From positions 1 through 64,000 of the forward strand of contig NZ_DS981432.1 of assembly GCF_000154845.1 (NCBI RefSeq): a DNA stretch of 64,000 nt, given 5' to 3'. This document shows positions 1 to 64,000 of this stretch, one piece after another. How positions within the stretch are numbered: the stretch's first letter is position 1; each line of letters begins with the position of its first letter. The notes beneath the pieces are model-generated. The model did no database searches and had not been told where the DNA came from. It worked only from the letters and a program-made list of their open reading frames with translations. The DNA comes from Phocaeicola coprocola DSM 17136 (lineage in GTDB: Bacteria > Bacteroidota > Bacteroidia > Bacteroidales > Bacteroidaceae). The translations under genes were made by a program, and so were the position numbers.

Positions 1-665
1 CACGTTTCCTGTTTTTCTGCTCCAATGTCGGATAGTACAGGATACGTCATCCGAAGCGCTGATGACATGAAATCGTCTCACACATAGTGTATGATGTTTC
101 CTGGAAAGAATGCGTCTGCACCACCGTTCTGGACAGGCTCTGTAGCTGTCTTTCTACAGATAAGATAGCTGCTGTACCAGTCAACGAGGCTCTTGTCCAT
201 ATTATCCAAGGTCTTACAATCTGGCGTCTGAATGGAACCTAAAGTCATGCATTCATGATTGTCGATGTCAATGACACCGATGCCCATGATTTCCAGTCCA
301 CGCTTGTATTCTCCTGCACAACCAGACCAGAAGTAACCTATCCAAGGTGTCTTCTTGCCTGATTTGGGAATATAGGAAGGATCGATGGCGATGGCTTTTC
401 TTTTGCCTGTGAGATGCTTGCTGATGATAGAGCCGTTGAACGCAAACCAGTCGAAAGTTTCATGCTCAAAAAGGTTACGATAAGTCTGTTCTGAGAAACA
501 GCCATATCTGCCCAATTGGAGGAAGTTTATACGATCCGGGATGGCCATGAATAATTTCATGGTGTCCATGAACGTTTTTTCAAAAGGTTTTTGTATATTC
601 GCTACTGATTTGAGAGCCGACAGGCACTCGGATTGGTATTGCATAAGGAGTGTTTCTTTAGTCAT
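1..665 (-). pseudogene. Decayed DDE transposase (IS4-like), 3' part outside window
   Basis: The first 180 or so codons from the ATG at 665 read as the N-terminal half of a DDE transposase, with a first catalytic aspartate in 'IAIDPSYIPKSGKKT' and the family pattern 'WIGYFWSGCAGEYKRGLE'. The second catalytic aspartate lies in 'ADAFF'. After that the frame is lost: 'FHVIS' is read in another frame near position 70, and 'LYYPTLEQK' in the third frame near position 25, so at least two indels are present. The gene runs off the left edge. I infer a dead insertion-sequence copy. The IS4-like label is from general resemblance; terminal inverted repeats were not identified in 666-780. Confidence 0.75.
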
Positions 666-867
666 AATCAGAAGAGTTGAGAGACTTCTAATTTACTAAA
701 AAACCAGCGAATTATGCAATACTTTTTTACCTTTATTATCAGCAGGTTAGCACATTTTTTTCAGCACATTTCTTCATGCTTAACCATTCGTTTTAGACAA
801 CATTTCAATGACCTCTTTAGTGTTTCCGAACCGACTTTTGCCGGTTTTATTGTTTAACTTTTAATTT

Positions 868-887
868 TTCGGTAAAAATTTACCGAA
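868..887. promoter_or_regulatory. Palindrome overlapping the LuxR-type gene promoter
   Basis: A perfect 9-base inverted repeat (TTCGGTAAA, 2-base gap, TTTACCGAA) lies 17 bases before the ATG at 904. Just upstream, TTTG (837-840), 21 bases, then TAATTTTT (862-869) gives a near-consensus bacteroidal promoter, so the palindrome covers the end of the -7 box and the expected start of transcription. This position suits an operator, possibly for autoregulation; the binding protein is unknown. Confidence 0.45.
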
Positions 888-903
888 GTATTGATACAAG
901 AAT

Positions 904-1551
904 ATGAGGCATTTAATATTGGCAGATAATCAGGCAATAACTCGTTTGGGAGTGAAATATTTGGCTTTGGAGGCTGGTAGAGAGCTTTCCTCGATTAAGG
1001 AGGCTGTCGGTTTGCAGGAATTGTCGATGATGCTTTCGTCTTATCCGGATTCGGTTGTCATTATTGACTATACTTTGTTCGATTGTACGGCTGATCAGCT
1101 TTGGATACTGAAAGAGCGTTTTCCTCAATCTGTTTTTGTACTGTTTAGTGATGCTTTAAGTGAGAGCTTTATCAGGCGGATGGTTTTGGGAGGCATTCAG
1201 TTTAGTTTATTGTTTAAAGATTCAGATGTGCACGAGGTTGCTGCTTGCCTGGATGAGGCTGAGCAAGGGCGGCAGTATATTTGTATGAAAGCAAAAAGTT
1301 GGTTGTATGAAAAAGAGCGGGATGCTGTTTCTGATATGCCACAGCTGACAATGACAGAAAAAGAAGTTCTGCGTTCTTTGACGTTGGGTAAGACTACTAA
1401 AGAAATAGCAGCGGAACGCTTTTTAAGTGTTTATACAGTAATGACGCATCGCAAAAATATTTTCAGGAAGTTGAATGTGAATAACGCTCAGGAAGCGATA
1501 CGGTATGCCTTAAGGGCAGGAATAGTTAATGTTGCAGAGTATTGTATCTGA
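904..1551 (+). CDS. LuxR/NarL-type response regulator
   Basis: A 215-residue protein with a receiver-like domain (about 1-120) and a C-terminal LuxR helix-turn-helix (about 147-208, 'LTMTEKEVLRSLTLGKTTKEIA'). The receiver keeps an aspartate near the start (D8), the likely phosphoacceptor D55 in 'VVIIDYT', and a lysine in 'LLFKDSD', although the usual acidic pair is reduced to one residue. It is therefore probably a DNA-binding transcription factor, but phosphorylation by a kinase is less certain. No sensor kinase gene is adjacent, so it is an orphan regulator. A palindrome overlaps its predicted promoter. Confidence 0.85.
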   Translation: MRHLILADNQAITRLGVKYLALEAGRELSSIKEAVGLQELSMMLSSYPDSVVIIDYTLFDCTADQLWILKERFPQSVFVLFSDALSESFIRRMVLGGIQFSLLFKDSDVHEVAACLDEAEQGRQYICMKAKSWLYEKERDAVSDMPQLTMTEKEVLRSLTLGKTTKEIAAERFLSVYTVMTHRKNIFRKLNVNNAQEAIRYALRAGIVNVAEYCI

Positions 1552-1596
1552 TATAAACAGGTGTAGTGTCTTTAATACTACTAGCCTTTGAAAAAA

Positions 1597-1641
1597 CTCC
1601 TGCTTTTGGTCTTTGTTTATTTATGTGACCAATAGCAGGAG
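1597..1641 (-). terminator. Terminator of the cysK-metY operon
   Basis: A stem of CTCCTGCT/AGCAGGAG plus an inner TGGTC/GACCA stem is followed, on the minus strand, by six T. It lies about 120 bases beyond the metY stop. It may also stop the convergent LuxR-type gene, because a weaker T-rich stretch follows on the plus strand. Confidence 0.8.
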
Positions 1642-1761
1642 ATTTTCATTTTGTAACTTATGATTATAAGTAAATCTATTCAATTTTTCTCTTTTGAAGC
1701 AATTGCTTAAGGGTTGTCTCTTTCAAATTAAGAACGTAGTCTTTTCGATAAATTATGATGC

Positions 1762-3048
1762 TTATACTTTCTCCAATGCCTGAGCTAAGTCTGCTATTAA
1801 ATCGTCTATATGCTCAGTTCCTATGGACAAACGTACTGTACCTGGTTTGATATGCTGCTCTTCCAGCTCCTTTTCATTTAATTGTGAATGTGTGGTAGTT
1901 GCAGGATGAATAACCAGTGATTTCATGTCGGCCACATTAGCAAGTAGGGAAAATATTTCTAAGCTGTCGATAAAACGTTGAGCTTCTTTTATTCCGCCTT
2001 TGATGTCAATCGTAAATATAGATCCTCCGCCTTTTGGAAAATAACGTTTATATAGCTTGTTGTCTGGATGCTGAGGTAGGGATGGATGATGCACGGCTTC
2101 TACCTTGGGATGTTTGCTTAGATAATCTACTACTTGCAGGGCATTAGCTACGTGTCGTTCAACACGAAGTGAAAGAGTTTCTAGGCCCTGTAATAAAAGG
2201 AAAGCGTTGAACGGGCTGATTGCTGCTCCTGTGTCACGTAACAGAATAGCTCGGATACGGATTATATAGGATGCGTTTCCGGCTACGTCGCAGAAACGTA
2301 TTCCATGATAGCAAGGGTCTGGTTCCGTTAGTTGTGGAAATTTTCCAGATGCTTTCCAGTCAAAGTTTCCGGAATCGATGATAACTCCTCCGAGGCTAGT
2401 TCCGTGTCCCCCGATAAATTTAGTCGCTGAGTGTATTACAATATCTGCTCCGTGTTCTATTGGACGAATCAGATAGGGAGTGCCGAAGGTGTTGTCTATT
2501 ATCAGAGGTATTTTATGTGCATGAGCTATTTGGGCAACAGCTGCTATGTCGATGATATTCGAGTTAGGGTTACCCAGTGTTTCGATAAAAATAAGTTTGG
2601 TGTTCTCTTGTATGGCTTGTTCGAAATTTTTCACTTGACATGGATCTACGAAGGTTGTGGTTACTCCTGATGCAGGCAGTGTATGTGCCAGCAAGTTGTA
2701 TGTCCCACCATAAATTGTATTGGCGGCTACGATATGGTCGCCGGTACGAGTGATGTTTTGAAACGCATATGTGATGGCCGCTGCTCCGGAAGCAACAGCA
2801 AGAGCAGCAACACCTCCTTCTAGTGCAGCCATACGTTTTTCGAAGACATCTTGTGTTGGGTTGGAAAGTCTTCCGTAGATGTTTCCTGGATCTTGTAAGG
2901 CGAAGCGTGCAGCTGCATGAGCTGAATTATGAAAAACGTACGAAGTTGTCTGATAGATAGGGACGGCTCGTGCGTCTGTAGCTGGGTCTGCCTGTTCTTG
3001 TCCTACGTGGAGCTGGAGTGTTTCGAAATGAAGTTTTTTGATGTCCAT
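1762..3048 (-). CDS. metY: O-acetylhomoserine sulfhydrylase (Cys/Met metabolism PLP enzyme)
   Basis: A 428-residue PLP-dependent enzyme of the Cys/Met metabolism family. The Schiff-base lysine is K210 in '[10 protein letters not shown]', the PLP-contacting 'IYGR' is at 57-60 and 'DNTFGTP' is at 185-191. The length and the '[12 protein letters not shown]' region fit O-acetylhomoserine aminocarboxypropyltransferase, which makes homocysteine from O-acetylhomoserine and sulfide in the cytoplasm. The gene starts 36 bases after cysK on the same strand, so the two probably form one sulfide assimilation operon. A related cystathionine-forming enzyme is the main alternative, but these are usually about 30-50 residues shorter. 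Confidence 0.9.
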
Positions 3049-3084
3049 AGTTGCAATGATTTTGTATGTTACTGTAATTCTGTT

Positions 3085-4032
3085 TTAAAGCGGATATTCC
3101 TCAAAGGCATAAAGTACGGTTGATAAATATCGTTCTCCGGTATCGGGCAGCAACACGACGATGTTTTTATCTTTATATTCTGGCATTTGAGAAAGTTGCA
3201 GGGCTGCAAATGTTGCAGCTCCCGAAGAAATACCGACCAAGAGTCCTTCTTGGAGGGAAAGTTCTCTTCCTGTTCGGATGGCATCGTCGTCCTTGACTCT
3301 TATTATCTTATCTACTACTTGTGTGTTGTAGGTGCTGGGGATAAATCCGGCTCCTATACCTTGTATCTTATGCATACCCGGTTTTTCACCAGAAAGGACA
3401 GCTGAGCTGTCTGGTTCTACTGCTACGATTTCGATATTGGGATTGTATGATTTCAGTCCTTCACCTACACCGCTTAATGTTCCTCCAGTTCCGACTCCTG
3501 CTATGAATACGTCTACTTTTCCGTCAGTATCCTGCCAGATCTCTTTTGCTGTAGTCAGAGAATGGGCTCTAGGGTTTGCTGGATTTTCAAATTGCTGCAG
3601 AATGACTGCTCCTGGTGTGTTGTCGCGAAGTTCTTCTGCTTTCTTTATGGCTCCGCTCATTCCTTCGTTGCCGGGAGTTAGGACTAGCTCTGCTCCCATG
3701 GCTTTTAATAGGTTTTGGCGCTCCAAACTCATTGTTTCAGGCATGGTGAGTACGGCTTTATAGCCTTTTACGGACGCTACCCATGCAAGACCTACACCTG
3801 TGTTGCCGCTTGTCGGTTCGATGATAACTGAGCCAGGTCGCAGGATGCCTTTTTGTTCAGCATCTTCTATCATAGCAAGTGCAATGCGGTCTTTAACACT
3901 CCCTCCGGGATTGAAAAATTCCAGTTTTGCAATAATATTTGCCTTTGCTTTATGCGTTTGGCTTAGGTGTTGCAACTTTAGTAAAGGGGTGTTTCCTATC
4001 AATTCTGTAAGATTTTGGTATATTTTTGCCAT
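3085..4032 (-). CDS. cysK: Cysteine synthase A (O-acetylserine sulfhydrylase)
   Basis: A 315-residue PLP enzyme making cysteine from O-acetylserine and sulfide. The PLP lysine is K47 in 'PGGSVKDR', the substrate loop is 'PTSGNTG' (73-79), and the phosphate-binding 'GTGGT' is at 181-185. The C-terminus 'DTGERYLST' is typical of CysK. It is the first gene of a cysK-metY operon, which places both sulfide-incorporating reactions under one promoter. Confidence 0.95.
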
Positions 4033-4062
4033 AGGTCTTTGTTTTTGGGGGTTGCTTTATGG

Positions 4063-4094
4063 CAAAGTTAAGAGATTATTAGGGGAATAGCAAT
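4063..4094 (-). promoter_or_regulatory. Predicted cysK-metY promoter
   Basis: Read on the minus strand this is ATTG (4094-4091), 20 bases, then TAACTTTG (4070-4063), matching the bacteroidal TTTG/TAnnTTTG pattern with one mismatch in the upstream box. The cysK ATG follows about 30 bases later. Confidence 0.6.
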
Positions 4095-4130
4095 ACACCA
4101 TTTAGGGTATATTGTAGAAAATGGGGAAAT

Positions 4131-4156
4131 AAAAAAAGAGAAGCATTTGCTTCTCT
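4131..4156 (-). terminator. Terminator after the tandem tRNA genes
   Basis: On the minus strand an 8-base stem (AGAGAAGC, 4-base loop, GCTTCTCT) is followed by a run of T. It begins 7 bases past the second tRNA, a canonical intrinsic terminator. Confidence 0.85.
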
Positions 4157-4162
4157 CGGTAG

Positions 4163-4235
<73 letters not shown>

Positions 4236-4253
4236 ATGTTATTTTTTTTGTAG

Positions 4254-4326
<73 letters not shown>

Positions 4327-4348
4327 ATGTTATTTCTTAATTGTGGTG

Positions 4349-4379
4349 CAAAGGTAAGGGTTTTATTTTGAAAAACAAA
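4349..4379 (-). promoter_or_regulatory. Promoter of the tRNA-fMet pair
   Basis: On the minus strand TTTG (4379-4376), 19 bases, then TACCTTTG (4356-4349) is an exact bacteroidal promoter. It ends 22 bases before the first tRNA. The rest of 4380-4690 is AT-rich, and I see no gene in it. Confidence 0.8.
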
Positions 4380-4696
4380 TTTTTGGACGAATTATTTGAT
4401 CTTTTTTGTGTATTTCTTCGTGGAAAATGTAGATCTATGCATCTTTTTTTACTTTTTCTTGCCGTAAATATTAAAATCTATTAAGTGGATTTTTTTGTTT
4501 TTTCTTAGAATATCTGACGCTGGAAGAAAAGTTTGAGAGATAGATTTACTGCCGTATTAGGTTAAACTTTGATGTTTTTTTATCCTTTAGCTGAAAAAAT
4601 CTCTCGGCGACAAGAGCTTGTAAGATTCATTTTGGGGAGGATAAAGGCAAAAGAACTCATAAACTCTGTCGCTTACAGTGGAAAATCTGGTCTGAA

Positions 4697-4728
4697 TTTG
4701 TGTAGATAAAAGAAAAACAGTAATTTTG
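4697..4728 (+). promoter_or_regulatory. Promoter of the tetR-fabG operon
   Basis: TTTG (4697-4700), 20 bases, then TAATTTTG (4721-4728) is an exact match to the bacteroidal consensus. Transcription would start near 4735. This favours the ATG at 4766 as the tetR start. Confidence 0.8.
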
Positions 4729-4765
4729 CTCACAATAATGTAGATTGTGCAATAAGAGAGTTAGA

Positions 4766-5359
4766 ATGACTGTATTGAAGACCAGAGCCAAGTTAGTAGA
4801 CGTTGCCCGACAGCTATTCGCCAAGAAAGGAGTTGAGGCTACGACAATGAATGATATTGCCGTGGCATCTAAAAAAGGCCGTCGTACTCTATATACTTAT
4901 TTTAAAAGTAAAGATCAGATTTATATGGCTGTGGTAGAGTCGGAACTCAAGATGCTTTCGGATACAATGGATAAGGTTGCCAAGAAACCGACTGTACCCG
5001 ATGAGAAAATCCTGGAGCTGATTACTACACATCTTGATATTATTAAAATGGCGGTTTATCGTAATGGTACGCTCCGTGCTGATTTCTTCCGTGATATTTG
5101 GCGTGTAGAAACAATGAGAAAGTATTTCGACAACAACGAAATAAAGCTTTTTCGTGAAGTCTTGAGAGAAGGAAAAGAACAAGGGCTGTTCGATATAGAT
5201 AATGTAGAGATAACCGCCGATATATTGCATTACTGCATCAAAGGAATCGAGGTACCATACATTCGTGGACAGATAGGAGAGGATCTGGACGACGAAACCG
5301 GCTGGCGGTATGTGTCTAAAATCGTGTATGGTGCTTTGGGATGTCGGAAAGAAAAATAA
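4766..5359 (+). CDS. TetR/AcrR family transcriptional regulator
   Basis: A 197-residue regulator with an N-terminal TetR helix-turn-helix: 'RQLFAKKGVEATTMNDIA' leads into 'GRRTLYTYFKSKDQIY'. The C-terminal half is the variable ligand-binding domain. The ATG at 4766 is preferred over an upstream TTG at 4745 because it sits about 30 bases after the predicted transcription start and gives a normal TetR N-terminus. The fabG gene follows 26 bases later on the same strand, so the protein may control, or sense, fatty acid synthesis; that link is inferred only from position. Confidence 0.88.
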   Translation: MTVLKTRAKLVDVARQLFAKKGVEATTMNDIAVASKKGRRTLYTYFKSKDQIYMAVVESELKMLSDTMDKVAKKPTVPDEKILELITTHLDIIKMAVYRNGTLRADFFRDIWRVETMRKYFDNNEIKLFREVLREGKEQGLFDIDNVEITADILHYCIKGIEVPYIRGQIGEDLDDETGWRYVSKIVYGALGCRKEK

Positions 5360-5385
5360 GTTTAATCTTTTAAATATAACAAATC

Positions 5386-6132
5386 ATGGGATTATTAACA
5401 GGAAAAACAGCTATCGTAACCGGTGCTGCTCGTGGTATCGGTAAAGCTATTGCAATGAAATTTGCTGCCGAAGGTGCAAATATTGCATTTACAGACTTGG
5501 TAATTGATGAAAACGGAAAGAATACAGAAGCTGAAATTGCTGCATTGGGAGTAAAGGTTAAAGGTTACGCTTCAAATGCTGCCAGCTTTGAAGATACTGC
5601 AAAAGTTGTTGAACAGATTAAAGAAGACTTTGGTACTATCGATATTCTGGTTAACAATGCAGGTATCACAAAAGACGGTTTGATGATGAGAATGAGTGAA
5701 GCACAGTGGGATGCCGTAATCGGTGTTAACTTGAAATCTGCTTTCAACTTTATTCACGCTTGTACTCCAATCATGATGCGTCAGAAGAGTGGTAACATCA
5801 TCAACATGGCTTCTGTTGTAGGTGTACATGGTAACGCCGGACAGTGTAACTACTCTGCATCAAAGGCAGGTATGATTGGTTTGGCTAAGTCTATTGCTCA
5901 GGAACTTGGTTCTCGTGGTATCCGTGCAAATGCTATTGCTCCGGGATTCATCATTACTGATATGACAGCAAAATTGTCTGACGAAGTAAAAGCTGAATGG
6001 GCTAAGAAGATTCCTTTGCGTCGTGGAGGTACTCCGGAAGATGTTGCAAACATCGCATTGTTCCTGGCTTCTGACTTGTCTGCTTATGTATCAGGTCAGG
6101 TAATTCAGGTAGACGGTGGTATGAACATGTAA
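5386..6132 (+). CDS. fabG: 3-oxoacyl-ACP reductase FabG
   Basis: A 248-residue short-chain dehydrogenase. The cofactor motif is TGxxxGIG ('VTGAARGIG', 11-19), followed by 'NNAG' (90-93), and the catalytic set is N115, S143, Y156 and K160 ('YSASK'). Length and sequence fit FabG, the NADPH-dependent reductase of each fatty acid elongation cycle. It is co-directional with the upstream TetR gene rather than inside a fab cluster. Other short-chain dehydrogenases share these motifs, but 'IPLRRGGTPEDVANIALFLASD' is strongly FabG-like. Confidence 0.93.
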   Translation: MGLLTGKTAIVTGAARGIGKAIAMKFAAEGANIAFTDLVIDENGKNTEAEIAALGVKVKGYASNAASFEDTAKVVEQIKEDFGTIDILVNNAGITKDGLMMRMSEAQWDAVIGVNLKSAFNFIHACTPIMMRQKSGNIINMASVVGVHGNAGQCNYSASKAGMIGLAKSIAQELGSRGIRANAIAPGFIITDMTAKLSDEVKAEWAKKIPLRRGGTPEDVANIALFLASDLSAYVSGQVIQVDGGMNM

Positions 6133-6155
6133 TATTTAGTAAATAATTTGTAGGT

Positions 6156-6215
6156 GAAGAATGAGGAACCTACATGCAGTCAATATTTGTCGCTGCATCG
6201 TATTCTTCATTCTTC
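6156..6215. repeat. Imperfect inverted repeat in the fabG-rluA spacer
   Basis: Arms GAAGAATGAGGAA (6156-6168) and TTCTTCATTCTTC (6203-6215) pair over 13 bases with one G-T. Inside them a second stem ATGCAG/CTGCAT (6174-6179, 6193-6198) forms. The outer arm motif is shared with a similar repeat at 19121-19196, which suggests a small repeated element. Confidence 0.5.
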
Positions 6216-6237
6216 ATCTTTTTTATTTTATGGCATT

Positions 6238-6912
6238 ATGACCGTAGTATACGAAGACAACCATATTATTATAGTAAATAAAACGGCTTCCGAAATTGTG
6301 CAGGGTGACAAGACTGGAGATATACCTTTGTCTGAAACTGTAAAACAATATCTGAAGGAAAAGTATTCCAAGCCTGGTAATGTGTTTTTAGGCGTAGCAC
6401 ATCGTCTGGACCGACCTGTAAGCGGACTGGTGGTTTTTGCTAAAACCAGTAAAGCTTTGGCTCGTCTGAACGATATGTTTCGCAACAGTGAAGTGAAGAA
6501 AACTTATTGGGCCATCGTGAAGCAGTGTCCTCCTGCTGAAGAAGGGGAGCTGGTACATTATTTGGTACGCAATGAAAAGCAAAATAAATCGTATGCTTAC
6601 GATAAAGAAGTGAAGAACTCGAAGAAAGCTGTTCTTAACTACAGACTGATAGGGCATTCACAAAATTATTATTTGCTGGAAGTGGATTTAAAAACCGGAC
6701 GGCATCATCAGATTCGTTGTCAGCTTGCAAAGATGGGATGTCCCATTAAAGGTGATCTGAAATATGGCTTTCCACGGTCGAATCCTGACGGAAGTATTTG
6801 CCTGCATGCGCGTAGGGTACGGTTTATTCATCCGGTATCGAAAGAACCGATTGATATAACAGCACCTGTTCCTTCCGGTAATTTATGGAATGGCTTCGAA
6901 ATGAACAAATAA
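6238..6912 (+). CDS. RluA-family pseudouridine synthase
   Basis: About 224 residues from the ATG at 6238. The catalytic aspartate is in 'GVAHRLDRPVSGLVVFAKT', the RluA-family motif HRLDxxxSG. 'LKTGRHHQIRCQL' and 'LHARRVRFIHP' are further conserved blocks. It modifies uridines in rRNA or tRNA. There is no S4 RNA-binding domain. A longer reading from the GTG at 6154 would translate an inverted repeat and is unlikely. The exact RNA target cannot be told from sequence. Confidence 0.9.
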   Translation: MTVVYEDNHIIIVNKTASEIVQGDKTGDIPLSETVKQYLKEKYSKPGNVFLGVAHRLDRPVSGLVVFAKTSKALARLNDMFRNSEVKKTYWAIVKQCPPAEEGELVHYLVRNEKQNKSYAYDKEVKNSKKAVLNYRLIGHSQNYYLLEVDLKTGRHHQIRCQLAKMGCPIKGDLKYGFPRSNPDGSICLHARRVRFIHPVSKEPIDITAPVPSGNLWNGFEMNK

Positions 6913-6920
6913 AAAGAGAA

Positions 6921-6948
6921 AACGAGGACGCTTCACAGCGTCCTCGTT
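6921..6948. terminator. Bidirectional terminator after the pseudouridine synthase
   Basis: An 11-base perfect stem (AACGAGGACGC, loop TTCACA, GCGTCCTCGTT) begins 8 bases after the stop at 6912. T-rich sequence follows on both strands. Confidence 0.8.
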
Positions 6949-6984
6949 TGTTAAAAACACATAGGCATCTTCATTTTCTTGTCA

Positions 6985-7016
6985 AAAGGTTGTATTTCAG
7001 GGGGAAATCAACCTTT
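6985..7016. terminator. Second stem-loop in the convergent spacer
   Basis: AAAGGTTG-T-ATTTC pairs with GAAAT-CAACCTTT around a 5-base loop, 13 pairs with one bulged T, followed on the plus strand by a pyrimidine tract (CTCTCTTTTGTTTTT). It is probably a back-up terminator. The remainder of 7017-7220 shows nothing recognisable. Confidence 0.55.
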
Positions 7017-7223
7017 CTCTCTTTTGTTTTTATGGGGTTGGGTTTATAGTTTAGTTTTTGCCTTTTTTTATGTTGTATAGAGTGTGTGTATCCAATTCTC
7101 TCGTAAGAGATATATTGCAATCATCGTGCCAGAAAAAAGGGTTTTATTTAATTCTTTGATTTATAAATGTTTGGGCAAAACTGTGACTTCCTGTAGATTG
7201 GGGAAAGTGTGGAATGTGTAGAA

Positions 7224-7250
7224 AAAACTGTGGAATAAATCCACAGTTTT
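7224..7250 (-). terminator. Terminator of the sigma-54 type regulator gene
   Basis: An 11-base perfect stem (AAAACTGTGGA, 5-base loop, TCCACAGTTTT) lies about 40 bases past the stop at 7292. On the minus strand it runs into TTTTTTC. Confidence 0.75.
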
Positions 7251-7291
7251 GTGGAATTTTTTCTTCAATGAATAAATTTTCAGGAGAAATA

Positions 7292-8629
7292 TTACCCGAT
7301 ATTATACAGTTTCATTTTATTGTATAATGTTTTACGGTCTATCCCCAGCAACAGTGCTGCTTTGGTTTTATTATTTCCCGTTTGTTGCAAAGCATTCATT
7401 ATCCGTTTCTTTTCTGCTTCTTCATCGTGTAAAGCAAATGATGATGTAGCAGGACTTACGGGCTGTGCGAGAATCTCTTCTCCTAAATCGTGTACAGTAA
7501 TAAATTCTCCTCGTGCCAGCAACGTAGCACGTTTGACAATATTTTTTAGTTGACGCAAGTTGCCTGGCCACGAATAGCGTTGAAGTGCTTCACTTGCAGC
7601 AGCGTCAAAACCGATCAACGTACGTTCCAGTTCTCGGTTTGCCTGGTCCAGAAAGAAATTAGCAAAGAGCAGAATATCTTCGGGACGCTCTTTCAGGTCG
7701 GGCATTCGTAGGGTAAATTCATTAATACGATGATATAAATCTTCGCGGAATGTACCTTTAGCTATAGCTTCCTTCAGGTTTTCGTTGGTGGCACTTACAA
7801 GTCGTACATCCACCTCTATTTCCTTGGTCGAACCTATTCTGCGAATACGGCGTTCCTGTAAAGCACGCAGCAGCTGAACCTGTACCTCGTAACTCAGGTT
7901 TCCTATTTCATCGAGAAATAAAGTACCTCCGTTGGCTTCTTCAAATGCACCTACTTTATCATTTAGCGCTCCGGTAAATGAACCTTTTATATGTCCGAAA
8001 AACTCAGATGCAGCCAAGTCCTTGGGTATCGATCCACAGTCTATTGCTATGAAAGGCTTTCCATTTCGTTTACTTAGTTCATGGATTCGGTGTGCTACAT
8101 ATTCTTTTCCCGTACCACTTGCTCCATTTATGAGAACAGACATTTGAGTAGGGGCAACCAGACGGACATAACTGAATAATTGGTGAGCTGCTTCACTTTC
8201 ACCTTCCAGAAAACTTTGCGGAGTATTTTTTTCAATATGCGCTTCATTAGGCGTAGCAGGAACTTCAGATTTTTGGATAGCTTCTTTTATCTTTTTCAGC
8301 AATTCGTCAGGCTGAACTGGTTTCGCTATATAGTCGCTTGCTCCTTGTTTTATGGCCTGTACGGCAGTCTGTATTTCGGCATAACTCGTCATAATAATAA
8401 AAGGAGTAGTGCACGACTGGCTGCGAAGCCATACCAGCAAATGTATTCCGTCTTGGTCAGGAAGCCGTAAGTCAGACAATATGAGGTCGTAAGAACGTGC
8501 TGAGAGTTGTTTCTTGGCACGTGAACTACTACCTGCCGTATCAACTTCGAAACCTTTTTTCCCCAACCACGTTTTCAGCATGGTAGCAAAAGTTAAATCA
8601 TCTTCGATTATGAGAATAGACGGAGTCAT
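7292..8629 (-). CDS. Sigma-54 dependent response regulator (NtrC family)
   Basis: A 445-residue three-domain regulator. The receiver (1-120) has D10/D11, phosphoacceptor D53, T81 and K103. The AAA+ domain (about 138-375) has Walker A 'GASGTGKE' (169-176), the sigma-54 contact loop 'GSFTGA' (216-221, canonical GAFTGA with A to S) and Walker B 'LFLDEIG' (237-243). A Fis-type helix-turn-helix ends the protein ('AALLGIDRKTLYNKM'). It should activate RpoN-dependent promoters on phosphorylation. The hybrid kinase gene lies about 300 bases upstream on the same strand and is the likely partner. Its targets are not evident here. Confidence 0.93.
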   Translation of the reverse strand: MTPSILIIEDDLTFATMLKTWLGKKGFEVDTAGSSSRAKKQLSARSYDLILSDLRLPDQDGIHLLVWLRSQSCTTPFIIMTSYAEIQTAVQAIKQGASDYIAKPVQPDELLKKIKEAIQKSEVPATPNEAHIEKNTPQSFLEGESEAAHQLFSYVRLVAPTQMSVLINGASGTGKEYVAHRIHELSKRNGKPFIAIDCGSIPKDLAASEFFGHIKGSFTGALNDKVGAFEEANGGTLFLDEIGNLSYEVQVQLLRALQERRIRRIGSTKEIEVDVRLVSATNENLKEAIAKGTFREDLYHRINEFTLRMPDLKERPEDILLFANFFLDQANRELERTLIGFDAAASEALQRYSWPGNLRQLKNIVKRATLLARGEFITVHDLGEEILAQPVSPATSSFALHDEEAEKKRIMNALQQTGNNKTKAALLLGIDRKTLYNKMKLYNIG

Positions 8630-8936
8630 ATATTTCTTTTTATCCGGTATGTTACAAATAAAAAAAGCCTTGTTGTCCTAATGGATTTAGTTTGTGGTAA
8701 TACGTGGAGAAACAGTGGCCTCTTTTACAGAAACACTTTGTTTTTTCGCAAATATTCTGCTCCTTTTTCGGAGTTTTACTTCATTCTTTAATTCATTTTT
8801 CTGGTATTCCAAGGCTGTAATCTGATACAAAGATAATATTTTTTCAGTATAGTACTCAGACCATATTTAAATTTTCCAGTAAACAGAGTACCTCAGATTG
8901 TTTTTTAAGTTTTCTTTTGGAAGTTTTTTTACTATT
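8630..8936 (-). other. 300-base spacer between kinase and regulator genes
   Basis: No gene is visible in this spacer. Read on the minus strand, TATCTTTG at 8834-8827 matches the bacteroidal -7 box but lacks a clear TTTG box at the right distance. The regulator gene may have its own weak promoter here. No strong stem-loop was seen. Confidence 0.35.
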
Positions 8937-11441
8937 TTAGTTGTCCTTCCCGTCGTTTAAAACCTTCTTGGCTTCCTTAATTACGTCAGCTATGCAACTT
9001 AATGCTTCGTCTGCATGTTGTCTGGCTTCATCACTTAGATCTGTGTTTCCCCGATGAAACTCCAGCCATTGTAAGGCCGGTATAGCTTTTCTAGCTTCAA
9101 TCATGGTGAAAGTAGGAAGCATTTTGTGGGCTACGTTACACAAATCTGCCATGTCCTTATTGCTTAGAGCCTGTTTCATACGTTCATAATTCTTCGTACT
9201 TTCTCCGATGAAAGTTTCCAGAATCTCATGTGCAGCGGCAGGGTCATCACCCGAAAAAGCTGTGAGGGGTGAAAAATTATATGTACATTCTGTATCAGAC
9301 GGTTTACTGTCTGTTTGTACTGTATTTCCTTTCCAGTCTTCTTGCATGTGAGTTTTGAAAATTTTCAACAGCTCAGTCTGATTGAAAGGTTTATGCAGAC
9401 ATCCGGCAAAGCCCTGTGTGCAAAAATCAGTTTCATCCATATCGCTTCGGGCGGTGATGGCTATGACGGGAATGTTTTTAGCCTGTGGAACATCGAGGCT
9501 TCTCAGTTTCTGGAGTAGCTCAAAGCCGTTCATTGCAGGCATTTGTATATCAGTAAAAACAATATCAAATGTTTCTGAAGCTATCAGCTTGAAGAGTTCC
9601 TCCGGCTGTGTACAGCATTTTATGACAGGAGGAATGTTATGTTGGGCATGATTGAACAGGTCATAAATCATGACTTCTGTCAGATTGAGCTGGATACGGT
9701 CGTCATCTATTAACAGAATACGCCATTGCTTTTTGTCGTCCGACAGTGTTTCGACTTGAGTTATTGGTGCTTTCGTTACTTTGGGTAAGAATAGTACAAC
9801 CTGAAACATACTTCCTTTTCCGGGAGCACTTTCTATGGTTATTTCGCCGTTAAGTAGTTCAACCAGTTTCTTTGTAATAGACAGACCAAGTCCGAATCCT
9901 TCTTGTCCCTGCGCACTTTGTAAACGAGTAAAAGCTTGGAATACACGTTGCTGCTCTTGAATACTCATACCGCAACCGGTATCTTCTACGCGGAAAGTAA
10001 ACCGGTTTTGCTCATAATCTACTTGAATTGTGATACTTCCTTGTGAAGTAAATTTCAGTGCATTCGATATCAGGTTTTCTGCAATCTGGCGTATGCGGAA
10101 AGGATCACCTTCAAGATTAAGCGTACGTGGTATGTTCTCTTCGAAGTTGAGGGTTAGTTGTTTCTTTTCTGCTCCGGGCAAGAAGCTGGTATAGATACTT
10201 TCGAACAGTTCATGTGGATTGAACGTTACGGGGTGAATATCCATTTTTCCTGCTTCCAGTCGGTGGTAGTCAAGAAGTGAAGTAATCAGGTCCAGCAGAT
10301 GATTTGCCGAACTTTTCATATTATGTAAGTAAAACTGCTGACGACGGTCCTGTACCAGTCTGATTAACAAATCTATATATCCGATAATGGATCCGGCAGG
10401 AGCTTTGATGTCGTGCGTGATGGTAAGCATCAGTTTCTCTCGTGCCACAAGTAGATTTTCAGCATATAGTTTAGCTTTTTCCAGTTCTTTACGGTAATGG
10501 TTACTTCGTGTTATATCTCGCCAGATAATGGTAAAGAAAATAAGCACAAGCAATACAGCCAGAATAGCAATCGTTGCCATTGTCCATGCAGCCTGCTGGC
10601 GGATGTCTTGTTCGTGCGCTATGCGGACTTCCATTGCCTTTTGTTCATCATCCTCTATATTATCCAGCAGCTGATTTACACGCTGGCTCACCCTTCCTCC
10701 TGCAATACGCAGCTGGTTGATGCGTGCGTCAAGCGTCCGCATACTTTCTTGTCTTGTCTGGAAAACCTTGTGCTGTATAGAAGTCAGCATAGTAGCAATG
10801 GTATCAACCGGATTGTAAGCTTCGTCTATTGTATCTGTATATTCTTCCTGGATGATATTGTCCACTTGGGTTGAGTCGGGCTTACCGGGAGAAAATACAT
10901 CGGCAAGTCTGCGGAAAAACTTTTTGGGCTTATGATGAATAGTATATGAGTTACGGTGGGTAACCGCGCGTCGGCGTACGTGTGTACTGCTCAATATGGA
11001 GTCTTGCTGCATAATCAGACTATCCAGCTGCTGCCGGTACAATTCGTCTGTGGGGCTTTGCTTCATGGCTTCGAGCACCAGTACCATGTTTTGCTCTTTA
11101 TTCCGCAGCAATGAACGTACTGTATCCAGACGCATCTGTTGCAATGTATCAGTCAGAAGTTGCTGAAGAGAGTCTATAAGGGCGCTGGCTTCTTTCATCG
11201 CCCTTTTGTATTTAGGATATTCATTAAGTCGTCCGATACGTAATGTCTGTCCGATAATTTCTGCTTCGTATAGTTGGGTTACAATCTGGTGCGTTGTTTT
11301 CCTCCGGTTACTGATCGTTTCTTCCAGTCCCGTAGGCGTAGTGAGCAATGTCATTTGCTGGTGAATGTATCCGATAGCTCCGAAAAGCAAGCAAATGAGT
11401 AAAATATATCCGAAGGCAATTTTCGTTGAAGTAGAAAACAT
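8937..11441 (-). CDS. Hybrid sensor histidine kinase with receiver and Hpt domains
   Basis: An 834-residue membrane kinase. TM1 is at about 9-26 and TM2 at about 287-307, enclosing a roughly 260-residue helical extracytoplasmic sensor. The HisKA domain carries H343 ('ITHDIKAPAG'). The ATPase domain has 'NLISNALKF' (456-464), 'DTGCGMS' and 'GFGLGLSITKK'. A receiver (573-698) has D631 ('FTDIQMP') and K684, and a C-terminal Hpt domain has H772 ('AHKMLP'). This makes a full internal phosphorelay that can pass phosphate to the downstream NtrC-type regulator. The start abuts the MATE gene stop by 2 bases, so it belongs to that operon. Confidence 0.93.
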   Translation of the reverse strand: MFSTSTKIAFGYILLICLLFGAIGYIHQQMTLLTTPTGLEETISNRRKTTHQIVTQLYEAEIIGQTLRIGRLNEYPKYKRAMKEASALIDSLQQLLTDTLQQMRLDTVRSLLRNKEQNMVLVLEAMKQSPTDELYRQQLDSLIMQQDSILSSTHVRRRAVTHRNSYTIHHKPKKFFRRLADVFSPGKPDSTQVDNIIQEEYTDTIDEAYNPVDTIATMLTSIQHKVFQTRQESMRTLDARINQLRIAGGRVSQRVNQLLDNIEDDEQKAMEVRIAHEQDIRQQAAWTMATIAILAVLLVLIFFTIIWRDITRSNHYRKELEKAKLYAENLLVAREKLMLTITHDIKAPAGSIIGYIDLLIRLVQDRRQQFYLHNMKSSANHLLDLITSLLDYHRLEAGKMDIHPVTFNPHELFESIYTSFLPGAEKKQLTLNFEENIPRTLNLEGDPFRIRQIAENLISNALKFTSQGSITIQVDYEQNRFTFRVEDTGCGMSIQEQQRVFQAFTRLQSAQGQEGFGLGLSITKKLVELLNGEITIESAPGKGSMFQVVLFLPKVTKAPITQVETLSDDKKQWRILLIDDDRIQLNLTEVMIYDLFNHAQHNIPPVIKCCTQPEELFKLIASETFDIVFTDIQMPAMNGFELLQKLRSLDVPQAKNIPVIAITARSDMDETDFCTQGFAGCLHKPFNQTELLKIFKTHMQEDWKGNTVQTDSKPSDTECTYNFSPLTAFSGDDPAAAHEILETFIGESTKNYERMKQALSNKDMADLCNVAHKMLPTFTMIEARKAIPALQWLEFHRGNTDLSDEARQHADEALSCIADVIKEAKKVLNDGKDN

Positions 11442-11443
11442 AG

Positions 11444-12769
11444 TCAGACTCCTTTTCCCGTTTTATATCTGAATCTGAGATAATACATAATTCCGGCGCT
11501 GGTCAAGCCGAACGGGAAAGCCATCCATATACCGGTGATTCCCCAGTCGAAAACAAAGCCGAACAAGTATCCCAAAGGAAGTGATATAATGAAATAAGCA
11601 ATAAATGAGAACAACATCATCAGGCGTACATCGGCAATGCCTCTCAAGGAATTGGCAAAATTGATTTGCAGTCCGTCGCCAAACTGGTAAAGAAGGAACG
11701 GAATAATAACCTGAGCTACCATGACAGCAACAGTTGCGTCATCCGTAAACCATCCGCCCAAGTGGTTACGCAGCAGGTAAATAGGTATGGATGTACAGAC
11801 TATCATAATCAGAATGATGTGAAAACCAATGTTTGCTGTACGTCTTACATTGACTATATCCCTCTGTCCTAGAAAGTTACTGATACGTACAGATACAGCA
11901 GCTCCCATGCCATAATACATCATGAAGCATATTTGTGAAACAGCAATCATAATCTGATAGCTGGCAAGCTCTGCACTTCCCAGCCAACCAACCATGATCG
12001 CACTCAGGCTGAAGGAAGCTGTTTCCATTCCCATTTGTGCTGCAATGGGCCATCCTAGTCTGTTCAGCAAGCTGAAATCTGCTGTGTTGATTTTTCCCAG
12101 TCGGAAACCTTCTCTGAAACTCTGGTAACGACGGGTACCGAAAAACAGAACCAGATAAGCTATGACCATAAGAATACGTGATACCATTGTAGATATACCT
12201 GCACCTAGGAGGCCTAGTTCGGGCATGCCAAGCTTACCGTAAATAAGGATATAGTTGCCGATAATATTCAGAATGTTACCACTTAATAATATCCACATGG
12301 ATACTTTGGTATCGGTGATTCCATCGGAGAACTGTTTGAATCCGTTGAACCATAATACGAATGGCAGAGAAACCAGCAATACCATAAAGTAAGGACGCAT
12401 ATGCGGTATCAGCTCATCAGGCTGACCCATACGGTCAAGGTTCAGATAAAGTATAGTCATTACCAGGCATACGATCGCTGCCAGTACAGTATTGGCTGCA
12501 AGGCTGTTTTTAAGCGTTCTTCCTACCTCGCTTACTTTGTGCTGTCCGAACAGACTGCCCACAACAGGCGTCAGTCCATAGGCAAATCCTGTACTGAAGA
12601 TAATGGCAAGATTGAACATGTTATTGACGAAGCTGGCAGCAGCCAGTTCTGTCGTACTGTGATGTCCGATCATCAGCGTATCAGCAAATCCCAATACGAT
12701 AACTCCTATCTGCCCGATGACAATAGGAAGGCCTAACGATAATAATGCGCGGTAATGTGACTGACTCAT
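11444..12769 (-). CDS. MATE family multidrug efflux transporter
   Basis: A 441-residue polytopic membrane protein with about 12 hydrophobic segments in two similar halves. The opening 'LGLPIVIGQIGVIVLGFADTLMIGHHSTTELAAASF' region matches the NorM/MATE fold. It should export drugs or metabolites using a Na+ or H+ gradient. Its ATG overlaps the stop of the M16 peptidase gene by 4 bases and its stop touches the kinase gene, so translational coupling is likely. The substrate cannot be predicted. Confidence 0.93.
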   Translation of the reverse strand: MSQSHYRALLSLGLPIVIGQIGVIVLGFADTLMIGHHSTTELAAASFVNNMFNLAIIFSTGFAYGLTPVVGSLFGQHKVSEVGRTLKNSLAANTVLAAIVCLVMTILYLNLDRMGQPDELIPHMRPYFMVLLVSLPFVLWFNGFKQFSDGITDTKVSMWILLSGNILNIIGNYILIYGKLGMPELGLLGAGISTMVSRILMVIAYLVLFFGTRRYQSFREGFRLGKINTADFSLLNRLGWPIAAQMGMETASFSLSAIMVGWLGSAELASYQIMIAVSQICFMMYYGMGAAVSVRISNFLGQRDIVNVRRTANIGFHIILIMIVCTSIPIYLLRNHLGGWFTDDATVAVMVAQVIIPFLLYQFGDGLQINFANSLRGIADVRLMMLFSFIAYFIISLPLGYLFGFVFDWGITGIWMAFPFGLTSAGIMYYLRFRYKTGKGV

Positions 12770-14004
12770 TTGATAGCTTTATAATATAGAATGTTACAAT
12801 TCTCGGGTACAAAAGTACGGCATGCCGTATCTTGTATCTGTCCGACCGTTACCGAACGGTATTTTCCTACTTCCAGATTTATATCTTCCGCGTGTCCAAG
12901 CAATTCAAAGAATGCAAGGTTGGTTGCTACATTCAGGTAATTGATGTTGTTGAAAATCTGTTCGCTTTCGTAGCGGTTCTTTACCTTTTCCAGTTCTTCT
13001 TCGGCTACCGGAATCGTTTTCAGTTTGTCGAGCTCCTGCCATACAGCCTCTTCTGCCTGCTCCAGGGTGATGCCCGAAGCTGGTTTTCCTGTAATATGCA
13101 GCAAACCCTCGTCGAGGCTTCCCGAAATATAGGCGTCGATGGAGGTAAAGAGTTTTTTCTCTTGTACCAATGTCTGTATGAATCGCGATGAACGTCCGTT
13201 TGAAAGCAAGTCGGTTATGATGTCGAATACGTGATATTCGGCATGGAACCGGTTACACATATGAAAGGCCATATATAAAGCATCTACCGGAACTTTTCGT
13301 TCTACGCTGCGTCGGCGTATCGCTGTCTGAGGCTTTTCTGCCGGCAATTCACGTTTGGGTATATTGCGTGAAGGTATCGGACCGAACCATTTCTCAGCCA
13401 GACGGACAGTTTCTTCAAATGAAATATGACCTGTAACTGCCAGAATCGCATTGTTAGGAGCATAGAAACGATAGAAAAAGTTCTTAACTTCATCTAGTGT
13501 AGCATTGGCTATGTGGCTGATTTCCTTACCGATGGTCGGCCAGCGGTATGGGTGATCCTGGTAAGCCATTTCGCGCAGCAAATGTGATGCGTCGCCATAA
13601 GGCTGGTTCAGATTCCGTTGCTTGAACTCTTCAATTACGACCTGTCGCTGTACTTCCAGGCTTTGCGGGCTGAAGTCGAGGCTCAGCATGCGGTCGCTTT
13701 CCAGCCAGAATCCTGTTTCTACGTTCTGATAGGGAAGGGTAATGTAATAATTAGTAATGTCATTGTTGGTCCATGCATTGTTTTCCCCACCGGCATTTTG
13801 TACCGGTGCATCGTAATCGGGAATATTCACTGAACCGCCGAACATCAGATGCTCAAACAGGTGAGCAAAACCGGTATGCTCCGGATCTTCGTCGCGTGCT
13901 CCTACATCGTACAGCAAATTGAGGGCAACCATTTGGGTAGAGTTGTCCTCATTGTGTACGATACGCAGCCCGTTGGGCAATGTATGATGGTTTACTTGTA
14001 TCAT
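12766..14004 (-). CDS. M16 family zinc peptidase (insulinase-like)
   Basis: A 412-residue peptidase with the inverted zinc motif HxxEH at 48-52 ('HLFEH') and the downstream glutamate in 'VVIEEF' (125/126). The C-terminal M16 repeat follows, ending near 'ENCNILYYKA'. This length fits single-unit bacterial M16B enzymes such as the processing peptidase PqqL/YmxG type. No signal peptide is visible, so it is probably cytoplasmic. It overlaps the cyclophilin gene by 4 bases upstream and the MATE gene by 4 bases downstream. Confidence 0.92.
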   Translation of the reverse strand: MIQVNHHTLPNGLRIVHNEDNSTQMVALNLLYDVGARDEDPEHTGFAHLFEHLMFGGSVNIPDYDAPVQNAGGENNAWTNNDITNYYITLPYQNVETGFWLESDRMLSLDFSPQSLEVQRQVVIEEFKQRNLNQPYGDASHLLREMAYQDHPYRWPTIGKEISHIANATLDEVKNFFYRFYAPNNAILAVTGHISFEETVRLAEKWFGPIPSRNIPKRELPAEKPQTAIRRRSVERKVPVDALYMAFHMCNRFHAEYHVFDIITDLLSNGRSSRFIQTLVQEKKLFTSIDAYISGSLDEGLLHITGKPASGITLEQAEEAVWQELDKLKTIPVAEEELEKVKNRYESEQIFNNINYLNVATNLAFFELLGHAEDINLEVGKYRSVTVGQIQDTACRTFVPENCNILYYKAIK

Positions 14005-14858
14005 TCTTTATCCGATTTCTCTATTACAGAAGCCTTCAGTATACGTACATCCTTTTCCGGACGGTCTGTACGGTTGGTTTTTACAGCTTCGATACGTGCT
14101 ACAACATCCATTCCGTCTACTACCTCTCCAAATATGGTATAGCTGCCGTCAAGATGTGGAGCTCCGCCTACTGTAGTATATGCCTGAATCTGTTCACGGG
14201 TAAATTTCAGAGCAGGCTCTTTCTTAACCTCAGCACGTGCTTGTGCTTCCAGTGTATCTTGCAGTGCCATCAGGCCTTCCATATCGTTTGCTTTACGCAT
14301 CTTATAGATTTCTTTCATGTGCTTGCGTGCCAAAGCCTGAAATACGGTGTCTAGTCTGGCTTCGTTCAGCTGGTTCTCCATATTGATCATCTGTGCCTCA
14401 GAGAATTTTCTTCCGGTTACAATATAAAACTGGCAGCCTGATGATTCTCTGTTGGGGTTGACTTCATCACCCTGACGTGCAGCAGCAAGTACACCTCTTT
14501 TGTGGAAAAATTTCGGATTGATTTCTGCAGGAATAGTATAGCCTACATCACCGGTTCCTAAAGTTGTTGTGGTGTCGGTAGCAGTCTTGCTTTGCGGATC
14601 GCCTGCCTGAATCATGAAGTTTTTGATAACTCGGTGGAAAAGTGTACTGTCGTATACCCCTTCTTTCACCAGTTTTATGAAATTGTCACGGTGCTTAGGC
14701 GTTTCGTCATACAACTTTACAATAATATTTCCCATCGTGGTTTCCAGACATACAAGTGTTTCGTTTCCAGTCATCATAGATTTTTCTTTTTTTTGACTTC
14801 CGGTGCATGCGGCCATGCAACAGAGAATCAGGGTGAATAAAATGATTGTTTTCTTCAT
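14001..14858 (-). CDS. Cyclophilin-type peptidyl-prolyl isomerase, lipoprotein
   Basis: About 285 residues. The N-terminus from the ATG at 14858 is a lipoprotein signal ('LCCMAACTG', lipidation at the Cys before TG). The cyclophilin domain shows 'DNFIKLVKEGVYDSTLFHRVIKNFMIQAGDP' and, after an insertion of about 100 residues, 'GSYTIFGEVVDGMDVV'. The insertion is rich in charged helical residues. It should assist folding of exported proteins in the periplasm. An upstream in-frame ATG at 14888 is rejected because a -7 like box (TACATTTG, 14885-14878) would place the transcript start after it. First gene of an operon with the M16, MATE and kinase genes. Confidence 0.9.
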   Translation of the reverse strand: MKKTIILFTLILCCMAACTGSQKKEKSMMTGNETLVCLETTMGNIIVKLYDETPKHRDNFIKLVKEGVYDSTLFHRVIKNFMIQAGDPQSKTATDTTTTLGTGDVGYTIPAEINPKFFHKRGVLAAARQGDEVNPNRESSGCQFYIVTGRKFSEAQMINMENQLNEARLDTVFQALARKHMKEIYKMRKANDMEGLMALQDTLEAQARAEVKKEPALKFTREQIQAYTTVGGAPHLDGSYTIFGEVVDGMDVVARIEAVKTNRTDRPEKDVRILKASVIEKSDKE

Positions 14859-14976
14859 ACAGTGTGTGTTTTGTCTGCAAATGTACAAAAAAGCCGTATC
14901 ATTTCAGGATATTGTTTTTGTTTTTGTAGCTACCCGATATGGCTGTCTTTTCAGTTTATCGGGAAGAATAAAAAAA

Positions 14977-15010
14977 ACATCAGCATATTTTGGGGAAAAC
15001 ATGCTGATGT
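14977..15010 (-). terminator. Terminator of the phosphate transporter gene
   Basis: A 10-base perfect stem (ACATCAGCAT / ATGCTGATGT, 14-base loop). On the minus strand it runs into a T tract, about 80 bases beyond the stop at 15089. Confidence 0.8.
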
Positions 15011-15088
15011 TTTTTTATTTTTTGTACAAAATACAGAAGCTTTTGTACGATTTATTTTGAGACTTCTAGCATTCTTATAATCAGGATC

Positions 15089-17377
15089 TTATTCTGTTAA
15101 GCTAAGCATCTGTGCTTCCTGAGGAACATAATCTCCCTGGAAGAAACGGCTGGCACGAAGCAGGTGTCGCCAGATACTTACCAACTCTTGTGATTCCTGA
15201 AGAATGTTCAGATATACCATCGAAGCTTTCAGACTTGTGCTGTCTGCTTCCTGCATGCGGTTCATCTGCTGTTTGCGCAATGCTGATATCTTATTCTTCA
15301 AAGCATCACCTTTTACCAAAATATCATCGGCTTCGGCATAGTTGTTGTTTTCGATGACTGTTTGAGTACGATCCATCAGCTGACAGAGTTCTTCACGTAT
15401 TGGTAAGAATTCTGCAATGCAATCTTTTGATATCGGGTTGAAGTTGTTGTCTACGTGTTCCTTACAAGGCTCACAAATACGCTTCAAGCAGTATAACATC
15501 TGTTCGCAGCTGTTACTTCCCAGGTGGAACCATGTATTCTTTTCGATAGCAATAGGAATAGGTATACGACGTAAACCGAGAATTTCTTTACGACGACGTT
15601 TTTTCAACATTTTCCTTTGATCGTCAGTTGAACTCATTACCTTCTTCAACTGTTTCAAGTCTTCATTGATGAATCCGTCGGTTACTTGCATATAAGCCTG
15701 TTCGGTATAGTTGATGTAGTCGGTCAATGTTTCTTTCACGTGCAGACGGAGCAGTGACAAGACTTCTGCTTTGTCTTTGCTTGCCATCATACGTTTGAAC
15801 GTATCATCCTGCTGTTCTGCCTTTTCTTTCTTGCTGTATTTGATGTTACTGCGAACCAGCAAGAATACTGCAACACAGATGAAGACAAACATTCCAACAA
15901 AGCTAGTGTAGAACATGATGGCAGTAACCAGTGCACAGATAGTAAAGGCTACGAAAGCTGTAATGAACCATCCGCCGATAACTGACAGCATTCCAGTGAT
16001 ACGGTATACAGCGCTTTCACGTCCCCAAGCACGGTCGGCAAGTGAAGAACCCATAGCTACGATAAAGGTAACGTATGTAGTAGAAAGCGGCAACTTCATT
16101 GTTGTACCGATAATGATCAACAAACCAGAAAGTACCAGATTGACTGCTGCACGAACCATATCGAATGCTGCTCCATTTTCCAGGATAACTTCATCCTTGT
16201 TGAAACGGCTGTCTATCCAGCGGCGCATTCCTACCGGAATTACCTTTACCATGAATTCATTAATCGTTGTAGCGCGGCGTACGATGGTACGTGCCAGAGC
16301 AGATGAGCCGAACATTTCGTCACCCTCTTCCTGACGTGCCAGGTCGACAGATGTCTTGATTACGTTTTTAGCTTTCTTAGAGGTAGCAAGTGCATATACC
16401 ATGATGATGCCTGAAGCAAACAAGAAGATAGCCGGAGTTTTGGCAGACGACATAAGAGAACTCATCATAAAGTCGTGTATACCTGCACCATTCGAGTTGG
16501 CAACGTAGTCGGTATAGGCTGAAAAACCGGCAAGAGGTACACCTATAAAGTTTACAAGGTCGTTTCCAGCAAAAGCCAGGGCCAGTGCGAAAGTACCGAG
16601 TAATACGATGATGCGGAATACGTTTACCTTACACCAGTGAAGAATCTGCATCAGCAATGTAAAGAAAACAAAGCATCCGGCTACAAGTAATGTCGTGTTT
16701 TGATCTATCCAGGCAAGTGATTCAGCACTCATAAACGGTGCACTTTTCAAGCCTTTGATCAGAACGAAGTATGAAAGTGATGTGACTGAAATTCCTCCGA
16801 ATATACCAATTGTCCAGGAAAGATGTTTTTTATAGTTGAAACTGAAAATGATTCGGGATATATACTGAACAAGAGTTCCGGCAATAAATGCGATAGCGAC
16901 AGAGAGGAAGATACCCATGATAACGGACAATGCTTTTTCGGTGTTCATCATATCTCCCAATGAAAGAAGACCGGTTTCATCGCCGATAATTTTCAGAATA
17001 GCCAGAATAAATGTACCTCCCAATAATTCGAATACCATTGAAACGGTGGTTGAGGTAGGTAACCCCAGCGTGTTAAATACGTCCAGCAGCACAACATCCG
17101 TTACCATGACGGCAAGCAGGATACACATAATTTCATAGAAACTGAAATTGGCGGGTTGGAAAATGCCGTGCCGGGCGATGTCCATCATGCCGTTACTCAA
17201 AATAGCTCCGGCAAAAACGCCGACTGCCGCTACAATGATAATTGTCCTGTATCGGGCAACCTTTGCACCTACGGCGGAGTTCATGAAGTTAACTGCATCA
17301 TTGCTGACACCTACCAGAAGGTCGAATATTGCCAGCATAAAAAGGAAAATTACAATTCCCAAGTAAAGAGTTTCCAT
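15089..17377 (-). CDS. PiT family inorganic phosphate transporter with PhoU-like tail
   Basis: A 762-residue membrane protein. Two PHO4 signature regions are visible: 'FDLLVGVSNDAVNFMNSAVGAKVA' near the N-terminus and 'GNDLVNFIGVPLAGF' in the middle, each carrying the ND pair typical of PiT carriers. About 10-12 membrane segments end near residue 510. The last 250 residues are soluble, charged and helical, resembling PhoU, which may gate or regulate uptake. Substrate is phosphate with H+ or Na+. It is transcribed alone. TACCTTTG at 17416-17409 on the minus strand could be its -7 box. Confidence 0.92.
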   Translation of the reverse strand: METLYLGIVIFLFMLAIFDLLVGVSNDAVNFMNSAVGAKVARYRTIIIVAAVGVFAGAILSNGMMDIARHGIFQPANFSFYEIMCILLAVMVTDVVLLDVFNTLGLPTSTTVSMVFELLGGTFILAILKIIGDETGLLSLGDMMNTEKALSVIMGIFLSVAIAFIAGTLVQYISRIIFSFNYKKHLSWTIGIFGGISVTSLSYFVLIKGLKSAPFMSAESLAWIDQNTTLLVAGCFVFFTLLMQILHWCKVNVFRIIVLLGTFALALAFAGNDLVNFIGVPLAGFSAYTDYVANSNGAGIHDFMMSSLMSSAKTPAIFLFASGIIMVYALATSKKAKNVIKTSVDLARQEEGDEMFGSSALARTIVRRATTINEFMVKVIPVGMRRWIDSRFNKDEVILENGAAFDMVRAAVNLVLSGLLIIIGTTMKLPLSTTYVTFIVAMGSSLADRAWGRESAVYRITGMLSVIGGWFITAFVAFTICALVTAIMFYTSFVGMFVFICVAVFLLVRSNIKYSKKEKAEQQDDTFKRMMASKDKAEVLSLLRLHVKETLTDYINYTEQAYMQVTDGFINEDLKQLKKVMSSTDDQRKMLKKRRRKEILGLRRIPIPIAIEKNTWFHLGSNSCEQMLYCLKRICEPCKEHVDNNFNPISKDCIAEFLPIREELCQLMDRTQTVIENNNYAEADDILVKGDALKNKISALRKQQMNRMQEADSTSLKASMVYLNILQESQELVSIWRHLLRASRFFQGDYVPQEAQMLSLTE

Positions 17378-17520
17378 ATACTACTATAAAATGAATTTTT
17401 CAGTGTCGCAAAGGTATGCAGGGGGTGTTATATTGAAATGTCATAAATGTTACAATCGTGTTACAAAATGAAAAAGGGATTTTTTAGAATTTCTTCGCAT
17501 GTTTATCTACTGGAAATTCG

Positions 17521-17528
17521 TAACTTTG
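17521..17528 (+). promoter_or_regulatory. Likely -7 box of purH
   Basis: TAACTTTG matches TAnnTTTG and lies 48 bases before the purH ATG at 17576. The matching upstream TTTG box is not clear, so only half the promoter is supported. Confidence 0.45.
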
Positions 17529-17575
17529 TACCCTAAACATAGAATTATTATAGTAATTACTAAAATATTATAGCA

Positions 17576-19102
17576 ATGTCAGAGTCAAAGAGAATAAAAA
17601 CTGCCTTGGTATCGGTATACCATAAGGATGGTTTAGATGCAATCATTCGTCGTTTGGCGGAAGAAGGTGTAGAATTTTTGTCTACCGGCGGTACACGTCA
17701 TTTTATTGAAAGTTTGGGTTATCCCTGTCATGCAGTGGAAGATCTGACTGGATATCCTTCTATTCTGGGTGGTCGCGTAAAGACACTTCATCCGAAAGTG
17801 TTCGGTGGTATTTTATGCCGTCGTGAACTGGAAGAAGACCGTCAGCAGGTTACTCAGTATGAAATACCTGAAATAGATCTGGTGATTGTCGATCTTTATC
17901 CGTTTGAAGATACAGTTGCTTCAGGAGCCGATGCTCAGTCTATTATCGAAAAGATTGACATAGGTGGTATCTCATTGATTCGTGCAGCAGCGAAAAACTT
18001 CAATGATGTAGTTATCGTAGCAAGTAAAGCTCAGTATAAGCCGTTCCTTGATATCATTACAGAAAACGGTGCGGTTACTACTCGTGAAGAACGTCGCTGG
18101 TTTGCTAAAGAAGCATTTGCCGTTTCTTCTCATTATGATTCAGCTATCTTCGGATGGTTCGATGGAGGTGAAGATTCTGCATTCCGTTGTGCTGCTGAAG
18201 AACCGAAAGTATTGCGCTATGGTGAAAATCCTCATCAGAAAGGTGTTTTCTTCGGCGATTTGAACAAGATGTTCGATCAGATTCATGGAAAAGAAATTTC
18301 ATACAACAATCTGCTTGACATCAATGCAGCAGTTGATTTGATTGATGAGTTCAAGGGAGAAACAACATTTGCTATCCTGAAGCACAATAATGCTTGTGGT
18401 CTGGCTTCTCGTCCTGTATTGGTAGATGCCTGGCGTGCTGCATTGGCAGGAGATCCTGTTTCTGCTTTCGGTGGTGTGCTTGTAACAAATACTGTAGTAG
18501 ACCGTGCTACAGCCGAAGAAATCAATGGTTTGTTCTTCGAAGTTATTATTGCTCCTGATTACGATGTAGATGCTTTACAGATTCTTACTCAAAAGAAGAA
18601 TCGCATCATTCTGGTTCGCAAAGAAGCTGAAACTCCGAAAAAACAGTTCCGTTCTTTGTTGAACGGTGTATTGGTTCAGGATCGTGATTTGAAGACTGAA
18701 ACTCGTGACGATTTGAAACAGGTTTCTGAAAAAGCTCCTTCGGATGCTGAAATAGACGATATGCTTTTTGCTAACAAGATTGTAAAACAAAGCAAGAGCA
18801 ATGCAATTGTACTGGCTAAAGGAAAACAGCTTGTAGCTAGTGGAGTTGGTCAGACTTCACGCGTTGATGCATTGAAGCAGGCTATCGAAAAAGCTAAGTC
18901 TTTCGGATTCGACCTGAATGGTGCTGTTATGGCTAGTGATGCTTTCTTCCCCTTCCCCGACTGTGTAGAACTTGCAGATAAGGAAGGTATTAAAGCTGTC
19001 ATCCAGCCGGGTGGCTCAGTGAAAGATGAACTCACTTTCCAGTATTGCAATGAACATGGTGTAGCTATGGTCATTACTGGAGTGCGTCATTTCAAGCATT
19101 AA
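17576..19102 (+). CDS. purH: Bifunctional IMP cyclohydrolase / AICAR formyltransferase
   Basis: A 508-residue enzyme for the last two steps of IMP synthesis. The N-terminal cyclohydrolase domain (about 1-200) shows 'SVYHKDGLD', 'LSTGGT' and 'GRVKTLHPKVFGGIL'. The transformylase domain follows with 'LRYGENPHQKG', 'LKHNNACGLA' and 'GDPVSAFGG', and ends in 'GVAMVITGVRHFKH'. All are PurH hallmarks and the length is normal. It stands upstream of the rod-shape operon on the same strand, separated by a spacer holding an inverted repeat. Confidence 0.96.
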   Translation: MSESKRIKTALVSVYHKDGLDAIIRRLAEEGVEFLSTGGTRHFIESLGYPCHAVEDLTGYPSILGGRVKTLHPKVFGGILCRRELEEDRQQVTQYEIPEIDLVIVDLYPFEDTVASGADAQSIIEKIDIGGISLIRAAAKNFNDVVIVASKAQYKPFLDIITENGAVTTREERRWFAKEAFAVSSHYDSAIFGWFDGGEDSAFRCAAEEPKVLRYGENPHQKGVFFGDLNKMFDQIHGKEISYNNLLDINAAVDLIDEFKGETTFAILKHNNACGLASRPVLVDAWRAALAGDPVSAFGGVLVTNTVVDRATAEEINGLFFEVIIAPDYDVDALQILTQKKNRIILVRKEAETPKKQFRSLLNGVLVQDRDLKTETRDDLKQVSEKAPSDAEIDDMLFANKIVKQSKSNAIVLAKGKQLVASGVGQTSRVDALKQAIEKAKSFGFDLNGAVMASDAFFPFPDCVELADKEGIKAVIQPGGSVKDELTFQYCNEHGVAMVITGVRHFKH

Positions 19103-19120
19103 TATTTACATAAGGAATAT

Positions 19121-19196
19121 AAATAATGAGGAATAAAGGCTTTCCGTGGGGAATTGCATGAGGCGAGGCTGTATAAGTCTTTATTCTTCATTATAT
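19121..19196. repeat. Imperfect inverted repeat between purH and mreB
   Basis: Arms 19121-19138 (AAATAATGAGGAATAAAG) and 19179-19196 (CTTTATTCTTCATTATAT) pair at 16 of 18 positions around a 40-base G-rich loop. The AATGAGGAA/TTCTTCATT core recurs in the repeat at 6156-6215. It may act as a terminator or be a small mobile element remnant. Confidence 0.5.
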
Positions 19197-19252
19197 ATTT
19201 ATATTTTCCATATTAATTTAATAAGATCCTTTTATTACAGAGAAGAAAGATT

Positions 19253-20275
19253 ATGGGATTATTTTCTTTTACACAAGAAATAGCAATGGATCTTGGAACT
19301 GCCAATACCATTATATTGAGCAATGACAAGATTGTAGTGGATGAGCCATCGGTGGTAGCACTCGACCGTCGCACTGACAAAATGATTGCTGTCGGTGAAC
19401 GTGCAAAACTGATGTATGAAAAGGAAAACCCAAACATCCGTACTGTGCGCCCGCTTCGTGATGGTGTGATTGCCGACTTTAATGCGTGCGAGCAGATGAT
19501 GCGTGGTTTGATAAAGAAAGTGAATACGGGGCGCCGTTTGTTTACTCCTTCACTTCGTATGGTGATTGGTGTTCCTTCTGGTTCTACTGAAGTAGAGCTG
19601 AGAGCAGTACGCGATAGTGCTGAACATGCGGGCGGACGTGATGTATATCTGATTTTTGAGCCAATGGCAGCTGCTATCGGTATCGGACTGGATGTAGAAG
19701 CTCCGGAAGGTAATATGATTGTAGATATAGGTGGTGGTTCTACCGAAATTGCGGTTATTTCATTGGGAGGTATTGTGTCGAACAATTCTATCCGTATTGC
19801 CGGAGATGATTTGACAGCCGATATTCAGGAATATATGAGCCGTCAGCATAATGTGAAGGTGAGTGAACGTATGGCAGAACGTATCAAGATTCATGTGGGA
19901 GCTGCCTTGACAGATTTGGGAGAGGATGCTCCGGAAGACTATATCGTGCGTGGACCTAACCGAATTACTGCATTGCCGATGGAAGTTCCGGTTTGTTACC
20001 AGGAAATTGCTCATTGTCTGGAAAAGAGCATAGCTAAGATAGAGACTGCAATTCTGAGCGCATTGGAAAATACTCCTCCAGAATTGTATGCTGATATCGT
20101 GAGCAACGGTATTTATCTGGCTGGTGGTGGCGCATTGTTGCGTGGACTCGATAAACGTTTGACTGACAAGATCAATATTCCGTTCCATATAGCCGAAGAC
20201 CCCTTGCTGAGTGTAGCTAAAGGTACAGGTATTGCACTGAAGAACGTCGATCGTTTTTCATTCTTGATGAGATAA
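19253..20275 (+). CDS. mreB: Rod shape-determining protein MreB
   Basis: A 340-residue bacterial actin. ATP-binding blocks are clear: 'AMDLGTANTII' (phosphate 1), 'MIVDIGGGSTEIAVISLGGI' (phosphate 2) and 'GIYLAGGGALLRGLD' (adenosine motif). It polymerises under the membrane and positions elongation peptidoglycan synthesis. First gene of the mreB-mreC-mreD-mrdA-rodA series. Two stem-loops lie between it and mreC. Confidence 0.97.
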   Translation: MGLFSFTQEIAMDLGTANTIILSNDKIVVDEPSVVALDRRTDKMIAVGERAKLMYEKENPNIRTVRPLRDGVIADFNACEQMMRGLIKKVNTGRRLFTPSLRMVIGVPSGSTEVELRAVRDSAEHAGGRDVYLIFEPMAAAIGIGLDVEAPEGNMIVDIGGGSTEIAVISLGGIVSNNSIRIAGDDLTADIQEYMSRQHNVKVSERMAERIKIHVGAALTDLGEDAPEDYIVRGPNRITALPMEVPVCYQEIAHCLEKSIAKIETAILSALENTPPELYADIVSNGIYLAGGGALLRGLDKRLTDKINIPFHIAEDPLLSVAKGTGIALKNVDRFSFLMR

Positions 20276-20334
20276 AACTTCCATTGAAGCATTATTTATG
20301 GAAGTTGCGGGGCCTTGAAAGATTATGGCTCCGC
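20276..20334 (+). other. Tandem stem-loops between mreB and mreC
   Basis: Hairpin 1 is AACTTCCAT/ATGGAAGTT (20276-20284, 20298-20306). Hairpin 2 is GCGGGGCC/GGCTCCGC (20307-20314, 20327-20334) with one G-U. They are directly adjacent. No long T run follows, so partial termination or transcript processing that leaves more mreB than mreC message is a reasonable guess. Confidence 0.5.
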
Positions 20335-20373
20335 GTTAATCTTGATATTTCTCTTCTCTGATAGGTTGTAGGT

Positions 20374-21213
20374 ATGCGAAATCTGCTAAACTTTTTATTG
20401 AAATATGATTATTGGCTGCTCTTTGTCTTCTTAGAGGTAGTGAGCTTCATTTTGCTGTTTCGTTTCAACAGCTATCAGGGGAGTGTCTTTTTTACTTCAG
20501 CCAATCGTATTGCCGGAAATATTTATGAAGTAGCCAGCGAGATTACTTCTTATTTCGGGTTGCATACGGTAAACCGTGATTTGGTACGCCGTAATGTAGA
20601 ACTGGAATTGCAAGTTGAGTCTTTGAGTAAAGCACTTAAAGCTTATACACGCGATACTACCGAAGTAGAAAAGAATTATAAAGATGTGCTGGCTGATTAT
20701 TCTATCTATCCGGCTCAGGTGGTGAATAACAGTCTGACACACGTTGATAATTACATAACAATCAATAAGGGTTCTGCTGATAGTATTTGTGCTGAAATGG
20801 GGGTAGTGAGCGGAAATGGAATTGTTGGCATTGTATATCAGACTTCGGCTCATTATGCCATTGTTTTACCAGTCTTGAATTCGAAAAGCAGTATCAGTTG
20901 TAAAATACGTCGGACAGATTATTTCGGTTCTTTAAAATGGAGTGGAGGTTCTTCACTCTATGCCTGGCTTAGGGATATTCCGCGACATTCTGAGTTCTCG
21001 TTAGGCGATACAGTTGTGACTAGCGGGCATAGTGCTGTATTTCCGGAAGGTATTCCTGTGGGAATGGTAGATGATATAATGGATAGTCATGACGGGTTGT
21101 CGTATGTGTTGAAAGTAAAACTGTTTACCGATTTTGCTCGTCTGAACGATGTAAATGTGATTAGTGCTCGTGGACAGTCAGAACAGGCTGTACTCGAAGA
21201 TAATATAAAATAA
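20374..21213 (+). CDS. mreC: Rod shape-determining protein MreC
   Basis: A 279-residue protein with one N-terminal membrane segment (about 13-31), a coiled-coil stretch near 65-95 and the MreC beta domains ('GVVSGNGIVGIVYQTSAHYAIVLPV', 'VVTSGHSAVFPEGIPVG'). It is a periplasmic scaffold that activates PBP2 in the elongation machinery. It is followed by mreD after 5 bases. Confidence 0.95.
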   Translation: MRNLLNFLLKYDYWLLFVFLEVVSFILLFRFNSYQGSVFFTSANRIAGNIYEVASEITSYFGLHTVNRDLVRRNVELELQVESLSKALKAYTRDTTEVEKNYKDVLADYSIYPAQVVNNSLTHVDNYITINKGSADSICAEMGVVSGNGIVGIVYQTSAHYAIVLPVLNSKSSISCKIRRTDYFGSLKWSGGSSLYAWLRDIPRHSEFSLGDTVVTSGHSAVFPEGIPVGMVDDIMDSHDGLSYVLKVKLFTDFARLNDVNVISARGQSEQAVLEDNIK

Positions 21214-21218
21214 AGGAT

Positions 21219-21719
21219 ATGGTATTGTTCTTACATAGACTGGGCTGGTTTGTGTTTCTGGTACTGCTTCAGGTACTGGTACTGAACCATGTGCATATCT
21301 TAGGCTATGCAACTCCTATGCTTTATATCTATTATATATTGATATTGAATGCTGAAACTCCGCGTAAATCGTTGTTGTTGCAGGCATTCTTTATTGGACT
21401 TTGCATTGATATATTTAGTAATACTCCCGGCATGAATGCGGCAGCGGCTACAATGATGGCTTTTACCCGTCGTCCGTTACTGCGTATGCAGATGCTTCGT
21501 GATGTGACTGACGATTATGTTCCCGGTATTCGCTCAATGGGATTCTATCCGTTTTTCAGGTATGTTCTGAGTGAAACGGTGGTATTTATTGTGACTTTGC
21601 AGGTTATCGATGCTTTTACCTTTTTCCGCATGAGTGAGCTGATGTGGAAAATTCTGACAGATACATTGATGACGATTGTCGGTATTATTTGTATAGACAC
21701 TATAAGGAGGAAGAAGTAG
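21219..21719 (+). CDS. mreD: Rod shape-determining protein MreD
   Basis: A 166-residue hydrophobic protein with five or so membrane segments. Low sequence conservation is normal for MreD; the assignment rests on size, topology and its place between mreC and mrdA. The stop TAG shares its G with the GTG start of mrdA. Confidence 0.9.
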   Translation: MVLFLHRLGWFVFLVLLQVLVLNHVHILGYATPMLYIYYILILNAETPRKSLLLQAFFIGLCIDIFSNTPGMNAAAATMMAFTRRPLLRMQMLRDVTDDYVPGIRSMGFYPFFRYVLSETVVFIVTLQVIDAFTFFRMSELMWKILTDTLMTIVGIICIDTIRRKK

Positions 21720-23569
21720 TGGATAGAAATTATAAGCTGGCAAAAAGAAGATATGTAATAGGTGGCGTCGTGCTGACGGTAGTTGTTCTTTTTATCATTC
21801 GCTTGTTTGCCTTACAAATATTGAGTGACGATTATAGAAAGAATGCAGACAGTAATGCCTTTCTGAAAAAAATCCAATATCCGAGTCGTGGAGTAATATA
21901 CGACCGTACGGGTAAGCTGTTGGTTTATAATCAGCCTGCTTATGATATTACGGTGGTAATGAAGGAAATTACTTCACTGGATACGCTGGACTTGTGTCGT
22001 ACGCTGAGGATTACCCCTGAATTTTTACGGCGTAAGTTTCGCGATCTGAAAGATCGTCGTTTAAATCCTGGTTATTCGCCTTATACCAATCAAGTCTTTC
22101 TTACCCAACTTTCAGCTGAAGACTGTGGGGTTTTTCAAGAGAAGCTTTTTAAATTTCCCGGTTTTTATATTCAAAGACGTACTATTCGTCAGTATAATTA
22201 CAATTCGGGGGCACATATATTAGGAGATATAGGGGAAGTTTCCAAACAGGAAATGGAGGACGATGAATATTATCTGCCCGGTGATTTTATTGGAAAGCTG
22301 GGAGTGGAACGCTCTTATGAGAAACAACTTCGAGGAGAAAAGGGAGTTGAAGTACTGCTTCGTGATGCGCATGGCCGTATTCAGGGCAATTATATGGAAG
22401 GAAAATTTGATAAAGCTCCTGTTCCTGGCAAGAACCTGACATTAAGTCTGGATATTGAGCTTCAGATGTTGGGTGAAAGGCTGCTGGAAGGGAAAATTGG
22501 AAGTATTGTTGCTATTGAGCCTTCTACGGGTGAGGTACTATGCCTTGTTTCATCGCCAACTTATGATCCCAGTCTGATGATTGGACGTGACAGAGGAAAG
22601 AATCATTTAGCTATGTCAAAGGACCCTTGGAAACCCTTGCTGAACCGTGCTATAATGGGAGCTTACCCTCCGGGATCTACTTTTAAAACTACTCAGGCCT
22701 TGACTTTTCTTCAGGAAGGAATTATTAATACAGGAACCATGTATCCATGCTCTGGAGGATTCTCTTACCGTGGACTTCATGTGGGATGCCATGCTCATCC
22801 CTCGCCTCTGTCTTTGATTCCTGCCATTGCAACTTCTTGTAATGGTTATTTTTGCTGGGGATTGTATTATATGATTGGTGCACGACAGAAATATGGTTCT
22901 GTGCAGAAGGCGATGAATACCTGGCGTGATTACATGGTTTCAATGGGATTTGGCTATCAGTTGGGAATTGACTTGCCGGGAGAAAAACGTGGAATGATTC
23001 CTAATGCACAGTATTATGATAAGGCATACCGCCGTTCATGGAATGGTTTGACTATTATTAGTATTTCAATCGGACAGGGAGAAGTTACTGCTACTCCATT
23101 ACAGATTGCCAACTTGGGTGCTACTATAGCCAATCGGGGATATTTTGTAACTCCTCATGTCGTAAAGGAAATAGAAGGAGAGTCTATTGATTCGATTTAT
23201 ACAACTCGCCGGTATACGAAAGTAGATAAAGGGCATTATGAAGAAGTTGTACAAGGCATGCGTTCGGCTGTGCTTGGAGGTACATGCCGTACGGCAAATA
23301 TTCCAGAACTGGAAATCTGCGGAAAAACGGGTACAGCGCAAAATCATGGAAAGGACCATTCTGCATTTATGGGATTTGCTCCGATGAATAATCCGAAGAT
23401 AGCAATTGCTGTTTATGTAGAGAATGGAGGATGGGGAGCCATATATGGGGTTCCTATCGGAAAATTGATGATAGAAAAGTATTTGACTGGTAAGCTGACT
23501 GCGGAAGACGAGGCGTTGGCAACCGATATTCAAAACCGAAGAATTGATTATGGCTTACAGGAAAGATAG
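21719..23569 (+). CDS. mrdA: Penicillin-binding protein 2
   Basis: About 616 residues from the GTG at 21719, which overlaps the mreD stop by one base and follows an unusually strong AGGAGG site 8 bases upstream. A longer reading from 21644 would overlap mreD by 76 bases. One membrane anchor lies near the N-terminus, then the dimerisation domain and the transpeptidase domain with 'STFK' (SxxK), 'SCN' (SxN) and 'KTGT' (KTG). It cross-links peptidoglycan during elongation with RodA. Confidence 0.95.
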   Translation: MDRNYKLAKRRYVIGGVVLTVVVLFIIRLFALQILSDDYRKNADSNAFLKKIQYPSRGVIYDRTGKLLVYNQPAYDITVVMKEITSLDTLDLCRTLRITPEFLRRKFRDLKDRRLNPGYSPYTNQVFLTQLSAEDCGVFQEKLFKFPGFYIQRRTIRQYNYNSGAHILGDIGEVSKQEMEDDEYYLPGDFIGKLGVERSYEKQLRGEKGVEVLLRDAHGRIQGNYMEGKFDKAPVPGKNLTLSLDIELQMLGERLLEGKIGSIVAIEPSTGEVLCLVSSPTYDPSLMIGRDRGKNHLAMSKDPWKPLLNRAIMGAYPPGSTFKTTQALTFLQEGIINTGTMYPCSGGFSYRGLHVGCHAHPSPLSLIPAIATSCNGYFCWGLYYMIGARQKYGSVQKAMNTWRDYMVSMGFGYQLGIDLPGEKRGMIPNAQYYDKAYRRSWNGLTIISISIGQGEVTATPLQIANLGATIANRGYFVTPHVVKEIEGESIDSIYTTRRYTKVDKGHYEEVVQGMRSAVLGGTCRTANIPELEICGKTGTAQNHGKDHSAFMGFAPMNNPKIAIAVYVENGGWGAIYGVPIGKLMIEKYLTGKLTAEDEALATDIQNRRIDYGLQER

Positions 23570-25004
23570 TTTATGGAAAACAGTTGACTGGTGGACGATA
23601 GCTCTTTACATGGTGCTGATCGTATGTGGATGGTTCAGTGTGTGCGGAGCCAGTTATGATTATGGTGATCCTGATTTTCTGAACTTTACTACACGTGCCG
23701 GAAAGCAGTTGATGTGGATTGGATGTTCCTTGACTTTAGGTTTTGTTTTGTTGATGCTTGAAGAACGTTTGTATGATACTTATGCTTATCTGATATACGG
23801 TATTTTGTTGTTGTTGCTTTTTGGAACAATATTTAATCCACATGAGATAAAAGGATCACGTTCGTGGATTGTATTGGGACCTGTGAGTTTACAGCCCGCA
23901 GAGTTTGCGAAGTTTGCAACAGCTTTAGCTTTGGCAAAATATATGGGCGAGTATACCTTTTCTATCGAGCGGGGTAGAAACATGCTGGTATGTCTTGCTA
24001 TAATTCTTATCCCTATGGTGCTGATAGTCTGTCAGAAAGAAACGGGTTCGGCATTGGTTTACTTATCATTTTTTCTTGTTCTCTATAGAGAAGGTATGAC
24101 CGGTTCCATCTTGTTTGCTGGTGTATGTGCCATTATTTATTTTATTGTCGGTATTCGTTTCAGCAATGAACTGATGGCAGATGGACTCACTTCATTGGGA
24201 GAATTTGCCGTATTGGGGTTAATTATATTGTTTTCTGCCTTATTGGTCAAAGCATATTGTAAGAATAGCGATCGAACTGTAGTCTATATACTTTCATTTG
24301 GATTGGGATCGATGTTATTGGGATGGCTTTTTTCGCTTTATGTCATTCCGTTTGATGTCGTTTATTTGCAGGGAGGTGTTTGTGCAGCCTTATGTATTTA
24401 TCTGGTCTATTTATTCCTGCATGAACGTATTCGTAATTATCTGTATATATTGGTTTTTACCATTGGTTCGGTAGGTTTCCTTTTTTCTGCCGATTATGTG
24501 TTCAATGAAGTACTGGAACCTCACCAGCAGATTCGTATAAAGGTATTATTGGGTATGGAAGACGATCCGACGGGAGCTGGATATAATGTAAATCAAAGTA
24601 AAATCGCCATTGGATCTGGAGGTTTTCTTGGTAAAGGCTTTCTGAACGGTACTCAGACAAAACTGAAGTATGTCCCTGAACAGGATACTGATTTTATTTT
24701 TTGTACGGTAGGAGAAGAAAAAGGATTTGTGGGTTCTACTTTCGTTATTCTTTTGTTTGCTTCATTAATATGGCGTTTGATTTATTTGGCTGAACGTCAG
24801 AGTACCCGTTTTGGAAGAGTATATGGATATAGTGTGTTAAGTATTTTCTTTTTTCACCTGTTTGTTAATGTAGGCATGGTGTTAGGGTTAACTCCAGTCA
24901 TCGGTATACCGCTTCCTTTCTTTAGTTACGGAGGATCTTCGCTTTGGGGCTTTACAATTTTATTATTTGTCTTTCTGCGTATTGATGCTGCTCGTGAACG
25001 GTAA
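23550..25004 (+). CDS. rodA: Peptidoglycan glycosyltransferase RodA (SEDS family)
   Basis: About 484 residues from the ATG at 23550, overlapping the mrdA end by 20 bases. The SEDS pattern is clear: 'GSRSWIVLGPVSLQPAEFAKFATALALAKYM' and, near the C-terminus, 'GLTPVIGIPLPFFSYGGSSL'. It polymerises glycan strands from lipid II. At 484 residues it is longer than the roughly 370-430 of many RodA proteins because of extra central hydrophobic segments. Its last 42 bases overlap the convergent gldH gene. Confidence 0.95.
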   Translation: MAYRKDSLWKTVDWWTIALYMVLIVCGWFSVCGASYDYGDPDFLNFTTRAGKQLMWIGCSLTLGFVLLMLEERLYDTYAYLIYGILLLLLFGTIFNPHEIKGSRSWIVLGPVSLQPAEFAKFATALALAKYMGEYTFSIERGRNMLVCLAIILIPMVLIVCQKETGSALVYLSFFLVLYREGMTGSILFAGVCAIIYFIVGIRFSNELMADGLTSLGEFAVLGLIILFSALLVKAYCKNSDRTVVYILSFGLGSMLLGWLFSLYVIPFDVVYLQGGVCAALCIYLVYLFLHERIRNYLYILVFTIGSVGFLFSADYVFNEVLEPHQQIRIKVLLGMEDDPTGAGYNVNQSKIAIGSGGFLGKGFLNGTQTKLKYVPEQDTDFIFCTVGEEKGFVGSTFVILLFASLIWRLIYLAERQSTRFGRVYGYSVLSIFFFHLFVNVGMVLGLTPVIGIPLPFFSYGGSSLWGFTILLFVFLRIDAARER

Positions 25005-25472
25005 TAAGCGTATGCCTACATCACTGATACCTTTTAAAGGCTCATCTCGCATGATGTGTATTATCTGAACCATACTGTCGGATGGAGAAAAAGTGACAGG
25101 GTGGTGAGGGGAGGTATACTGGTATAAATTGCTGGAAGTTCCATTTCCTTTCCAGTTGCCTTGTTTGTCTGCCAGTGTGATATGGAGGGTATCGGGATGT
25201 CTGTCGGGACTAAGCGGATATAATATTTCCATCCATATATCTTGATAAGGATAGTTTTCTGTATGTCGTAGTCCTACTTCTAAGTCGTATTGTTTTCCTG
25301 CCAATTGAGCAGGTAACTGGTATTTCAGGGTATCTGTCTTTTTCCAGCCCTCAATACTCAGGTTTTGATAAGTATGGTAAATGGTTTGGTTATCGCATGC
25401 CGCAAGGGAGAATAGTAAACAGATTATTCCCCCTGCGATGCGAATATATGATGAAGTTTTTCGTGTGGTCAT
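24963..25472 (-). CDS. gldH: Gliding motility lipoprotein GldH
   Basis: A 169-residue lipoprotein with a signal peptide ending in 'LLFSLAAC'. The 'YHTYQNLSIEGWKKTDTLKYQLP' region and a beta-sandwich-like remainder fit GldH. In gliding Bacteroidota GldH belongs to the gliding/secretion apparatus, but it is also kept in non-motile gut species, where its role is unclear. The ATG overlaps the ricT stop (ATGA), and the gene tail overlaps the rodA tail on the other strand. Confidence 0.88.
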   Translation of the reverse strand: MTTRKTSSYIRIAGGIICLLFSLAACDNQTIYHTYQNLSIEGWKKTDTLKYQLPAQLAGKQYDLEVGLRHTENYPYQDIWMEILYPLSPDRHPDTLHITLADKQGNWKGNGTSSNLYQYTSPHHPVTFSPSDSMVQIIHIMRDEPLKGISDVGIRLLPFTSSINTQKDK

Positions 25473-26914
25473 ACTATCTCATTGTTATTCTTTCGTCCCT
25501 GTCGGCGCGGGCGATTGTTGGCTTGCTTGTTTCCTTCCGGCTGCGGTTGCTGAGCACGAGCTTCTGGTTGGTTAGCTTGTTTATCGGAAGGATTTGGAGC
25601 TGCTCCTTGTTGTTTAGGCGGACGATTTCCTTTTTCTCTGCGTTTTTCTCCTTGACGTTCTTCTTTTCGTCTGTTATCTTTGCCTGAATTGGATGGAACA
25701 TTATTAGCAGTTGTAGCATTAACTGCTATTTTAGCTGTATTTTCTCCTTTTTCCTGACCGGCAGCATTGTTGGGTAAAGCCTTCTGAGAATTATTTTCCT
25801 GAACCGGTTGTTGACGGTTTTCTCCGTTTTTCTTCTTTTTACGGTTCTTGCTGTTCCGGCTTTTATCGAAGCGGGTTACGCTTTCTTGTTCCAGCAAATC
25901 TTTCGGACGTGCAGGTTCATGCATTCCGTTGTCATTAAGCTTTTCAGGTTTCTCACCTCTACGGTTCATATTGATAACCTCAAAAGCACGGCGTGCTGTA
26001 AGCGTTACTTCATTGGCAAGGAAACTCTTATCGGTAGAATAAATGATTTCTCCTTTTAAAATATCTGCTTTGAAGTAATAATATGTAGCATCCAGTGTTT
26101 CGAGTGTGATTTCTTTACTCGGAAGTCGTTTCTGGCATTCTACATAGGCATCTACTTCGTAGTTGAGGCAACATTTCAGTTTTGCGCACTGTCCTGCCAG
26201 TTTTTGAGGATTAAGTGATATATCCTGATAACGTGCTGCTCCTGTAGATACAGAGATAAAGTTTGTCATCCATGTAGCACAGCATAATTCACGTCCGCAT
26301 GGGCCAATACCCCCGATGCGTCCGGCTTCCTGACGTGCACCAATCTGTTTCATCTCGATACGCACACGAAAAGCTTCTGCCAAGACTTTGATTAGCTGGC
26401 GGAAGTCGACACGCTCATCAGCAATGTAGTAGAAAATAGCTTTATTTCCGTCACCTTGATACTCTACGTCACCGATTTTCATTTGAAGCCCTAAGTCCGC
26501 AGCAATCTGGCGTGAACGAATCATTGTTGCATGTTCACGACTTTTAGCTTCTTCATATTTTTCCATGTCGACAGGCTTAGCCTTACGGTATACTCGGCGT
26601 ATCTCAGCATCAGGCTTGATGTTTGCTTTACGCATTTGTAAAGGTACGAGTCGGCCAGTCAGTGTAACTGTGCCGATATCGTGTCCGGGGCTGGCTTCTA
26701 CTGCTACGATATCTCCCTTTTCCAGTTTCAGATGGTTACTGTTCTTGAAATATCCTTTGCGGGTATTTTTGAATTGAACCTCTACCATATCCTGCTCTTC
26801 ACTGTTGCCAGGGATATCTGCCATCCAGTCGTAAGTGTTCAGCTTGTTATCTTGTCGTCCGCAGCCCTTGCAGCATAAAGAACCGCTTCCGTTTTTCAAT
26901 ATAAATTTGCTCAT
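25469..26914 (-). CDS. ricT: RicT/YaaT-like PSP1 domain protein
   Basis: A 481-residue protein. An N-terminal cysteine pair group ('LCCKGCG') and the conserved PSP1 region with 'CGRELCCATW' and 'LAGQCAKLKCCLNYE' match the Fe-S-binding RicT/YaaT family, known in Bacillus to act with RNase Y and phosphorelay proteins. Residues from about 335 onward form a low-complexity tail rich in N, Q, K, R and P. The order holB-ricT is common in bacteria. The biochemical role in Bacteroidota is not established. Confidence 0.88.
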   Translation of the reverse strand: MSKFILKNGSGSLCCKGCGRQDNKLNTYDWMADIPGNSEEQDMVEVQFKNTRKGYFKNSNHLKLEKGDIVAVEASPGHDIGTVTLTGRLVPLQMRKANIKPDAEIRRVYRKAKPVDMEKYEEAKSREHATMIRSRQIAADLGLQMKIGDVEYQGDGNKAIFYYIADERVDFRQLIKVLAEAFRVRIEMKQIGARQEAGRIGGIGPCGRELCCATWMTNFISVSTGAARYQDISLNPQKLAGQCAKLKCCLNYEVDAYVECQKRLPSKEITLETLDATYYYFKADILKGEIIYSTDKSFLANEVTLTARRAFEVINMNRRGEKPEKLNDNGMHEPARPKDLLEQESVTRFDKSRNSKNRKKKKNGENRQQPVQENNSQKALPNNAAGQEKGENTAKIAVNATTANNVPSNSGKDNRRKEERQGEKRREKGNRPPKQQGAAPNPSDKQANQPEARAQQPQPEGNKQANNRPRRQGRKNNNEIV

Positions 26915-26918
26915 AGTT

Positions 26919-28043
26919 TCAATTCTTTAATAGTACAATCATTTTCAGGGCGAAATCGAAAAAAACAAATTTGGGATTTACGTTTTGTTCGATGTGTCGT
27001 CCGGCTTCCTCCAATTCTTCCATGATACCTATCACATTTCTTTCGTTTACAAAAGGAGCGAATCGTGAGGCAAATTGTGCTTCTTCACGTCCTAAATAGT
27101 TCATTTCCGAGTGGTGGAAGTTATATATAAAGTTTTCTCGTATCATACGTTGGCAATAGGCTAGCAGATTTTTCTGCCTTTCTCTGCCTAAAGCTGCAAC
27201 TTGTTCACTCCAGGCTTTCATTTCCTTGAGCCGACGTGCATAAGCTAATCTCATCAGTGAAGTGAACAATTCAAAGAAAAGTCGGTTCTCTTCTCCTAAG
27301 TGTATGTTTTCTATAGCCCGCAGTACACTCCCGGCAGATAAATGTGCAATGTCGGAAGCATCTTCTGGCTGAAGCATATAACGTGTACGTAATAGTCCGG
27401 CAATATCTTCTTCGTTAAGTGGAGGCAGGTTAAAGCGCTGCATACGGCTCGTAAGTGTTGGCAAAATGCTTTCGGGAGCCTCGCTAACCAATAAAAAGAT
27501 TGTGTAGGCTGGTGGTTCTTCCAACAATTTGAGCAATTTGTTTCCACACTCTGCATTCATCTTTTCCGGAAGCCATATAATCATGATTTTGTAACTGCCT
27601 TCTCCGGCTTTCAGTGAAAGCTTGCGTTGTATTTCATCGCTTTCGCGGACAAAGATCTGCGCTTGCTGATTTTCGGCTCCCATACGTGCCAGCCAGTTTG
27701 CCAGTGAAAAATAAGGAGAGTCAATCAACTGTTGTCGCCAGACATCTATAAAATCGTCAGAAACGGTGTCGCGTCCTGCTTTTTTCTTTATTACCGGAAA
27801 AGCAAAATGTACGTCAGGATGAACCAGTTTGTTCATTTTTATGCATGAAGGACATTTTCCGCAGGCATCTTCTTCACCCGGATTTTCACAACACAGATAG
27901 CGAGTTAACGCTAATGCCAGAGGTAATTTCCCTGTACCTTCTGCTCCGCAAAACAATATGGCATGGGGCACTCGTCCTTCGTGTACGAGTGTCAACAAAT
28001 GGCGTTTTGCCTCGGTTTGTCCTATGACGTCTTTGAAAAACAC
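26919..28043 (-). CDS. holB: DNA polymerase III subunit delta'
   Basis: A 374-residue clamp-loader subunit. A P-loop-like 'CGAEGTGK' is near residue 32, followed by a zinc module with four cysteines ('CENPGEEDACGKCPSC') and 'NKLLKLLEEPPAYTIFLLV'. It starts at a GTG 3 bases after metF and precedes ricT by 4 bases. It helps load the sliding clamp. Confidence 0.93.
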   Translation of the reverse strand: MFFKDVIGQTEAKRHLLTLVHEGRVPHAILFCGAEGTGKLPLALALTRYLCCENPGEEDACGKCPSCIKMNKLVHPDVHFAFPVIKKKAGRDTVSDDFIDVWRQQLIDSPYFSLANWLARMGAENQQAQIFVRESDEIQRKLSLKAGEGSYKIMIIWLPEKMNAECGNKLLKLLEEPPAYTIFLLVSEAPESILPTLTSRMQRFNLPPLNEEDIAGLLRTRYMLQPEDASDIAHLSAGSVLRAIENIHLGEENRLFFELFTSLMRLAYARRLKEMKAWSEQVAALGRERQKNLLAYCQRMIRENFIYNFHHSEMNYLGREEAQFASRFAPFVNERNVIGIMEELEEAGRHIEQNVNPKFVFFDFALKMIVLLKN

Positions 28044-28045
28044 AG

Positions 28046-28999
28046 TTAATAAATTTCTTTAGCTACACGGCGTACGCTTTCTGTTGCTCCTACGGTGTAA
28101 AAATGAATACTAGGTACACCATGAGCTATCAACTCACGACATTGATTGATGCACCATTCTACTCCCAGCTGGCGAGCTTCTTCATCTGTTTGACATTTTA
28201 AAGCTTCCAATGCCAGTTCCTGAGGTAAATCAACTTTAAATGTTTTGGGAACAACGGACAGCTGTGACAACTTACTGAACGGTTTAATTCCCGGAATAAT
28301 AGGAATATCAATACCTTCCTGACGGACACGATCTACAAATTCGAAAAATTTCCGGTTGTCATAGAATAATTGAGTTACAGCGTACTCGGCTCCAGCTTCT
28401 ACTTTCTTTTTCAGCCAGTAGATATCTTGTTCCATATTGGGAGCTTCCTCGTGTTTCTCCGGATAACAGGCTACTCCATAGCTGAATGGATGTACAGGAG
28501 CCTTGATTGGTGATCCGTCGACGAATACACCTTGATTAAAATCATTGATTTGATGTTCCAGTTCTATGGCATGTGCATACCCTCCTGGCTCAGGAGTGAA
28601 TACTTGTTCATGTTTGGCTTTATCACCACGCAGAATCAATAAATCAGTGATTCCCAAAAACTGTAAATCTAATAATACATACTCTGTATCTTCACGTGTA
28701 AATCCGCTACATAATATGTGTGGAACTACCGTAATATTGTATTTGTTCTGTATGGCAGCTGCTACCGCTACTGTACCGGGACGACGACGGATTCGTTTGC
28801 GCTCATAAAGACCATTACCCAGTTCGCGATATATATATTCGCTTCGATGGGTAGTGATGTTTATGTATTTAGGATCGAATTCGCGCAACGAATCGATTGT
28901 TTCATATAATTTCTCTATCCCAGTGCCTTTCAGCGGAGGAAGAATCTCGAATGAAAAGGCTGTCTTTTCAGGTGATTTTATTAAGTCGATTACTCTCAT
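28046..28999 (-). CDS. metF: 5,10-methylenetetrahydrofolate reductase
   Basis: A 317-residue FAD enzyme that makes 5-methyltetrahydrofolate for methionine synthesis. 'FSFEILPPLKGTG' holds the catalytic glutamate, and 'ITTHRSEY', 'FTREDTEYVLLDLQFLGITDLLILRGD' and 'GAEYAVTQLFYD' are family blocks. It opens the metF-holB-ricT-gldH operon. TATTTTTG at 29048-29041 on the minus strand is a plausible -7 box. Confidence 0.95.
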   Translation of the reverse strand: MRVIDLIKSPEKTAFSFEILPPLKGTGIEKLYETIDSLREFDPKYINITTHRSEYIYRELGNGLYERKRIRRRPGTVAVAAAIQNKYNITVVPHILCSGFTREDTEYVLLDLQFLGITDLLILRGDKAKHEQVFTPEPGGYAHAIELEHQINDFNQGVFVDGSPIKAPVHPFSYGVACYPEKHEEAPNMEQDIYWLKKKVEAGAEYAVTQLFYDNRKFFEFVDRVRQEGIDIPIIPGIKPFSKLSQLSVVPKTFKVDLPQELALEALKCQTDEEARQLGVEWCINQCRELIAHGVPSIHFYTVGATESVRRVAKEIY

Positions 29000-29109
29000 T
29001 TTGCTTTTTTTGCGCCTTGTCAGGCGTGTTACATATTTGGCAAAAATAAGAAAAATATTGTACTTAATGGGAGAATGTTTCTTAATTTTTTTAATTTACT
29101 GACCGATAA

Positions 29110-30405
29110 TCAGAGTACAGGAGTAAACAAATGAGCGAACCATCCGACAAATCGTTTCCATGGAGTTCGTTTTTTGTAAACCTCTTTAGTCATGATCGTA
29201 CTGTTCTGTTTGTCGGCACTGAATATATCAGTCAGTTGTGCTGTAACAGGCAAATCGAAAACGAATGCATTTATCTCGTAATCATATCGTAAACTCCGGC
29301 TGTTCAGGTTTGTACTACCTACGGTACAGAATCGTTCGTCTACCATCATGACTTTAGAATGATGGAATCCTCCGTTGTAAACATAAATATGCGCTCCCTT
29401 CTTTCTTAGTTGGTTAGCAAGATAAAATCCTGCATCGGGTGTGAAGCTGATATCCGACTTTCCGGGAATCATGATTTCTATTCTGACTCCACGGTCGACA
29501 GCTTTTTCAATGGCACGGCGAATGCTGGATGTCGGGGTGAAATAAGGATTGATAATCTGTATTTTCCGTTCGGCCGAATTGATGGCTGCAATATATGCAT
29601 GTCTCATTGCTTCAGGAGATATTTTGGGAGCCCGCTGTACGATTGCTACCTGATGTCCCGCATGTACAGGAGCTGCATTCAATGAATCTTCCCCGAATGG
29701 AAAATATTCGTCTCCTCCGATTTGCTGTTTGGTTTCCTTATTCCACATTGTGAGGAAAACTTCCTGCAATTTTTCAACGGCAGGTCCTTTGATACGGATA
29801 TGCATATCTCTCCATGCGCCGATTTTGGGAAGTCCGTTTATATAATAATCGGCAATGTTCATACCTCCTGTATATCCTACTTTACCGTCTATGACTATAA
29901 TTTTTTGGTGGTCACGACTGGCTGCATGATTAACATACGGGAAAGTAATAGGGTCGAATGTAATAATCTCTATCCCTCTTTTACTTAAATCTTTAAGTAG
30001 TCTTTTACGAAGCGGACGGTTGTTTGACATATTTCCGAAGGCATCGAACATAGCTCGTACCTTCACTCCGTCTTTTACTTTCTCCGCAAGCAAGTCAAAC
30101 AATGCATTTCCGATAGAGTCATTTCTGAAATTGAAGTATTCCAGATGTATATGATGCTTTGCCTTTTTGATTTCTTCAAAAAGGTCGTTAAATTTTTCTC
30201 TGCCACTGGGCAGCAGCTTCAGGTCATTGCTATTTATGATTGCTACATTCTGACTATGCAGATATCTGGCAAATAGCGAATCAGCTGGCAGATAAGTAGA
30301 ATCTTTTTCCGCAATGATGGATGATTGCGCATGGCAAAGTAAGCCGAATTTCACAATCAGTAAAATTAAACAAAGAAAGTTTTTGTGAAATTTGTAGTCA
30401 TTCAT
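29110..30405 (-). CDS. Cardiolipin synthase-like phospholipase D family enzyme
   Basis: About 431 residues from the ATG at 30405, which gives a clean signal peptide ending near 'LLCHAQ'. Two HKD motifs are present: 'HQKIIVIDGKVGYTGG' and 'HHSKVMMVDERFCTVGSTN'. This is the bacterial cardiolipin synthase (ClsA/B) layout, but typical ClsA has two N-terminal membrane helices and this protein appears exported instead. It may make cardiolipin or hydrolyse phospholipids in the envelope. Confidence 0.85.
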   Translation of the reverse strand: MNDYKFHKNFLCLILLIVKFGLLCHAQSSIIAEKDSTYLPADSLFARYLHSQNVAIINSNDLKLLPSGREKFNDLFEEIKKAKHHIHLEYFNFRNDSIGNALFDLLAEKVKDGVKVRAMFDAFGNMSNNRPLRKRLLKDLSKRGIEIITFDPITFPYVNHAASRDHQKIIVIDGKVGYTGGMNIADYYINGLPKIGAWRDMHIRIKGPAVEKLQEVFLTMWNKETKQQIGGDEYFPFGEDSLNAAPVHAGHQVAIVQRAPKISPEAMRHAYIAAINSAERKIQIINPYFTPTSSIRRAIEKAVDRGVRIEIMIPGKSDISFTPDAGFYLANQLRKKGAHIYVYNGGFHHSKVMMVDERFCTVGSTNLNSRSLRYDYEINAFVFDLPVTAQLTDIFSADKQNSTIMTKEVYKKRTPWKRFVGWFAHLFTPVL

Positions 30406-30569
30406 GCATTTGGTAGTTTTTGTGAGGTGCAAAAATATGGATTTTAATCAAGAAACCGTCATGACTTTATTTGCTTTTCTCCAAATTGTTACTATTTGAC
30501 TGTAAAATCAGATGAAATGACTTTTCTGCACTTCTTTTCTTCTGCTTAATTTTATTGATATCTTGTATC

Positions 30570-31277
30570 TTATGCCATTTTTGAATTTTTATCTTTCAGA
30601 TATTTACTATAACTTCTGCCTACAGGAATTTTGATTCCATTATATAAAAGAATCTCTTTAGAAGTATAACTGGCAATCCGATAGATTGGAACAACGAAGG
30701 ACTTGTGTACTCGTATAAATTTTTCTTCGGGCAAAAGTTCCTGTAGCGTTTTCAAACTCATTTGTGAAGTTAGAGTCGGCTGACTGGTGAGATGAATACG
30801 CACATAGTTATCCATCGATTCTATATATAGAATATCTTTCAGCTGGATATTTGTATTTTTGTATTCCACTTTTAGTGTGATATACTCGTCTGTAAATGTT
30901 GGTTGAGCGGAAAGTTGTTGTAGTGTTTGTAGCTCTATAGCTTTTTGTACTGCTTTTTCAAAACGAGCATACGAGAATGGTTTGTGAAGAAAATCTATAG
31001 CATTCAATTCAAAACCATCGAGAGCGTATTGTGCATAGGCTGTTGTAAAAATCAACATTACTTCGTGAGGGAGGTCACGAGCCAGATCTCTTCCATTGAT
31101 GTCTTCCATCTCTATGTCAAGGAAAAGAATATTGGGTTTTATTTTCTTGACCTGTTCAATGCCTGCAATCGGATTGGTAAAGACTGTCAGTTCTATATTT
31201 CCATGGCGCTGGCAGAAGCTGGATATGATTTCCAGCGCCATTGGTTCATCATCGATTGCTATACATTTTATGTTCAT
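30570..31277 (-). CDS. LytTR family response regulator
   Basis: A 235-residue regulator: receiver (1-118) with D9/D10, phosphoacceptor D54 ('LFLDIEM') and 'KPF' near 103, then a LytTR DNA-binding domain (about 128-230, 'DNYVRIHL', 'FIRVHKSFVV'). It overlaps the upstream kinase gene by 4 bases. LytTR proteins bind paired direct repeats, and such a pair lies in the divergent promoter at 32367-32403, so the receptor gene at 32573 is its probable target. Confidence 0.93.
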   Translation of the reverse strand: MNIKCIAIDDEPMALEIISSFCQRHGNIELTVFTNPIAGIEQVKKIKPNILFLDIEMEDINGRDLARDLPHEVMLIFTTAYAQYALDGFELNAIDFLHKPFSYARFEKAVQKAIELQTLQQLSAQPTFTDEYITLKVEYKNTNIQLKDILYIESMDNYVRIHLTSQPTLTSQMSLKTLQELLPEEKFIRVHKSFVVPIYRIASYTSKEILLYNGIKIPVGRSYSKYLKDKNSKMA

Positions 31278-32254
31278 TGTCTTAAATTGATACTCAGTGT
31301 GACGGCATATTTCCCCTCTCTTTCTCCTGTAAACAAACTATACCTGTTCGGATAAAGAAGATCGAGGCGCTTTTTGCAGTTTTCTATTCCTATTCCTTTG
31401 GATGTTTTTGAGTCCGGATGGTTTAATAAAGGATTGTTTGTTGCCAATAATAATTCTCCTTTTTCTACGCGAATGGTAATATACGCCTCTCCTTTTTTAT
31501 GAGAAGATACACCGTGTTTAAATACGTATTCGACAAAGGTAATCAGAATCATAGGGGCTATATTCATTTGTTCCGTTTCATCGTGTACATAAGAAAAATG
31601 AACATCAAAGTTTTCTGCTATTCGATATTTTTGGAGTTCTATATACTGACGAATGTATTCTACTTCAATGTGTAGAGGAATTTTATCTTTTGTATTATTG
31701 GCATACATATATTTCATCAGATTGATAAATTGAATAAAGGCATCTTCCGTTTTAGGAGATTCTGTTACTACCATAGCATATAGAGTATTCAGATTATTGA
31801 AAAGAAAATGAGGATTAATCTGTGCTTTGTAAAGTGCTAGTTCGGCTTTTTTCTTCTCAAATTCTACAGCTTGTCGTTCCATTATTTGGTGATAAAGTTG
31901 AGTCAGTAGTCCTACAGCTGCACTAAAGGCAATCACAACTACATACAGAAACCATACAGCTTGTTGCTGAAGTTTGATTTTTTGGATATGTTGTAAAAGT
32001 CGGGTACGTCTCATGTGGTGTAACGGGACTTTCATTTGATAGCGAGTTATGAGGTAAGTACCAACAGCTGTAAGTAAAATAAGAGAAACAGCTATCCAAA
32101 AACGTTTTTTCCCGGCAAACATAAAAGGCATGATAAAGCGGCGGTTCAGGATATATACGATATACAACCATGAAACCAACAGGTATACGAATAGTGAATT
32201 GTTTATCAGCCATCGTTCGATAGGCAGCAAGGTCATCATAGCCGGTAATAACAC
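31274..32254 (-). CDS. LytS-type membrane histidine kinase, possibly degenerate
   Basis: A 326-residue kinase with four N-terminal membrane segments and a His_kinase domain, phosphoacceptor H149 in 'AQINPHFLFNN'. Two features are odd. The N-box, normally VENxxKHG, reads 'VEYVFKHG', so the Mg-ATP binding asparagine is a tyrosine (243). The only normal start codon is the GTG at 32254, inside the first hydrophobic segment; the open frame continues 14 codons upstream to an ATT (32296) whose next residues (KKLPFYIDLIFCL) look like the true N-terminus. The protein pairs with the overlapping LytTR regulator. Confidence 0.85.
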   Translation of the reverse strand: MLLPAMMTLLPIERWLINNSLFVYLLVSWLYIVYILNRRFIMPFMFAGKKRFWIAVSLILLTAVGTYLITRYQMKVPLHHMRRTRLLQHIQKIKLQQQAVWFLYVVVIAFSAAVGLLTQLYHQIMERQAVEFEKKKAELALYKAQINPHFLFNNLNTLYAMVVTESPKTEDAFIQFINLMKYMYANNTKDKIPLHIEVEYIRQYIELQKYRIAENFDVHFSYVHDETEQMNIAPMILITFVEYVFKHGVSSHKKGEAYITIRVEKGELLLATNNPLLNHPDSKTSKGIGIENCKKRLDLLYPNRYSLFTGEREGKYAVTLSINLRQ

Positions 32255-32366
32255 CAGACAGAATATCAGATCGATGTAAAACGGTAACTTTTTAATTTAC
32301 CACATAACTTGTTCTTTTTTGCAAAAATAAAAGTTTCTGTCGGTTTGAAAAAATAAGCAAAGTGGT

Positions 32367-32403
32367 GTTCACCACTACATTGATGTTGTTTACCACTACT
32401 TTG
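32367..32403 (+). promoter_or_regulatory. Putative LytTR operator: two 16-base direct repeats
   Basis: GTTCACCACTACATTG (32367-32382) and GTTTACCACTACTTTG (32388-32403) match at 14 of 16 positions and are spaced exactly 21 bases, two helical turns. This is the known geometry of LytTR sites. They lie about 35-70 bases upstream of the -7 box at 32437. Confidence 0.7.
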
Positions 32404-32436
32404 TTGAGAGAACATATTTTGTATTTGCAAGTAGAT

Positions 32437-32444
32437 TATTTTTG
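32437..32444 (+). promoter_or_regulatory. -7 box of the receptor gene
   Basis: TATTTTTG matches TAnnTTTG. No TTTG lies at the standard 19-21 base distance, as expected for an activator-dependent promoter; the LytTR repeats sit just upstream. Confidence 0.5.
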
Positions 32445-32489
32445 TTGAAGTAAAGATATCGAATAAGAAAAAAATTATATAAAGTGAGT

Positions 32490-32518
32490 ATGTTTACGAG
32501 GGTAAGATTTGTTTTTTA
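32490..32518 (+). other. Out-of-frame start and signal peptide with T6 tract
   Basis: The ATG at 32490 reads MFTRVRFVF and then stops at TAG (32517-32519). The next frame reads 'LGVALLCSLSVFTQ' straight into the receptor. One more T in the T6 run (32512-32517) would join both into a normal signal peptide. Confidence 0.8.
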
Positions 32519-32572
32519 GGAGTTGCTTTATTATGTTCACTCTCTGTTTTTACACAGACACTTTCGGGAGTT

Positions 32573-35263
32573 GTGACAGATCAGAAGATTAGAGAGGGAT
32601 TGATTTCGGCTACGGTTCAACTGATAGCTGGGGATGGAAAAATCAACTATACATCTACCGATCTGAAAGGAATGTTTCAATTTAAGAAACTTCCGGCAGG
32701 TACTTATACGCTACAGATTTCATATGTAGGATATAAAACATATAAGGAAGCCGTTATTATTCCTTCCTCTGGAGAAAAAAAGGTTAATGTAACGATGCGC
32801 GAGGATGTAAACCTGCTGGATGAGGTATCTGTTAATGCGCGTGCTACACGTGCCGAGCAGAAAGGCGACAGTTTGCTGTATAATGCTGAGGCCTTTAAAG
32901 TAATGCAAGGAAGTTCAGCCGAAGATTTATTGGCTAAGATGCCGGGGATTGTTGTAGAAGGTGGAAGTATTCAGGCTCAAGGAGAGGAAGTGAAAAAGGT
33001 GCTAGTAGATGGGAAGGAATTTTTCGATGGAGATGTGAATCTCGCCATTAAGAATTTACCTTCTGATATTATTGCAGGTATCGAGGTCTTCGATAAAAAA
33101 AGTGAGCAGGCAGAATTTACCGGGTTCGATGATGGCGAAGAAATAAAAACTATCAATATTGTGACGAAGGGAGGATTCCGCCAGGGAACTTTTGGTGAAG
33201 TGTCGGCAGGATACGGTACTGAGGATCGTTATAAGGTAAACGGTAATGTAAATTTCTTCAATGAAGATCGTCGTATTTCATTGTTGGGTATGTCGAACAA
33301 TGTGAACCAGCAGAACTTCTCGCAGGAGGATTTAGCGGGAGTTATGTCTTCTGGAGCAAGTGGCAAGCGGCGTGGAGGTGGTCGTAACGGAGGACGTGGA
33401 GGTGCTTTCGGTGGAAATGCTTCTGATTTTATGGTAGGCAGTACAGGAGGTGTTACTTCGTCGAACGGACTTGGTATAAACTATGTGGATCAGTGGGGAG
33501 AAAAATGGAAGGTGACAGGCAGTTACTTTTTTAATCAGTCGGACAATCTGACACAGCAGCAGACCGAACGTGAATATTTCGACTCATCTCTTCCTGGAAT
33601 GACTTACAGTGAGTATCAGGAAAGCTCTATGAAGAACTGGAACCATCGTTTTAATATGAAACTGGATTATCAGATAAGTAATAGAACCTCGTTACAGTTT
33701 CGTCCAACACTGAGCTTTCAGAATAATGACAGGCATGGATTGCTTCAGGGACTGAATCTGTTGAATGGCATGTCTGATAATGAAACTGAAACTGCTACGT
33801 TGGGAGAAAATGATGCTTACAATGTTGGAGCTGACCTTATCTTGCGTCATCGTTTCCTGAAGGAAGGACGTACCCTGTCGTTGATGCTCAGTGGGAAAAT
33901 GAGCAATACCGATGGAAATACATATACAGATTATCTTAATACATTGTATAGTGTCGACGGCTTGTCGGAAACAGACAGCTACAGTCAGTGGAAGCAGACA
34001 TTGAACCGTCAATATACCTTGCGCTCTAATCTGAGTTATACGGAAAGGTTAACCGACTATATGCAGTTGCAGCTAGGATATAAGTTGAGTTATACCGATT
34101 CAGAAAATGACCGTAAGACGTATAAGAAGTCTGCGGTGAGCGATCTTTACGATCAGTTGGATGAAAGCCTGTCGAATGAGTATCAGTCGGGCTATCTTAC
34201 TCAGGCAGGAAGTGTAGGACTTCGTTATCGTGCCGGTAAATTCAATGCTATGCTGGGAGTTGATGCACAATGGGCAGATTTGAGAGGTGATATGGTCTAT
34301 CCGCAGGCAGACAATTTGTCGCACAGGTATTTTTCTATATTGCCATCGTTTACCATGCGTTATTCTTTAGATCGGACCAATTCGCTACAGTTACGTTATC
34401 GCAGCAAATCATCTGCTCCTTCGGTTACGAGCTTGCAGAATGTTATAGATAATTCCAATCCGCTTTTTCTTTCTGCGGGAAATCCGGACCTTGACCAGCA
34501 GTTATCACATACGGCAAATCTGCGTTATTTGCGTACGACAAAGTCTGGACATACGTTTATTGCCATGGTTGGGGCTACCATACAACAAGATTATGTAGCC
34601 GACAGTACTTTCGTTGCAAAAGAAGATATGGAGCTTACTCCGTCGGTCACACTGAGTAAGGGAGCACAGTTTACTCGTCCGGTAAATATGGATGGTTACT
34701 ATAGTTTGCAGTCGATGCTGACTTATGGTTTCCCTATTGATTTTATTCGGAGTAATATCAACCTCAGTCTTTCGGCTAATTATGCCAATGTACCTACTAT
34801 TTTCGACGGAATAGAAAGTAAGACGCGTGAACTGAATCTGATACCGAAGATTATTATTGGTAGCAATATAAGTAATAACCTTGATTTTACTGCGTCTTAT
34901 TCAGCTGGTATCAATAAGATGTTCAGTTCTTTGGATACTGCTACAGGTAGTGATTATATTACTCATTCAGCTTCGGCAAAGTTGGGATGGACATTCTTCT
35001 GGGGACTTACTTTCCGCAGTACGTTCGATTATATCGGATATACTGGTTTGGATACGGGTACAGAAGATTATTTCTTATGGAATCTGTCACTAGGTAAAAA
35101 ATTCCTGAAAAACAATGCAGCCGAAATCAGGGTGGAAGCTTTTGATGTGCTGAAGCAGAATCAGGCTTTTACTCATAGTATCGGAAGCAACTATTACGAT
35201 TATATCAACAGCAATGTACTGAAACCTTATGCTATGATAAGTTTTGTATATACGATTCGATAA
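32573..35263 (+). CDS. TonB-dependent receptor-like outer membrane beta-barrel protein, start frameshifted
   Basis: The open frame gives 896 residues: a carboxypeptidase-regulatory-like domain (1-85), a plug-like domain ('LLAKMPGIVVEGGSIQAQG', about 118 on) and a large outer-membrane barrel to the C-terminus. A Gly/Arg-rich loop is at about 268-284. The GTG at 32573 is the only usual start in frame and leaves no signal peptide. The natural start is probably the ATG at 32490, one base out of frame because of a T6 run. As written, the product could not reach the outer membrane. A Spy-like gene follows after 22 bases. Regulation by the divergent LytTR pair is likely. Confidence 0.85.
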   Translation: MTDQKIREGLISATVQLIAGDGKINYTSTDLKGMFQFKKLPAGTYTLQISYVGYKTYKEAVIIPSSGEKKVNVTMREDVNLLDEVSVNARATRAEQKGDSLLYNAEAFKVMQGSSAEDLLAKMPGIVVEGGSIQAQGEEVKKVLVDGKEFFDGDVNLAIKNLPSDIIAGIEVFDKKSEQAEFTGFDDGEEIKTINIVTKGGFRQGTFGEVSAGYGTEDRYKVNGNVNFFNEDRRISLLGMSNNVNQQNFSQEDLAGVMSSGASGKRRGGGRNGGRGGAFGGNASDFMVGSTGGVTSSNGLGINYVDQWGEKWKVTGSYFFNQSDNLTQQQTEREYFDSSLPGMTYSEYQESSMKNWNHRFNMKLDYQISNRTSLQFRPTLSFQNNDRHGLLQGLNLLNGMSDNETETATLGENDAYNVGADLILRHRFLKEGRTLSLMLSGKMSNTDGNTYTDYLNTLYSVDGLSETDSYSQWKQTLNRQYTLRSNLSYTERLTDYMQLQLGYKLSYTDSENDRKTYKKSAVSDLYDQLDESLSNEYQSGYLTQAGSVGLRYRAGKFNAMLGVDAQWADLRGDMVYPQADNLSHRYFSILPSFTMRYSLDRTNSLQLRYRSKSSAPSVTSLQNVIDNSNPLFLSAGNPDLDQQLSHTANLRYLRTTKSGHTFIAMVGATIQQDYVADSTFVAKEDMELTPSVTLSKGAQFTRPVNMDGYYSLQSMLTYGFPIDFIRSNINLSLSANYANVPTIFDGIESKTRELNLIPKIIIGSNISNNLDFTASYSAGINKMFSSLDTATGSDYITHSASAKLGWTFFWGLTFRSTFDYIGYTGLDTGTEDYFLWNLSLGKKFLKNNAAEIRVEAFDVLKQNQAFTHSIGSNYYDYINSNVLKPYAMISFVYTIR

Positions 35264-35285
35264 ATATTACTAAAAGACAATTGTC

Positions 35286-35597
35286 ATGAAGAAAATTATT
35301 TTTCTGGCTTTAGTAGCCTTACTGGGCATACATACAGTTGATGCTCAGCGCAGAGGAGGAACTCGTACTCCAGAACAGATAGTAGAAAAGCTTGGCAAGA
35401 AGCTGAACCTGACTGATGAGCAGGAAAAGCAGATTACTGAACTTTATACGGAATTTTTCAAGAAAGAACTTTCACGTGAGGAGCGGAGAAGTGAAATGGA
35501 AAAGCTAAATGAGAAAATCACTTCTTTGCTGACAGATGAACAGAAAGAAGCTTTCGAACAGATGAAAAAGGAACGTCCGCAACGTAAACGTTCCTGA
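35286..35597 (+). CDS. Small periplasmic Spy/CpxP-like protein
   Basis: A 103-residue protein with a signal peptide ending near 'HTVDAQ', then a charged helical body ('LNLTDEQEKQITELYTEFF', 'LLTDEQKEAFEQM'). The repeated LT-D-E-Q pattern recalls Spy/CpxP-type periplasmic chaperones or stress sensors; this is a resemblance, not proof. It sits 22 bases after the receptor gene and should be co-transcribed. Confidence 0.75.
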   Translation: MKKIIFLALVALLGIHTVDAQRRGGTRTPEQIVEKLGKKLNLTDEQEKQITELYTEFFKKELSREERRSEMEKLNEKITSLLTDEQKEAFEQMKKERPQRKRS

Positions 35598-35619
35598 TAG
35601 TAAAAACTCCTGTTATCTA

Positions 35620-35661
35620 TTCCTTCAGATATCTTCACTGGATTGTCTGAAGGAATTTTTT
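35620..35661 (+). terminator. Terminator of the receptor operon
   Basis: A 10-base perfect stem (TTCCTTCAGA / TCTGAAGGAA) followed by six T, 23 bases after the Spy-like stop. Confidence 0.85.
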
Positions 35662-35714
35662 GTAGATAATAGTCTGGAAATTTGTATTCTTCAGTTTAGG
35701 GCTAATAAATAAAA

Positions 35715-35743
35715 AGTACCGACTTTTTGAAAAAATCGGTACT
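35715..35743 (-). terminator. Terminator of the DUF349 gene
   Basis: Stem AGTACCGA/TCGGTACT with a T tract on the minus strand, about 30 bases past the stop at 35773. Confidence 0.75.
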
Positions 35744-35772
35744 CTTATTCTAAAATATGAATTTCGTTTGGT

Positions 35773-37575
35773 TTATTCTTCGTTCAGCTTTTCATCGATA
35801 GCTTGTATTTTTTTCAAAACCAGTTCCATTTCACCTTTCAAGCGTTCAATCTTACGGGTAATTTCAGTTACAAGGGTATTACCTTTTTTCGAAGCAGACG
35901 ATAAAAATCCTAAATTATTTTCATAAGTCTGAATGTCATTTTTCAGCCCTTCGTATGTACGTACCAGTTTTTCACGGTCACGGTATAAGTTATCACCTTT
36001 ATTCAAACCCGATTTGAAATTACTTAATTTCTTTTCAGAAGCTGAAATATTCAGTTTGTCAAACAGTTTGTCTATCAAGCCGTGGAACTCATTGTATAAA
36101 CGGTCTTTTTCTTTGAACGGAACATGACCTATGCTGTTCCATTCTTTCATTAAAGCACGTGTTTGTTCCGATGTTGTTTCATCTGTTGTTCCCGATGCGT
36201 CAAGTGCAGCCAGCTGTTTGATGATTTCCTCTTTCTTTGCCATGTTTTCAAACTCTACCGAGCGTTGTGAAGAAGTAGCTTTATTCTTTTGTGCAAAGAA
36301 ATAATCGCAAGCTCCGATAAAGCGTTTCCATACAGCGTCTGAATGCTTTTTGGCAACAGGACCGATGTTTTTCCATTCTTTCTGCAATTTAGTCAGAATT
36401 TCTGCAGTTTCTTTCCAGTCAGTGCTGTCTTTCAGAGCTTCTGCCTTTTCGCATAAAGCTTTTTTCTTTTCAAGATTTTCGACCATGCTTTCTTTTACAG
36501 ACTTGAAGAAAGCAGCTTTTCGTTTGAAAAACTCATCGCAGGCAGCACGGAAACGTTCGAATATTTTCACATTCATTTTTTGCGGAGCATATCCGATAGT
36601 TTTCCATTTAGCTTGCAAAGCGAGAATTTCCTGAGTTTTGTCTTCCCAGTCGGCGAAAGTTTTGAATGTATCATATTCCATTGACTCTACAATTTCGCAG
36701 ATAACAGTCTTCTGGTCCAGGTTATTCTGTTCTTTTTCCTTCAGAGCTTCAAAGTGTTGCTGATGGCGGCGGTTTACTGCTGAAGAAGCGGCTTTAAACC
36801 GTGCCCAGATACTTTCACGCAGTTCTTTGGCAACAGGACCGATACTGCGGAATTCCTGATGTAATTTTTGTAATTGATGGAAAGCTGATACAACATCTGG
36901 TTCTTCTGCCAGTTTTTCGGCTGCTTCACACAGATAAGTTTTCTGTTCCAGATTCTTTTTGAAATCATATTCACGGAATTCATTGTTAAGCTTTACCATG
37001 TCATAGAACTTTTCAGTGTAAAGCTGATATGTTTTCCACAATTCGTTTATTTTACCAACAGGAATCTGTTTGATTTCATTCCATTTCTGCTGAAGCTGCT
37101 TAAATTCGTTATAGATCTTTCCTGTATCTTCCGTATTTTCGGTAAGCGCTTTCATTTTTTCCAGGATTTCGAGCTTCTTTTGCAGGTTTTCTTCTTTTTC
37201 CTGTTCCTGTTCTGCTGCCATAACACTACGTTTCTCTTTGATGGAACTCATGATTTCCTTGAATTTAGCTTCCAGCGGGTCGGGGGCCGGAGTGAAATCT
37301 TCAGGGTTTCCGCCTTGCTCGATAAAGTTCTTTCTCGCTGTATCTTGCTCGCTTTTGTGCAATTTGTAGAACGTTTGTTTCAGGTAGTCTATTTCTTGTT
37401 TGTCTGCATCGCAGGTATTATTGTTGATTTCTGTTAAGCGTTCTATTACTTCTTCTTGCGTTTGTTTTGGAGAATACAACGTCTTTTCATCATTCTCAAC
37501 AGTAGAAACCGGAGTTTCGGGAGTGTTTTCTGCCGGAACTTCAGTTAGTGGACGGGTTGTTTCATTTACTTCCAT
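35773..37575 (-). CDS. DUF349 repeat protein
   Basis: A 600-residue, highly charged, helical protein made of about five repeats of roughly 75 residues, each ending in a W-x-x-I-G-x-[VA]-P type motif ('KWNEIKQIPVGK', 'EFRSIGPVAKE', 'KWKTIGYAPQK', 'EWKNIGPVAKK', 'EWNSIGHVPFK'). These define DUF349. No signal peptide or membrane segment is seen, so it is cytoplasmic. The function is not known to me. The acidic, Pro/Thr-rich N-terminal 60 residues are probably disordered. Confidence 0.85.
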   Translation of the reverse strand: MEVNETTRPLTEVPAENTPETPVSTVENDEKTLYSPKQTQEEVIERLTEINNNTCDADKQEIDYLKQTFYKLHKSEQDTARKNFIEQGGNPEDFTPAPDPLEAKFKEIMSSIKEKRSVMAAEQEQEKEENLQKKLEILEKMKALTENTEDTGKIYNEFKQLQQKWNEIKQIPVGKINELWKTYQLYTEKFYDMVKLNNEFREYDFKKNLEQKTYLCEAAEKLAEEPDVVSAFHQLQKLHQEFRSIGPVAKELRESIWARFKAASSAVNRRHQQHFEALKEKEQNNLDQKTVICEIVESMEYDTFKTFADWEDKTQEILALQAKWKTIGYAPQKMNVKIFERFRAACDEFFKRKAAFFKSVKESMVENLEKKKALCEKAEALKDSTDWKETAEILTKLQKEWKNIGPVAKKHSDAVWKRFIGACDYFFAQKNKATSSQRSVEFENMAKKEEIIKQLAALDASGTTDETTSEQTRALMKEWNSIGHVPFKEKDRLYNEFHGLIDKLFDKLNISASEKKLSNFKSGLNKGDNLYRDREKLVRTYEGLKNDIQTYENNLGFLSSASKKGNTLVTEITRKIERLKGEMELVLKKIQAIDEKLNEE

Positions 37576-37717
37576 CGTATATAGATTTTAAAGAATTATG
37601 TCGGCTTATCTTAATCCGTAGTTACAAATTAAAAGAATAAAATCTGATTTTCAATATTTTTTTCTAAATTTTTTTGCATTAAATAAGTTTTGGGGATTCC
37701 TTATTAAGAATAAAAGG

Positions 37718-37758
37718 CATGGAGGCTGTTTCAGTATTTATAAGAACAAGCCTCCATG
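37718..37758 (-). terminator. Terminator of mgtE
   Basis: Stem CATGGAGGCT/AGCCTCCATG with a 21-base loop, about 12 bases past the mgtE stop. The T tract is weak. Confidence 0.6.
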
Positions 37759-37769
37759 TATGAAAATAT

Positions 37770-39110
37770 TTAAGAAAGCAATACGGTGATTCCCATGTAC
37801 ATCATCATACCTATAATGTCATTGGTGATTGATATAAACGGTCCGGTAGCAATTGCCGGATCAATTTTCAGTTTTTCCAGTGTCATGGGAACGAGTGTAC
37901 CGAAAATAGAAGCAAACATAACTACGGCAAACAGGCTGATGGAAACAGAATAACTGACTGTAGCGGTCGCTCCAAAACGGATAAAGTTGTAAATATATAC
38001 CAGCATGGAAATGATTGTTGCATTAATAAGAGCAACGACCGATTCCTTTAATATTTGCTGAAAAGTATTTCCAGAGTCGAGCGAACTGTTGGCAAGTCCC
38101 TGAACGACAAGAGCAGACGATTGTGTTCCTACATTTCCTCCTGTTCCACCGATAAGCGGAATATACAGGGCCATTTCGGGATGTGCCGCAAAAGTTGTAT
38201 CAAAATTACCCAATATCATGGAGTTTCCGATACCTCCCAGCATACCAATGAGCAGCCAGGGGAGACGTGCCGTTGTCTGACGGAATACATTATCGTGCGA
38301 TTCTACGTCCTGTGACAAACCGGAAGCCAACTGGTAATCTCTTTCGGCCTGTTCGCGAACTTCATCCATTACGTCGTCTACTGTAATACGTCCTACCAGG
38401 CGTCCGATACTGTCTACTACCGGAACAGCCACTAAGTCGTATTTCTCGATGACTTGTACTACTTCTTCCAGCGGGGTATCTACATGTACCGATATCGGAT
38501 CTTTTTTCATTACATGCTTTACTTTCGAAACCGATGGGCTGGTGATCATTTTCTTTAAAGGAAATACTCCACGCAACCGTTCATCGTCATCTACTACATA
38601 CACATAGTAGATTTCGTCCATTTCCTCGGCCTGAATTCTCATTTCGCGAAGGCATTCGGGCATACTCCAGTTTTCATTTACGATAACCATTTCTGTACCC
38701 ATCAAACCACCGGCTGTATCTTCATCGTATTTCAACAGATCTACAATGTCGCCTGCCTGTTCGATGTCTTCGATGTGCGAAAGAATTTCCTCCTGCTTGT
38801 CCTCGTCCATGTCACGGATGATGTCTACAGCATCATCAGAGTCCATGTAGTCGACAAAACGTTTGGCAATAGTTTCCGAAGGCAATATTTCGAGGAATTT
38901 CTTACGCGCGTCTTCATCCATTTCAATCAGTACGTCGGCAGCTTTTTCATTGTCGAGTAACAGATAAATGGAGCGCGCTTCTTCTGCATCAAGTTCATCG
39001 CACAATTCGGCAATATCGGCTGGATGCAGTTCTTGCAGAAACTCTTTTAGTTCCTCCGATTTTTTATTTTCGATCAGTTCTGATACCTTTTTAATTTCTT
39101 CGCTTTCCAT
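37770..39110 (-). CDS. mgtE: Magnesium transporter MgtE
   Basis: A 446-residue channel-like transporter: helical MgtE N domain (1-130), two CBS domains (about 135-255, 'VDTPLEEVVQVIEKYDLVAVPVVD') that sense Mg2+, and five C-terminal membrane segments with 'PLIGGTGGNVGTQSSALVVQGLA'. It admits Mg2+ and closes when intracellular Mg2+ is high. It starts 3 bases after ksgA. It appears to be the only intact Mg2+ transporter here, since mgtA at 44464 is broken. Confidence 0.95.
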   Translation of the reverse strand: MESEEIKKVSELIENKKSEELKEFLQELHPADIAELCDELDAEEARSIYLLLDNEKAADVLIEMDEDARKKFLEILPSETIAKRFVDYMDSDDAVDIIRDMDEDKQEEILSHIEDIEQAGDIVDLLKYDEDTAGGLMGTEMVIVNENWSMPECLREMRIQAEEMDEIYYVYVVDDDERLRGVFPLKKMITSPSVSKVKHVMKKDPISVHVDTPLEEVVQVIEKYDLVAVPVVDSIGRLVGRITVDDVMDEVREQAERDYQLASGLSQDVESHDNVFRQTTARLPWLLIGMLGGIGNSMILGNFDTTFAAHPEMALYIPLIGGTGGNVGTQSSALVVQGLANSSLDSGNTFQQILKESVVALINATIISMLVYIYNFIRFGATATVSYSVSISLFAVVMFASIFGTLVPMTLEKLKIDPAIATGPFISITNDIIGMMMYMGITVLLS

Positions 39111-39113
39111 ACC

Positions 39114-39902
39114 TTACTCAGTTGCGAGTGCCTGTTCCACCCGGTTGGTCAATTCTATGAAGTCTTCTACCGATAACTGTTCCGGACGTTTGTTGAATAT
39201 AGGATCTGCACTGAGTGGGTTTCCTTTTTCCAGTATCGGAGAAATGGAGTTACGCAATGTCTTGCGACGTTGGTTGAACGTAGTTTTTACTATTTGCTTG
39301 AACAGCTTCTCGTTACATCCCAGCTCCTTGGTTTCGTTGCGTGTCATGCGTATTACGGCACTTTTAACCTTGGGAGGAGGATTAAACACATGCTCGTGTA
39401 CGGTAAACAGATATTCTACTTTATACCAAGCCTGAATCAGTACGCTCAGAATACCGTATGTCTTGTTTCCCGGACAAGCGGCGATACGTTCGGCTACTTC
39501 TTTCTGTATCATGCCTGTACAGCAAGGTATCAGATCTTTGTAATCGAGCATTTTAAAAAATATCTGGCTGGAGATATTATACGGATAGTTACCTGTCAGG
39601 ACAAAAGGGTTTCCATTGAACAGAGCAGATAAATCCATTTTCAGAAAGTCCTGTTCAATAATATTGTCACCCAGCTCTGCAAAATTCTCCCGTAGGTAAG
39701 CAACTGATTCAAAATCCAGTTCTACTACCTTTACCGGTCTTCCTTTCGGGATGAGAAATTGCGTCAACACTCCCATACCAGGTCCTACTTCCAATATCGG
39801 CAGGTCAGGGCAGGTATCTACTGTATCGGCTATGTCTTTTGCCACTTGCAAGTCTTTCAGAAAGTGCTGTCCTAAGAACTTTTTCGGTTTAACTAATTTC
39901 AT
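39114..39902 (-). CDS. ksgA: 16S rRNA dimethyladenosine transferase
   Basis: A 262-residue SAM-dependent methyltransferase. 'FLGQHFLKD' at the start, 'EVGPGMGVLTQ' (motif I) and 'LTGNYPYNISSQIFFKML' (motif IV, NxPY) identify KsgA/RsmA, which dimethylates two adjacent adenosines near the 3' end of 16S rRNA. First gene of a ksgA-mgtE pair. Confidence 0.95.
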   Translation of the reverse strand: MKLVKPKKFLGQHFLKDLQVAKDIADTVDTCPDLPILEVGPGMGVLTQFLIPKGRPVKVVELDFESVAYLRENFAELGDNIIEQDFLKMDLSALFNGNPFVLTGNYPYNISSQIFFKMLDYKDLIPCCTGMIQKEVAERIAACPGNKTYGILSVLIQAWYKVEYLFTVHEHVFNPPPKVKSAVIRMTRNETKELGCNEKLFKQIVKTTFNQRRKTLRNSISPILEKGNPLSADPIFNKRPEQLSVEDFIELTNRVEQALATE

Positions 39903-39951
39903 TCCGTATGTATTTTCTCGATATAAATAAAGATTTATTCTAGCAAGATAT

Positions 39952-39959
39952 TATCTTTG
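39952..39959 (+). promoter_or_regulatory. Likely -7 box of the flippase-like gene
   Basis: TATCTTTG matches TAnnTTTG, 45 bases before the TTG start at 40004. A divergent TACATTTG on the minus strand (39974-39967) is a candidate for ksgA. Neither has a clear upstream TTTG. Confidence 0.4.
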
Positions 39960-40003
39960 CATCGTGCAAATGTAAGCATTAATCTTTAATAAATGATTAG
40001 GTT

Positions 40004-41017
40004 TTGGAACGAACTGATATAAAAAAACTCATAAATAAAGTCTTTCAGGTAGCTTTGCCTTTGGTGTTAGGGGCGGTTATTTTGCTATGGACGTATCATG
40101 GATTCAACTTCCGGCATGTTTATGAGGTGATGGACGGAGGTATGAATTATGGCTGGATGCTTTTTTCACTGGTTTTTGGCGTCTTCGGTCATCTGTTTCG
40201 CGGGTGGCGCTGGAACCTGGCATTGGCTCCTCTTGGTGAACATCCTAAAATTTCGAATAGTGTGTATGCCATATTTATTGCTTATGCGGCCAATCTGGTT
40301 TTACCTCGGGTAGGAGAGGTTTCGCGCTGCGGCATACTTGCAAAATATGACAATGCTTCTTTTTCCAAATCTCTTGGAACGGTCGTTTCCGAACGTTTAG
40401 TTGATTCTGTCTGTGTACTGCTTATTACCGCAGGTACGCTGTTGCTTCAGTCGGGAGTCTTTGCCCGTTTCTTTCGTATAACAGGTACTGACGGAGCTTT
40501 TTTTCTGCATTTGTTTTCGTCGACTAATTTTTATATAACGTTAATCTGTATAGTAGCGGCTTTGGTTCTGCTTTTCTGGCTGATACGTAATCTGACAATT
40601 TTTGCTAAGGTCAGGGGACTGATTAAAAATGTCTGGCTAGGATGTCTTTCCATCCGTCAGGTACACCGTCCGGTATTGTATATCATTTATACTGTCGCTA
40701 TCTGGTTATGTTATTATCTGCATTTTTATCTGACGTTTTACTGTTTCGACTTTTCTGCCGGACTAGGCTGGGTTGCCGGACTGGTATTGTTTGTGGTAGG
40801 GAGTATTGCCGTTATTGTTCCTACACCAAATGGAGCGGGTCCGTGGCACTTTGCTGTCATCACCATGATGATGATGTACGGAGTAAGTAAGGAAGATGCA
40901 GGAATATTTGCGCTTTTAGTGCATGGTATTCAAACCTTTTTATTAATTTTGTTAGGAATATATGGACTGGTGGCTTTGCCGCTTACAAATAAAAATAAAA
41001 CTAAAACCTATGAATGA
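40004..41017 (+). CDS. Lysylphosphatidylglycerol synthase/flippase-like membrane protein
   Basis: A 337-residue polytopic protein (about 8 membrane segments) of the UPF0104/AglD family, with 'GHLFRGWRWNLAL', 'PRVGEVSRCGILAKYDNASFSKSLGTVVSERLVD' and 'PTPNGAGPWHFAVI'. Related domains sit at the N-terminus of MprF; stand-alone forms are thought to move lipids. The start is a TTG directly after an in-frame stop at 39998; the next ATG is 42 codons later and would remove the first membrane segment. Its end overlaps pepD by 8 bases. Confidence 0.85.
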   Translation: MERTDIKKLINKVFQVALPLVLGAVILLWTYHGFNFRHVYEVMDGGMNYGWMLFSLVFGVFGHLFRGWRWNLALAPLGEHPKISNSVYAIFIAYAANLVLPRVGEVSRCGILAKYDNASFSKSLGTVVSERLVDSVCVLLITAGTLLLQSGVFARFFRITGTDGAFFLHLFSSTNFYITLICIVAALVLLFWLIRNLTIFAKVRGLIKNVWLGCLSIRQVHRPVLYIIYTVAIWLCYYLHFYLTFYCFDFSAGLGWVAGLVLFVVGSIAVIVPTPNGAGPWHFAVITMMMMYGVSKEDAGIFALLVHGIQTFLLILLGIYGLVALPLTNKNKTKTYE

Positions 41018-42467
41018 AATTCTTTCTCTGGCTCCACAGAATGTGTGGAAGCATTTTTATTCGTTAACTCAAGTGCCTCGCCCGTCAGGACATTTGGCAA
41101 AAGTTCAGTCATTTTTACTGGAGTTCGGTAAGAATGCTGGTATTGAAGCTTTTCAGGATGAGGCTGGAAACATCATTTACCGCAAGCCTGCCACTCCGGG
41201 CATGGAAAACCGTAAGACGGTTATCTTGCAGGCACACATGGATATGGTTCCACAAAAGAACAAAGATACACAGCATGATTTCGAAAACGATCCTATTCAG
41301 GTTTATGTAGACGGTGAATGGGTGAAGGCAAAAGGCACTACACTTGGTTCGGACAACGGTATGGGGGTAGCTGCAATCATGGCTGTAATGGAAGATAAAA
41401 CATTAAAACACGGCCCATTGGTTGCACTGATCACTGCCGATGAAGAAACTGGTATGTATGGCGCTTTCGGCTTGAAACCTGGAGAAATAGAAGGCGATAT
41501 TTTGCTGAACCTCGATTCTGAAGAAGAAGGTGAGCTGTATATCGGTTGTGCCGGTGGTGAAGATCTGACAGCTACACTGGAATATAAGGAAGAAGAAACC
41601 GATCCGGAAGATGTAGCTTTGAAAGTTACTCTGAAAGGTCTGCGTGGTGGTCACTCTGGTATACAGATTGGCTGGGGACATGCCAATGCAAACAAGCTTA
41701 TGGCTCGCTTCCTGAATCAGGTTATTGCATACGATGAAGCTTGTCTGGTATCGTGGGAAGGTGGAAACATGCGTAATGCTATTCCTCGTGAATGCGAAGT
41801 TGTGATTACTGTACCCGAAACAGAAGTAGAAGATGTACTGGCATTCGTTGGTGAGTGTGAACAAGTATGGCGTGATGAATTTGCTACAATCGAAGAAGGA
41901 CTGAGCTTTAAGGCAGAACGTGTGGAATTGCCGAAGTACATGGTTCCTGAAGAAATCCGCGATAACTTGGTAGATGCTATCTATGCATGTCCTAACGGAG
42001 TGGAACGTTTCATCCCGACTATTCCTGATACAGTAGAAACATCTTCTAACCTTGCCATTGTTGAAATTGCCAATGGAAAGGCAGCTGTTAAAGTTTTGAC
42101 ACGTAGTTCTCGTGAATCAATGAAAGATTACCGTAATACAGCTATCGAAAGCTGCTTCTCTATGGCTGGTATGCATGTAGAACGTTCAGGCAGCTATTCA
42201 GGATGGGAACCAAATGTTAATTCTCCTATCCTTCACGCCATGAAGGAATCGTATAAGGCACAGTTTGGCGAACTTCCTGAAGTGAAGGTTATACATGCCG
42301 GACTGGAATGTGGTATTATCGGAGCAGTAGTTCCGGGACTTGATATGATTTCTTTCGGTCCTACTTTGCAGTGCCCGCATACTCCGGAAGAACGTTGTCA
42401 CATTCCTTCAGTTTCGAAGTTCTATGACTTCCTGACTGCAACGTTGGAAAATACTCCTGAAAAATAA
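41010..42467 (+). CDS. pepD: Aminoacyl-histidine dipeptidase (cytosol nonspecific dipeptidase)
   Basis: About 485 residues from the ATG at 41010. This M20-family zinc peptidase shows 'LQAHMDMV' (first zinc His and Asp), 'LGSDNGMG', 'TADEETGM' (catalytic and zinc Glu), 'LNLDSEEE' and the lid domain 'LRGGHSGIQIGWGHANANKLM'. The length matches PepD. It hydrolyses many dipeptides in the cytoplasm. It overlaps the upstream membrane protein gene by 8 bases. Confidence 0.94.
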   Translation: MNEILSLAPQNVWKHFYSLTQVPRPSGHLAKVQSFLLEFGKNAGIEAFQDEAGNIIYRKPATPGMENRKTVILQAHMDMVPQKNKDTQHDFENDPIQVYVDGEWVKAKGTTLGSDNGMGVAAIMAVMEDKTLKHGPLVALITADEETGMYGAFGLKPGEIEGDILLNLDSEEEGELYIGCAGGEDLTATLEYKEEETDPEDVALKVTLKGLRGGHSGIQIGWGHANANKLMARFLNQVIAYDEACLVSWEGGNMRNAIPRECEVVITVPETEVEDVLAFVGECEQVWRDEFATIEEGLSFKAERVELPKYMVPEEIRDNLVDAIYACPNGVERFIPTIPDTVETSSNLAIVEIANGKAAVKVLTRSSRESMKDYRNTAIESCFSMAGMHVERSGSYSGWEPNVNSPILHAMKESYKAQFGELPEVKVIHAGLECGIIGAVVPGLDMISFGPTLQCPHTPEERCHIPSVSKFYDFLTATLENTPEK

Positions 42468-42488
42468 TTCTTGAGATACATATAATAT

Positions 42489-42525
42489 CCTGCCTGAACG
42501 ACGAGGAAATCGTTGTCCGGGCAGG
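42489..42525 (+). terminator. Terminator of pepD
   Basis: A 15-pair stem with three mismatches or G-U pairs (CCTGCC...GGCAGG outer pairs), followed by CTATTTTTTG, 22 bases after the stop. Confidence 0.75.
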
Positions 42526-42815
42526 CTATTTTTTGTCTTTCCTTGTATTATGGGAAAAACGTTCTTTTCTCTTTTCTTACTCTCTGTGAACTCTTTTAAA
42601 AAGCTCAGCAGAATAGCTAGATTTTTTGTACAAAACATCTGGAAATTTCTACAATTTTTTTGAAAATATCGAGATGTTTTTCTGCATTTATCAGCATGTT
42701 TTTTTGTAGACCTCTAATTGTTACAAATTTCCTTTATTGCTCCATTATCGGTTTATCAATTTATTACCTGGATTGAAGCAAAATTATGTGTGTTTTTACT
42801 GATAATATCTACAAA
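42526..42815. other. AT-rich spacer
   Basis: No gene, strong promoter or stem-loop is seen. Several short A/T-rich words recur (ACATCT, GATGTTTTT, GCATGTTTTT), without a clear repeat unit. Confidence 0.4.
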
Positions 42816-44475
42816 TTACATACGGTTTTTCTGGCTTTCACCGGCTCCGGTACCTTTGTATTTGCTCTTGGCTGTATTGAACTTGTATCTTATTGTTACA
42901 GAAAACTCACGATTATCGTAAGAATTTTTTTGATAAATATTATAATCTCCAGAATATAAGTGATAATAATCTTTGTTTGTATCGAGTAAGTCACTGCCTT
43001 TCAATTCAACACTGAGAGCATCTTTCAAGAAACTTTTTCTGACAGACAGATTTATGCTGCCTGTCGGATGTTCTATGTAAATATTCTGATAAGCACCTTT
43101 ACTTTGGATATTGGCATCCAGTCCGATAATAAATTCTTTTGGCAATTCGATGGTATTATTGAAGTTTGCTACATAAACTGGAGTTTTCATATCGAAAGGT
43201 TTGCTAAAGGATTCTACTGTAAGCCATTGTTTTTTTACACCTATTCCAATCATTGGTGACCAGCAGCCTATTTTAGGTGAGACCGAAAGAAAAGCTGAGA
43301 AAGTTGGAATGGATTTATTCCAGTTACGATAGCTTAACATGGTCTGTGAACCATCTTCTTCTGTCAATTCACCCCAATATAATATCCAGTTTTTAGTCTG
43401 ACTGTAAGACAGACTGAGCTGTAACCATTTCCATACGGTAGCCAATGACAGGTCGTGTATAATGGTTGGGCGAAGTGTCGGAGTTCCCTTTTGCTGGATG
43501 AAACGGTCTGAGTAGGAAACATTGTTACTAAGTTGTTGATAAGAAGGTCTGACTGTTTTTGCTGTGTAACTTAACTGGGTCTGTATATTTCCCCATTTGG
43601 TAGAGAACGACAGATGAGGAAATACATTGTCGAATGTCCGGCTCTGTTCATCTATATGTTGGTTATTCTCGAAATAGTCGAATTTATCATGTTCGTATCT
43701 TACTCCAACAGACCAGTCGCCCCACGGGAAGTTCTGGCTATATTCTGCGAATCCGGCAGCATTTATTTCTTTAAGCTTGCTGTATGAAGTGGGTACATAA
43801 TTTTCTTCATTAAGATAATCATCATTTCGATGTGTATAGGTTACCTCACTTCCTACGGCAAGTGTTCCTTTTCCTAAAGGCAAGGAAACTATGAGTTTTC
43901 CGGCAACCAGACGGTTCTTTACATCTCCTATTGAATGTACATCGCGATCTTCATACTTTTCACTCAACTCTTTTACATTGGAGTATTCCCGGTTACCATT
44001 TTGGAAATAGTCTATATTGAAATCAATATTTGCAGTACCGACTATACCGTTATAATATGCATTGATTTCATGTCCCCAATCATCGTCGGTATAATTGTTG
44101 GCGGTAGAATATATTTCGTCGTAAAGCTGATTGTCGGTGGTTACATGTGTATAGGTTTCTCTGGATCCATCTGGAGAAAGCTGTTTGTTAGGTTGATATT
44201 TCATTCCCAATGTATGCTTGTCGTTTATTTGATAATTGAATCCGATATTGCCTTCCAGTATCTTGGATAAATTATCGTTGAAACTGTTCATGTTATGGGT
44301 CCATTCCTGCGTTCCTCTTTTCTTAAGAATAACGGTATAATCCTGTATATACTTCATATTACTAAAGTAAATGGAGCCGAAAATATCCAGGTCGTGATGA
44401 CGATAATTCAGGTTGGCCTGTTCGATCCAGTCTGTATTTTTTGACTGATAATAGCTGGACCGTAAATTAACTCCT
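42816..44475 (-). pseudogene. Outer membrane beta-barrel receptor, N-terminal half deleted
   Basis: About 550 codons of a TonB-dependent-receptor-like barrel are open, from '[19 protein letters not shown]' at about 44473 to the stop at 42816. A clean end, 'SVTIRYKFNTAKSKYKGT', shows the C-terminus is intact. The signal peptide, carboxypeptidase-like domain and plug are missing: upstream of codon GGA at 44473 the frame meets TGA at once, and the sequence becomes mgtA on the other strand. The internal ATG at 44357 would give a barrel without signal, so the gene is dead. Confidence 0.85.
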
Positions 44476-45311
44476 ATTCAGAAGACACAGATCATTATGT
44501 TGCTTCAAGAGCAGCAGAATACTGTAGGATTCTTGGGTGACGGTATTAATGATGCTGCTGCTTTGCGTCAGTCGGATATCGGCATTTCGGTTGATTCTGC
44601 TGTAGATATAGCCAAATAGATATTATTCTACTGGAAAAGGACTTGACGGTGTTGGAAGATGGTGTACTTGAGGGTAAAAAAACATTTGGAAATACCACTA
44701 AGTATATAAAGATGACAGCAAGTTCGAATTTTGGAAATATGTTTAGTGTAATGGCTGCAAGTGCATTTTTGCCTTTCCTTCCGATGTTGCCGATTCATCT
44801 GCTGATTCAGAATTTGCTTTATGATATTTCGCAGACTACCATTCCTTTTGACCGTATGGATGCTGATTATCTCCGTAAGCCTCGTAAATGGGATGCTTCT
44901 GATATTAGCCGTTTTATGATATTCATCGGACCGATAAGTTCTATTTTTGATATTGTTACTTATCTGGTGATGTGGTATGTGTTCAGCTGTAATTCTGTGG
45001 AGCATCAGACGTTGTTTCAGTCGGGCTGGTTTATAGAAGGTTTACTGTCGCAGACATTGATTGTTCATATGATTCGTACGCAGAAAATACCATTTATACA
45101 AAGTTGTGCTTCGTGGCAGGTTACCGGACTGACTGTGCTGATAATGGTTATTGGAATTATCATTCCTTTCTCTCCTTTCGGAACTTCAATCGGACTTGAA
45201 CCTTTGCCATTAAGCTATTTCCCCTGGCTTGTCGGTATTCTGCTTTCATACTGTGTACTGACTCAAATGATAAAAAACTGGTATATCAAGCGATTTGTAA
45301 AATGGTTGTGA
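44464..45311 (+). pseudogene. mgtA: MgtA-type P-type ATPase, C-terminal fragment with frameshift
   Basis: The frame begins at the junction with '[11 protein letters not shown]', continues through the P-type hinge '[31 protein letters not shown]', then stops at TAG (44617-44619). It resumes one frame over as 'DIILLEKDLTVLEDGVLEGKKTFGN' and the C-terminal membrane domain. The gap fits a deletion of about 8 bases around the expected ESA residues. The phosphorylation site DKTGT and the first two thirds of the protein are absent. The intact gene would have imported Mg2+. Confidence 0.9.
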
Positions 45312-45314
45312 TAA

Positions 45315-46352
45315 ATGATTGTGAAGAGATTTGTTTTATGTGCTGCTGTGGTAATGGTTACATTTACAAACCATTACCTTGCAGCTCAGGATTTTAATCT
45401 GACCTACACTACTGAATTTCAAACTGATTTTCGTAAAGGAGCAAAATGGGTGAATTTACTTCGTACTGATTTCCTGCAATCCTTAGGTAATTCGGTTAAC
45501 ATTGAGGTTGCTTCTATCAGTGTGGCACGAACGAGTGATAAGAAGCTGGTTGATGATTTGCAAGTATATTCGAATATTGAAGAGGAAAACTTGCCTCTGG
45601 CTTTAGCCATATTAGGGATAAACTGGCATGTAGGGGCTTCTTCTCTTTTTGTTGGAATACGGAATCTGAATGAAGATTATTTTAATTCACCGTGTACATC
45701 TTTGTTTACCAATAGCTCATGCGGTATATTCCCTACTTTGTCGGCTAATTATCCGATTGCAAATTATCCGGTGGCTTCAGTAGGTATGGATTATAAGTTG
45801 AAGCTGGGAAACTGGCATATGGAAACTTCCATTTATAATGGAACCGGCTATAACATGTTTGTCGGAAAGGAAAATGTTTTTCGTTTTTGTCCGAAAACGG
45901 ATGGAATATTGAGTATTACATCATTAAATTATCAAAACAATGATAGCGGTTATTATATGGGCATTGCTTTACATAGCGGGATGTCTGCTGGTGATGAAAG
46001 TGGAAATGGTGAAACGGAAGAAAAGAAAAAGTTGAATACAGTACTTTGGGGATATGCGGAACAAAAACTTTCTTCTGGTCTGTATGCTTTGTTTCAATAT
46101 TCCATAAATCCGACAGAGAAACAAGGATGCCGTAGTTATGTAGGTGGTGGACTTGTAATGCGTTATAAGAAAATAGAAGGAGGTGTGTTTGCTGATTATG
46201 CGGATTTTACAACTGAACATGAATGGGCAAGTGAGTTGACTTGTAAGTTCTTGTTTGGGAAAAGCGGATATGTACAGCCTGCCTTCCATCTGATAGCCAA
46301 CACTCGTGAATGTAATTGGGTCGGACTAATCAGGTTAGGGTATGAGATATAA
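45315..46352 (+). CDS. Putative outer membrane porin-like protein
   Basis: A 345-residue protein with a signal peptide ending near 'YLAAQ' and alternating beta-strand pattern through to 'GLIRLGYEI', ending in an aliphatic rather than aromatic residue. It resembles carbohydrate-porin-type barrels. It begins 3 bases after the mgtA fragment, so it was probably the second gene of an Mg2+-linked operon and may have lost its promoter with the deletion. Substrate unknown. Confidence 0.65.
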   Translation: MIVKRFVLCAAVVMVTFTNHYLAAQDFNLTYTTEFQTDFRKGAKWVNLLRTDFLQSLGNSVNIEVASISVARTSDKKLVDDLQVYSNIEEENLPLALAILGINWHVGASSLFVGIRNLNEDYFNSPCTSLFTNSSCGIFPTLSANYPIANYPVASVGMDYKLKLGNWHMETSIYNGTGYNMFVGKENVFRFCPKTDGILSITSLNYQNNDSGYYMGIALHSGMSAGDESGNGETEEKKKLNTVLWGYAEQKLSSGLYALFQYSINPTEKQGCRSYVGGGLVMRYKKIEGGVFADYADFTTEHEWASELTCKFLFGKSGYVQPAFHLIANTRECNWVGLIRLGYEI

Positions 46353-46357
46353 TTTTT

Positions 46358-46399
46358 TCTGAGAGTGTGTCGTGATGTCTTTCGGGGCACACTCTCAGA
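46358..46399. terminator. Bidirectional terminator
   Basis: A 12-base stem (TCTGAGAGTGTG / CACACTCTCAGA) with T-rich flanks on both strands lies between the convergent porin-like gene and the DUF4435 gene. Confidence 0.8.
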
Positions 46400-46402
46400 T
46401 AT

Positions 46403-47401
46403 TTATTTGGCTATTTTCAGAAATGCTTCTATATCTCGCCGGATCATCTGATAAAGAGGTGATGACTGGTAATGGGGATTTTTACGGATAACCACTTCTA
46501 TATCAACCTGACTACGCTGATAGGCTGTGAGCTCATTATGTAACTGAATGTCGTGTAAAGCTAAATCGTGTATTTGTTGTTCACGTTCGCGGCGGAGTAC
46601 TGTGCATACCGGAATCAGCAGACGCAGTATGACATTGTCCATAATGTGATGCCCTTGAATGAACATGTAAGTATTGTCCGGGTACACTCCCAATGTACGG
46701 AACTCTTTTTTCATATCTTCGATCTCTTCCAGAGCTTCTACATGCCGTCTTTCTAACTCATGAAGTTTACGGTTGACTTTTTTGGACATGATTTCCAGAC
46801 TTTTTTCAGGATGGCGTGTACTGACTTGGTCTAACTTTACGAAAGAGCAGAAATCCAGTAAGGAAAATTCTGATAAATTATGTTGGCGGTAAAACCATAC
46901 AGACCAGATGAAAAGCGGATAGGCTATTTCTGAATAGAGTTTCATGAAGGCAGGAAAGTCAATCAGTTTATGGTCGTTTAGCGTAGCTGTAACACACGCT
47001 TCGTGTAAGCCTTCGGCATAGCAGTGGTAATTTTCTATGGCATAGGCGTACGTCTGTAATACGTAGGGGCTGTTGATGATATACCGTGACGTTTGAGTCC
47101 TTCCTTGAAGAAGATAATCGTAATCACTGTCAACACAGGCTATCATATTTTCTCCCAGACGACTTCCCAGTTCGTTCATCAAAACTGATTTCTTTCCCTT
47201 GGCAAGTGAACTTCGGGATGGCAACATGACTTCAAAGTAACGTTTGTCATTCTCATATTCGACCAGAAGGGAACGCCAAAAAGATATGTCATCGTAACTT
47301 TCTACATATGCGACGATTTTTCTTTTTGCTTGTTTTGGCTTCAGACTGTTGGCTGCTCCAATATAGAGTGAAGAAAGGTTTTCTGTAAGTCTTTTTCCCA
47401 T
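46403..47401 (-). CDS. DUF4435 (Toprim-like) protein, AriB-like
   Basis: A 332-residue soluble protein. A Toprim-like start 'IVAYVESYDDISFW' puts the candidate catalytic glutamate at E34, and 'IACVDSDYDYLL' gives D91, D93 and D95. 'AKGKKSVL' (67-74) is the other conserved DUF4435 block. DUF4435 proteins are Toprim-fold nuclease relatives; in the PARIS defence system the AriB subunit is DUF4435, paired with an AAA ATPase. The ATPase gene lies 12 bases upstream, as expected. The C-terminal half is helical and charged and includes 'FIQGHHIMDN'. A defence role is inference. Confidence 0.8.
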   Translation of the reverse strand: MGKRLTENLSSLYIGAANSLKPKQAKRKIVAYVESYDDISFWRSLLVEYENDKRYFEVMLPSRSSLAKGKKSVLMNELGSRLGENMIACVDSDYDYLLQGRTQTSRYIINSPYVLQTYAYAIENYHCYAEGLHEACVTATLNDHKLIDFPAFMKLYSEIAYPLFIWSVWFYRQHNLSEFSLLDFCSFVKLDQVSTRHPEKSLEIMSKKVNRKLHELERRHVEALEEIEDMKKEFRTLGVYPDNTYMFIQGHHIMDNVILRLLIPVCTVLRREREQQIHDLALHDIQLHNELTAYQRSQVDIEVVIRKNPHYQSSPLYQMIRRDIEAFLKIAK

Positions 47402-47413
47402 AGCCGTAATTGT

Positions 47414-48238
47414 TTAATGAGTAGTTATATCACTTACTTCTGTCACTGCATCTATCCATCCGTTCATAATTAAGGCAGGAGAGTGGGTGGTAAGTATGAT
47501 CTGTACATTAGGGTTTAAGCTTCGGATGAGTGAAATCAACCGTTGTTGCCATTCTACATGAAGAGATATTTCGGGCTCATCCATAAATAGTGCAAATGGC
47601 TGATTGTCTTGTACCAGTACGGTAAGCAAAATGACAAGCATTTGTTTTTCTCCTGATGACAGCTGGTAAGGAGTTAATATATCACCATCTTGCTCGAATA
47701 AGATTTCGTTGCTTCTGCGGTTTATTTTTTTTCCGGTTTCGCTGAAAAGATCATCCATTAAGTCCTGGAATTTTGTTTTGGGACGTGAAACTTCAGCAGC
47801 ACGAGCCTGATCTTCTATAACTCCGCTTGTAAGCAGTTCGATAATTCTGTTTCCGATATTTACCTGATAATCCAGATAGCGACGCTGAAGCAGATATAAT
47901 TGCCAGTCGAGTTCTGTTTTTACATTTGAGTTTCCTATCTTTTCAAGCAGTCCGGAATTGATTAGCGGACGGTCGAAACTACGGATTACGTCAAATCGGA
48001 TGAAATTAGCATCTTCAGGAGAGAATACGAAAGAAACTCCCGGCTGTACGCCATTAGTCAATGCATGCCCTTCCAGTTCGTTAAGATATCGTACGGAATT
48101 GTTCAAAATTGTACTTTTACCAATACCATTTACTCCGCTTAAAATGTTGACATCAGCACGTAAGTCCCATGAGATATTCTTTCTTCCCCATAGACCTTTA
48201 ATTTCGATACGTTTAATGTAGTCGGCTTGCTTCTTCAT
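47414..48238 (-). CDS. AAA/ABC-type ATPase (AriA-like)
   Basis: A 274-residue ATPase of the RecF/SMC-like AAA class. Walker A is 'GVNGIGKS' (35-42), the ABC signature is 'LSSGEKQ' (193-199), Walker B is 'FALFMDEPE' (215-223) and the switch histidine is H252 in 'THSP'. The helical insert between Walker A and signature is short. It heads a two-gene operon with the DUF4435 gene. PARIS AriA and OLD nucleases share this ATPase type; here ATPase and Toprim are on separate genes, as in PARIS. It is shorter than the AriA proteins I recall. Confidence 0.85.
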   Translation of the reverse strand: MKKQADYIKRIEIKGLWGRKNISWDLRADVNILSGVNGIGKSTILNNSVRYLNELEGHALTNGVQPGVSFVFSPEDANFIRFDVIRSFDRPLINSGLLEKIGNSNVKTELDWQLYLLQRRYLDYQVNIGNRIIELLTSGVIEDQARAAEVSRPKTKFQDLMDDLFSETGKKINRRSNEILFEQDGDILTPYQLSSGEKQMLVILLTVLVQDNQPFALFMDEPEISLHVEWQQRLISLIRSLNPNVQIILTTHSPALIMNGWIDAVTEVSDITTH

Positions 48239-48264
48239 GGTTGTATTTGTTTATACGCTTTAAA

Positions 48265-48296
48265 CAAAAATACGGATAATCTTGGAATAAATCAAT
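48265..48296 (-). promoter_or_regulatory. Promoter of the ATPase-DUF4435 operon
   Basis: On the minus strand ATTG (48296-48293), 20 bases, TATTTTTG (48272-48265): one mismatch from consensus, 27 bases before the ATPase ATG. Confidence 0.65.
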
Positions 48297-48347
48297 GTTT
48301 ACAGCTCTCTTTTTTCGGATAACTCTTACCTTTGCATCGTAAAAAAT

Positions 48348-49280
48348 ATGATAGAAAACATGAATGTAAAAGTTATAAGAGCACATCTTGCTTTGCTGGG
48401 TGCGGCAAGTATGTGGGGATTGATGTCGCCAATGGGAAAGGCGGCCATGGAAGCTGGTATAACCGGATTGTCGTTGGCTACAATGCGTATGATAGGTGGT
48501 GCGGTTTGTTTTTGGATTGCGTCATTGTTTGCTCCGAAGGAGAAAGTTAGTTCGCATGATTTGATGTTACTTTTCTTTGCCGGACTGTTGGGTATTGTGT
48601 GCAATCAGGGATGTTTTACATTTGGTTTGTCGCTTACATCTCCTATAGATGCTTCTATTGTAACTACTACCATGCCGATAGTAACTATGATATTGGCTGC
48701 ACTTTTTTTGAAAGAACCTGTTACACCCAAGAAGGTTATTGGTATATTTCTAGGCTCAATCGGTGCGCTTATGCTGATTTTAAGCAATCAGGGCGGATCG
48801 GTAGATGGAGGAGGCAGCATTTTGGGAGATGCATTGTGCATAACGGCTCAGGTAAGTTTTGCCTGTTATCTGACTATATTTAAGAAACTTATTTCGCGCT
48901 ACAATGTGTTTACACTGATGAAATGGATGTTTACTTATGCGGCTATCTGTTTCATTCCTTTTTCCTACCGTGATTTTTCAGCAATGACGACTATGTCTTT
49001 CTCTGCTACGGTATGGATGGAAGTTGGTTATGTTGTCTTATTCGGAACATTCTTTGCCTATATTTTGATGCTCGTAGGTCAGAAGACACTTCGTCCTACC
49101 GTCGTAAGTATGTATAACTATATACAGCCCATTGTCGGAACTACAGTATCAGTCTTTTTAGGAATGGGAGTCTTTGGCTGGACCAAAGCATTGGCAGCGG
49201 TATTGATTTTTGTAGGTGTTTATGTTGTAACCCAGAGTAAGTCGCGGGCACAGATGCTGGCTGAAGGTGAGAAGGAATAA
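48348..49280 (+). CDS. EamA/DMT family transporter
   Basis: A 310-residue protein with about ten membrane segments in two EamA repeats ('LALLGAASMWGLMSPMGKAAMEAG' and 'GDALCITAQVSFACYLTIFKKLI'). These export metabolites or amino acids; the substrate is unknown. The ATG at 48348 and one at 48360 are both possible starts. TACCTTTG at 48327-48334 is a likely -7 box. The helicase gene follows after 11 bases. Confidence 0.9.
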   Translation: MIENMNVKVIRAHLALLGAASMWGLMSPMGKAAMEAGITGLSLATMRMIGGAVCFWIASLFAPKEKVSSHDLMLLFFAGLLGIVCNQGCFTFGLSLTSPIDASIVTTTMPIVTMILAALFLKEPVTPKKVIGIFLGSIGALMLILSNQGGSVDGGGSILGDALCITAQVSFACYLTIFKKLISRYNVFTLMKWMFTYAAICFIPFSYRDFSAMTTMSFSATVWMEVGYVVLFGTFFAYILMLVGQKTLRPTVVSMYNYIQPIVGTTVSVFLGMGVFGWTKALAAVLIFVGVYVVTQSKSRAQMLAEGEKE

Positions 49281-49291
49281 ATGTTTAGCCT

Positions 49292-51181
49292 ATGAGAGAA
49301 GATCCGTGTATAAAATCTCCTGTACTTTATTTGCAACATCAATATGAATTGTTGCAGATAGAATATGAATACGAAAAGGAACAGTTTAAGCAGCAAACAG
49401 AGCTGATGGGCATTGGACGGAAAATCAAGCGCGGTATGTGCTGGTATCCGTTAAATCTGGGACGAAATTATTATAACGCCTTAAATCAGCTGGTGATAGA
49501 AGTTGAGCGACGTGAAGACAAGGATGTCGAACATCAGTTTGAATATGGACGTCCGGTATGTTTCTTTACGCAAGACGTTTCGGGTAAATTGAATTATCTG
49601 AACTTTGTCGCAACAGTAAACTACGTGGATGAAGATCGGTTGGTTGTGATTCTTCCTTCCGTTGATGCTTTGCTTGCCTTGCAAAGTAAAGAAGTCGTAG
49701 GTGTACAACTTTATTTTGATGAAACAAGTTATCGCCTGATGTTTGAGGCTTTAAAGCAAGTTATCGGAGCAAAAAATAATCGTTTGGCAGAGTTGCGTGA
49801 TATCTTTCATGGAACTCAACCTGCTTCTACTTTTTCGTTTCATCCTTTGCGCTTTCCTTGGTTAAATGCTACGCAGGAGGAAGCTATGAATAAAGTACTT
49901 CATGCTAAGGATGTAGCAATCGTACATGGGCCTCCCGGAACGGGAAAAACTACTACTCTGGTAGAGGTTGTATACGAAACTCTTCATCGGGAAAATCAGG
50001 TATTGGTTTGTGCACAGAGTAATATGGCCGTCGACTGGATAAGTGAAAAACTAGTCGACAGGGGAGTAAGTGTATTACGTATAGGAAATCCTAGTCGGGT
50101 GAATGATAAGATGTTATCGTTCACTTATGAACGCCGTTTTGAATCTCATCCTGATTATCCGCAGCTATGGAGTATTCGTAAAGCGATACGCGAATTGTAT
50201 GCCAGAAGCAGAAAAGGCGCTGAACGAGAAGCTGTCCGGCAAAAGATTAATTCGCTGAAAGACCGTGCAACAGAATTGGAGATTCGTATCAATGAATCTT
50301 TATTTTCTGAGGCTCGTGTAATTGCCTGCACATTGGTTGGCAGTGCCAATCGCTTGTTGACAGGGCAGAAATTCGGAACATTGTTTATTGATGAGGCCGC
50401 TCAGGCACTTGAAGCTGCCTGCTGGATTCCGATACGGAAAGCCGACCGGGTGATATTGGCAGGAGATCATTGTCAGCTTCCTCCGACGGTAAAGGCACCG
50501 GAAGCTCTTCGTGCAGGACTGGGACATACGCTGATGCAGACTATTGTAAAGAATAAACCCGATACTGTTTCACTGCTGAAGCTCCAGTATCGTATGAATG
50601 ATGAGATTATGCGTTTTTCATCGGAATGGTTTTACGGAGGGATGTTGCAGTCTGCTCCTGAAGTAAAATATCGTAGCATTCTCGATTTTGATACTCCTAT
50701 TGAATGGATCAATACTGAAGGATTAGATTGTAATGAGGAGTTTATTGGTGAAAATTATGGAAGAATAAACAAGTCGGAAGCTGAATTATCTATCGAGCAG
50801 CTGAAAGGTTATATTACCAAAATAGGACGGGAACGTTTCTTGAATGAACGGATTGATGTAGGTATGATTTCGCCATATAAGGCACAGGTACAATATTTGC
50901 GTCGTCTTGTCCGAAATGATGCTTTTTTTAAGCCTTACCGGCAGGCTATCACGATTAATACTGTGGATGGATTTCAGGGACAGGAACGTGATGTGATTCT
51001 GATTAGTTTGGTACGTGCTAACGAGGAAGGACAGATTGGTTTCCTGAATGATTTACGACGTATGAATGTTGCGATTACCCGAGCTCGTATGAAACTGATT
51101 ATATTGGGAGATGCTTCAACATTAACCCGGCATGCTTTTTACAAGAAGCTATATACTTACATAGAAAGTCTGCATGAATAG
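49292..51181 (+). CDS. Superfamily 1 DNA/RNA helicase (UPF1/IGHMBP2-like)
   Basis: A 629-residue helicase. Motif I 'GPPGTGKTTTLVEV', motif II 'FIDEAAQALE', motif III 'LAGDHCQLPPTV', motif V 'TVDGFQGQERDVILISLVRAN' and motif VI 'LNDLRRMNVAITRARMKLI' are all present. The order and sequence fit the AAA_11/AAA_12 UPF1-like group. The N-terminal 200 residues hold the SMBP-2-like domain. It is close behind the EamA gene. The substrate, DNA or RNA, cannot be told. Confidence 0.93.
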   Translation: MREDPCIKSPVLYLQHQYELLQIEYEYEKEQFKQQTELMGIGRKIKRGMCWYPLNLGRNYYNALNQLVIEVERREDKDVEHQFEYGRPVCFFTQDVSGKLNYLNFVATVNYVDEDRLVVILPSVDALLALQSKEVVGVQLYFDETSYRLMFEALKQVIGAKNNRLAELRDIFHGTQPASTFSFHPLRFPWLNATQEEAMNKVLHAKDVAIVHGPPGTGKTTTLVEVVYETLHRENQVLVCAQSNMAVDWISEKLVDRGVSVLRIGNPSRVNDKMLSFTYERRFESHPDYPQLWSIRKAIRELYARSRKGAEREAVRQKINSLKDRATELEIRINESLFSEARVIACTLVGSANRLLTGQKFGTLFIDEAAQALEAACWIPIRKADRVILAGDHCQLPPTVKAPEALRAGLGHTLMQTIVKNKPDTVSLLKLQYRMNDEIMRFSSEWFYGGMLQSAPEVKYRSILDFDTPIEWINTEGLDCNEEFIGENYGRINKSEAELSIEQLKGYITKIGRERFLNERIDVGMISPYKAQVQYLRRLVRNDAFFKPYRQAITINTVDGFQGQERDVILISLVRANEEGQIGFLNDLRRMNVAITRARMKLIILGDASTLTRHAFYKKLYTYIESLHE

Positions 51182-51209
51182 TTCGAGGATATTGATACAC
51201 TGATAAACA

Positions 51210-51266
51210 AAAACTCTTCTTTTATTTCTGGAAACAAACATTTACAGATGATAAAAGAAGAGTTTT
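51210..51266. terminator. Bidirectional terminator
   Basis: A 16-base perfect inverted repeat (51210-51225, 51251-51266) rich in A on one side and T on the other separates the convergent helicase and efflux operons. Confidence 0.85.
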
Positions 51267-51297
51267 TTATAATGCTTTTTAAAATATGGATATGGGT

Positions 51298-52548
51298 TTA
51301 TCCTGCTTGAAGACGCTTTTTATTCCGGTAAGTTTTTAATCGTTCTAACGCGTGTTTACGACTTAACATGATTTGACGTCGGTATACGATACAGGTTGTA
51401 ATAAAATACACTACGGCTTGTATCCATAATCCCCTGATTATAGGTAAGACATCATGTAGTGTTGCTCCCATGGTATTGATGCGTACATAACCGTTTATTC
51501 CAAACGTAGAAGGGAAGAGCCATGAGAATATTTCCCAAAATTTAGGAATAGCTGCGCCTGGCCATGATATACCTGATATAAACAGTAAAGGTACAGAGGT
51601 AAATACAAATATCAGCATGCACGATTCTCTGTGATGAACGAATATAGAGCAGGTCATGGCAAAGAAAATACATGCCAGCAGATAAGGTAAAGTAAACCAG
51701 AATAAAGTAGCTGGTTGAGCTATCTGTACCAGGCTGAATATTTTAGGAACCAGACAGAGAATATATGTCGACATAACAGTATAGATCATCAGGTATGCAA
51801 GCGATTTTCCTAATACAATGCGTAATGTCCCTTGATATTGCCGGCTGATAGGTACAAGGTCGCGGAATCGATTGTTTTCGCGTGCTGTTCCAGCAGACAA
51901 ACCTACTCCCAGCAATAGAGTTTGTTGGATAATAAGTATTAAAACAGCTGGAATAAGGAAGCTGGCAAAACCGTCTTGTGGATTGAACAAAGAAACAGAC
52001 TCATATTCTATTGGAGTTGTACTGATTTCATCTTGTCGTTCTGTTGTATTACCTAATCTCTTTACCTGAATCTCCTTATTCATTTTCAAGGAGGTTTCTG
52101 TATTTGCCAGCAAAATTGCTTTGTAATAAAGCATTCCGCTCATGTCGCAATAAATGCTTACGTGAGCTTGCTTACCTTCGGCCAGATCTTGACTGAAGCT
52201 TTCAGGGATATATATAATGCCATATACCTTTTGGTCCTTAAGCAATAGCCTTGCTTCTTCCATATCGGCGCAATAAGACTGTATATGTACATCGGGACTT
52301 CCATCTACCATACGTATGTATTTTCTGCTTTGAGAACTGTTATTCGCGTCTACCACTGCTGTGGGAACCTCACGAACAACCTCGTTTGTATATATGAAAG
52401 CATATATCAACGGGTAAGCTAATGGAACCAGCAGGAAAAATATCAGGACTCCCTGATCTTTTATCGTAGCTTTAAGTTCCTTTCTGAATATATAGAACAG
52501 TCCATTCAGCCCTTGCCGTATAATATGTCGGAGTGAATATTTTTCCAT
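51298..52548 (-). CDS. ABC-2 type permease
   Basis: A 416-residue permease with one membrane segment near residue 35, a large extracytoplasmic loop to about 190, and five C-terminal membrane segments ('RENNRFRDLVPISRQYQG'). This is the YhhJ/YbhR-type ABC-2 permease layout. It is the last gene of a four-gene efflux operon (tolC-hlyD-permease-permease), with 10-base spacers. No ATPase gene accompanies it. Confidence 0.9.
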   Translation of the reverse strand: MEKYSLRHIIRQGLNGLFYIFRKELKATIKDQGVLIFFLLVPLAYPLIYAFIYTNEVVREVPTAVVDANNSSQSRKYIRMVDGSPDVHIQSYCADMEEARLLLKDQKVYGIIYIPESFSQDLAEGKQAHVSIYCDMSGMLYYKAILLANTETSLKMNKEIQVKRLGNTTERQDEISTTPIEYESVSLFNPQDGFASFLIPAVLILIIQQTLLLGVGLSAGTARENNRFRDLVPISRQYQGTLRIVLGKSLAYLMIYTVMSTYILCLVPKIFSLVQIAQPATLFWFTLPYLLACIFFAMTCSIFVHHRESCMLIFVFTSVPLLFISGISWPGAAIPKFWEIFSWLFPSTFGINGYVRINTMGATLHDVLPIIRGLWIQAVVYFITTCIVYRRQIMLSRKHALERLKTYRNKKRLQAG

Positions 52549-52558
52549 GATTGACCTT

Positions 52559-53734
52559 TTAAGGAATATATGTATAGTGTAACATGATTGTACGCAGTTT
52601 CTTCAATACAAAGAATGGCAGCAGCATAAATATGATTAATGCCACTACAGAATGCCAGGCATAAATAAGTGGATAACCGTTGAGTGCAAGGTTGGCATAT
52701 AGTAAAAAGTAATGCCTCAATGGGAATAGCACACTGAGTGCCTGAAGAGTCGGATGCATGGCCATAACCGGAAATGTAAATCCTGAAATGGAAAAAGATA
52801 AAACTCCCCAAAGTGAGGCTGCACTAAGAGCTAGACGAAGCGTGCCAAATAGGCCAAAGAAAAACAGACCTACAGCTTGTGAAGCCAGTACTAATAAGAG
52901 TCCTGACAATAACATTGGGAAGATACCACTGTTACATGGGTAATGTAAAAATCCATAGAGATATACATTGTAGAATACAGCTATGATAAAAAACAGAATT
53001 GTTTGTGGCAATAATTTGCCAACCAATGCTGTAACAATGGAATTATCTGCTAAATGAAGTAACTCCTTTGCTGTATTTTCTTTTATTTCAACTCCTATTG
53101 TATATGCTGTAATTAGAAAAATCAGTAGCATCAATATTCCGGGAAATAGTGTGTTACACAGATATACGGAATAGTTTAGCCAGGGATTATTCAGTGGGTG
53201 AGTATCAATGACAATTGGTTGTAAGAATGCTACAGCCTGATCTTCTGTTGCTCCCTTGGCCAATAAGGTACTCTGACCTATGGCAGCAGAAGCAAGCTCA
53301 CTCATCGTACGTTGATCTCTGTAAAGTAGAGAACCGGCTATCAGGTATGAATAGTTTGTGTAAAAAGACACTTTAGGTTGTCTGCCTGCTATTGCTTTCT
53401 CTGTAGTCCCTTCCGGAATGTAATAGAATGAATAAATTTCTCCGCGCTGGATGGCTTCCCTTGCTTCGTTAAAACTACCGTAGTGGGCTACGATTTTAGT
53501 CTGCTGAAAAGCATCCAGATTACGTATGATCGTACGTGTAGTTGAAGTATTGTCAAGGTCCACTACGCCTGCAGGCATATTGGTAGGTAGCCCGCTGCTC
53601 ATTAGCGTAGTAAAGAAAATATAACTGAAAATCGGAGCTATTACCATGCAAAAGAGATACATCGGCTTGGTTGCGATGCGTATAACTTCTCGTTTCGCAA
53701 TTTGTAACAGGCGTTTATGGACAGTAATTGACAT
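52559..53734 (-). CDS. ABC-2 type permease
   Basis: A 391-residue paralogue of the next permease gene, with the same layout: first membrane segment at about 22-45, an external loop ('GLPTNMPAGVVDLDNTSTTRTI'), then a cluster of five membrane segments ('EIKENTAKELLHLADNSIVTALVGKLLPQT'). The two probably form a heterodimeric channel fed by the HlyD-type adaptor. The ATPase would have to come from elsewhere. Confidence 0.9.
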   Translation of the reverse strand: MSITVHKRLLQIAKREVIRIATKPMYLFCMVIAPIFSYIFFTTLMSSGLPTNMPAGVVDLDNTSTTRTIIRNLDAFQQTKIVAHYGSFNEAREAIQRGEIYSFYYIPEGTTEKAIAGRQPKVSFYTNYSYLIAGSLLYRDQRTMSELASAAIGQSTLLAKGATEDQAVAFLQPIVIDTHPLNNPWLNYSVYLCNTLFPGILMLLIFLITAYTIGVEIKENTAKELLHLADNSIVTALVGKLLPQTILFFIIAVFYNVYLYGFLHYPCNSGIFPMLLSGLLLVLASQAVGLFFFGLFGTLRLALSAASLWGVLSFSISGFTFPVMAMHPTLQALSVLFPLRHYFLLYANLALNGYPLIYAWHSVVALIIFMLLPFFVLKKLRTIMLHYTYIP

Positions 53735-53744
53735 AGTTTATTCT

Positions 53745-54731
53745 TTATTTTTCAATAATAGCCGACATGCCGGGGCGTAAGTTCTCTACTGTTTGTACGG
53801 GTTTGGCTTTTACCTCAAAAGTTTTTAAATCGAACTGTCCGGTTGTCTTGGTTGCTTTCCATGCTGCATAAGTTCCCAAATCTTTCATGTATGTGACCTT
53901 GAAAGTTGCATTCTTTTCTAATGCAGGTATATAAGCTGTAATTTCCCCTCCTACGGTAAAATCTTTCAAGAAATCTTCTCGTACATTAAAGGTTACCCAC
54001 ATATCGTCTAGCTGAGCAACATTCATGATTGGAGCTCCAGTACCTACCAGCTCACCTACTTTAGGGAATATTTCTGTAACTTCTCCATCGGCAGACGCTA
54101 TCAGATAAGTTTCGTTTATATACGAAGTAACTTCGGCCACAGCACCTTTCGCACGCTCTACCTGAGCTGCTGCCATTGCTTTGTCTTCACGTTGTGCACC
54201 ATTTTTAGCCATTGTGTATTGTGCTTTGGCAGCCCGTTCTGTTGCGGCCATAGCATCATATTGAGCTTTTGCTTCATCTCTTTTTTGAGCAGACATAACT
54301 CCTTCTTCATACAATCTGTTTACACGGTTATATGATTTTTCTGCGATGTCCAGACCAGCTTTTGCCTTTTGCCACATTTCGAATGCTGCTTGCAACTGTT
54401 CTGAACGAGTGCCACGGATTGCTTTTTCATTTAAAGCCTGTGCAGCTTGTTCTGCTGCCTGTGCCTGAGATAATTTAGCCTGTACATCCGGAGCTTCAAG
54501 TATAGCAAGTGTATCTCCAGCCTTTACTTTTTCTCCTTCATCTACTAAAAATTTAAGTATACGTCCTGGCACTTTGCTCGAAACGCGATATTCAGTTGCT
54601 TCTGCCTGACCTTGAATAATTTCAGGACCTTTTCCGAGAGTAAAGAATCCGATGATACTTACAATGACAATTACTGCAGCAAGTGTAAAAAATGCCAGCA
54701 TGATATTGCTGTGTTGAGATTTTTCAGTCAT
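53745..54731 (-). CDS. HlyD family membrane fusion protein
   Basis: A 328-residue periplasmic adaptor: one N-terminal membrane anchor (about 11-30), lipoyl-like halves 'VPGRILKFLVDEGEKVKAGDTLAIL' and 'ADGEVTEIFPKVGELVGTGAPIM', and a helical hairpin of about 100 residues between them. It bridges the inner-membrane permeases to the TolC-like channel. Confidence 0.93.
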   Translation of the reverse strand: MTEKSQHSNIMLAFFTLAAVIVIVSIIGFFTLGKGPEIIQGQAEATEYRVSSKVPGRILKFLVDEGEKVKAGDTLAILEAPDVQAKLSQAQAAEQAAQALNEKAIRGTRSEQLQAAFEMWQKAKAGLDIAEKSYNRVNRLYEEGVMSAQKRDEAKAQYDAMAATERAAKAQYTMAKNGAQREDKAMAAAQVERAKGAVAEVTSYINETYLIASADGEVTEIFPKVGELVGTGAPIMNVAQLDDMWVTFNVREDFLKDFTVGGEITAYIPALEKNATFKVTYMKDLGTYAAWKATKTTGQFDLKTFEVKAKPVQTVENLRPGMSAIIEK

Positions 54732-54740
54732 ATTGATTTA

Positions 54741-56213
54741 TTATTTTAATGTTCCCATTGATTTGTTCAAATATATTTCACTCATTTTTAGATCGATTTG
54801 TGCATCAATCTTGCCAGATTGTGCTGACAACCAAGCCGTTTGTGCTTCTAACACATTGCTTGCAGGTATGACTCCTTCTTTAAATCCCAGATTAGCATAT
54901 CGCAAATTTTCTTCGGCTTTTTCCATGTTTTTTTCTGCCATGGTCAGCTTTTTCACAGCTTCATTAACTTTATACGAGCTTTGTGTGACCTGGAGCTCTA
55001 CCTTTTCTTTTATGTCTTCCAGTTGGTAGCGTGCTATATTGGCTTCAGCTTTAGCAGCTTTGACTTTGTATATACCTTCTCCCCAATGGAATACAGGTAT
55101 TTTTACGACAACACCGATTCCCCACATTCCTCTGAATTTATTTTCAAATCCATTAGTCAGTGAAGGATTTGTGAATAAGTAGTTTGCTGTTAATCCGACT
55201 GAAGGAAGAAACTCGGCACGAGCAACATTTACCTTCTGTCTGTAAATCTTTTCGGCAAGTTCTAGCGATTTAAGTTCCTGACGGTTTGCAAATGCTGTAT
55301 TTACATTGCTTTCCGTGTATGTATTGGGTAATGTCAAATCTTTAATTTCTTCATCTGCCAGTCGTATTTCTGTATCCAATGGGATGCCACAGAGCTGGCA
55401 TAGTACCATTTTAGATAGACTTAACCCATCTTCTACCTGAGTAAGTGTTATTTCTGCTTCATTTACTTTTACTTTTACACTGAGTTCATCCGCAGTTGTA
55501 GCTACTCCTTCGGCAACCATTTTACTCACGTCAGAGTCTAACTTTTGAACAAGTTTCAGGAAGCTTTCTGCCAATTTCTTTTTATTGACCAGAGAGATGA
55601 CTTGCCAGTAGGCTTGATCCGTACTTAATATTACATCCTGCATGCCTGTAGCATGTTGTGATTGTGCCAACTGCTCTGCATACTTCGTTATTTTATTATA
55701 TGCTACGATTTTTCCTCCCATAAAAATAGGCTGGGTAAGGGTAGCAGCTCCTACATATAAATTTCTGGTATCAGTACGAAATGCATCAATAATACTTTGT
55801 CCTGCATTGTTTAATGCTCCTGGAATTTTTCCCATAGCATTACTTAAAGGGGTAAGGAGGGGAAGCAATTCAGGATGTTGCATTGCTATTTGTTGCAATT
55901 CTTGTCCAAAATGCTGTAGTTCGTTTCCTACGCTGGTTCCCATATTGCCAATGACTTGTTTCTGGTCATTGCTTAGTAAAGATATTTCTTTTTGGGTACG
56001 CATATAGCTTCCCGTCACATCTATCTTTGGGAGATAATTCGTAAATGCTGCTTTTTGCTGGTAGTGAGCAGCATTTATTTTTTCTTGCGCGATGCGTAGT
56101 TCTTTGTTGTTCGCGAGAGCCAGTGCACGGCAACTGTCCAAATTTAAGATTCGTTGGGCATAACCATTTAGAACCAGCCCGAACAATAAAATGAAACTTA
56201 AAATTCTTTTCAT
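54741..56213 (-). CDS. TolC-type outer membrane efflux protein
   Basis: About 490 residues from the ATG at 56213 with a signal peptide ending at 'LNGYAQ'. Two OEP repeats with long coiled-coil helices follow ('LDSCRALALANNKELRIAQEKINAAHYQQKA' and 'AEENLRYANLGFKEGVIPASNVLEAQTAWLSAQSG'). First gene of the operon. On the minus strand CTTG (56285-56282), 20 bases, TACATTTG (56261-56254) is a near-consensus promoter. Confidence 0.92.
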   Translation of the reverse strand: MKRILSFILLFGLVLNGYAQRILNLDSCRALALANNKELRIAQEKINAAHYQQKAAFTNYLPKIDVTGSYMRTQKEISLLSNDQKQVIGNMGTSVGNELQHFGQELQQIAMQHPELLPLLTPLSNAMGKIPGALNNAGQSIIDAFRTDTRNLYVGAATLTQPIFMGGKIVAYNKITKYAEQLAQSQHATGMQDVILSTDQAYWQVISLVNKKKLAESFLKLVQKLDSDVSKMVAEGVATTADELSVKVKVNEAEITLTQVEDGLSLSKMVLCQLCGIPLDTEIRLADEEIKDLTLPNTYTESNVNTAFANRQELKSLELAEKIYRQKVNVARAEFLPSVGLTANYLFTNPSLTNGFENKFRGMWGIGVVVKIPVFHWGEGIYKVKAAKAEANIARYQLEDIKEKVELQVTQSSYKVNEAVKKLTMAEKNMEKAEENLRYANLGFKEGVIPASNVLEAQTAWLSAQSGKIDAQIDLKMSEIYLNKSMGTLK

Positions 56214-56356
56214 TACCAATTTTCTTTAGTGTTTAGTTGCTTATGCAACATTGCAAATGTATTATAATAAAAACAAATCACCAAGTAAAAAGGTTGAAAA
56301 GGAAGAGCGTTTCTGTGTCTTTTTTGCTTTTTTAGCTTAACTGTCTTTTTGAAAAA

Positions 56357-57733
56357 TTAGAAACTTGTCAGTTTTGAACGTTTGGGTTTATTGGCGACAG
56401 AATTAGAAACCACTTGTGGGGTAGAGTTTACACCAAACCAACGTGTCATTATTCTAGTTTCACTAGGAGTTGTTGATGGGAAATTGCCATGCTCTATGTG
56501 ATACAATACAGGGACCATCAAGGAATCTTGTTCTGTTCCCAGTTCTCCCAAATATCCGGTAAGGTCCTCACTTTCTTCATAATCGGGCTTCAGGCCATCT
56601 GTATAATAATCGTAATAATTTTCTGAATTACTTATGTACGAAGTAGTTAGCCAGAATTCTAGTTGCGGATGAGCTGCATTGGTGAATAAACTTTGAGCTA
56701 CATTTTTACCAAATGTATTTTCTCCTACCTGAATTAATTTGTCACCTAAATATGGGCGCAGGCAGTTGATTATGATTTCTGAAGCTGAAGCTGTATTTCC
56801 TGTTGTCAGCACATAAAGATGGTCGAACGAAGCATTGGATACTCCTTGCAGAAGAGCTGGGTCGAACACATAATTTTCTGTTTTATTCAGTTTATCATTA
56901 AATATCAGGTTGAAACATGTTTTTCCCATTGCATCAGCAGGAGCAAGTATGGTACTCAACAGCAAAGCTGTAGAAACGTAGCCACCGGGGTTGTATCTTA
57001 AATCCAGAACAATCTCATTGGGTGATGAGGCTAGCCCTTCTGCAAATTTGCTTTTCAGCTCAGTTTCCTCTGTTATTTCGAAACTGTTATACATGATATA
57101 GAAAACTTTTTTTCCGCCCGATGTTGTAAAATTGCGTGTTAAGTATACACTTGGTTCCTCAACGATTCGTGGAGCAGGTGTCGTAAATTCCAGACTGTCT
57201 GGAGCTCCGTTGTCATTCATTCTTGCAACCTGATAGCGGTAAGTTTTGCTTGGGCGTTGGAAGTATTCTGTATAATTGCTGCTCGTAATTTTCTGACTGT
57301 CGACCATAAAAATATGATCGCCACGCTTCAATCCCATTTCGCTGGCCGGAGAATCCGGTTGAGTATATAATATGGTATAATAATAGTCTCCGCTTACACC
57401 GCGAACCAAACTTCCTTCGATGCCGAATGTAGGATAACTGCTTTGCACACGGGATATTTTAACAGAATCGATGTGAGAGAAAAGAACACCATTTTTCTGG
57501 TCACGATCAGATGCCACCGATGTTAAAAAATCTGCCGGCTTATCGAAAAAATCCAGTCCGTCTTCAGCAGGAAGATCCTCATAGAACAGATAATTCTGTT
57601 GCATGGTTTCATACATCCATGTCTTACTTGCAATTAAGGCATAGTATTCACCAGAACGGTCTTCTCCGCATGACGATAGAAAAAACGTTGGAAAAATGGA
57701 GCTGAGTATGAAATAAATTAAGTATTTTCTCAT
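56357..57733 (-). CDS. S41 family peptidase, lipoprotein
   Basis: A 458-residue lipoprotein (signal ending 'FLSSC', C22). A PDZ-like region lies at about 105-175 ('SPASEMGLKRGDHIFMVDSQKI'). The peptidase domain has 'IVLDLRYNPGG' (240-250), 'GNTASASEII' with the catalytic serine at 315 or 317, and the catalytic lysine K342 in 'NTFGKNVAQ'. Tail-specific proteases of this group act in the periplasm. It lies 6 bases after the coiled-coil gene. Confidence 0.9.
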   Translation of the reverse strand: MRKYLIYFILSSIFPTFFLSSCGEDRSGEYYALIASKTWMYETMQQNYLFYEDLPAEDGLDFFDKPADFLTSVASDRDQKNGVLFSHIDSVKISRVQSSYPTFGIEGSLVRGVSGDYYYTILYTQPDSPASEMGLKRGDHIFMVDSQKITSSNYTEYFQRPSKTYRYQVARMNDNGAPDSLEFTTPAPRIVEEPSVYLTRNFTTSGGKKVFYIMYNSFEITEETELKSKFAEGLASSPNEIVLDLRYNPGGYVSTALLLSTILAPADAMGKTCFNLIFNDKLNKTENYVFDPALLQGVSNASFDHLYVLTTGNTASASEIIINCLRPYLGDKLIQVGENTFGKNVAQSLFTNAAHPQLEFWLTTSYISNSENYYDYYTDGLKPDYEESEDLTGYLGELGTEQDSLMVPVLYHIEHGNFPSTTPSETRIMTRWFGVNSTPQVVSNSVANKPKRSKLTSF

Positions 57734-57739
57734 AAAGTT

Positions 57740-58609
57740 TTATTTCATTTCGAATGAGTTCTGACCGATCATATTGCCATCAGCAAAGATGTATACAGTA
57801 TATGTTCCCGCAGGGAGGAATTCTTCTACATCCCAATATACAGTAACGCTTTGTTCCTCACCAGTATATTCAATATATTTCTTAATGGAATATGTAATCT
57901 GACGATCTTCGTATGGGAATGTTGTATCACCTTTCGATAAGATTTCGTTGTTAGGTTTGGCAATACGGATATATAGAGTTTTATTACCCGTTTTGGCTGT
58001 AATATTCTTGACGATGGTGAACGAGATAGCAATTTTCTTCACGTCCTTTACTTTACGTGCTTTTTTACCTCGTTTATTCATTGGAAGAGCAGATATATTC
58101 GTTGCATCAAGCTGGGCTGCCAGTGATACTCGCTCATTAAGATTTTTCTTTTCAGCGGCTAGGGTATTGATTTGTGCAGTAGCTGCTGTATATTTACTTT
58201 TCACTTCCTGATTTTCTTCCATCAGTGCAGCATTGATTCGATTCAGTGAGTCGATTTGCATGACATAACTTCTCAATACGGCACGAACAGTTTTCAGTTC
58301 TTTTTTCAAGCGTATGATTTCAGCGGCATTGCTACTTTTTACCTGACGGAGTTCTTCGAGCAAACGTTGAGTCTTTAACTTTTCACTTTCCAGCTTTTCG
58401 CGTAGAGAGTCATTATTTATTTGTACCTGAAGCTCGTCATATTGAGTGGCAAAAGTGCTGTATTCGTTTTCCATCTCTTCTTTTTCGACGGCGAATACTT
58501 CAGTCATTTCTTTATTTTTGCGAAATTCATTGAACGCTAAAAATGAAACTCCAGCAATTACAACAATCAATGCTGCTATAACGATGATTAATTTCTTATT
58601 TTTTTCCAT
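57740..58609 (-). CDS. Membrane-anchored coiled-coil protein of unknown function
   Basis: A 289-residue protein: one membrane segment (about 7-27), a long coiled coil (about 35-165, heptad-rich in L, E, K), a basic linker ('NKRGKKARKVKDVKK') and a C-terminal beta domain ('KTLYIRIAKPNNEI' to 'AGTYTVYIFADGNMIGQNSFEM') that looks immunoglobulin-like. I do not recognise the family. Its close coupling to the S41 protease gene suggests a shared envelope role. Confidence 0.8.
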   Translation of the reverse strand: MEKNKKLIIVIAALIVVIAGVSFLAFNEFRKNKEMTEVFAVEKEEMENEYSTFATQYDELQVQINNDSLREKLESEKLKTQRLLEELRQVKSSNAAEIIRLKKELKTVRAVLRSYVMQIDSLNRINAALMEENQEVKSKYTAATAQINTLAAEKKNLNERVSLAAQLDATNISALPMNKRGKKARKVKDVKKIAISFTIVKNITAKTGNKTLYIRIAKPNNEILSKGDTTFPYEDRQITYSIKKYIEYTGEEQSVTVYWDVEEFLPAGTYTVYIFADGNMIGQNSFEMK

Positions 58610-58682
58610 GAAAACTGATTTTGTGGCAAAAATACAATATTTTACTCATAAGCATCGTCCTTTAGCCTAAAAAAAACAAAAT

Positions 58683-60419
58683 CTAGCGGAGTTCCAGTAT
58701 TATAGGAGGAATATCTCCTTTAATCCATTGGTAAAAGATCTTTTCCGGATAAAGCTGTGCATTATCTGATATCCAGTTGTTAAGTATGTCGATAACTGGT
58801 ATATCATTTTCTGCCGTCATCGTGTTTTCATCGTATGTGTATATCTGTTTCGGGGTAGTTTGGTAGGTGTCGTATATTCCTCTGACATCTACATCGCAGT
58901 AAAGTCCGCTTTCTATCGTACAGTTGTTGCTTTTATATACCAGTGATCCATATTTCTTTTTTGATGGATATCCTATCGTTTTGTATGTGTAGCAATTTTT
59001 CATTTCACTTCTTGGTTCCATGGTATAGCAGATACCTCCACTGCTCAGTGTATTAGTAAAATCACAACTTGCCATATAGCAGTTTAACAGTTGTCCGAAA
59101 TTACTGAAAGAGATACCGGAAGCCTGAGCTTTTGGCAGTTGAAAATCAATGTTCTCTGCAGAGCAGTTAATGACGTATCCTTTATTGATTCCGGCAATAC
59201 CGCCAGCCTGCTTAACCGATTCTCCTGTAAAAGAATTGTTCCCTTTGATATGACATCCTGTTATTGTACCATTGTTTCTACCTGTAAGAATAGCTTCATA
59301 TTTACAGGTATATCCGGCATTGGAGTATGATACGTTCTCAATATTTAAATCCTTGATAATGCCAGCTGTATCAACAAAAGAAAACAAAGCATATGAGTCC
59401 ATATTGCTTTTAGGCTCTAATTTTAGTTCGTACAGTGTATGATTTTGTCCGTCCAGGCAATCTATAAATCCTGAGTTTTCGAAACCTGATTGGTTATAAT
59501 GTCCGATACTTTGCAAACGTGCACACTCTTCGGGAGTAAAATGAATGTCATTTAATAGATAATAAGTCATTTTTCCATTGACAGATGTTCCGAACTCTTC
59601 TAAACATCTGTCGGCATACGCTTCTCCATTAATGAGATAAGTAAAAGCGATAAAATCTTCAGCTGTACTGATTCCGCATCCGTCGTTTGATGATTTTATG
59701 TTATAATTATATCGATATCCGCTTTGAAAGGCTGAAGAATGAACAGATGCTGTGTATGTTTCCTCTTCAGTTGTGATACTTATATCTACCCGTATCTCTG
59801 GAGCTGGAGGAACAAGTAGCGTATATATACCATTTTCTTGTTTTGTAAATACTTGGGGATAAGGGTGCTCTTCTGTGTATTCTATTTCAGCAGAAAAAGG
59901 ATCGAATGTGTGTACTGATACAGAAGGAGTAAACTGTATTTCTTGGAGCTGCTTGTTTAGAAGCGGATCAACATGAAAGACAAGTTGAGAGAATAAATGA
60001 CTGAATTTTAAAATAATAGGAGAACCGTATCGGGTATTTCCTGTATAATATAAAATGTCTTTTAATTTTCCGTCAGGTTCATATACCGTAAAATTATCAC
60101 TCTCCATGTAAGGGTAATAGGCACTGACAACCGCGTCCGACTGATCAGTATTCCATTGTAGTTCGGAAGTATAATTCCATACTCCGTGCGTGTAAGTAAG
60201 TGGTATATTTTCTGCACTTATACCTCCTCTGCTGTAAAAAGAGATTATACTGTTTTCTTCCAATTGTCCGGAAATATCGTTTCTTGACTCTTTTTCTTCA
60301 AAAGTGGCATATTCTTTTCCTGTGATGATTACCTGCTTCAATTTCTGTTCGGAAAGCTTTTCGGATGTACATCCGTTTAATATTGTAAATAAGATTATGA
60401 TTGTTGATATATATTTCAT
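58683..60419 (-). CDS. Fimbrillin-like/GLUG-type surface lipoprotein
   Basis: A 578-residue lipoprotein (signal ending 'LNGCTS'). The first 240 residues resemble the fimbrillin family ('WNTDQSDAVVSAYYPY', 'PIILKFSHLFSQLVFHVDP', 'YTLLVPPAPEIRVDISI'). The second half has GLUG-like repeats ('GRNNGTITGCHIKGNNSF', 'GGIAGINKGYVINCSAENIDF'), a beta-helix type. Probably cell-surface and possibly adhesive. It stands about 70 bases from the coiled-coil gene start, on the same strand. Confidence 0.75.
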   Translation of the reverse strand: MKYISTIIILFTILNGCTSEKLSEQKLKQVIITGKEYATFEEKESRNDISGQLEENSIISFYSRGGISAENIPLTYTHGVWNYTSELQWNTDQSDAVVSAYYPYMESDNFTVYEPDGKLKDILYYTGNTRYGSPIILKFSHLFSQLVFHVDPLLNKQLQEIQFTPSVSVHTFDPFSAEIEYTEEHPYPQVFTKQENGIYTLLVPPAPEIRVDISITTEEETYTASVHSSAFQSGYRYNYNIKSSNDGCGISTAEDFIAFTYLINGEAYADRCLEEFGTSVNGKMTYYLLNDIHFTPEECARLQSIGHYNQSGFENSGFIDCLDGQNHTLYELKLEPKSNMDSYALFSFVDTAGIIKDLNIENVSYSNAGYTCKYEAILTGRNNGTITGCHIKGNNSFTGESVKQAGGIAGINKGYVINCSAENIDFQLPKAQASGISFSNFGQLLNCYMASCDFTNTLSSGGICYTMEPRSEMKNCYTYKTIGYPSKKKYGSLVYKSNNCTIESGLYCDVDVRGIYDTYQTTPKQIYTYDENTMTAENDIPVIDILNNWISDNAQLYPEKIFYQWIKGDIPPIILELR

Positions 60420-60493
60420 GGCATTATTTCAACTTGACTTTTTATAAGAATAACGCCATATTTAGAATTTATGTACTTTTTTGGAAAAAAATA

Positions 60494-60522
60494 CGCTGCC
60501 GAACCTTCTCAGGCAGGCAGCG
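60494..60522 (-). terminator. Terminator downstream of gdhA
   Basis: Stem CGCTGCC/GGCAGCG with 15-base loop; on the minus strand it runs into TATTTTTTT. It lies about 130 bases past the gdhA stop and upstream of the lipoprotein gene. Confidence 0.75.
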
Positions 60523-60651
60523 CAAGCTACAATACAAAATACAAATACAACTAAACGAGATATATTGTAAAATTAAGAAATAGAAACCACAAATAAAAAT
60601 TTGAGGACAAGAAAATTGCAATTTCTATTCTTTCTTTTGTTTTTTAGTTCT

Positions 60652-61989
60652 TTAGACAATACCTTGAGCCATCATAGCATGTGCTACTTTCATAAATCCT
60701 GCAATGTTGGCACCTTTTACGTAATTGATATATCCGTCAGGTTCAGTTCCGTATTTTACACATTGTTCATGGATGTTATGCATAATTTGGTGCAATTTTT
60801 CGTCCACTTCTTGAGCAGTCCAGCTCAGATGCATTGCATTCTGGCTCATTTCCAGTCCTGAAGTTGCAACACCACCTGCATTTACAGCTTTACCCGGAGC
60901 ATACATTAGCTTATGTTCGATGAATGCATCGATAGCTTCTGGAGTACATCCCATATTAGAAATTTCTCCAACGCAAAGTACGGAATTATTTATTAAGTTC
61001 ATGGCATCTTCTCCGTTCAATTCGTTTTGGGTTGCACAAGGCAGAGCAATATCTACTTTTACTTCCCATGGACGACGTCCTTCTACGAAAGTAGAGCCAG
61101 GGAACTTGTCGGCATACGGTGCTACGATATCGTTGCCAGAAGCACGCAGTTCAAGCATATAGTCAATCTTTTCTCCGCTGATACCATCTGGATCATAAAT
61201 GTATCCGTCCGGACCAGAGATAGTAACTACCTTAGCGCCTAATTGAGTAGCTTTGGTTGCTGCTCCCCATGCGACGTTTCCAAAACCGGAAATAGCCACA
61301 GTCTTTCCTTTTATATCTATACCTTTCTTATCGAGCATGTGTTTTACAAAGTACAAACCACCAAATCCAGTAGCTTCTGGGCGGATTAATGAACCGCCGA
61401 ATTCCAAACCTTTACCAGTGAATGTACCTGTAAATTCATGTGTTAACTTTTTGTACATACCGAACATATATCCAACTTCACGGCCGCCTACACCGATATC
61501 ACCGGCAGGAACATCCATGTCTGGACCTACATGACGCCATAATTCAAGCATGAATGCCTGGCAGAAGCGCATAACTTCAGCATCACTCTTGCCACGTGGT
61601 GAGAAATCAGAACCACCTTTACCACCACCCATCGGAAGAGTTGTCAATGCGTTCTTAAATGTCTGTTCGAAACCTAAGAATTTCAGGATAGAAAGATTTA
61701 CAGATGCATGGAAACGGATACCACCTTTATACGGGCCGATGGCATTATTAAACTGTACACGATAACCTAAATTTACTTGTACTTTGCCTTTGTCGTCCAC
61801 CCAAGGTACACGGAATGTTATGATACGGTCTGGTTCAACCAAACGCTCTATCAGTGATGCTTTTTCAAATTCGGGATGTTGATTGTAAATATCTTCAATA
61901 GAAAGTAGAACTTCTCTAACCGCCTGCAAGTACTCTGATTCACCCGGATGCTTAGCTTCCAGAGATGACATAATCTGGTTAATGTTCAT
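60652..61989 (-). CDS. gdhA: NADP-type glutamate dehydrogenase
   Basis: A 445-residue enzyme joining ammonia and 2-oxoglutarate into glutamate. 'LPMGGGKGGSDF' holds the catalytic lysine K124; 'PAGDIGVGGREVGYMFG' and the dinucleotide motif 'AISGFGNVAWGAA' follow. Length fits the hexameric small GDH. On the minus strand TTTG (62065-62062), 18 bases, TATCTTTG (62043-62036) is a good promoter about 50 bases before the ATG. It is divergent from the PEP-binding protein gene. Confidence 0.96.
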   Translation of the reverse strand: MNINQIMSSLEAKHPGESEYLQAVREVLLSIEDIYNQHPEFEKASLIERLVEPDRIITFRVPWVDDKGKVQVNLGYRVQFNNAIGPYKGGIRFHASVNLSILKFLGFEQTFKNALTTLPMGGGKGGSDFSPRGKSDAEVMRFCQAFMLELWRHVGPDMDVPAGDIGVGGREVGYMFGMYKKLTHEFTGTFTGKGLEFGGSLIRPEATGFGGLYFVKHMLDKKGIDIKGKTVAISGFGNVAWGAATKATQLGAKVVTISGPDGYIYDPDGISGEKIDYMLELRASGNDIVAPYADKFPGSTFVEGRRPWEVKVDIALPCATQNELNGEDAMNLINNSVLCVGEISNMGCTPEAIDAFIEHKLMYAPGKAVNAGGVATSGLEMSQNAMHLSWTAQEVDEKLHQIMHNIHEQCVKYGTEPDGYINYVKGANIAGFMKVAHAMMAQGIV

Positions 61990-62184
61990 GACATTTTTAA
62001 TTTAAGGTCTGACAAAATGAAATTGTTTGTTACTGCAAAGATAGGTTTTTATGTAGAACATCAAAATATTTCAGAATGTTTTTGCGGGTGAAAAGTGATA
62101 AAAAGTTAAAGCCTGAAAGGTGCTACATGTGTCTGAAAGTAATTTTTATCTGCTGCTAAGTTGCACAAATCAATAGAAATCACG

Positions 62185-62203
62185 TTATTTGTTAAACAAA
62201 TAA
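62185..62203. promoter_or_regulatory. Palindrome upstream of the PEP-binding protein gene
   Basis: TTATTTGTTAAACAAATAA is a perfect 9+1+9 inverted repeat ending 18 bases before the ATG at 62222. It may be an operator in the shared gdhA divergent region; no stem-loop terminator features accompany it. Confidence 0.45.
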
Positions 62204-62221
62204 AGCTTAAATCTTGAAGCT

Positions 62222-64000
62222 ATGCTCAGTAAGTTAAAATTAAACCAACTTTATTTTAAAGATACCCAGTTTGTCAGTTTAATGACTAAACGCATCTTTA
62301 ATGTACTTCTTGTGGCAAATCCGTATGATGCTTTCATGCTCGAGGATGACGGTCGCATTGATGAAAAGATATTTATCGAATACATGAATCTCAGTCTTCG
62401 TTATCCCCCTCGCTTTACACAAGTGTCTACTGAGGAAGATGCATGGAGGCAACTGGGAAATACAATGTTCGACCTGGTTATCTGTATGCCCGGATCGGAC
62501 AATAGTGATACGTTCGACATTGCTCGTCAGATAAAGGAAAAATATCCTCATATACCATTAGTTGTTCTGACACCTTTCTCTCATGGTATTAAAGAACGAA
62601 TGGAGCATGAAGACCTGAGTATTTTCGAGTACGTGTTCTGTTGGTTGGGAAATACAGATTTGCTGGTATCTATCATAAAGTTGATAGAAGACAAGATGAA
62701 TCTGGAACACGATATAAAAGAGGTGGGTGTACAGATGATATTACTTGTAGAAGATTCCATCCGTTTTTATTCGTCTGTACTACCTAATCTGTATAAGTTC
62801 GTGCTTCGCCAAAGTCAGGAGTTTGCCACCGAAGCATTGAATGAGCACCAGCGTACGTTGCGTATGCGCGGGCGTCCTAAAATAGTACTGGCCCGCTCTT
62901 ACGAAGAGGCGATGGACTTATACAATAAATACCAGAATAATACGTTGGGTATCATATCGGATGCCCGTTATCCGCGTGAGGGTAAAATTGATCCGCATGC
63001 AGGTATTCGTTTTCTTACCGAAGTTAGAAGTCGTGATCCATTTATTCCATTGATTCTTCAATCGGCAGAAGTCAGCAACAAAGAGTTTGCCCTTAGTTGC
63101 GGTGCTCAGTTTATCGATAAGAACTCGAAGAAAATGAATATCGACCTGCGCGAAGCTGTTTCCGAAAATTTTGGTTTTGGTGATTTCATTTTCCGCAATC
63201 CGAATACGATGGAGGAAGTGGTACGTGTGCATAATTTGAAGGAACTTCAAAATGCCATTTTCTCTATACCGGCCGAATCATTCCTTTATCACATCAGTCG
63301 TAATCATATATCGCGTTGGTTATATTCGCGTGCCATATTCCCCGTTGCAGAGTTCTTGAAACAAATAACCTGGGAGTCTTTGCAAGACATCGATGCTCAT
63401 CGCCAGATTATATTCGAGGCGATTGTGAAGTACCGCAAAATGAAAAATCAGGGAGTTGTAGCCGTTTTCCAGCGTGACCGTTTTGACCGTTATTCTAACT
63501 TTGCCCGTATCGGTGACGGTTCGCTGGGAGGAAAGGGACGAGGACTTGCCTTTATTGATAATATGGTAAAGAGGCATGCCGAATTCGAAGAGTTTGAAAA
63601 TGCCTCAGTTGTGATTCCTAAGACGGTGGTACTTTGTACAGATATATTCGATGAATTCATGGATATGAACCAGCTGTATCAGGTGGCACTGAGTGATGCT
63701 GATGATGAAACCATATTACGTGCTTTTTTAAGAGCCAAGTTGCCCGACAAACTGGTTGAAGACTTTTTCGCCTTCTTCGATGTTGTGAAGTCACCTATTG
63801 CTATCCGTTCGTCCAGCTTGCTAGAGGATTCTCATTATCAGCCATTTGCTGGAATCTATTCTACTTATATGATTCCTTACCTTACAGATAAATATGAGAT
63901 GCTGCGCATGCTGAGTGATGCGATAAAAGGTGTTTATGCATCGGTTTACTACAAAGACAGTAAGTCATATATGCAAGCTACCAGCAACGTTATCGATCAG
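62222..64000 (+). CDS. PEP/pyruvate-binding protein with receiver-like domains (3' end outside window)
   Basis: An open frame of 593 codons from the ATG at 62222 runs to the window edge. Two receiver-like stretches are seen, 'FNVLLVANPYDAFMLEDDGRIDE' to 'YPHIPLVVLTP' and 'ILLVEDSIRFYSSVL' to 'RSRDPFIPLILQSAE'. The PPDK N-terminal, ATP-grasp-like domain starts at 'GDGSLGGKGRGLAFI' and includes 'PIAIRSSSLLEDSHYQPFAGIYSTYM', typical of PEP synthase/PPDK nucleotide binding. The function is not known to me; PEP synthase-like phosphotransfer linked to signalling is possible. Confidence 0.85.
   Translation, partial: MLSKLKLNQLYFKDTQFVSLMTKRIFNVLLVANPYDAFMLEDDGRIDEKIFIEYMNLSLRYPPRFTQVSTEEDAWRQLGNTMFDLVICMPGSDNSDTFDIARQIKEKYPHIPLVVLTPFSHGIKERMEHEDLSIFEYVFCWLGNTDLLVSIIKLIEDKMNLEHDIKEVGVQMILLVEDSIRFYSSVLPNLYKFVLRQSQEFATEALNEHQRTLRMRGRPKIVLARSYEEAMDLYNKYQNNTLGIISDARYPREGKIDPHAGIRFLTEVRSRDPFIPLILQSAEVSNKEFALSCGAQFIDKNSKKMNIDLREAVSENFGFGDFIFRNPNTMEEVVRVHNLKELQNAIFSIPAESFLYHISRNHISRWLYSRAIFPVAEFLKQITWESLQDIDAHRQIIFEAIVKYRKMKNQGVVAVFQRDRFDRYSNFARIGDGSLGGKGRGLAFIDNMVKRHAEFEEFENASVVIPKTVVLCTDIFDEFMDMNQLYQVALSDADDETILRAFLRAKLPDKLVEDFFAFFDVVKSPIAIRSSSLLEDSHYQPFAGIYSTYMIPYLTDKYEMLRMLSDAIKGVYASVYYKDSKSYMQATSNVIDQ

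Follow-up and report, generated by a model that had tools for sequence, protein, structure and literature searches.

A PARIS-type ATPase and DUF4435 gene pair that is core and vertically inherited in Bacteroidaceae, with a proposed role in cellular RNA cleavage

An ATPase and DUF4435 pair of the PARIS family

The window analyzed here, a stretch of 64,000 nucleotides from Phocaeicola coprocola DSM 17136 (contig NZ_DS981432.1, positions 1 to 64,000), encodes an ATPase gene and, 12 bases after it on the same minus strand, a gene for a DUF4435 protein. The two genes and the elements around them are listed below.

46359..46398, no strand: perfect inverted repeat of 11 bp in the space where two genes converge; lacks the form of a canonical terminator for the pair
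46403..47401, minus strand: second gene of the pair, a predicted AriB-like DUF4435 Toprim nuclease (ORF of 332 aa with ATG start; Pfam, PADLOC and fold)
47342..47401, minus strand: first 20 codons of the AriB-like gene, encoding the motif L-x(2,3)-[LIVFT]-[NST]-[SAG]-x-[YFMLD], a predicted docking element for the ATPase
47414..48238, minus strand: first gene of the pair, an AriA-like short ABC/OLD-type ATPase (ORF of 274 aa with ATG start; Pfam, PADLOC and fold)
48265..48295, minus strand: candidate Bacteroides-type promoter TTG-N20-TAnnTTTG for the pair, from the consensus
48348..49280, plus strand: divergent EamA/DMT transporter gene, a recurrent neighbor by locus comparison, outside the module

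The ATPase carries a Walker A motif (GVNGIGKS), LSSGEKQ, MDEPE and H252, and the DUF4435 protein carries E34, D91, D93 and D95. Sequence inspection located all of them as the original prediction had claimed, together with the two ORFs and their 12-base gap. The core residues of Walker A, the signature and DEPE are invariant, as is H252, in 48/48 aligned ATPase rows, and the Walker A, signature, Walker B and H-loop motifs are intact in all 138 distinct rows of a set that includes one probable contaminant contig. On the nuclease side, E34, D38, D91, D93 and D95 are present in 167/167 distinct relatives. E123 and H251 are also kept, both in 32/32 rows from a second family described below (f103) and in 135 distinct Bacteroidaceae rows, bar two with E123D.

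Bacteroides promoters follow the consensus TTG-N20-TAnnTTTG, and the candidate lies 26 nt upstream of the ATPase start. Sites of this type occur in 53 of 130 distinct 100-base upstream stretches from Bacteroidaceae, as against 0.7% of letter shuffles. A consensus scan, which does not cover Bacteroides promoters, returned 5 promoter-like sites versus 5.6 expected by chance. The promoter that had been predicted for the pair stands as a Bacteroides-type candidate. The predicted terminator is not supported: on the pair's strand, the inverted repeat is followed by an A-run and not a T-run, and a consensus terminator scan, which takes loops of 3-8 bases, found none at 46359-46398, where the loop is 18 bases.

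Pfam and PADLOC profiles as well as predicted folds place PARIS first, in agreement with the resemblance to AriA and AriB proposed from the sequence. Pfam detected DUF4435 in the nuclease (200 bits, 6.7e-59) and AAA_21 (72.4 bits, 8.9e-20) and AAA_15 (65.1 bits) in the ATPase, and NCBIfam held no family for the DUF4435 protein at E 0.1. The short AriA model of PADLOC (PDLC04164, 253 positions) matched the ATPase at 1.5e-58 over residues 5-273 of 274, near its full length, and the AriB models (PDLC02983/PDLC04165) matched nuclease residues 27-274 at 1.4e-68; both are filed as defense genes and are silent on core status. The pair also passes the published PARIS profile thresholds of 27, 32 and 27 (rule from PMC9122126, in excerpt). 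With 274 aa, the ATPase is as short as first described, compared with 464 aa in the solved PARIS AriA entries.

We compared structure models of both proteins with known structures. For the ATPase (pLDDT 88.3, from a 48-row alignment), the top five matches to the model are PARIS AriA chains at Z 17.5-19.3, with 8ux9_B as the best (Z 19.3, rmsd 4.0, 250 aligned); Septu and retron PtuA come next in the structural comparison. For the nuclease (pLDDT 91.7, from a 68-row alignment), the top two are AriB chains, 8v46_D (rmsd 5.8, 250 aligned) and 8ux9_A (rmsd 4.8, 240 aligned), both at Z 10.6 and at 9-10% identity in the structural alignment. Foldseek gave 8ux9_A as its sole notable match to the nuclease model, at E 1.3e-3, just outside the 0.001 line. 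A DUF4435 protein lacking a Toprim fold, which the original prediction had named as evidence against itself, is not what the modeling returned, the best matches being AriB chains. When the PDB was searched by sequence, neither the AriB-like protein nor its profiles retrieved an AriB chain, and another Toprim-like gene used as query likewise found none, so that residues are mapped to E. coli AriB by fold and spacing only. On that footing, a Lys-rich KGKK lies 34-37 residues past the catalytic Glu of the nuclease, near the spacing of K60/K64 from E26 in PARIS AriB (PMC12409363, in excerpt), a likeness of spacing and not of alignment.

By family, the pair is PARIS, or OLD class 4, and it has every testable defining feature of PARIS: ABC-type ATPase motifs, a DUF4435 Toprim protein with a Glu and DxD metal site, and adjacency of the two genes. 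With PARIS of the E. coli B185 type it has in common the pairing of an ATPase with a DUF4435 gene, the folds of both proteins, and the ATPase and Toprim motifs. The predicted folds also provide the OLD-family hallmark of an ABC ATPase coupled to a Toprim nuclease, and the assignment to class 4 follows from the genes being split, as classed in PMC12796447 (in excerpt).

The same folds could be read as a DNA-maintenance enzyme like OLD or of the RecF/RecR type, whose Toprim part would nick DNA, gated by ATP, in the course of repair or segregation; we consider this improbable. SMC and Rad50 heads do match the ATPase model at Z 13-15, Cran1 is an OLD-family nickase (PMC12796447, in excerpt), and OLD Toprim structures occupy the next structural tier for the nuclease (Z 4.1-4.5; 6nk8 4.5, 6p74 4.3), though unrelated structures score the same Z there. 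However, AriB chains score far above OLD for the nuclease (Z 10.6 vs 4.5), the characterized AriB cuts tRNA (PMC12409363, in excerpt), and no repair gene was seen repeatedly beside the pair among the neighbors, which were looked at unsystematically.

Conservation, descent and losses in Bacteroidaceae

The pair is present as a single copy in its own genome. Across the genus Phocaeicola, the nuclease was found in 58/61 genomes (36 of the 37 good ones), the 57 sequences other than the window's being 56-85% identical and free of internal stops, and across Bacteroidaceae it was found in 192/199 genomes and in 22/22 genera; among the matches listed, which are part of the family total, a few are weak (G065, E 2.1e-44) or fragmented (G069). 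The best 80 of 556 relatives' named loci come mostly from Bacteroidaceae (Bacteroides, Mediterranea, Paraprevotella and Prevotellaceae MAGs) and include two MAGs labeled Clostridium and Roseburia. An order-wide sample contained nuclease relatives in 23/295 genomes, of which 5 are Bacteroidaceae, 3 belong to f103 and 15 to other families, and a phylum-wide sample contained them in 4/296, three of these again Bacteroidaceae. Outside Bacteroidaceae and f103, relatives are sporadic. The survey that had been suggested to decide between a core and a variable locus across Bacteroidales thus returned a core locus in two families and sporadic occurrence elsewhere in the order.

An accessory, mobile distribution is typical of PARIS, though not defining, and it is not what we observed for this core pair, which differs from PARIS in being core and vertically inherited and in that neither phage records nor viral contigs contain a core-like copy. 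None of 50,697 phage records matched, and viral contigs held three relatives at 29-38% identity. Two plasmid records do carry a core-like copy. We took the B. finegoldii record as a piece of chromosome because meaB, a DMT transporter and a mechanosensitive channel surround the pair, and assigned the P. massiliensis record, which has no annotation, to the chromosome by guess. Separately, in family f96, all three sampled genomes of genus g117 (G327, G411 and G478; loci L050, L051 and L049) carry an ATPase and DUF4435 pair at ~30% identity, possibly another fixed lineage.

The arrangement of the pair is uniform. The ATPase adjoins the nuclease in 32/32 Bacteroidaceae loci with 6-17 kb of context, and the EamA gene is directly divergent to the pair in 12 of them, from 7 genera. 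Within a collection of 161 Bacteroidaceae loci, which overlap and amount to 134 distinct nuclease sequences, both genes are present in 160, the remaining stretch being only 3.7 kb long. In these 160, from which a contaminant contig was left out, the two genes are always on the same strand with the ATPase first (160/160; median gap 14 bases), and the ATPase directly precedes the nuclease in 158, the other two having gaps >1 kb. The genes are separated by 1.4 kb in L208 and 1.8 kb in L210, and L208 has an opposite-strand gene between them.

We compared the descent of each gene with that of a species marker, MrdA, which was used because PurH, dropped as a marker, is split in 13/27 Bacteroidaceae genomes. 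The AriB and MrdA trees have 14 of 19 Bacteroidaceae splits in common (at most 2 in 300 label shuffles) and 13 of 26 overall, with a Mantel r of 0.956 over 29 genomes and of 0.64 within Bacteroidaceae. Agreement with MrdA within Bacteroidaceae is weaker for the ATPase (9/19 splits, r 0.36), which counts against the cellular role proposed below. In the genus and near relatives, dN/dS is 0.015 for the ATPase (33 pairs) and 0.028 for the nuclease (25 pairs). Over 49 shared pairs, in which some genomes are counted twice, the medians are 0.012 for the ATPase, 0.024 for the nuclease and 0.032 for the neighboring EamA fragment. As for PurH itself, only its N-terminal ~200 residues match in genomes such as G061, G064 and G068, and a separate partner of 390-450 aa lies elsewhere; this bifunctional purine enzyme seems to be split into two genes in these 13 genomes.

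Seven of the 199 Bacteroidaceae genomes have no nuclease match, and a profile search agrees for all seven. One of them, G208, was rejected as a true loss, since its ATPase is present and the contig ends 244 bases later, which makes it an assembly gap. The other six are also without a convincing ATPase ortholog (best match 9.8e-9). The pair is cleanly missing between EamA and the mechanosensitive channel gene in G102, and G048 has an EamA-like gene (54% identity) without the pair. In G143, G151, G166 and G213, three genes (747, 394 and 449 aa) occupy its place between the same flanking EamA and mechanosensitive channel genes; in G151, these are aconitase, isocitrate dehydrogenase and citrate synthase.

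L332 8513-13338 (also L333, L334 and L335): replacement of the pair by three genes in four Bacteroides-type genomes

With both genes gone from six genomes, the pair is therefore dispensable over evolution and is lost as a unit. In this it behaves as a defense pair would, which speaks against a cellular role. Altogether, the pair is core and vertically inherited in Bacteroidaceae, with some losses. This bears out the guess of a chromosomally fixed relative; the original prediction had also cited, as an outcome that would tell against it, a core locus that is fully conserved and leaves phage growth unaffected, and the core part of this description applies, with the losses noted.

A second family carrying the nuclease mostly without the ATPase

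In f103, at a guess Rikenellaceae, the nuclease is present in 109/112 genomes and 16/16 genera at 34-41% identity. A search for the ATPase gave any match at all in 58/112 genomes and a convincing ortholog in only 11/112, ten of them at E <1e-50 and the eleventh, G601, fragmented (8.6e-34); the other matches are short or weak. We discounted the ATPase (77%) and nuclease (73%) matches of G549 as probably due to contamination. The ATPase is not beside the nuclease in five of the 11 ATPase-bearing genomes: the two genes lie 50 kb apart in G610, 153 kb in G614 and 152 kb in G615, and on separate contigs in G613 and G616. No second AriB stands beside the unlinked ATPase in G610 or G615.

In a tree of 32 f103 nucleases and 7 outsiders, the 22 rows from genomes without AriA form one clade (97/98) nested within AriA-bearing rows, pointing to a single loss of the ATPase. 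The N-terminal motif of the nuclease follows the same division, being present in 10/10 AriA-bearing and 0/22 AriA-less f103 rows (shuffles 0.5%); it is also found in 132/135 Bacteroidaceae rows, where the other three are near-misses by eye. Since the motif pattern was written after viewing the sequences and the loss was one event, its correlation with AriA is a lead that counts as one independent observation. The AriA-less nuclease has a dN/dS of 0.07-0.08 in three pairs above 85% identity. The median over the 28 pairs whose dS falls within 0.1-1.2 is 0.36; 23 of these pairs share less than 65% identity, a range in which dS is unreliable.

These losses bear on whether the pair could be kept by selfish addiction, as a toxin-antitoxin-like unit in which loss of the inhibitor kills. 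The effector and inhibitor architecture of two genes would suit such a unit, and PARIS has been placed among toxin-antitoxin systems in a commentary (PMC11455837). Yet AriA was lost while AriB stayed in f103, the joint absence in G102 is clean, and deletion of either PARIS gene is non-toxic in E. coli (PMC9122126, in excerpt), so that we regard addiction as highly improbable. From the E. coli deletions, a lone AriB is not expected to be toxic. The retention of a lone nuclease throughout a family, with an intact active site, nonetheless asks for a use that is independent of AriA.

The solitary f103 nuclease has no recurrent neighbor in the loci read, and there may be a replacement partner for AriA in this family. 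In two loci from two genera (L317 3740-8981, G615; L319 4284-8975, G610), the nuclease follows mnmG and an acyltransferase gene; these are two cases only, both in genomes that keep an unlinked ATPase. MnmG acts in tRNA U34 modification, and E. coli AriB targets tRNA-Lys(UUU), which makes the position of mnmG before the nuclease suggestive.

Proposed cellular role and the immune alternative

In known PARIS systems, AriA hexamers hold AriB, and triggers such as Ocr bind AriA (PMC11455837). For the pair described here, we propose, by a slight balance of probability, that a PARIS-type module was domesticated for cellular RNA cleavage, with the ATPase as its regulator. A PARIS-family (OLD class 4) pair would have become fixed in the chromosome of a Bacteroidaceae ancestor and would now hold a cellular job. 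The AriB-like protein would act as a two-metal endoribonuclease on tRNA or other structured RNA, by analogy with AriB and RNase M5. The AriA-like protein would be an ATP-dependent regulator, docked via the first ~20 residues of the nuclease, that tunes or licenses cleavage on an internal cue instead of a phage anti-restriction protein. In f103, the nuclease would have been freed from ATPase control and would work alone. Extended to both families, this becomes a phage-defense tRNA-cutting enzyme domesticated in two forms, one the ATPase-controlled core ribonuclease of Bacteroidaceae and the other a free-standing one, likewise core, in f103, where the ATPase and docking motif were mostly discarded; we put this extended form forward tentatively, as a nearly balanced possibility that leans toward doubt.

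Two known enzymes are instructive for the proposed cellular role. RNase M5 is a Toprim ribonuclease with a cellular job in RNA maturation and an AriB-like active site (PMC12409363, in excerpt), but it is a monomer, and its likeness to the present nuclease does not come from direct comparison. Cran1, which like the present pair joins an OLD-superfamily ATPase with a nuclease, is conserved throughout Sulfolobales and, according to its report, apparently has no antiviral role, and thereby offers a precedent for a cellular role (PMC12796447, in excerpt). It differs in being archaeal, a DNA nickase and apparently essential, whereas the present pair is dispensable over evolution.

Alternatively, the pair could be a genuine PARIS-type immune guard that has become fixed, its short AriA sensing a phage protein and releasing or activating AriB, with tRNA cutting and growth stop as the outcome. 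That the published profile rules are passed, that the best fold matches are AriA and AriB, that in Bacteroidaceae both genes are retained or lost together and that the N-terminal motif is tied to the presence of AriA would all fit such a guard, and we give it an appreciable if minor probability. Several observations run counter to it. The pair is core and vertical, unlike the distant second DUF4435 genes that we found in 10/61 Phocaeicola genomes at 21-30% identity, some of which have BREX and methylase genes, a conjugation gene or an integrase as neighbors. Moreover, the ATPase, as presumed sensor, is the more constrained gene of the two, and the nuclease is retained without it through a whole clade of f103. 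We therefore favor the cellular reading over the immune guard on account of core status, strong constraint on the would-be sensor and retention of the lone nuclease, although constraint would be expected of a core immune guard as well.

If the extended form is true, many "PARIS" calls in gut Bacteroidales would correspond to a housekeeping locus and not to immunity. Profile rules of the published type treat an ATPase and DUF4435 pair as anti-phage (PMC9122126, in excerpt), and calls of this kind are in print as defense, both for the Bacteroidales-rich "Rst_PARIS" of gut MAGs (PMC10924106, in excerpt) and for an expressed PARIS call of B. thetaiotaomicron jmh43 (PMC12135933, in excerpt). A locus that is core in Bacteroidaceae would probably account for much of such a pattern. 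A cellular role would also connect a tRNase of immunity with the normal RNA biology of dominant gut bacteria, and would provide a natural experiment on effector control, with the same nuclease found with and without its regulator. In the partial texts consulted, we recognized no paper describing a PARIS pair of Bacteroides as core or as housekeeping. What sets the pair apart is that its ATPase is short, that it is inherited vertically as a core locus and that one clade lacks AriA.

The accessory DUF4435 copies of Phocaeicola were characterized through their neighbors, which were read by eye at 9 of the 10 loci, with Pfam run on a few. Pfam identified a TraG conjugation gene in L313, a phage-type integrase in L312 and the genes of L315 described next; others of the accessory loci show no clear island. 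In L315 (1490-13081, G019), an accessory ATPase and DUF4435 pair stands between BrxC-type and Eco57I-type methylase genes, with SIR2 beyond; judged by its gene content, this is a PARIS-like pair inside a BREX-like locus. L309 (7809-8804, G042; DUF4435 Pfam match 2.1e-16) and L313 (7929-8924, G025) contain a distant DUF4435 gene among conjugation-type genes and without a recognizable AriA neighbor, which we read as a mobile solitary AriB relative. Finally, on E. coli and Klebsiella plasmids of 4.4-5.4 kb (L342 and L344), an ATPase and DUF4435 pair accounts for a large share of the plasmid length.
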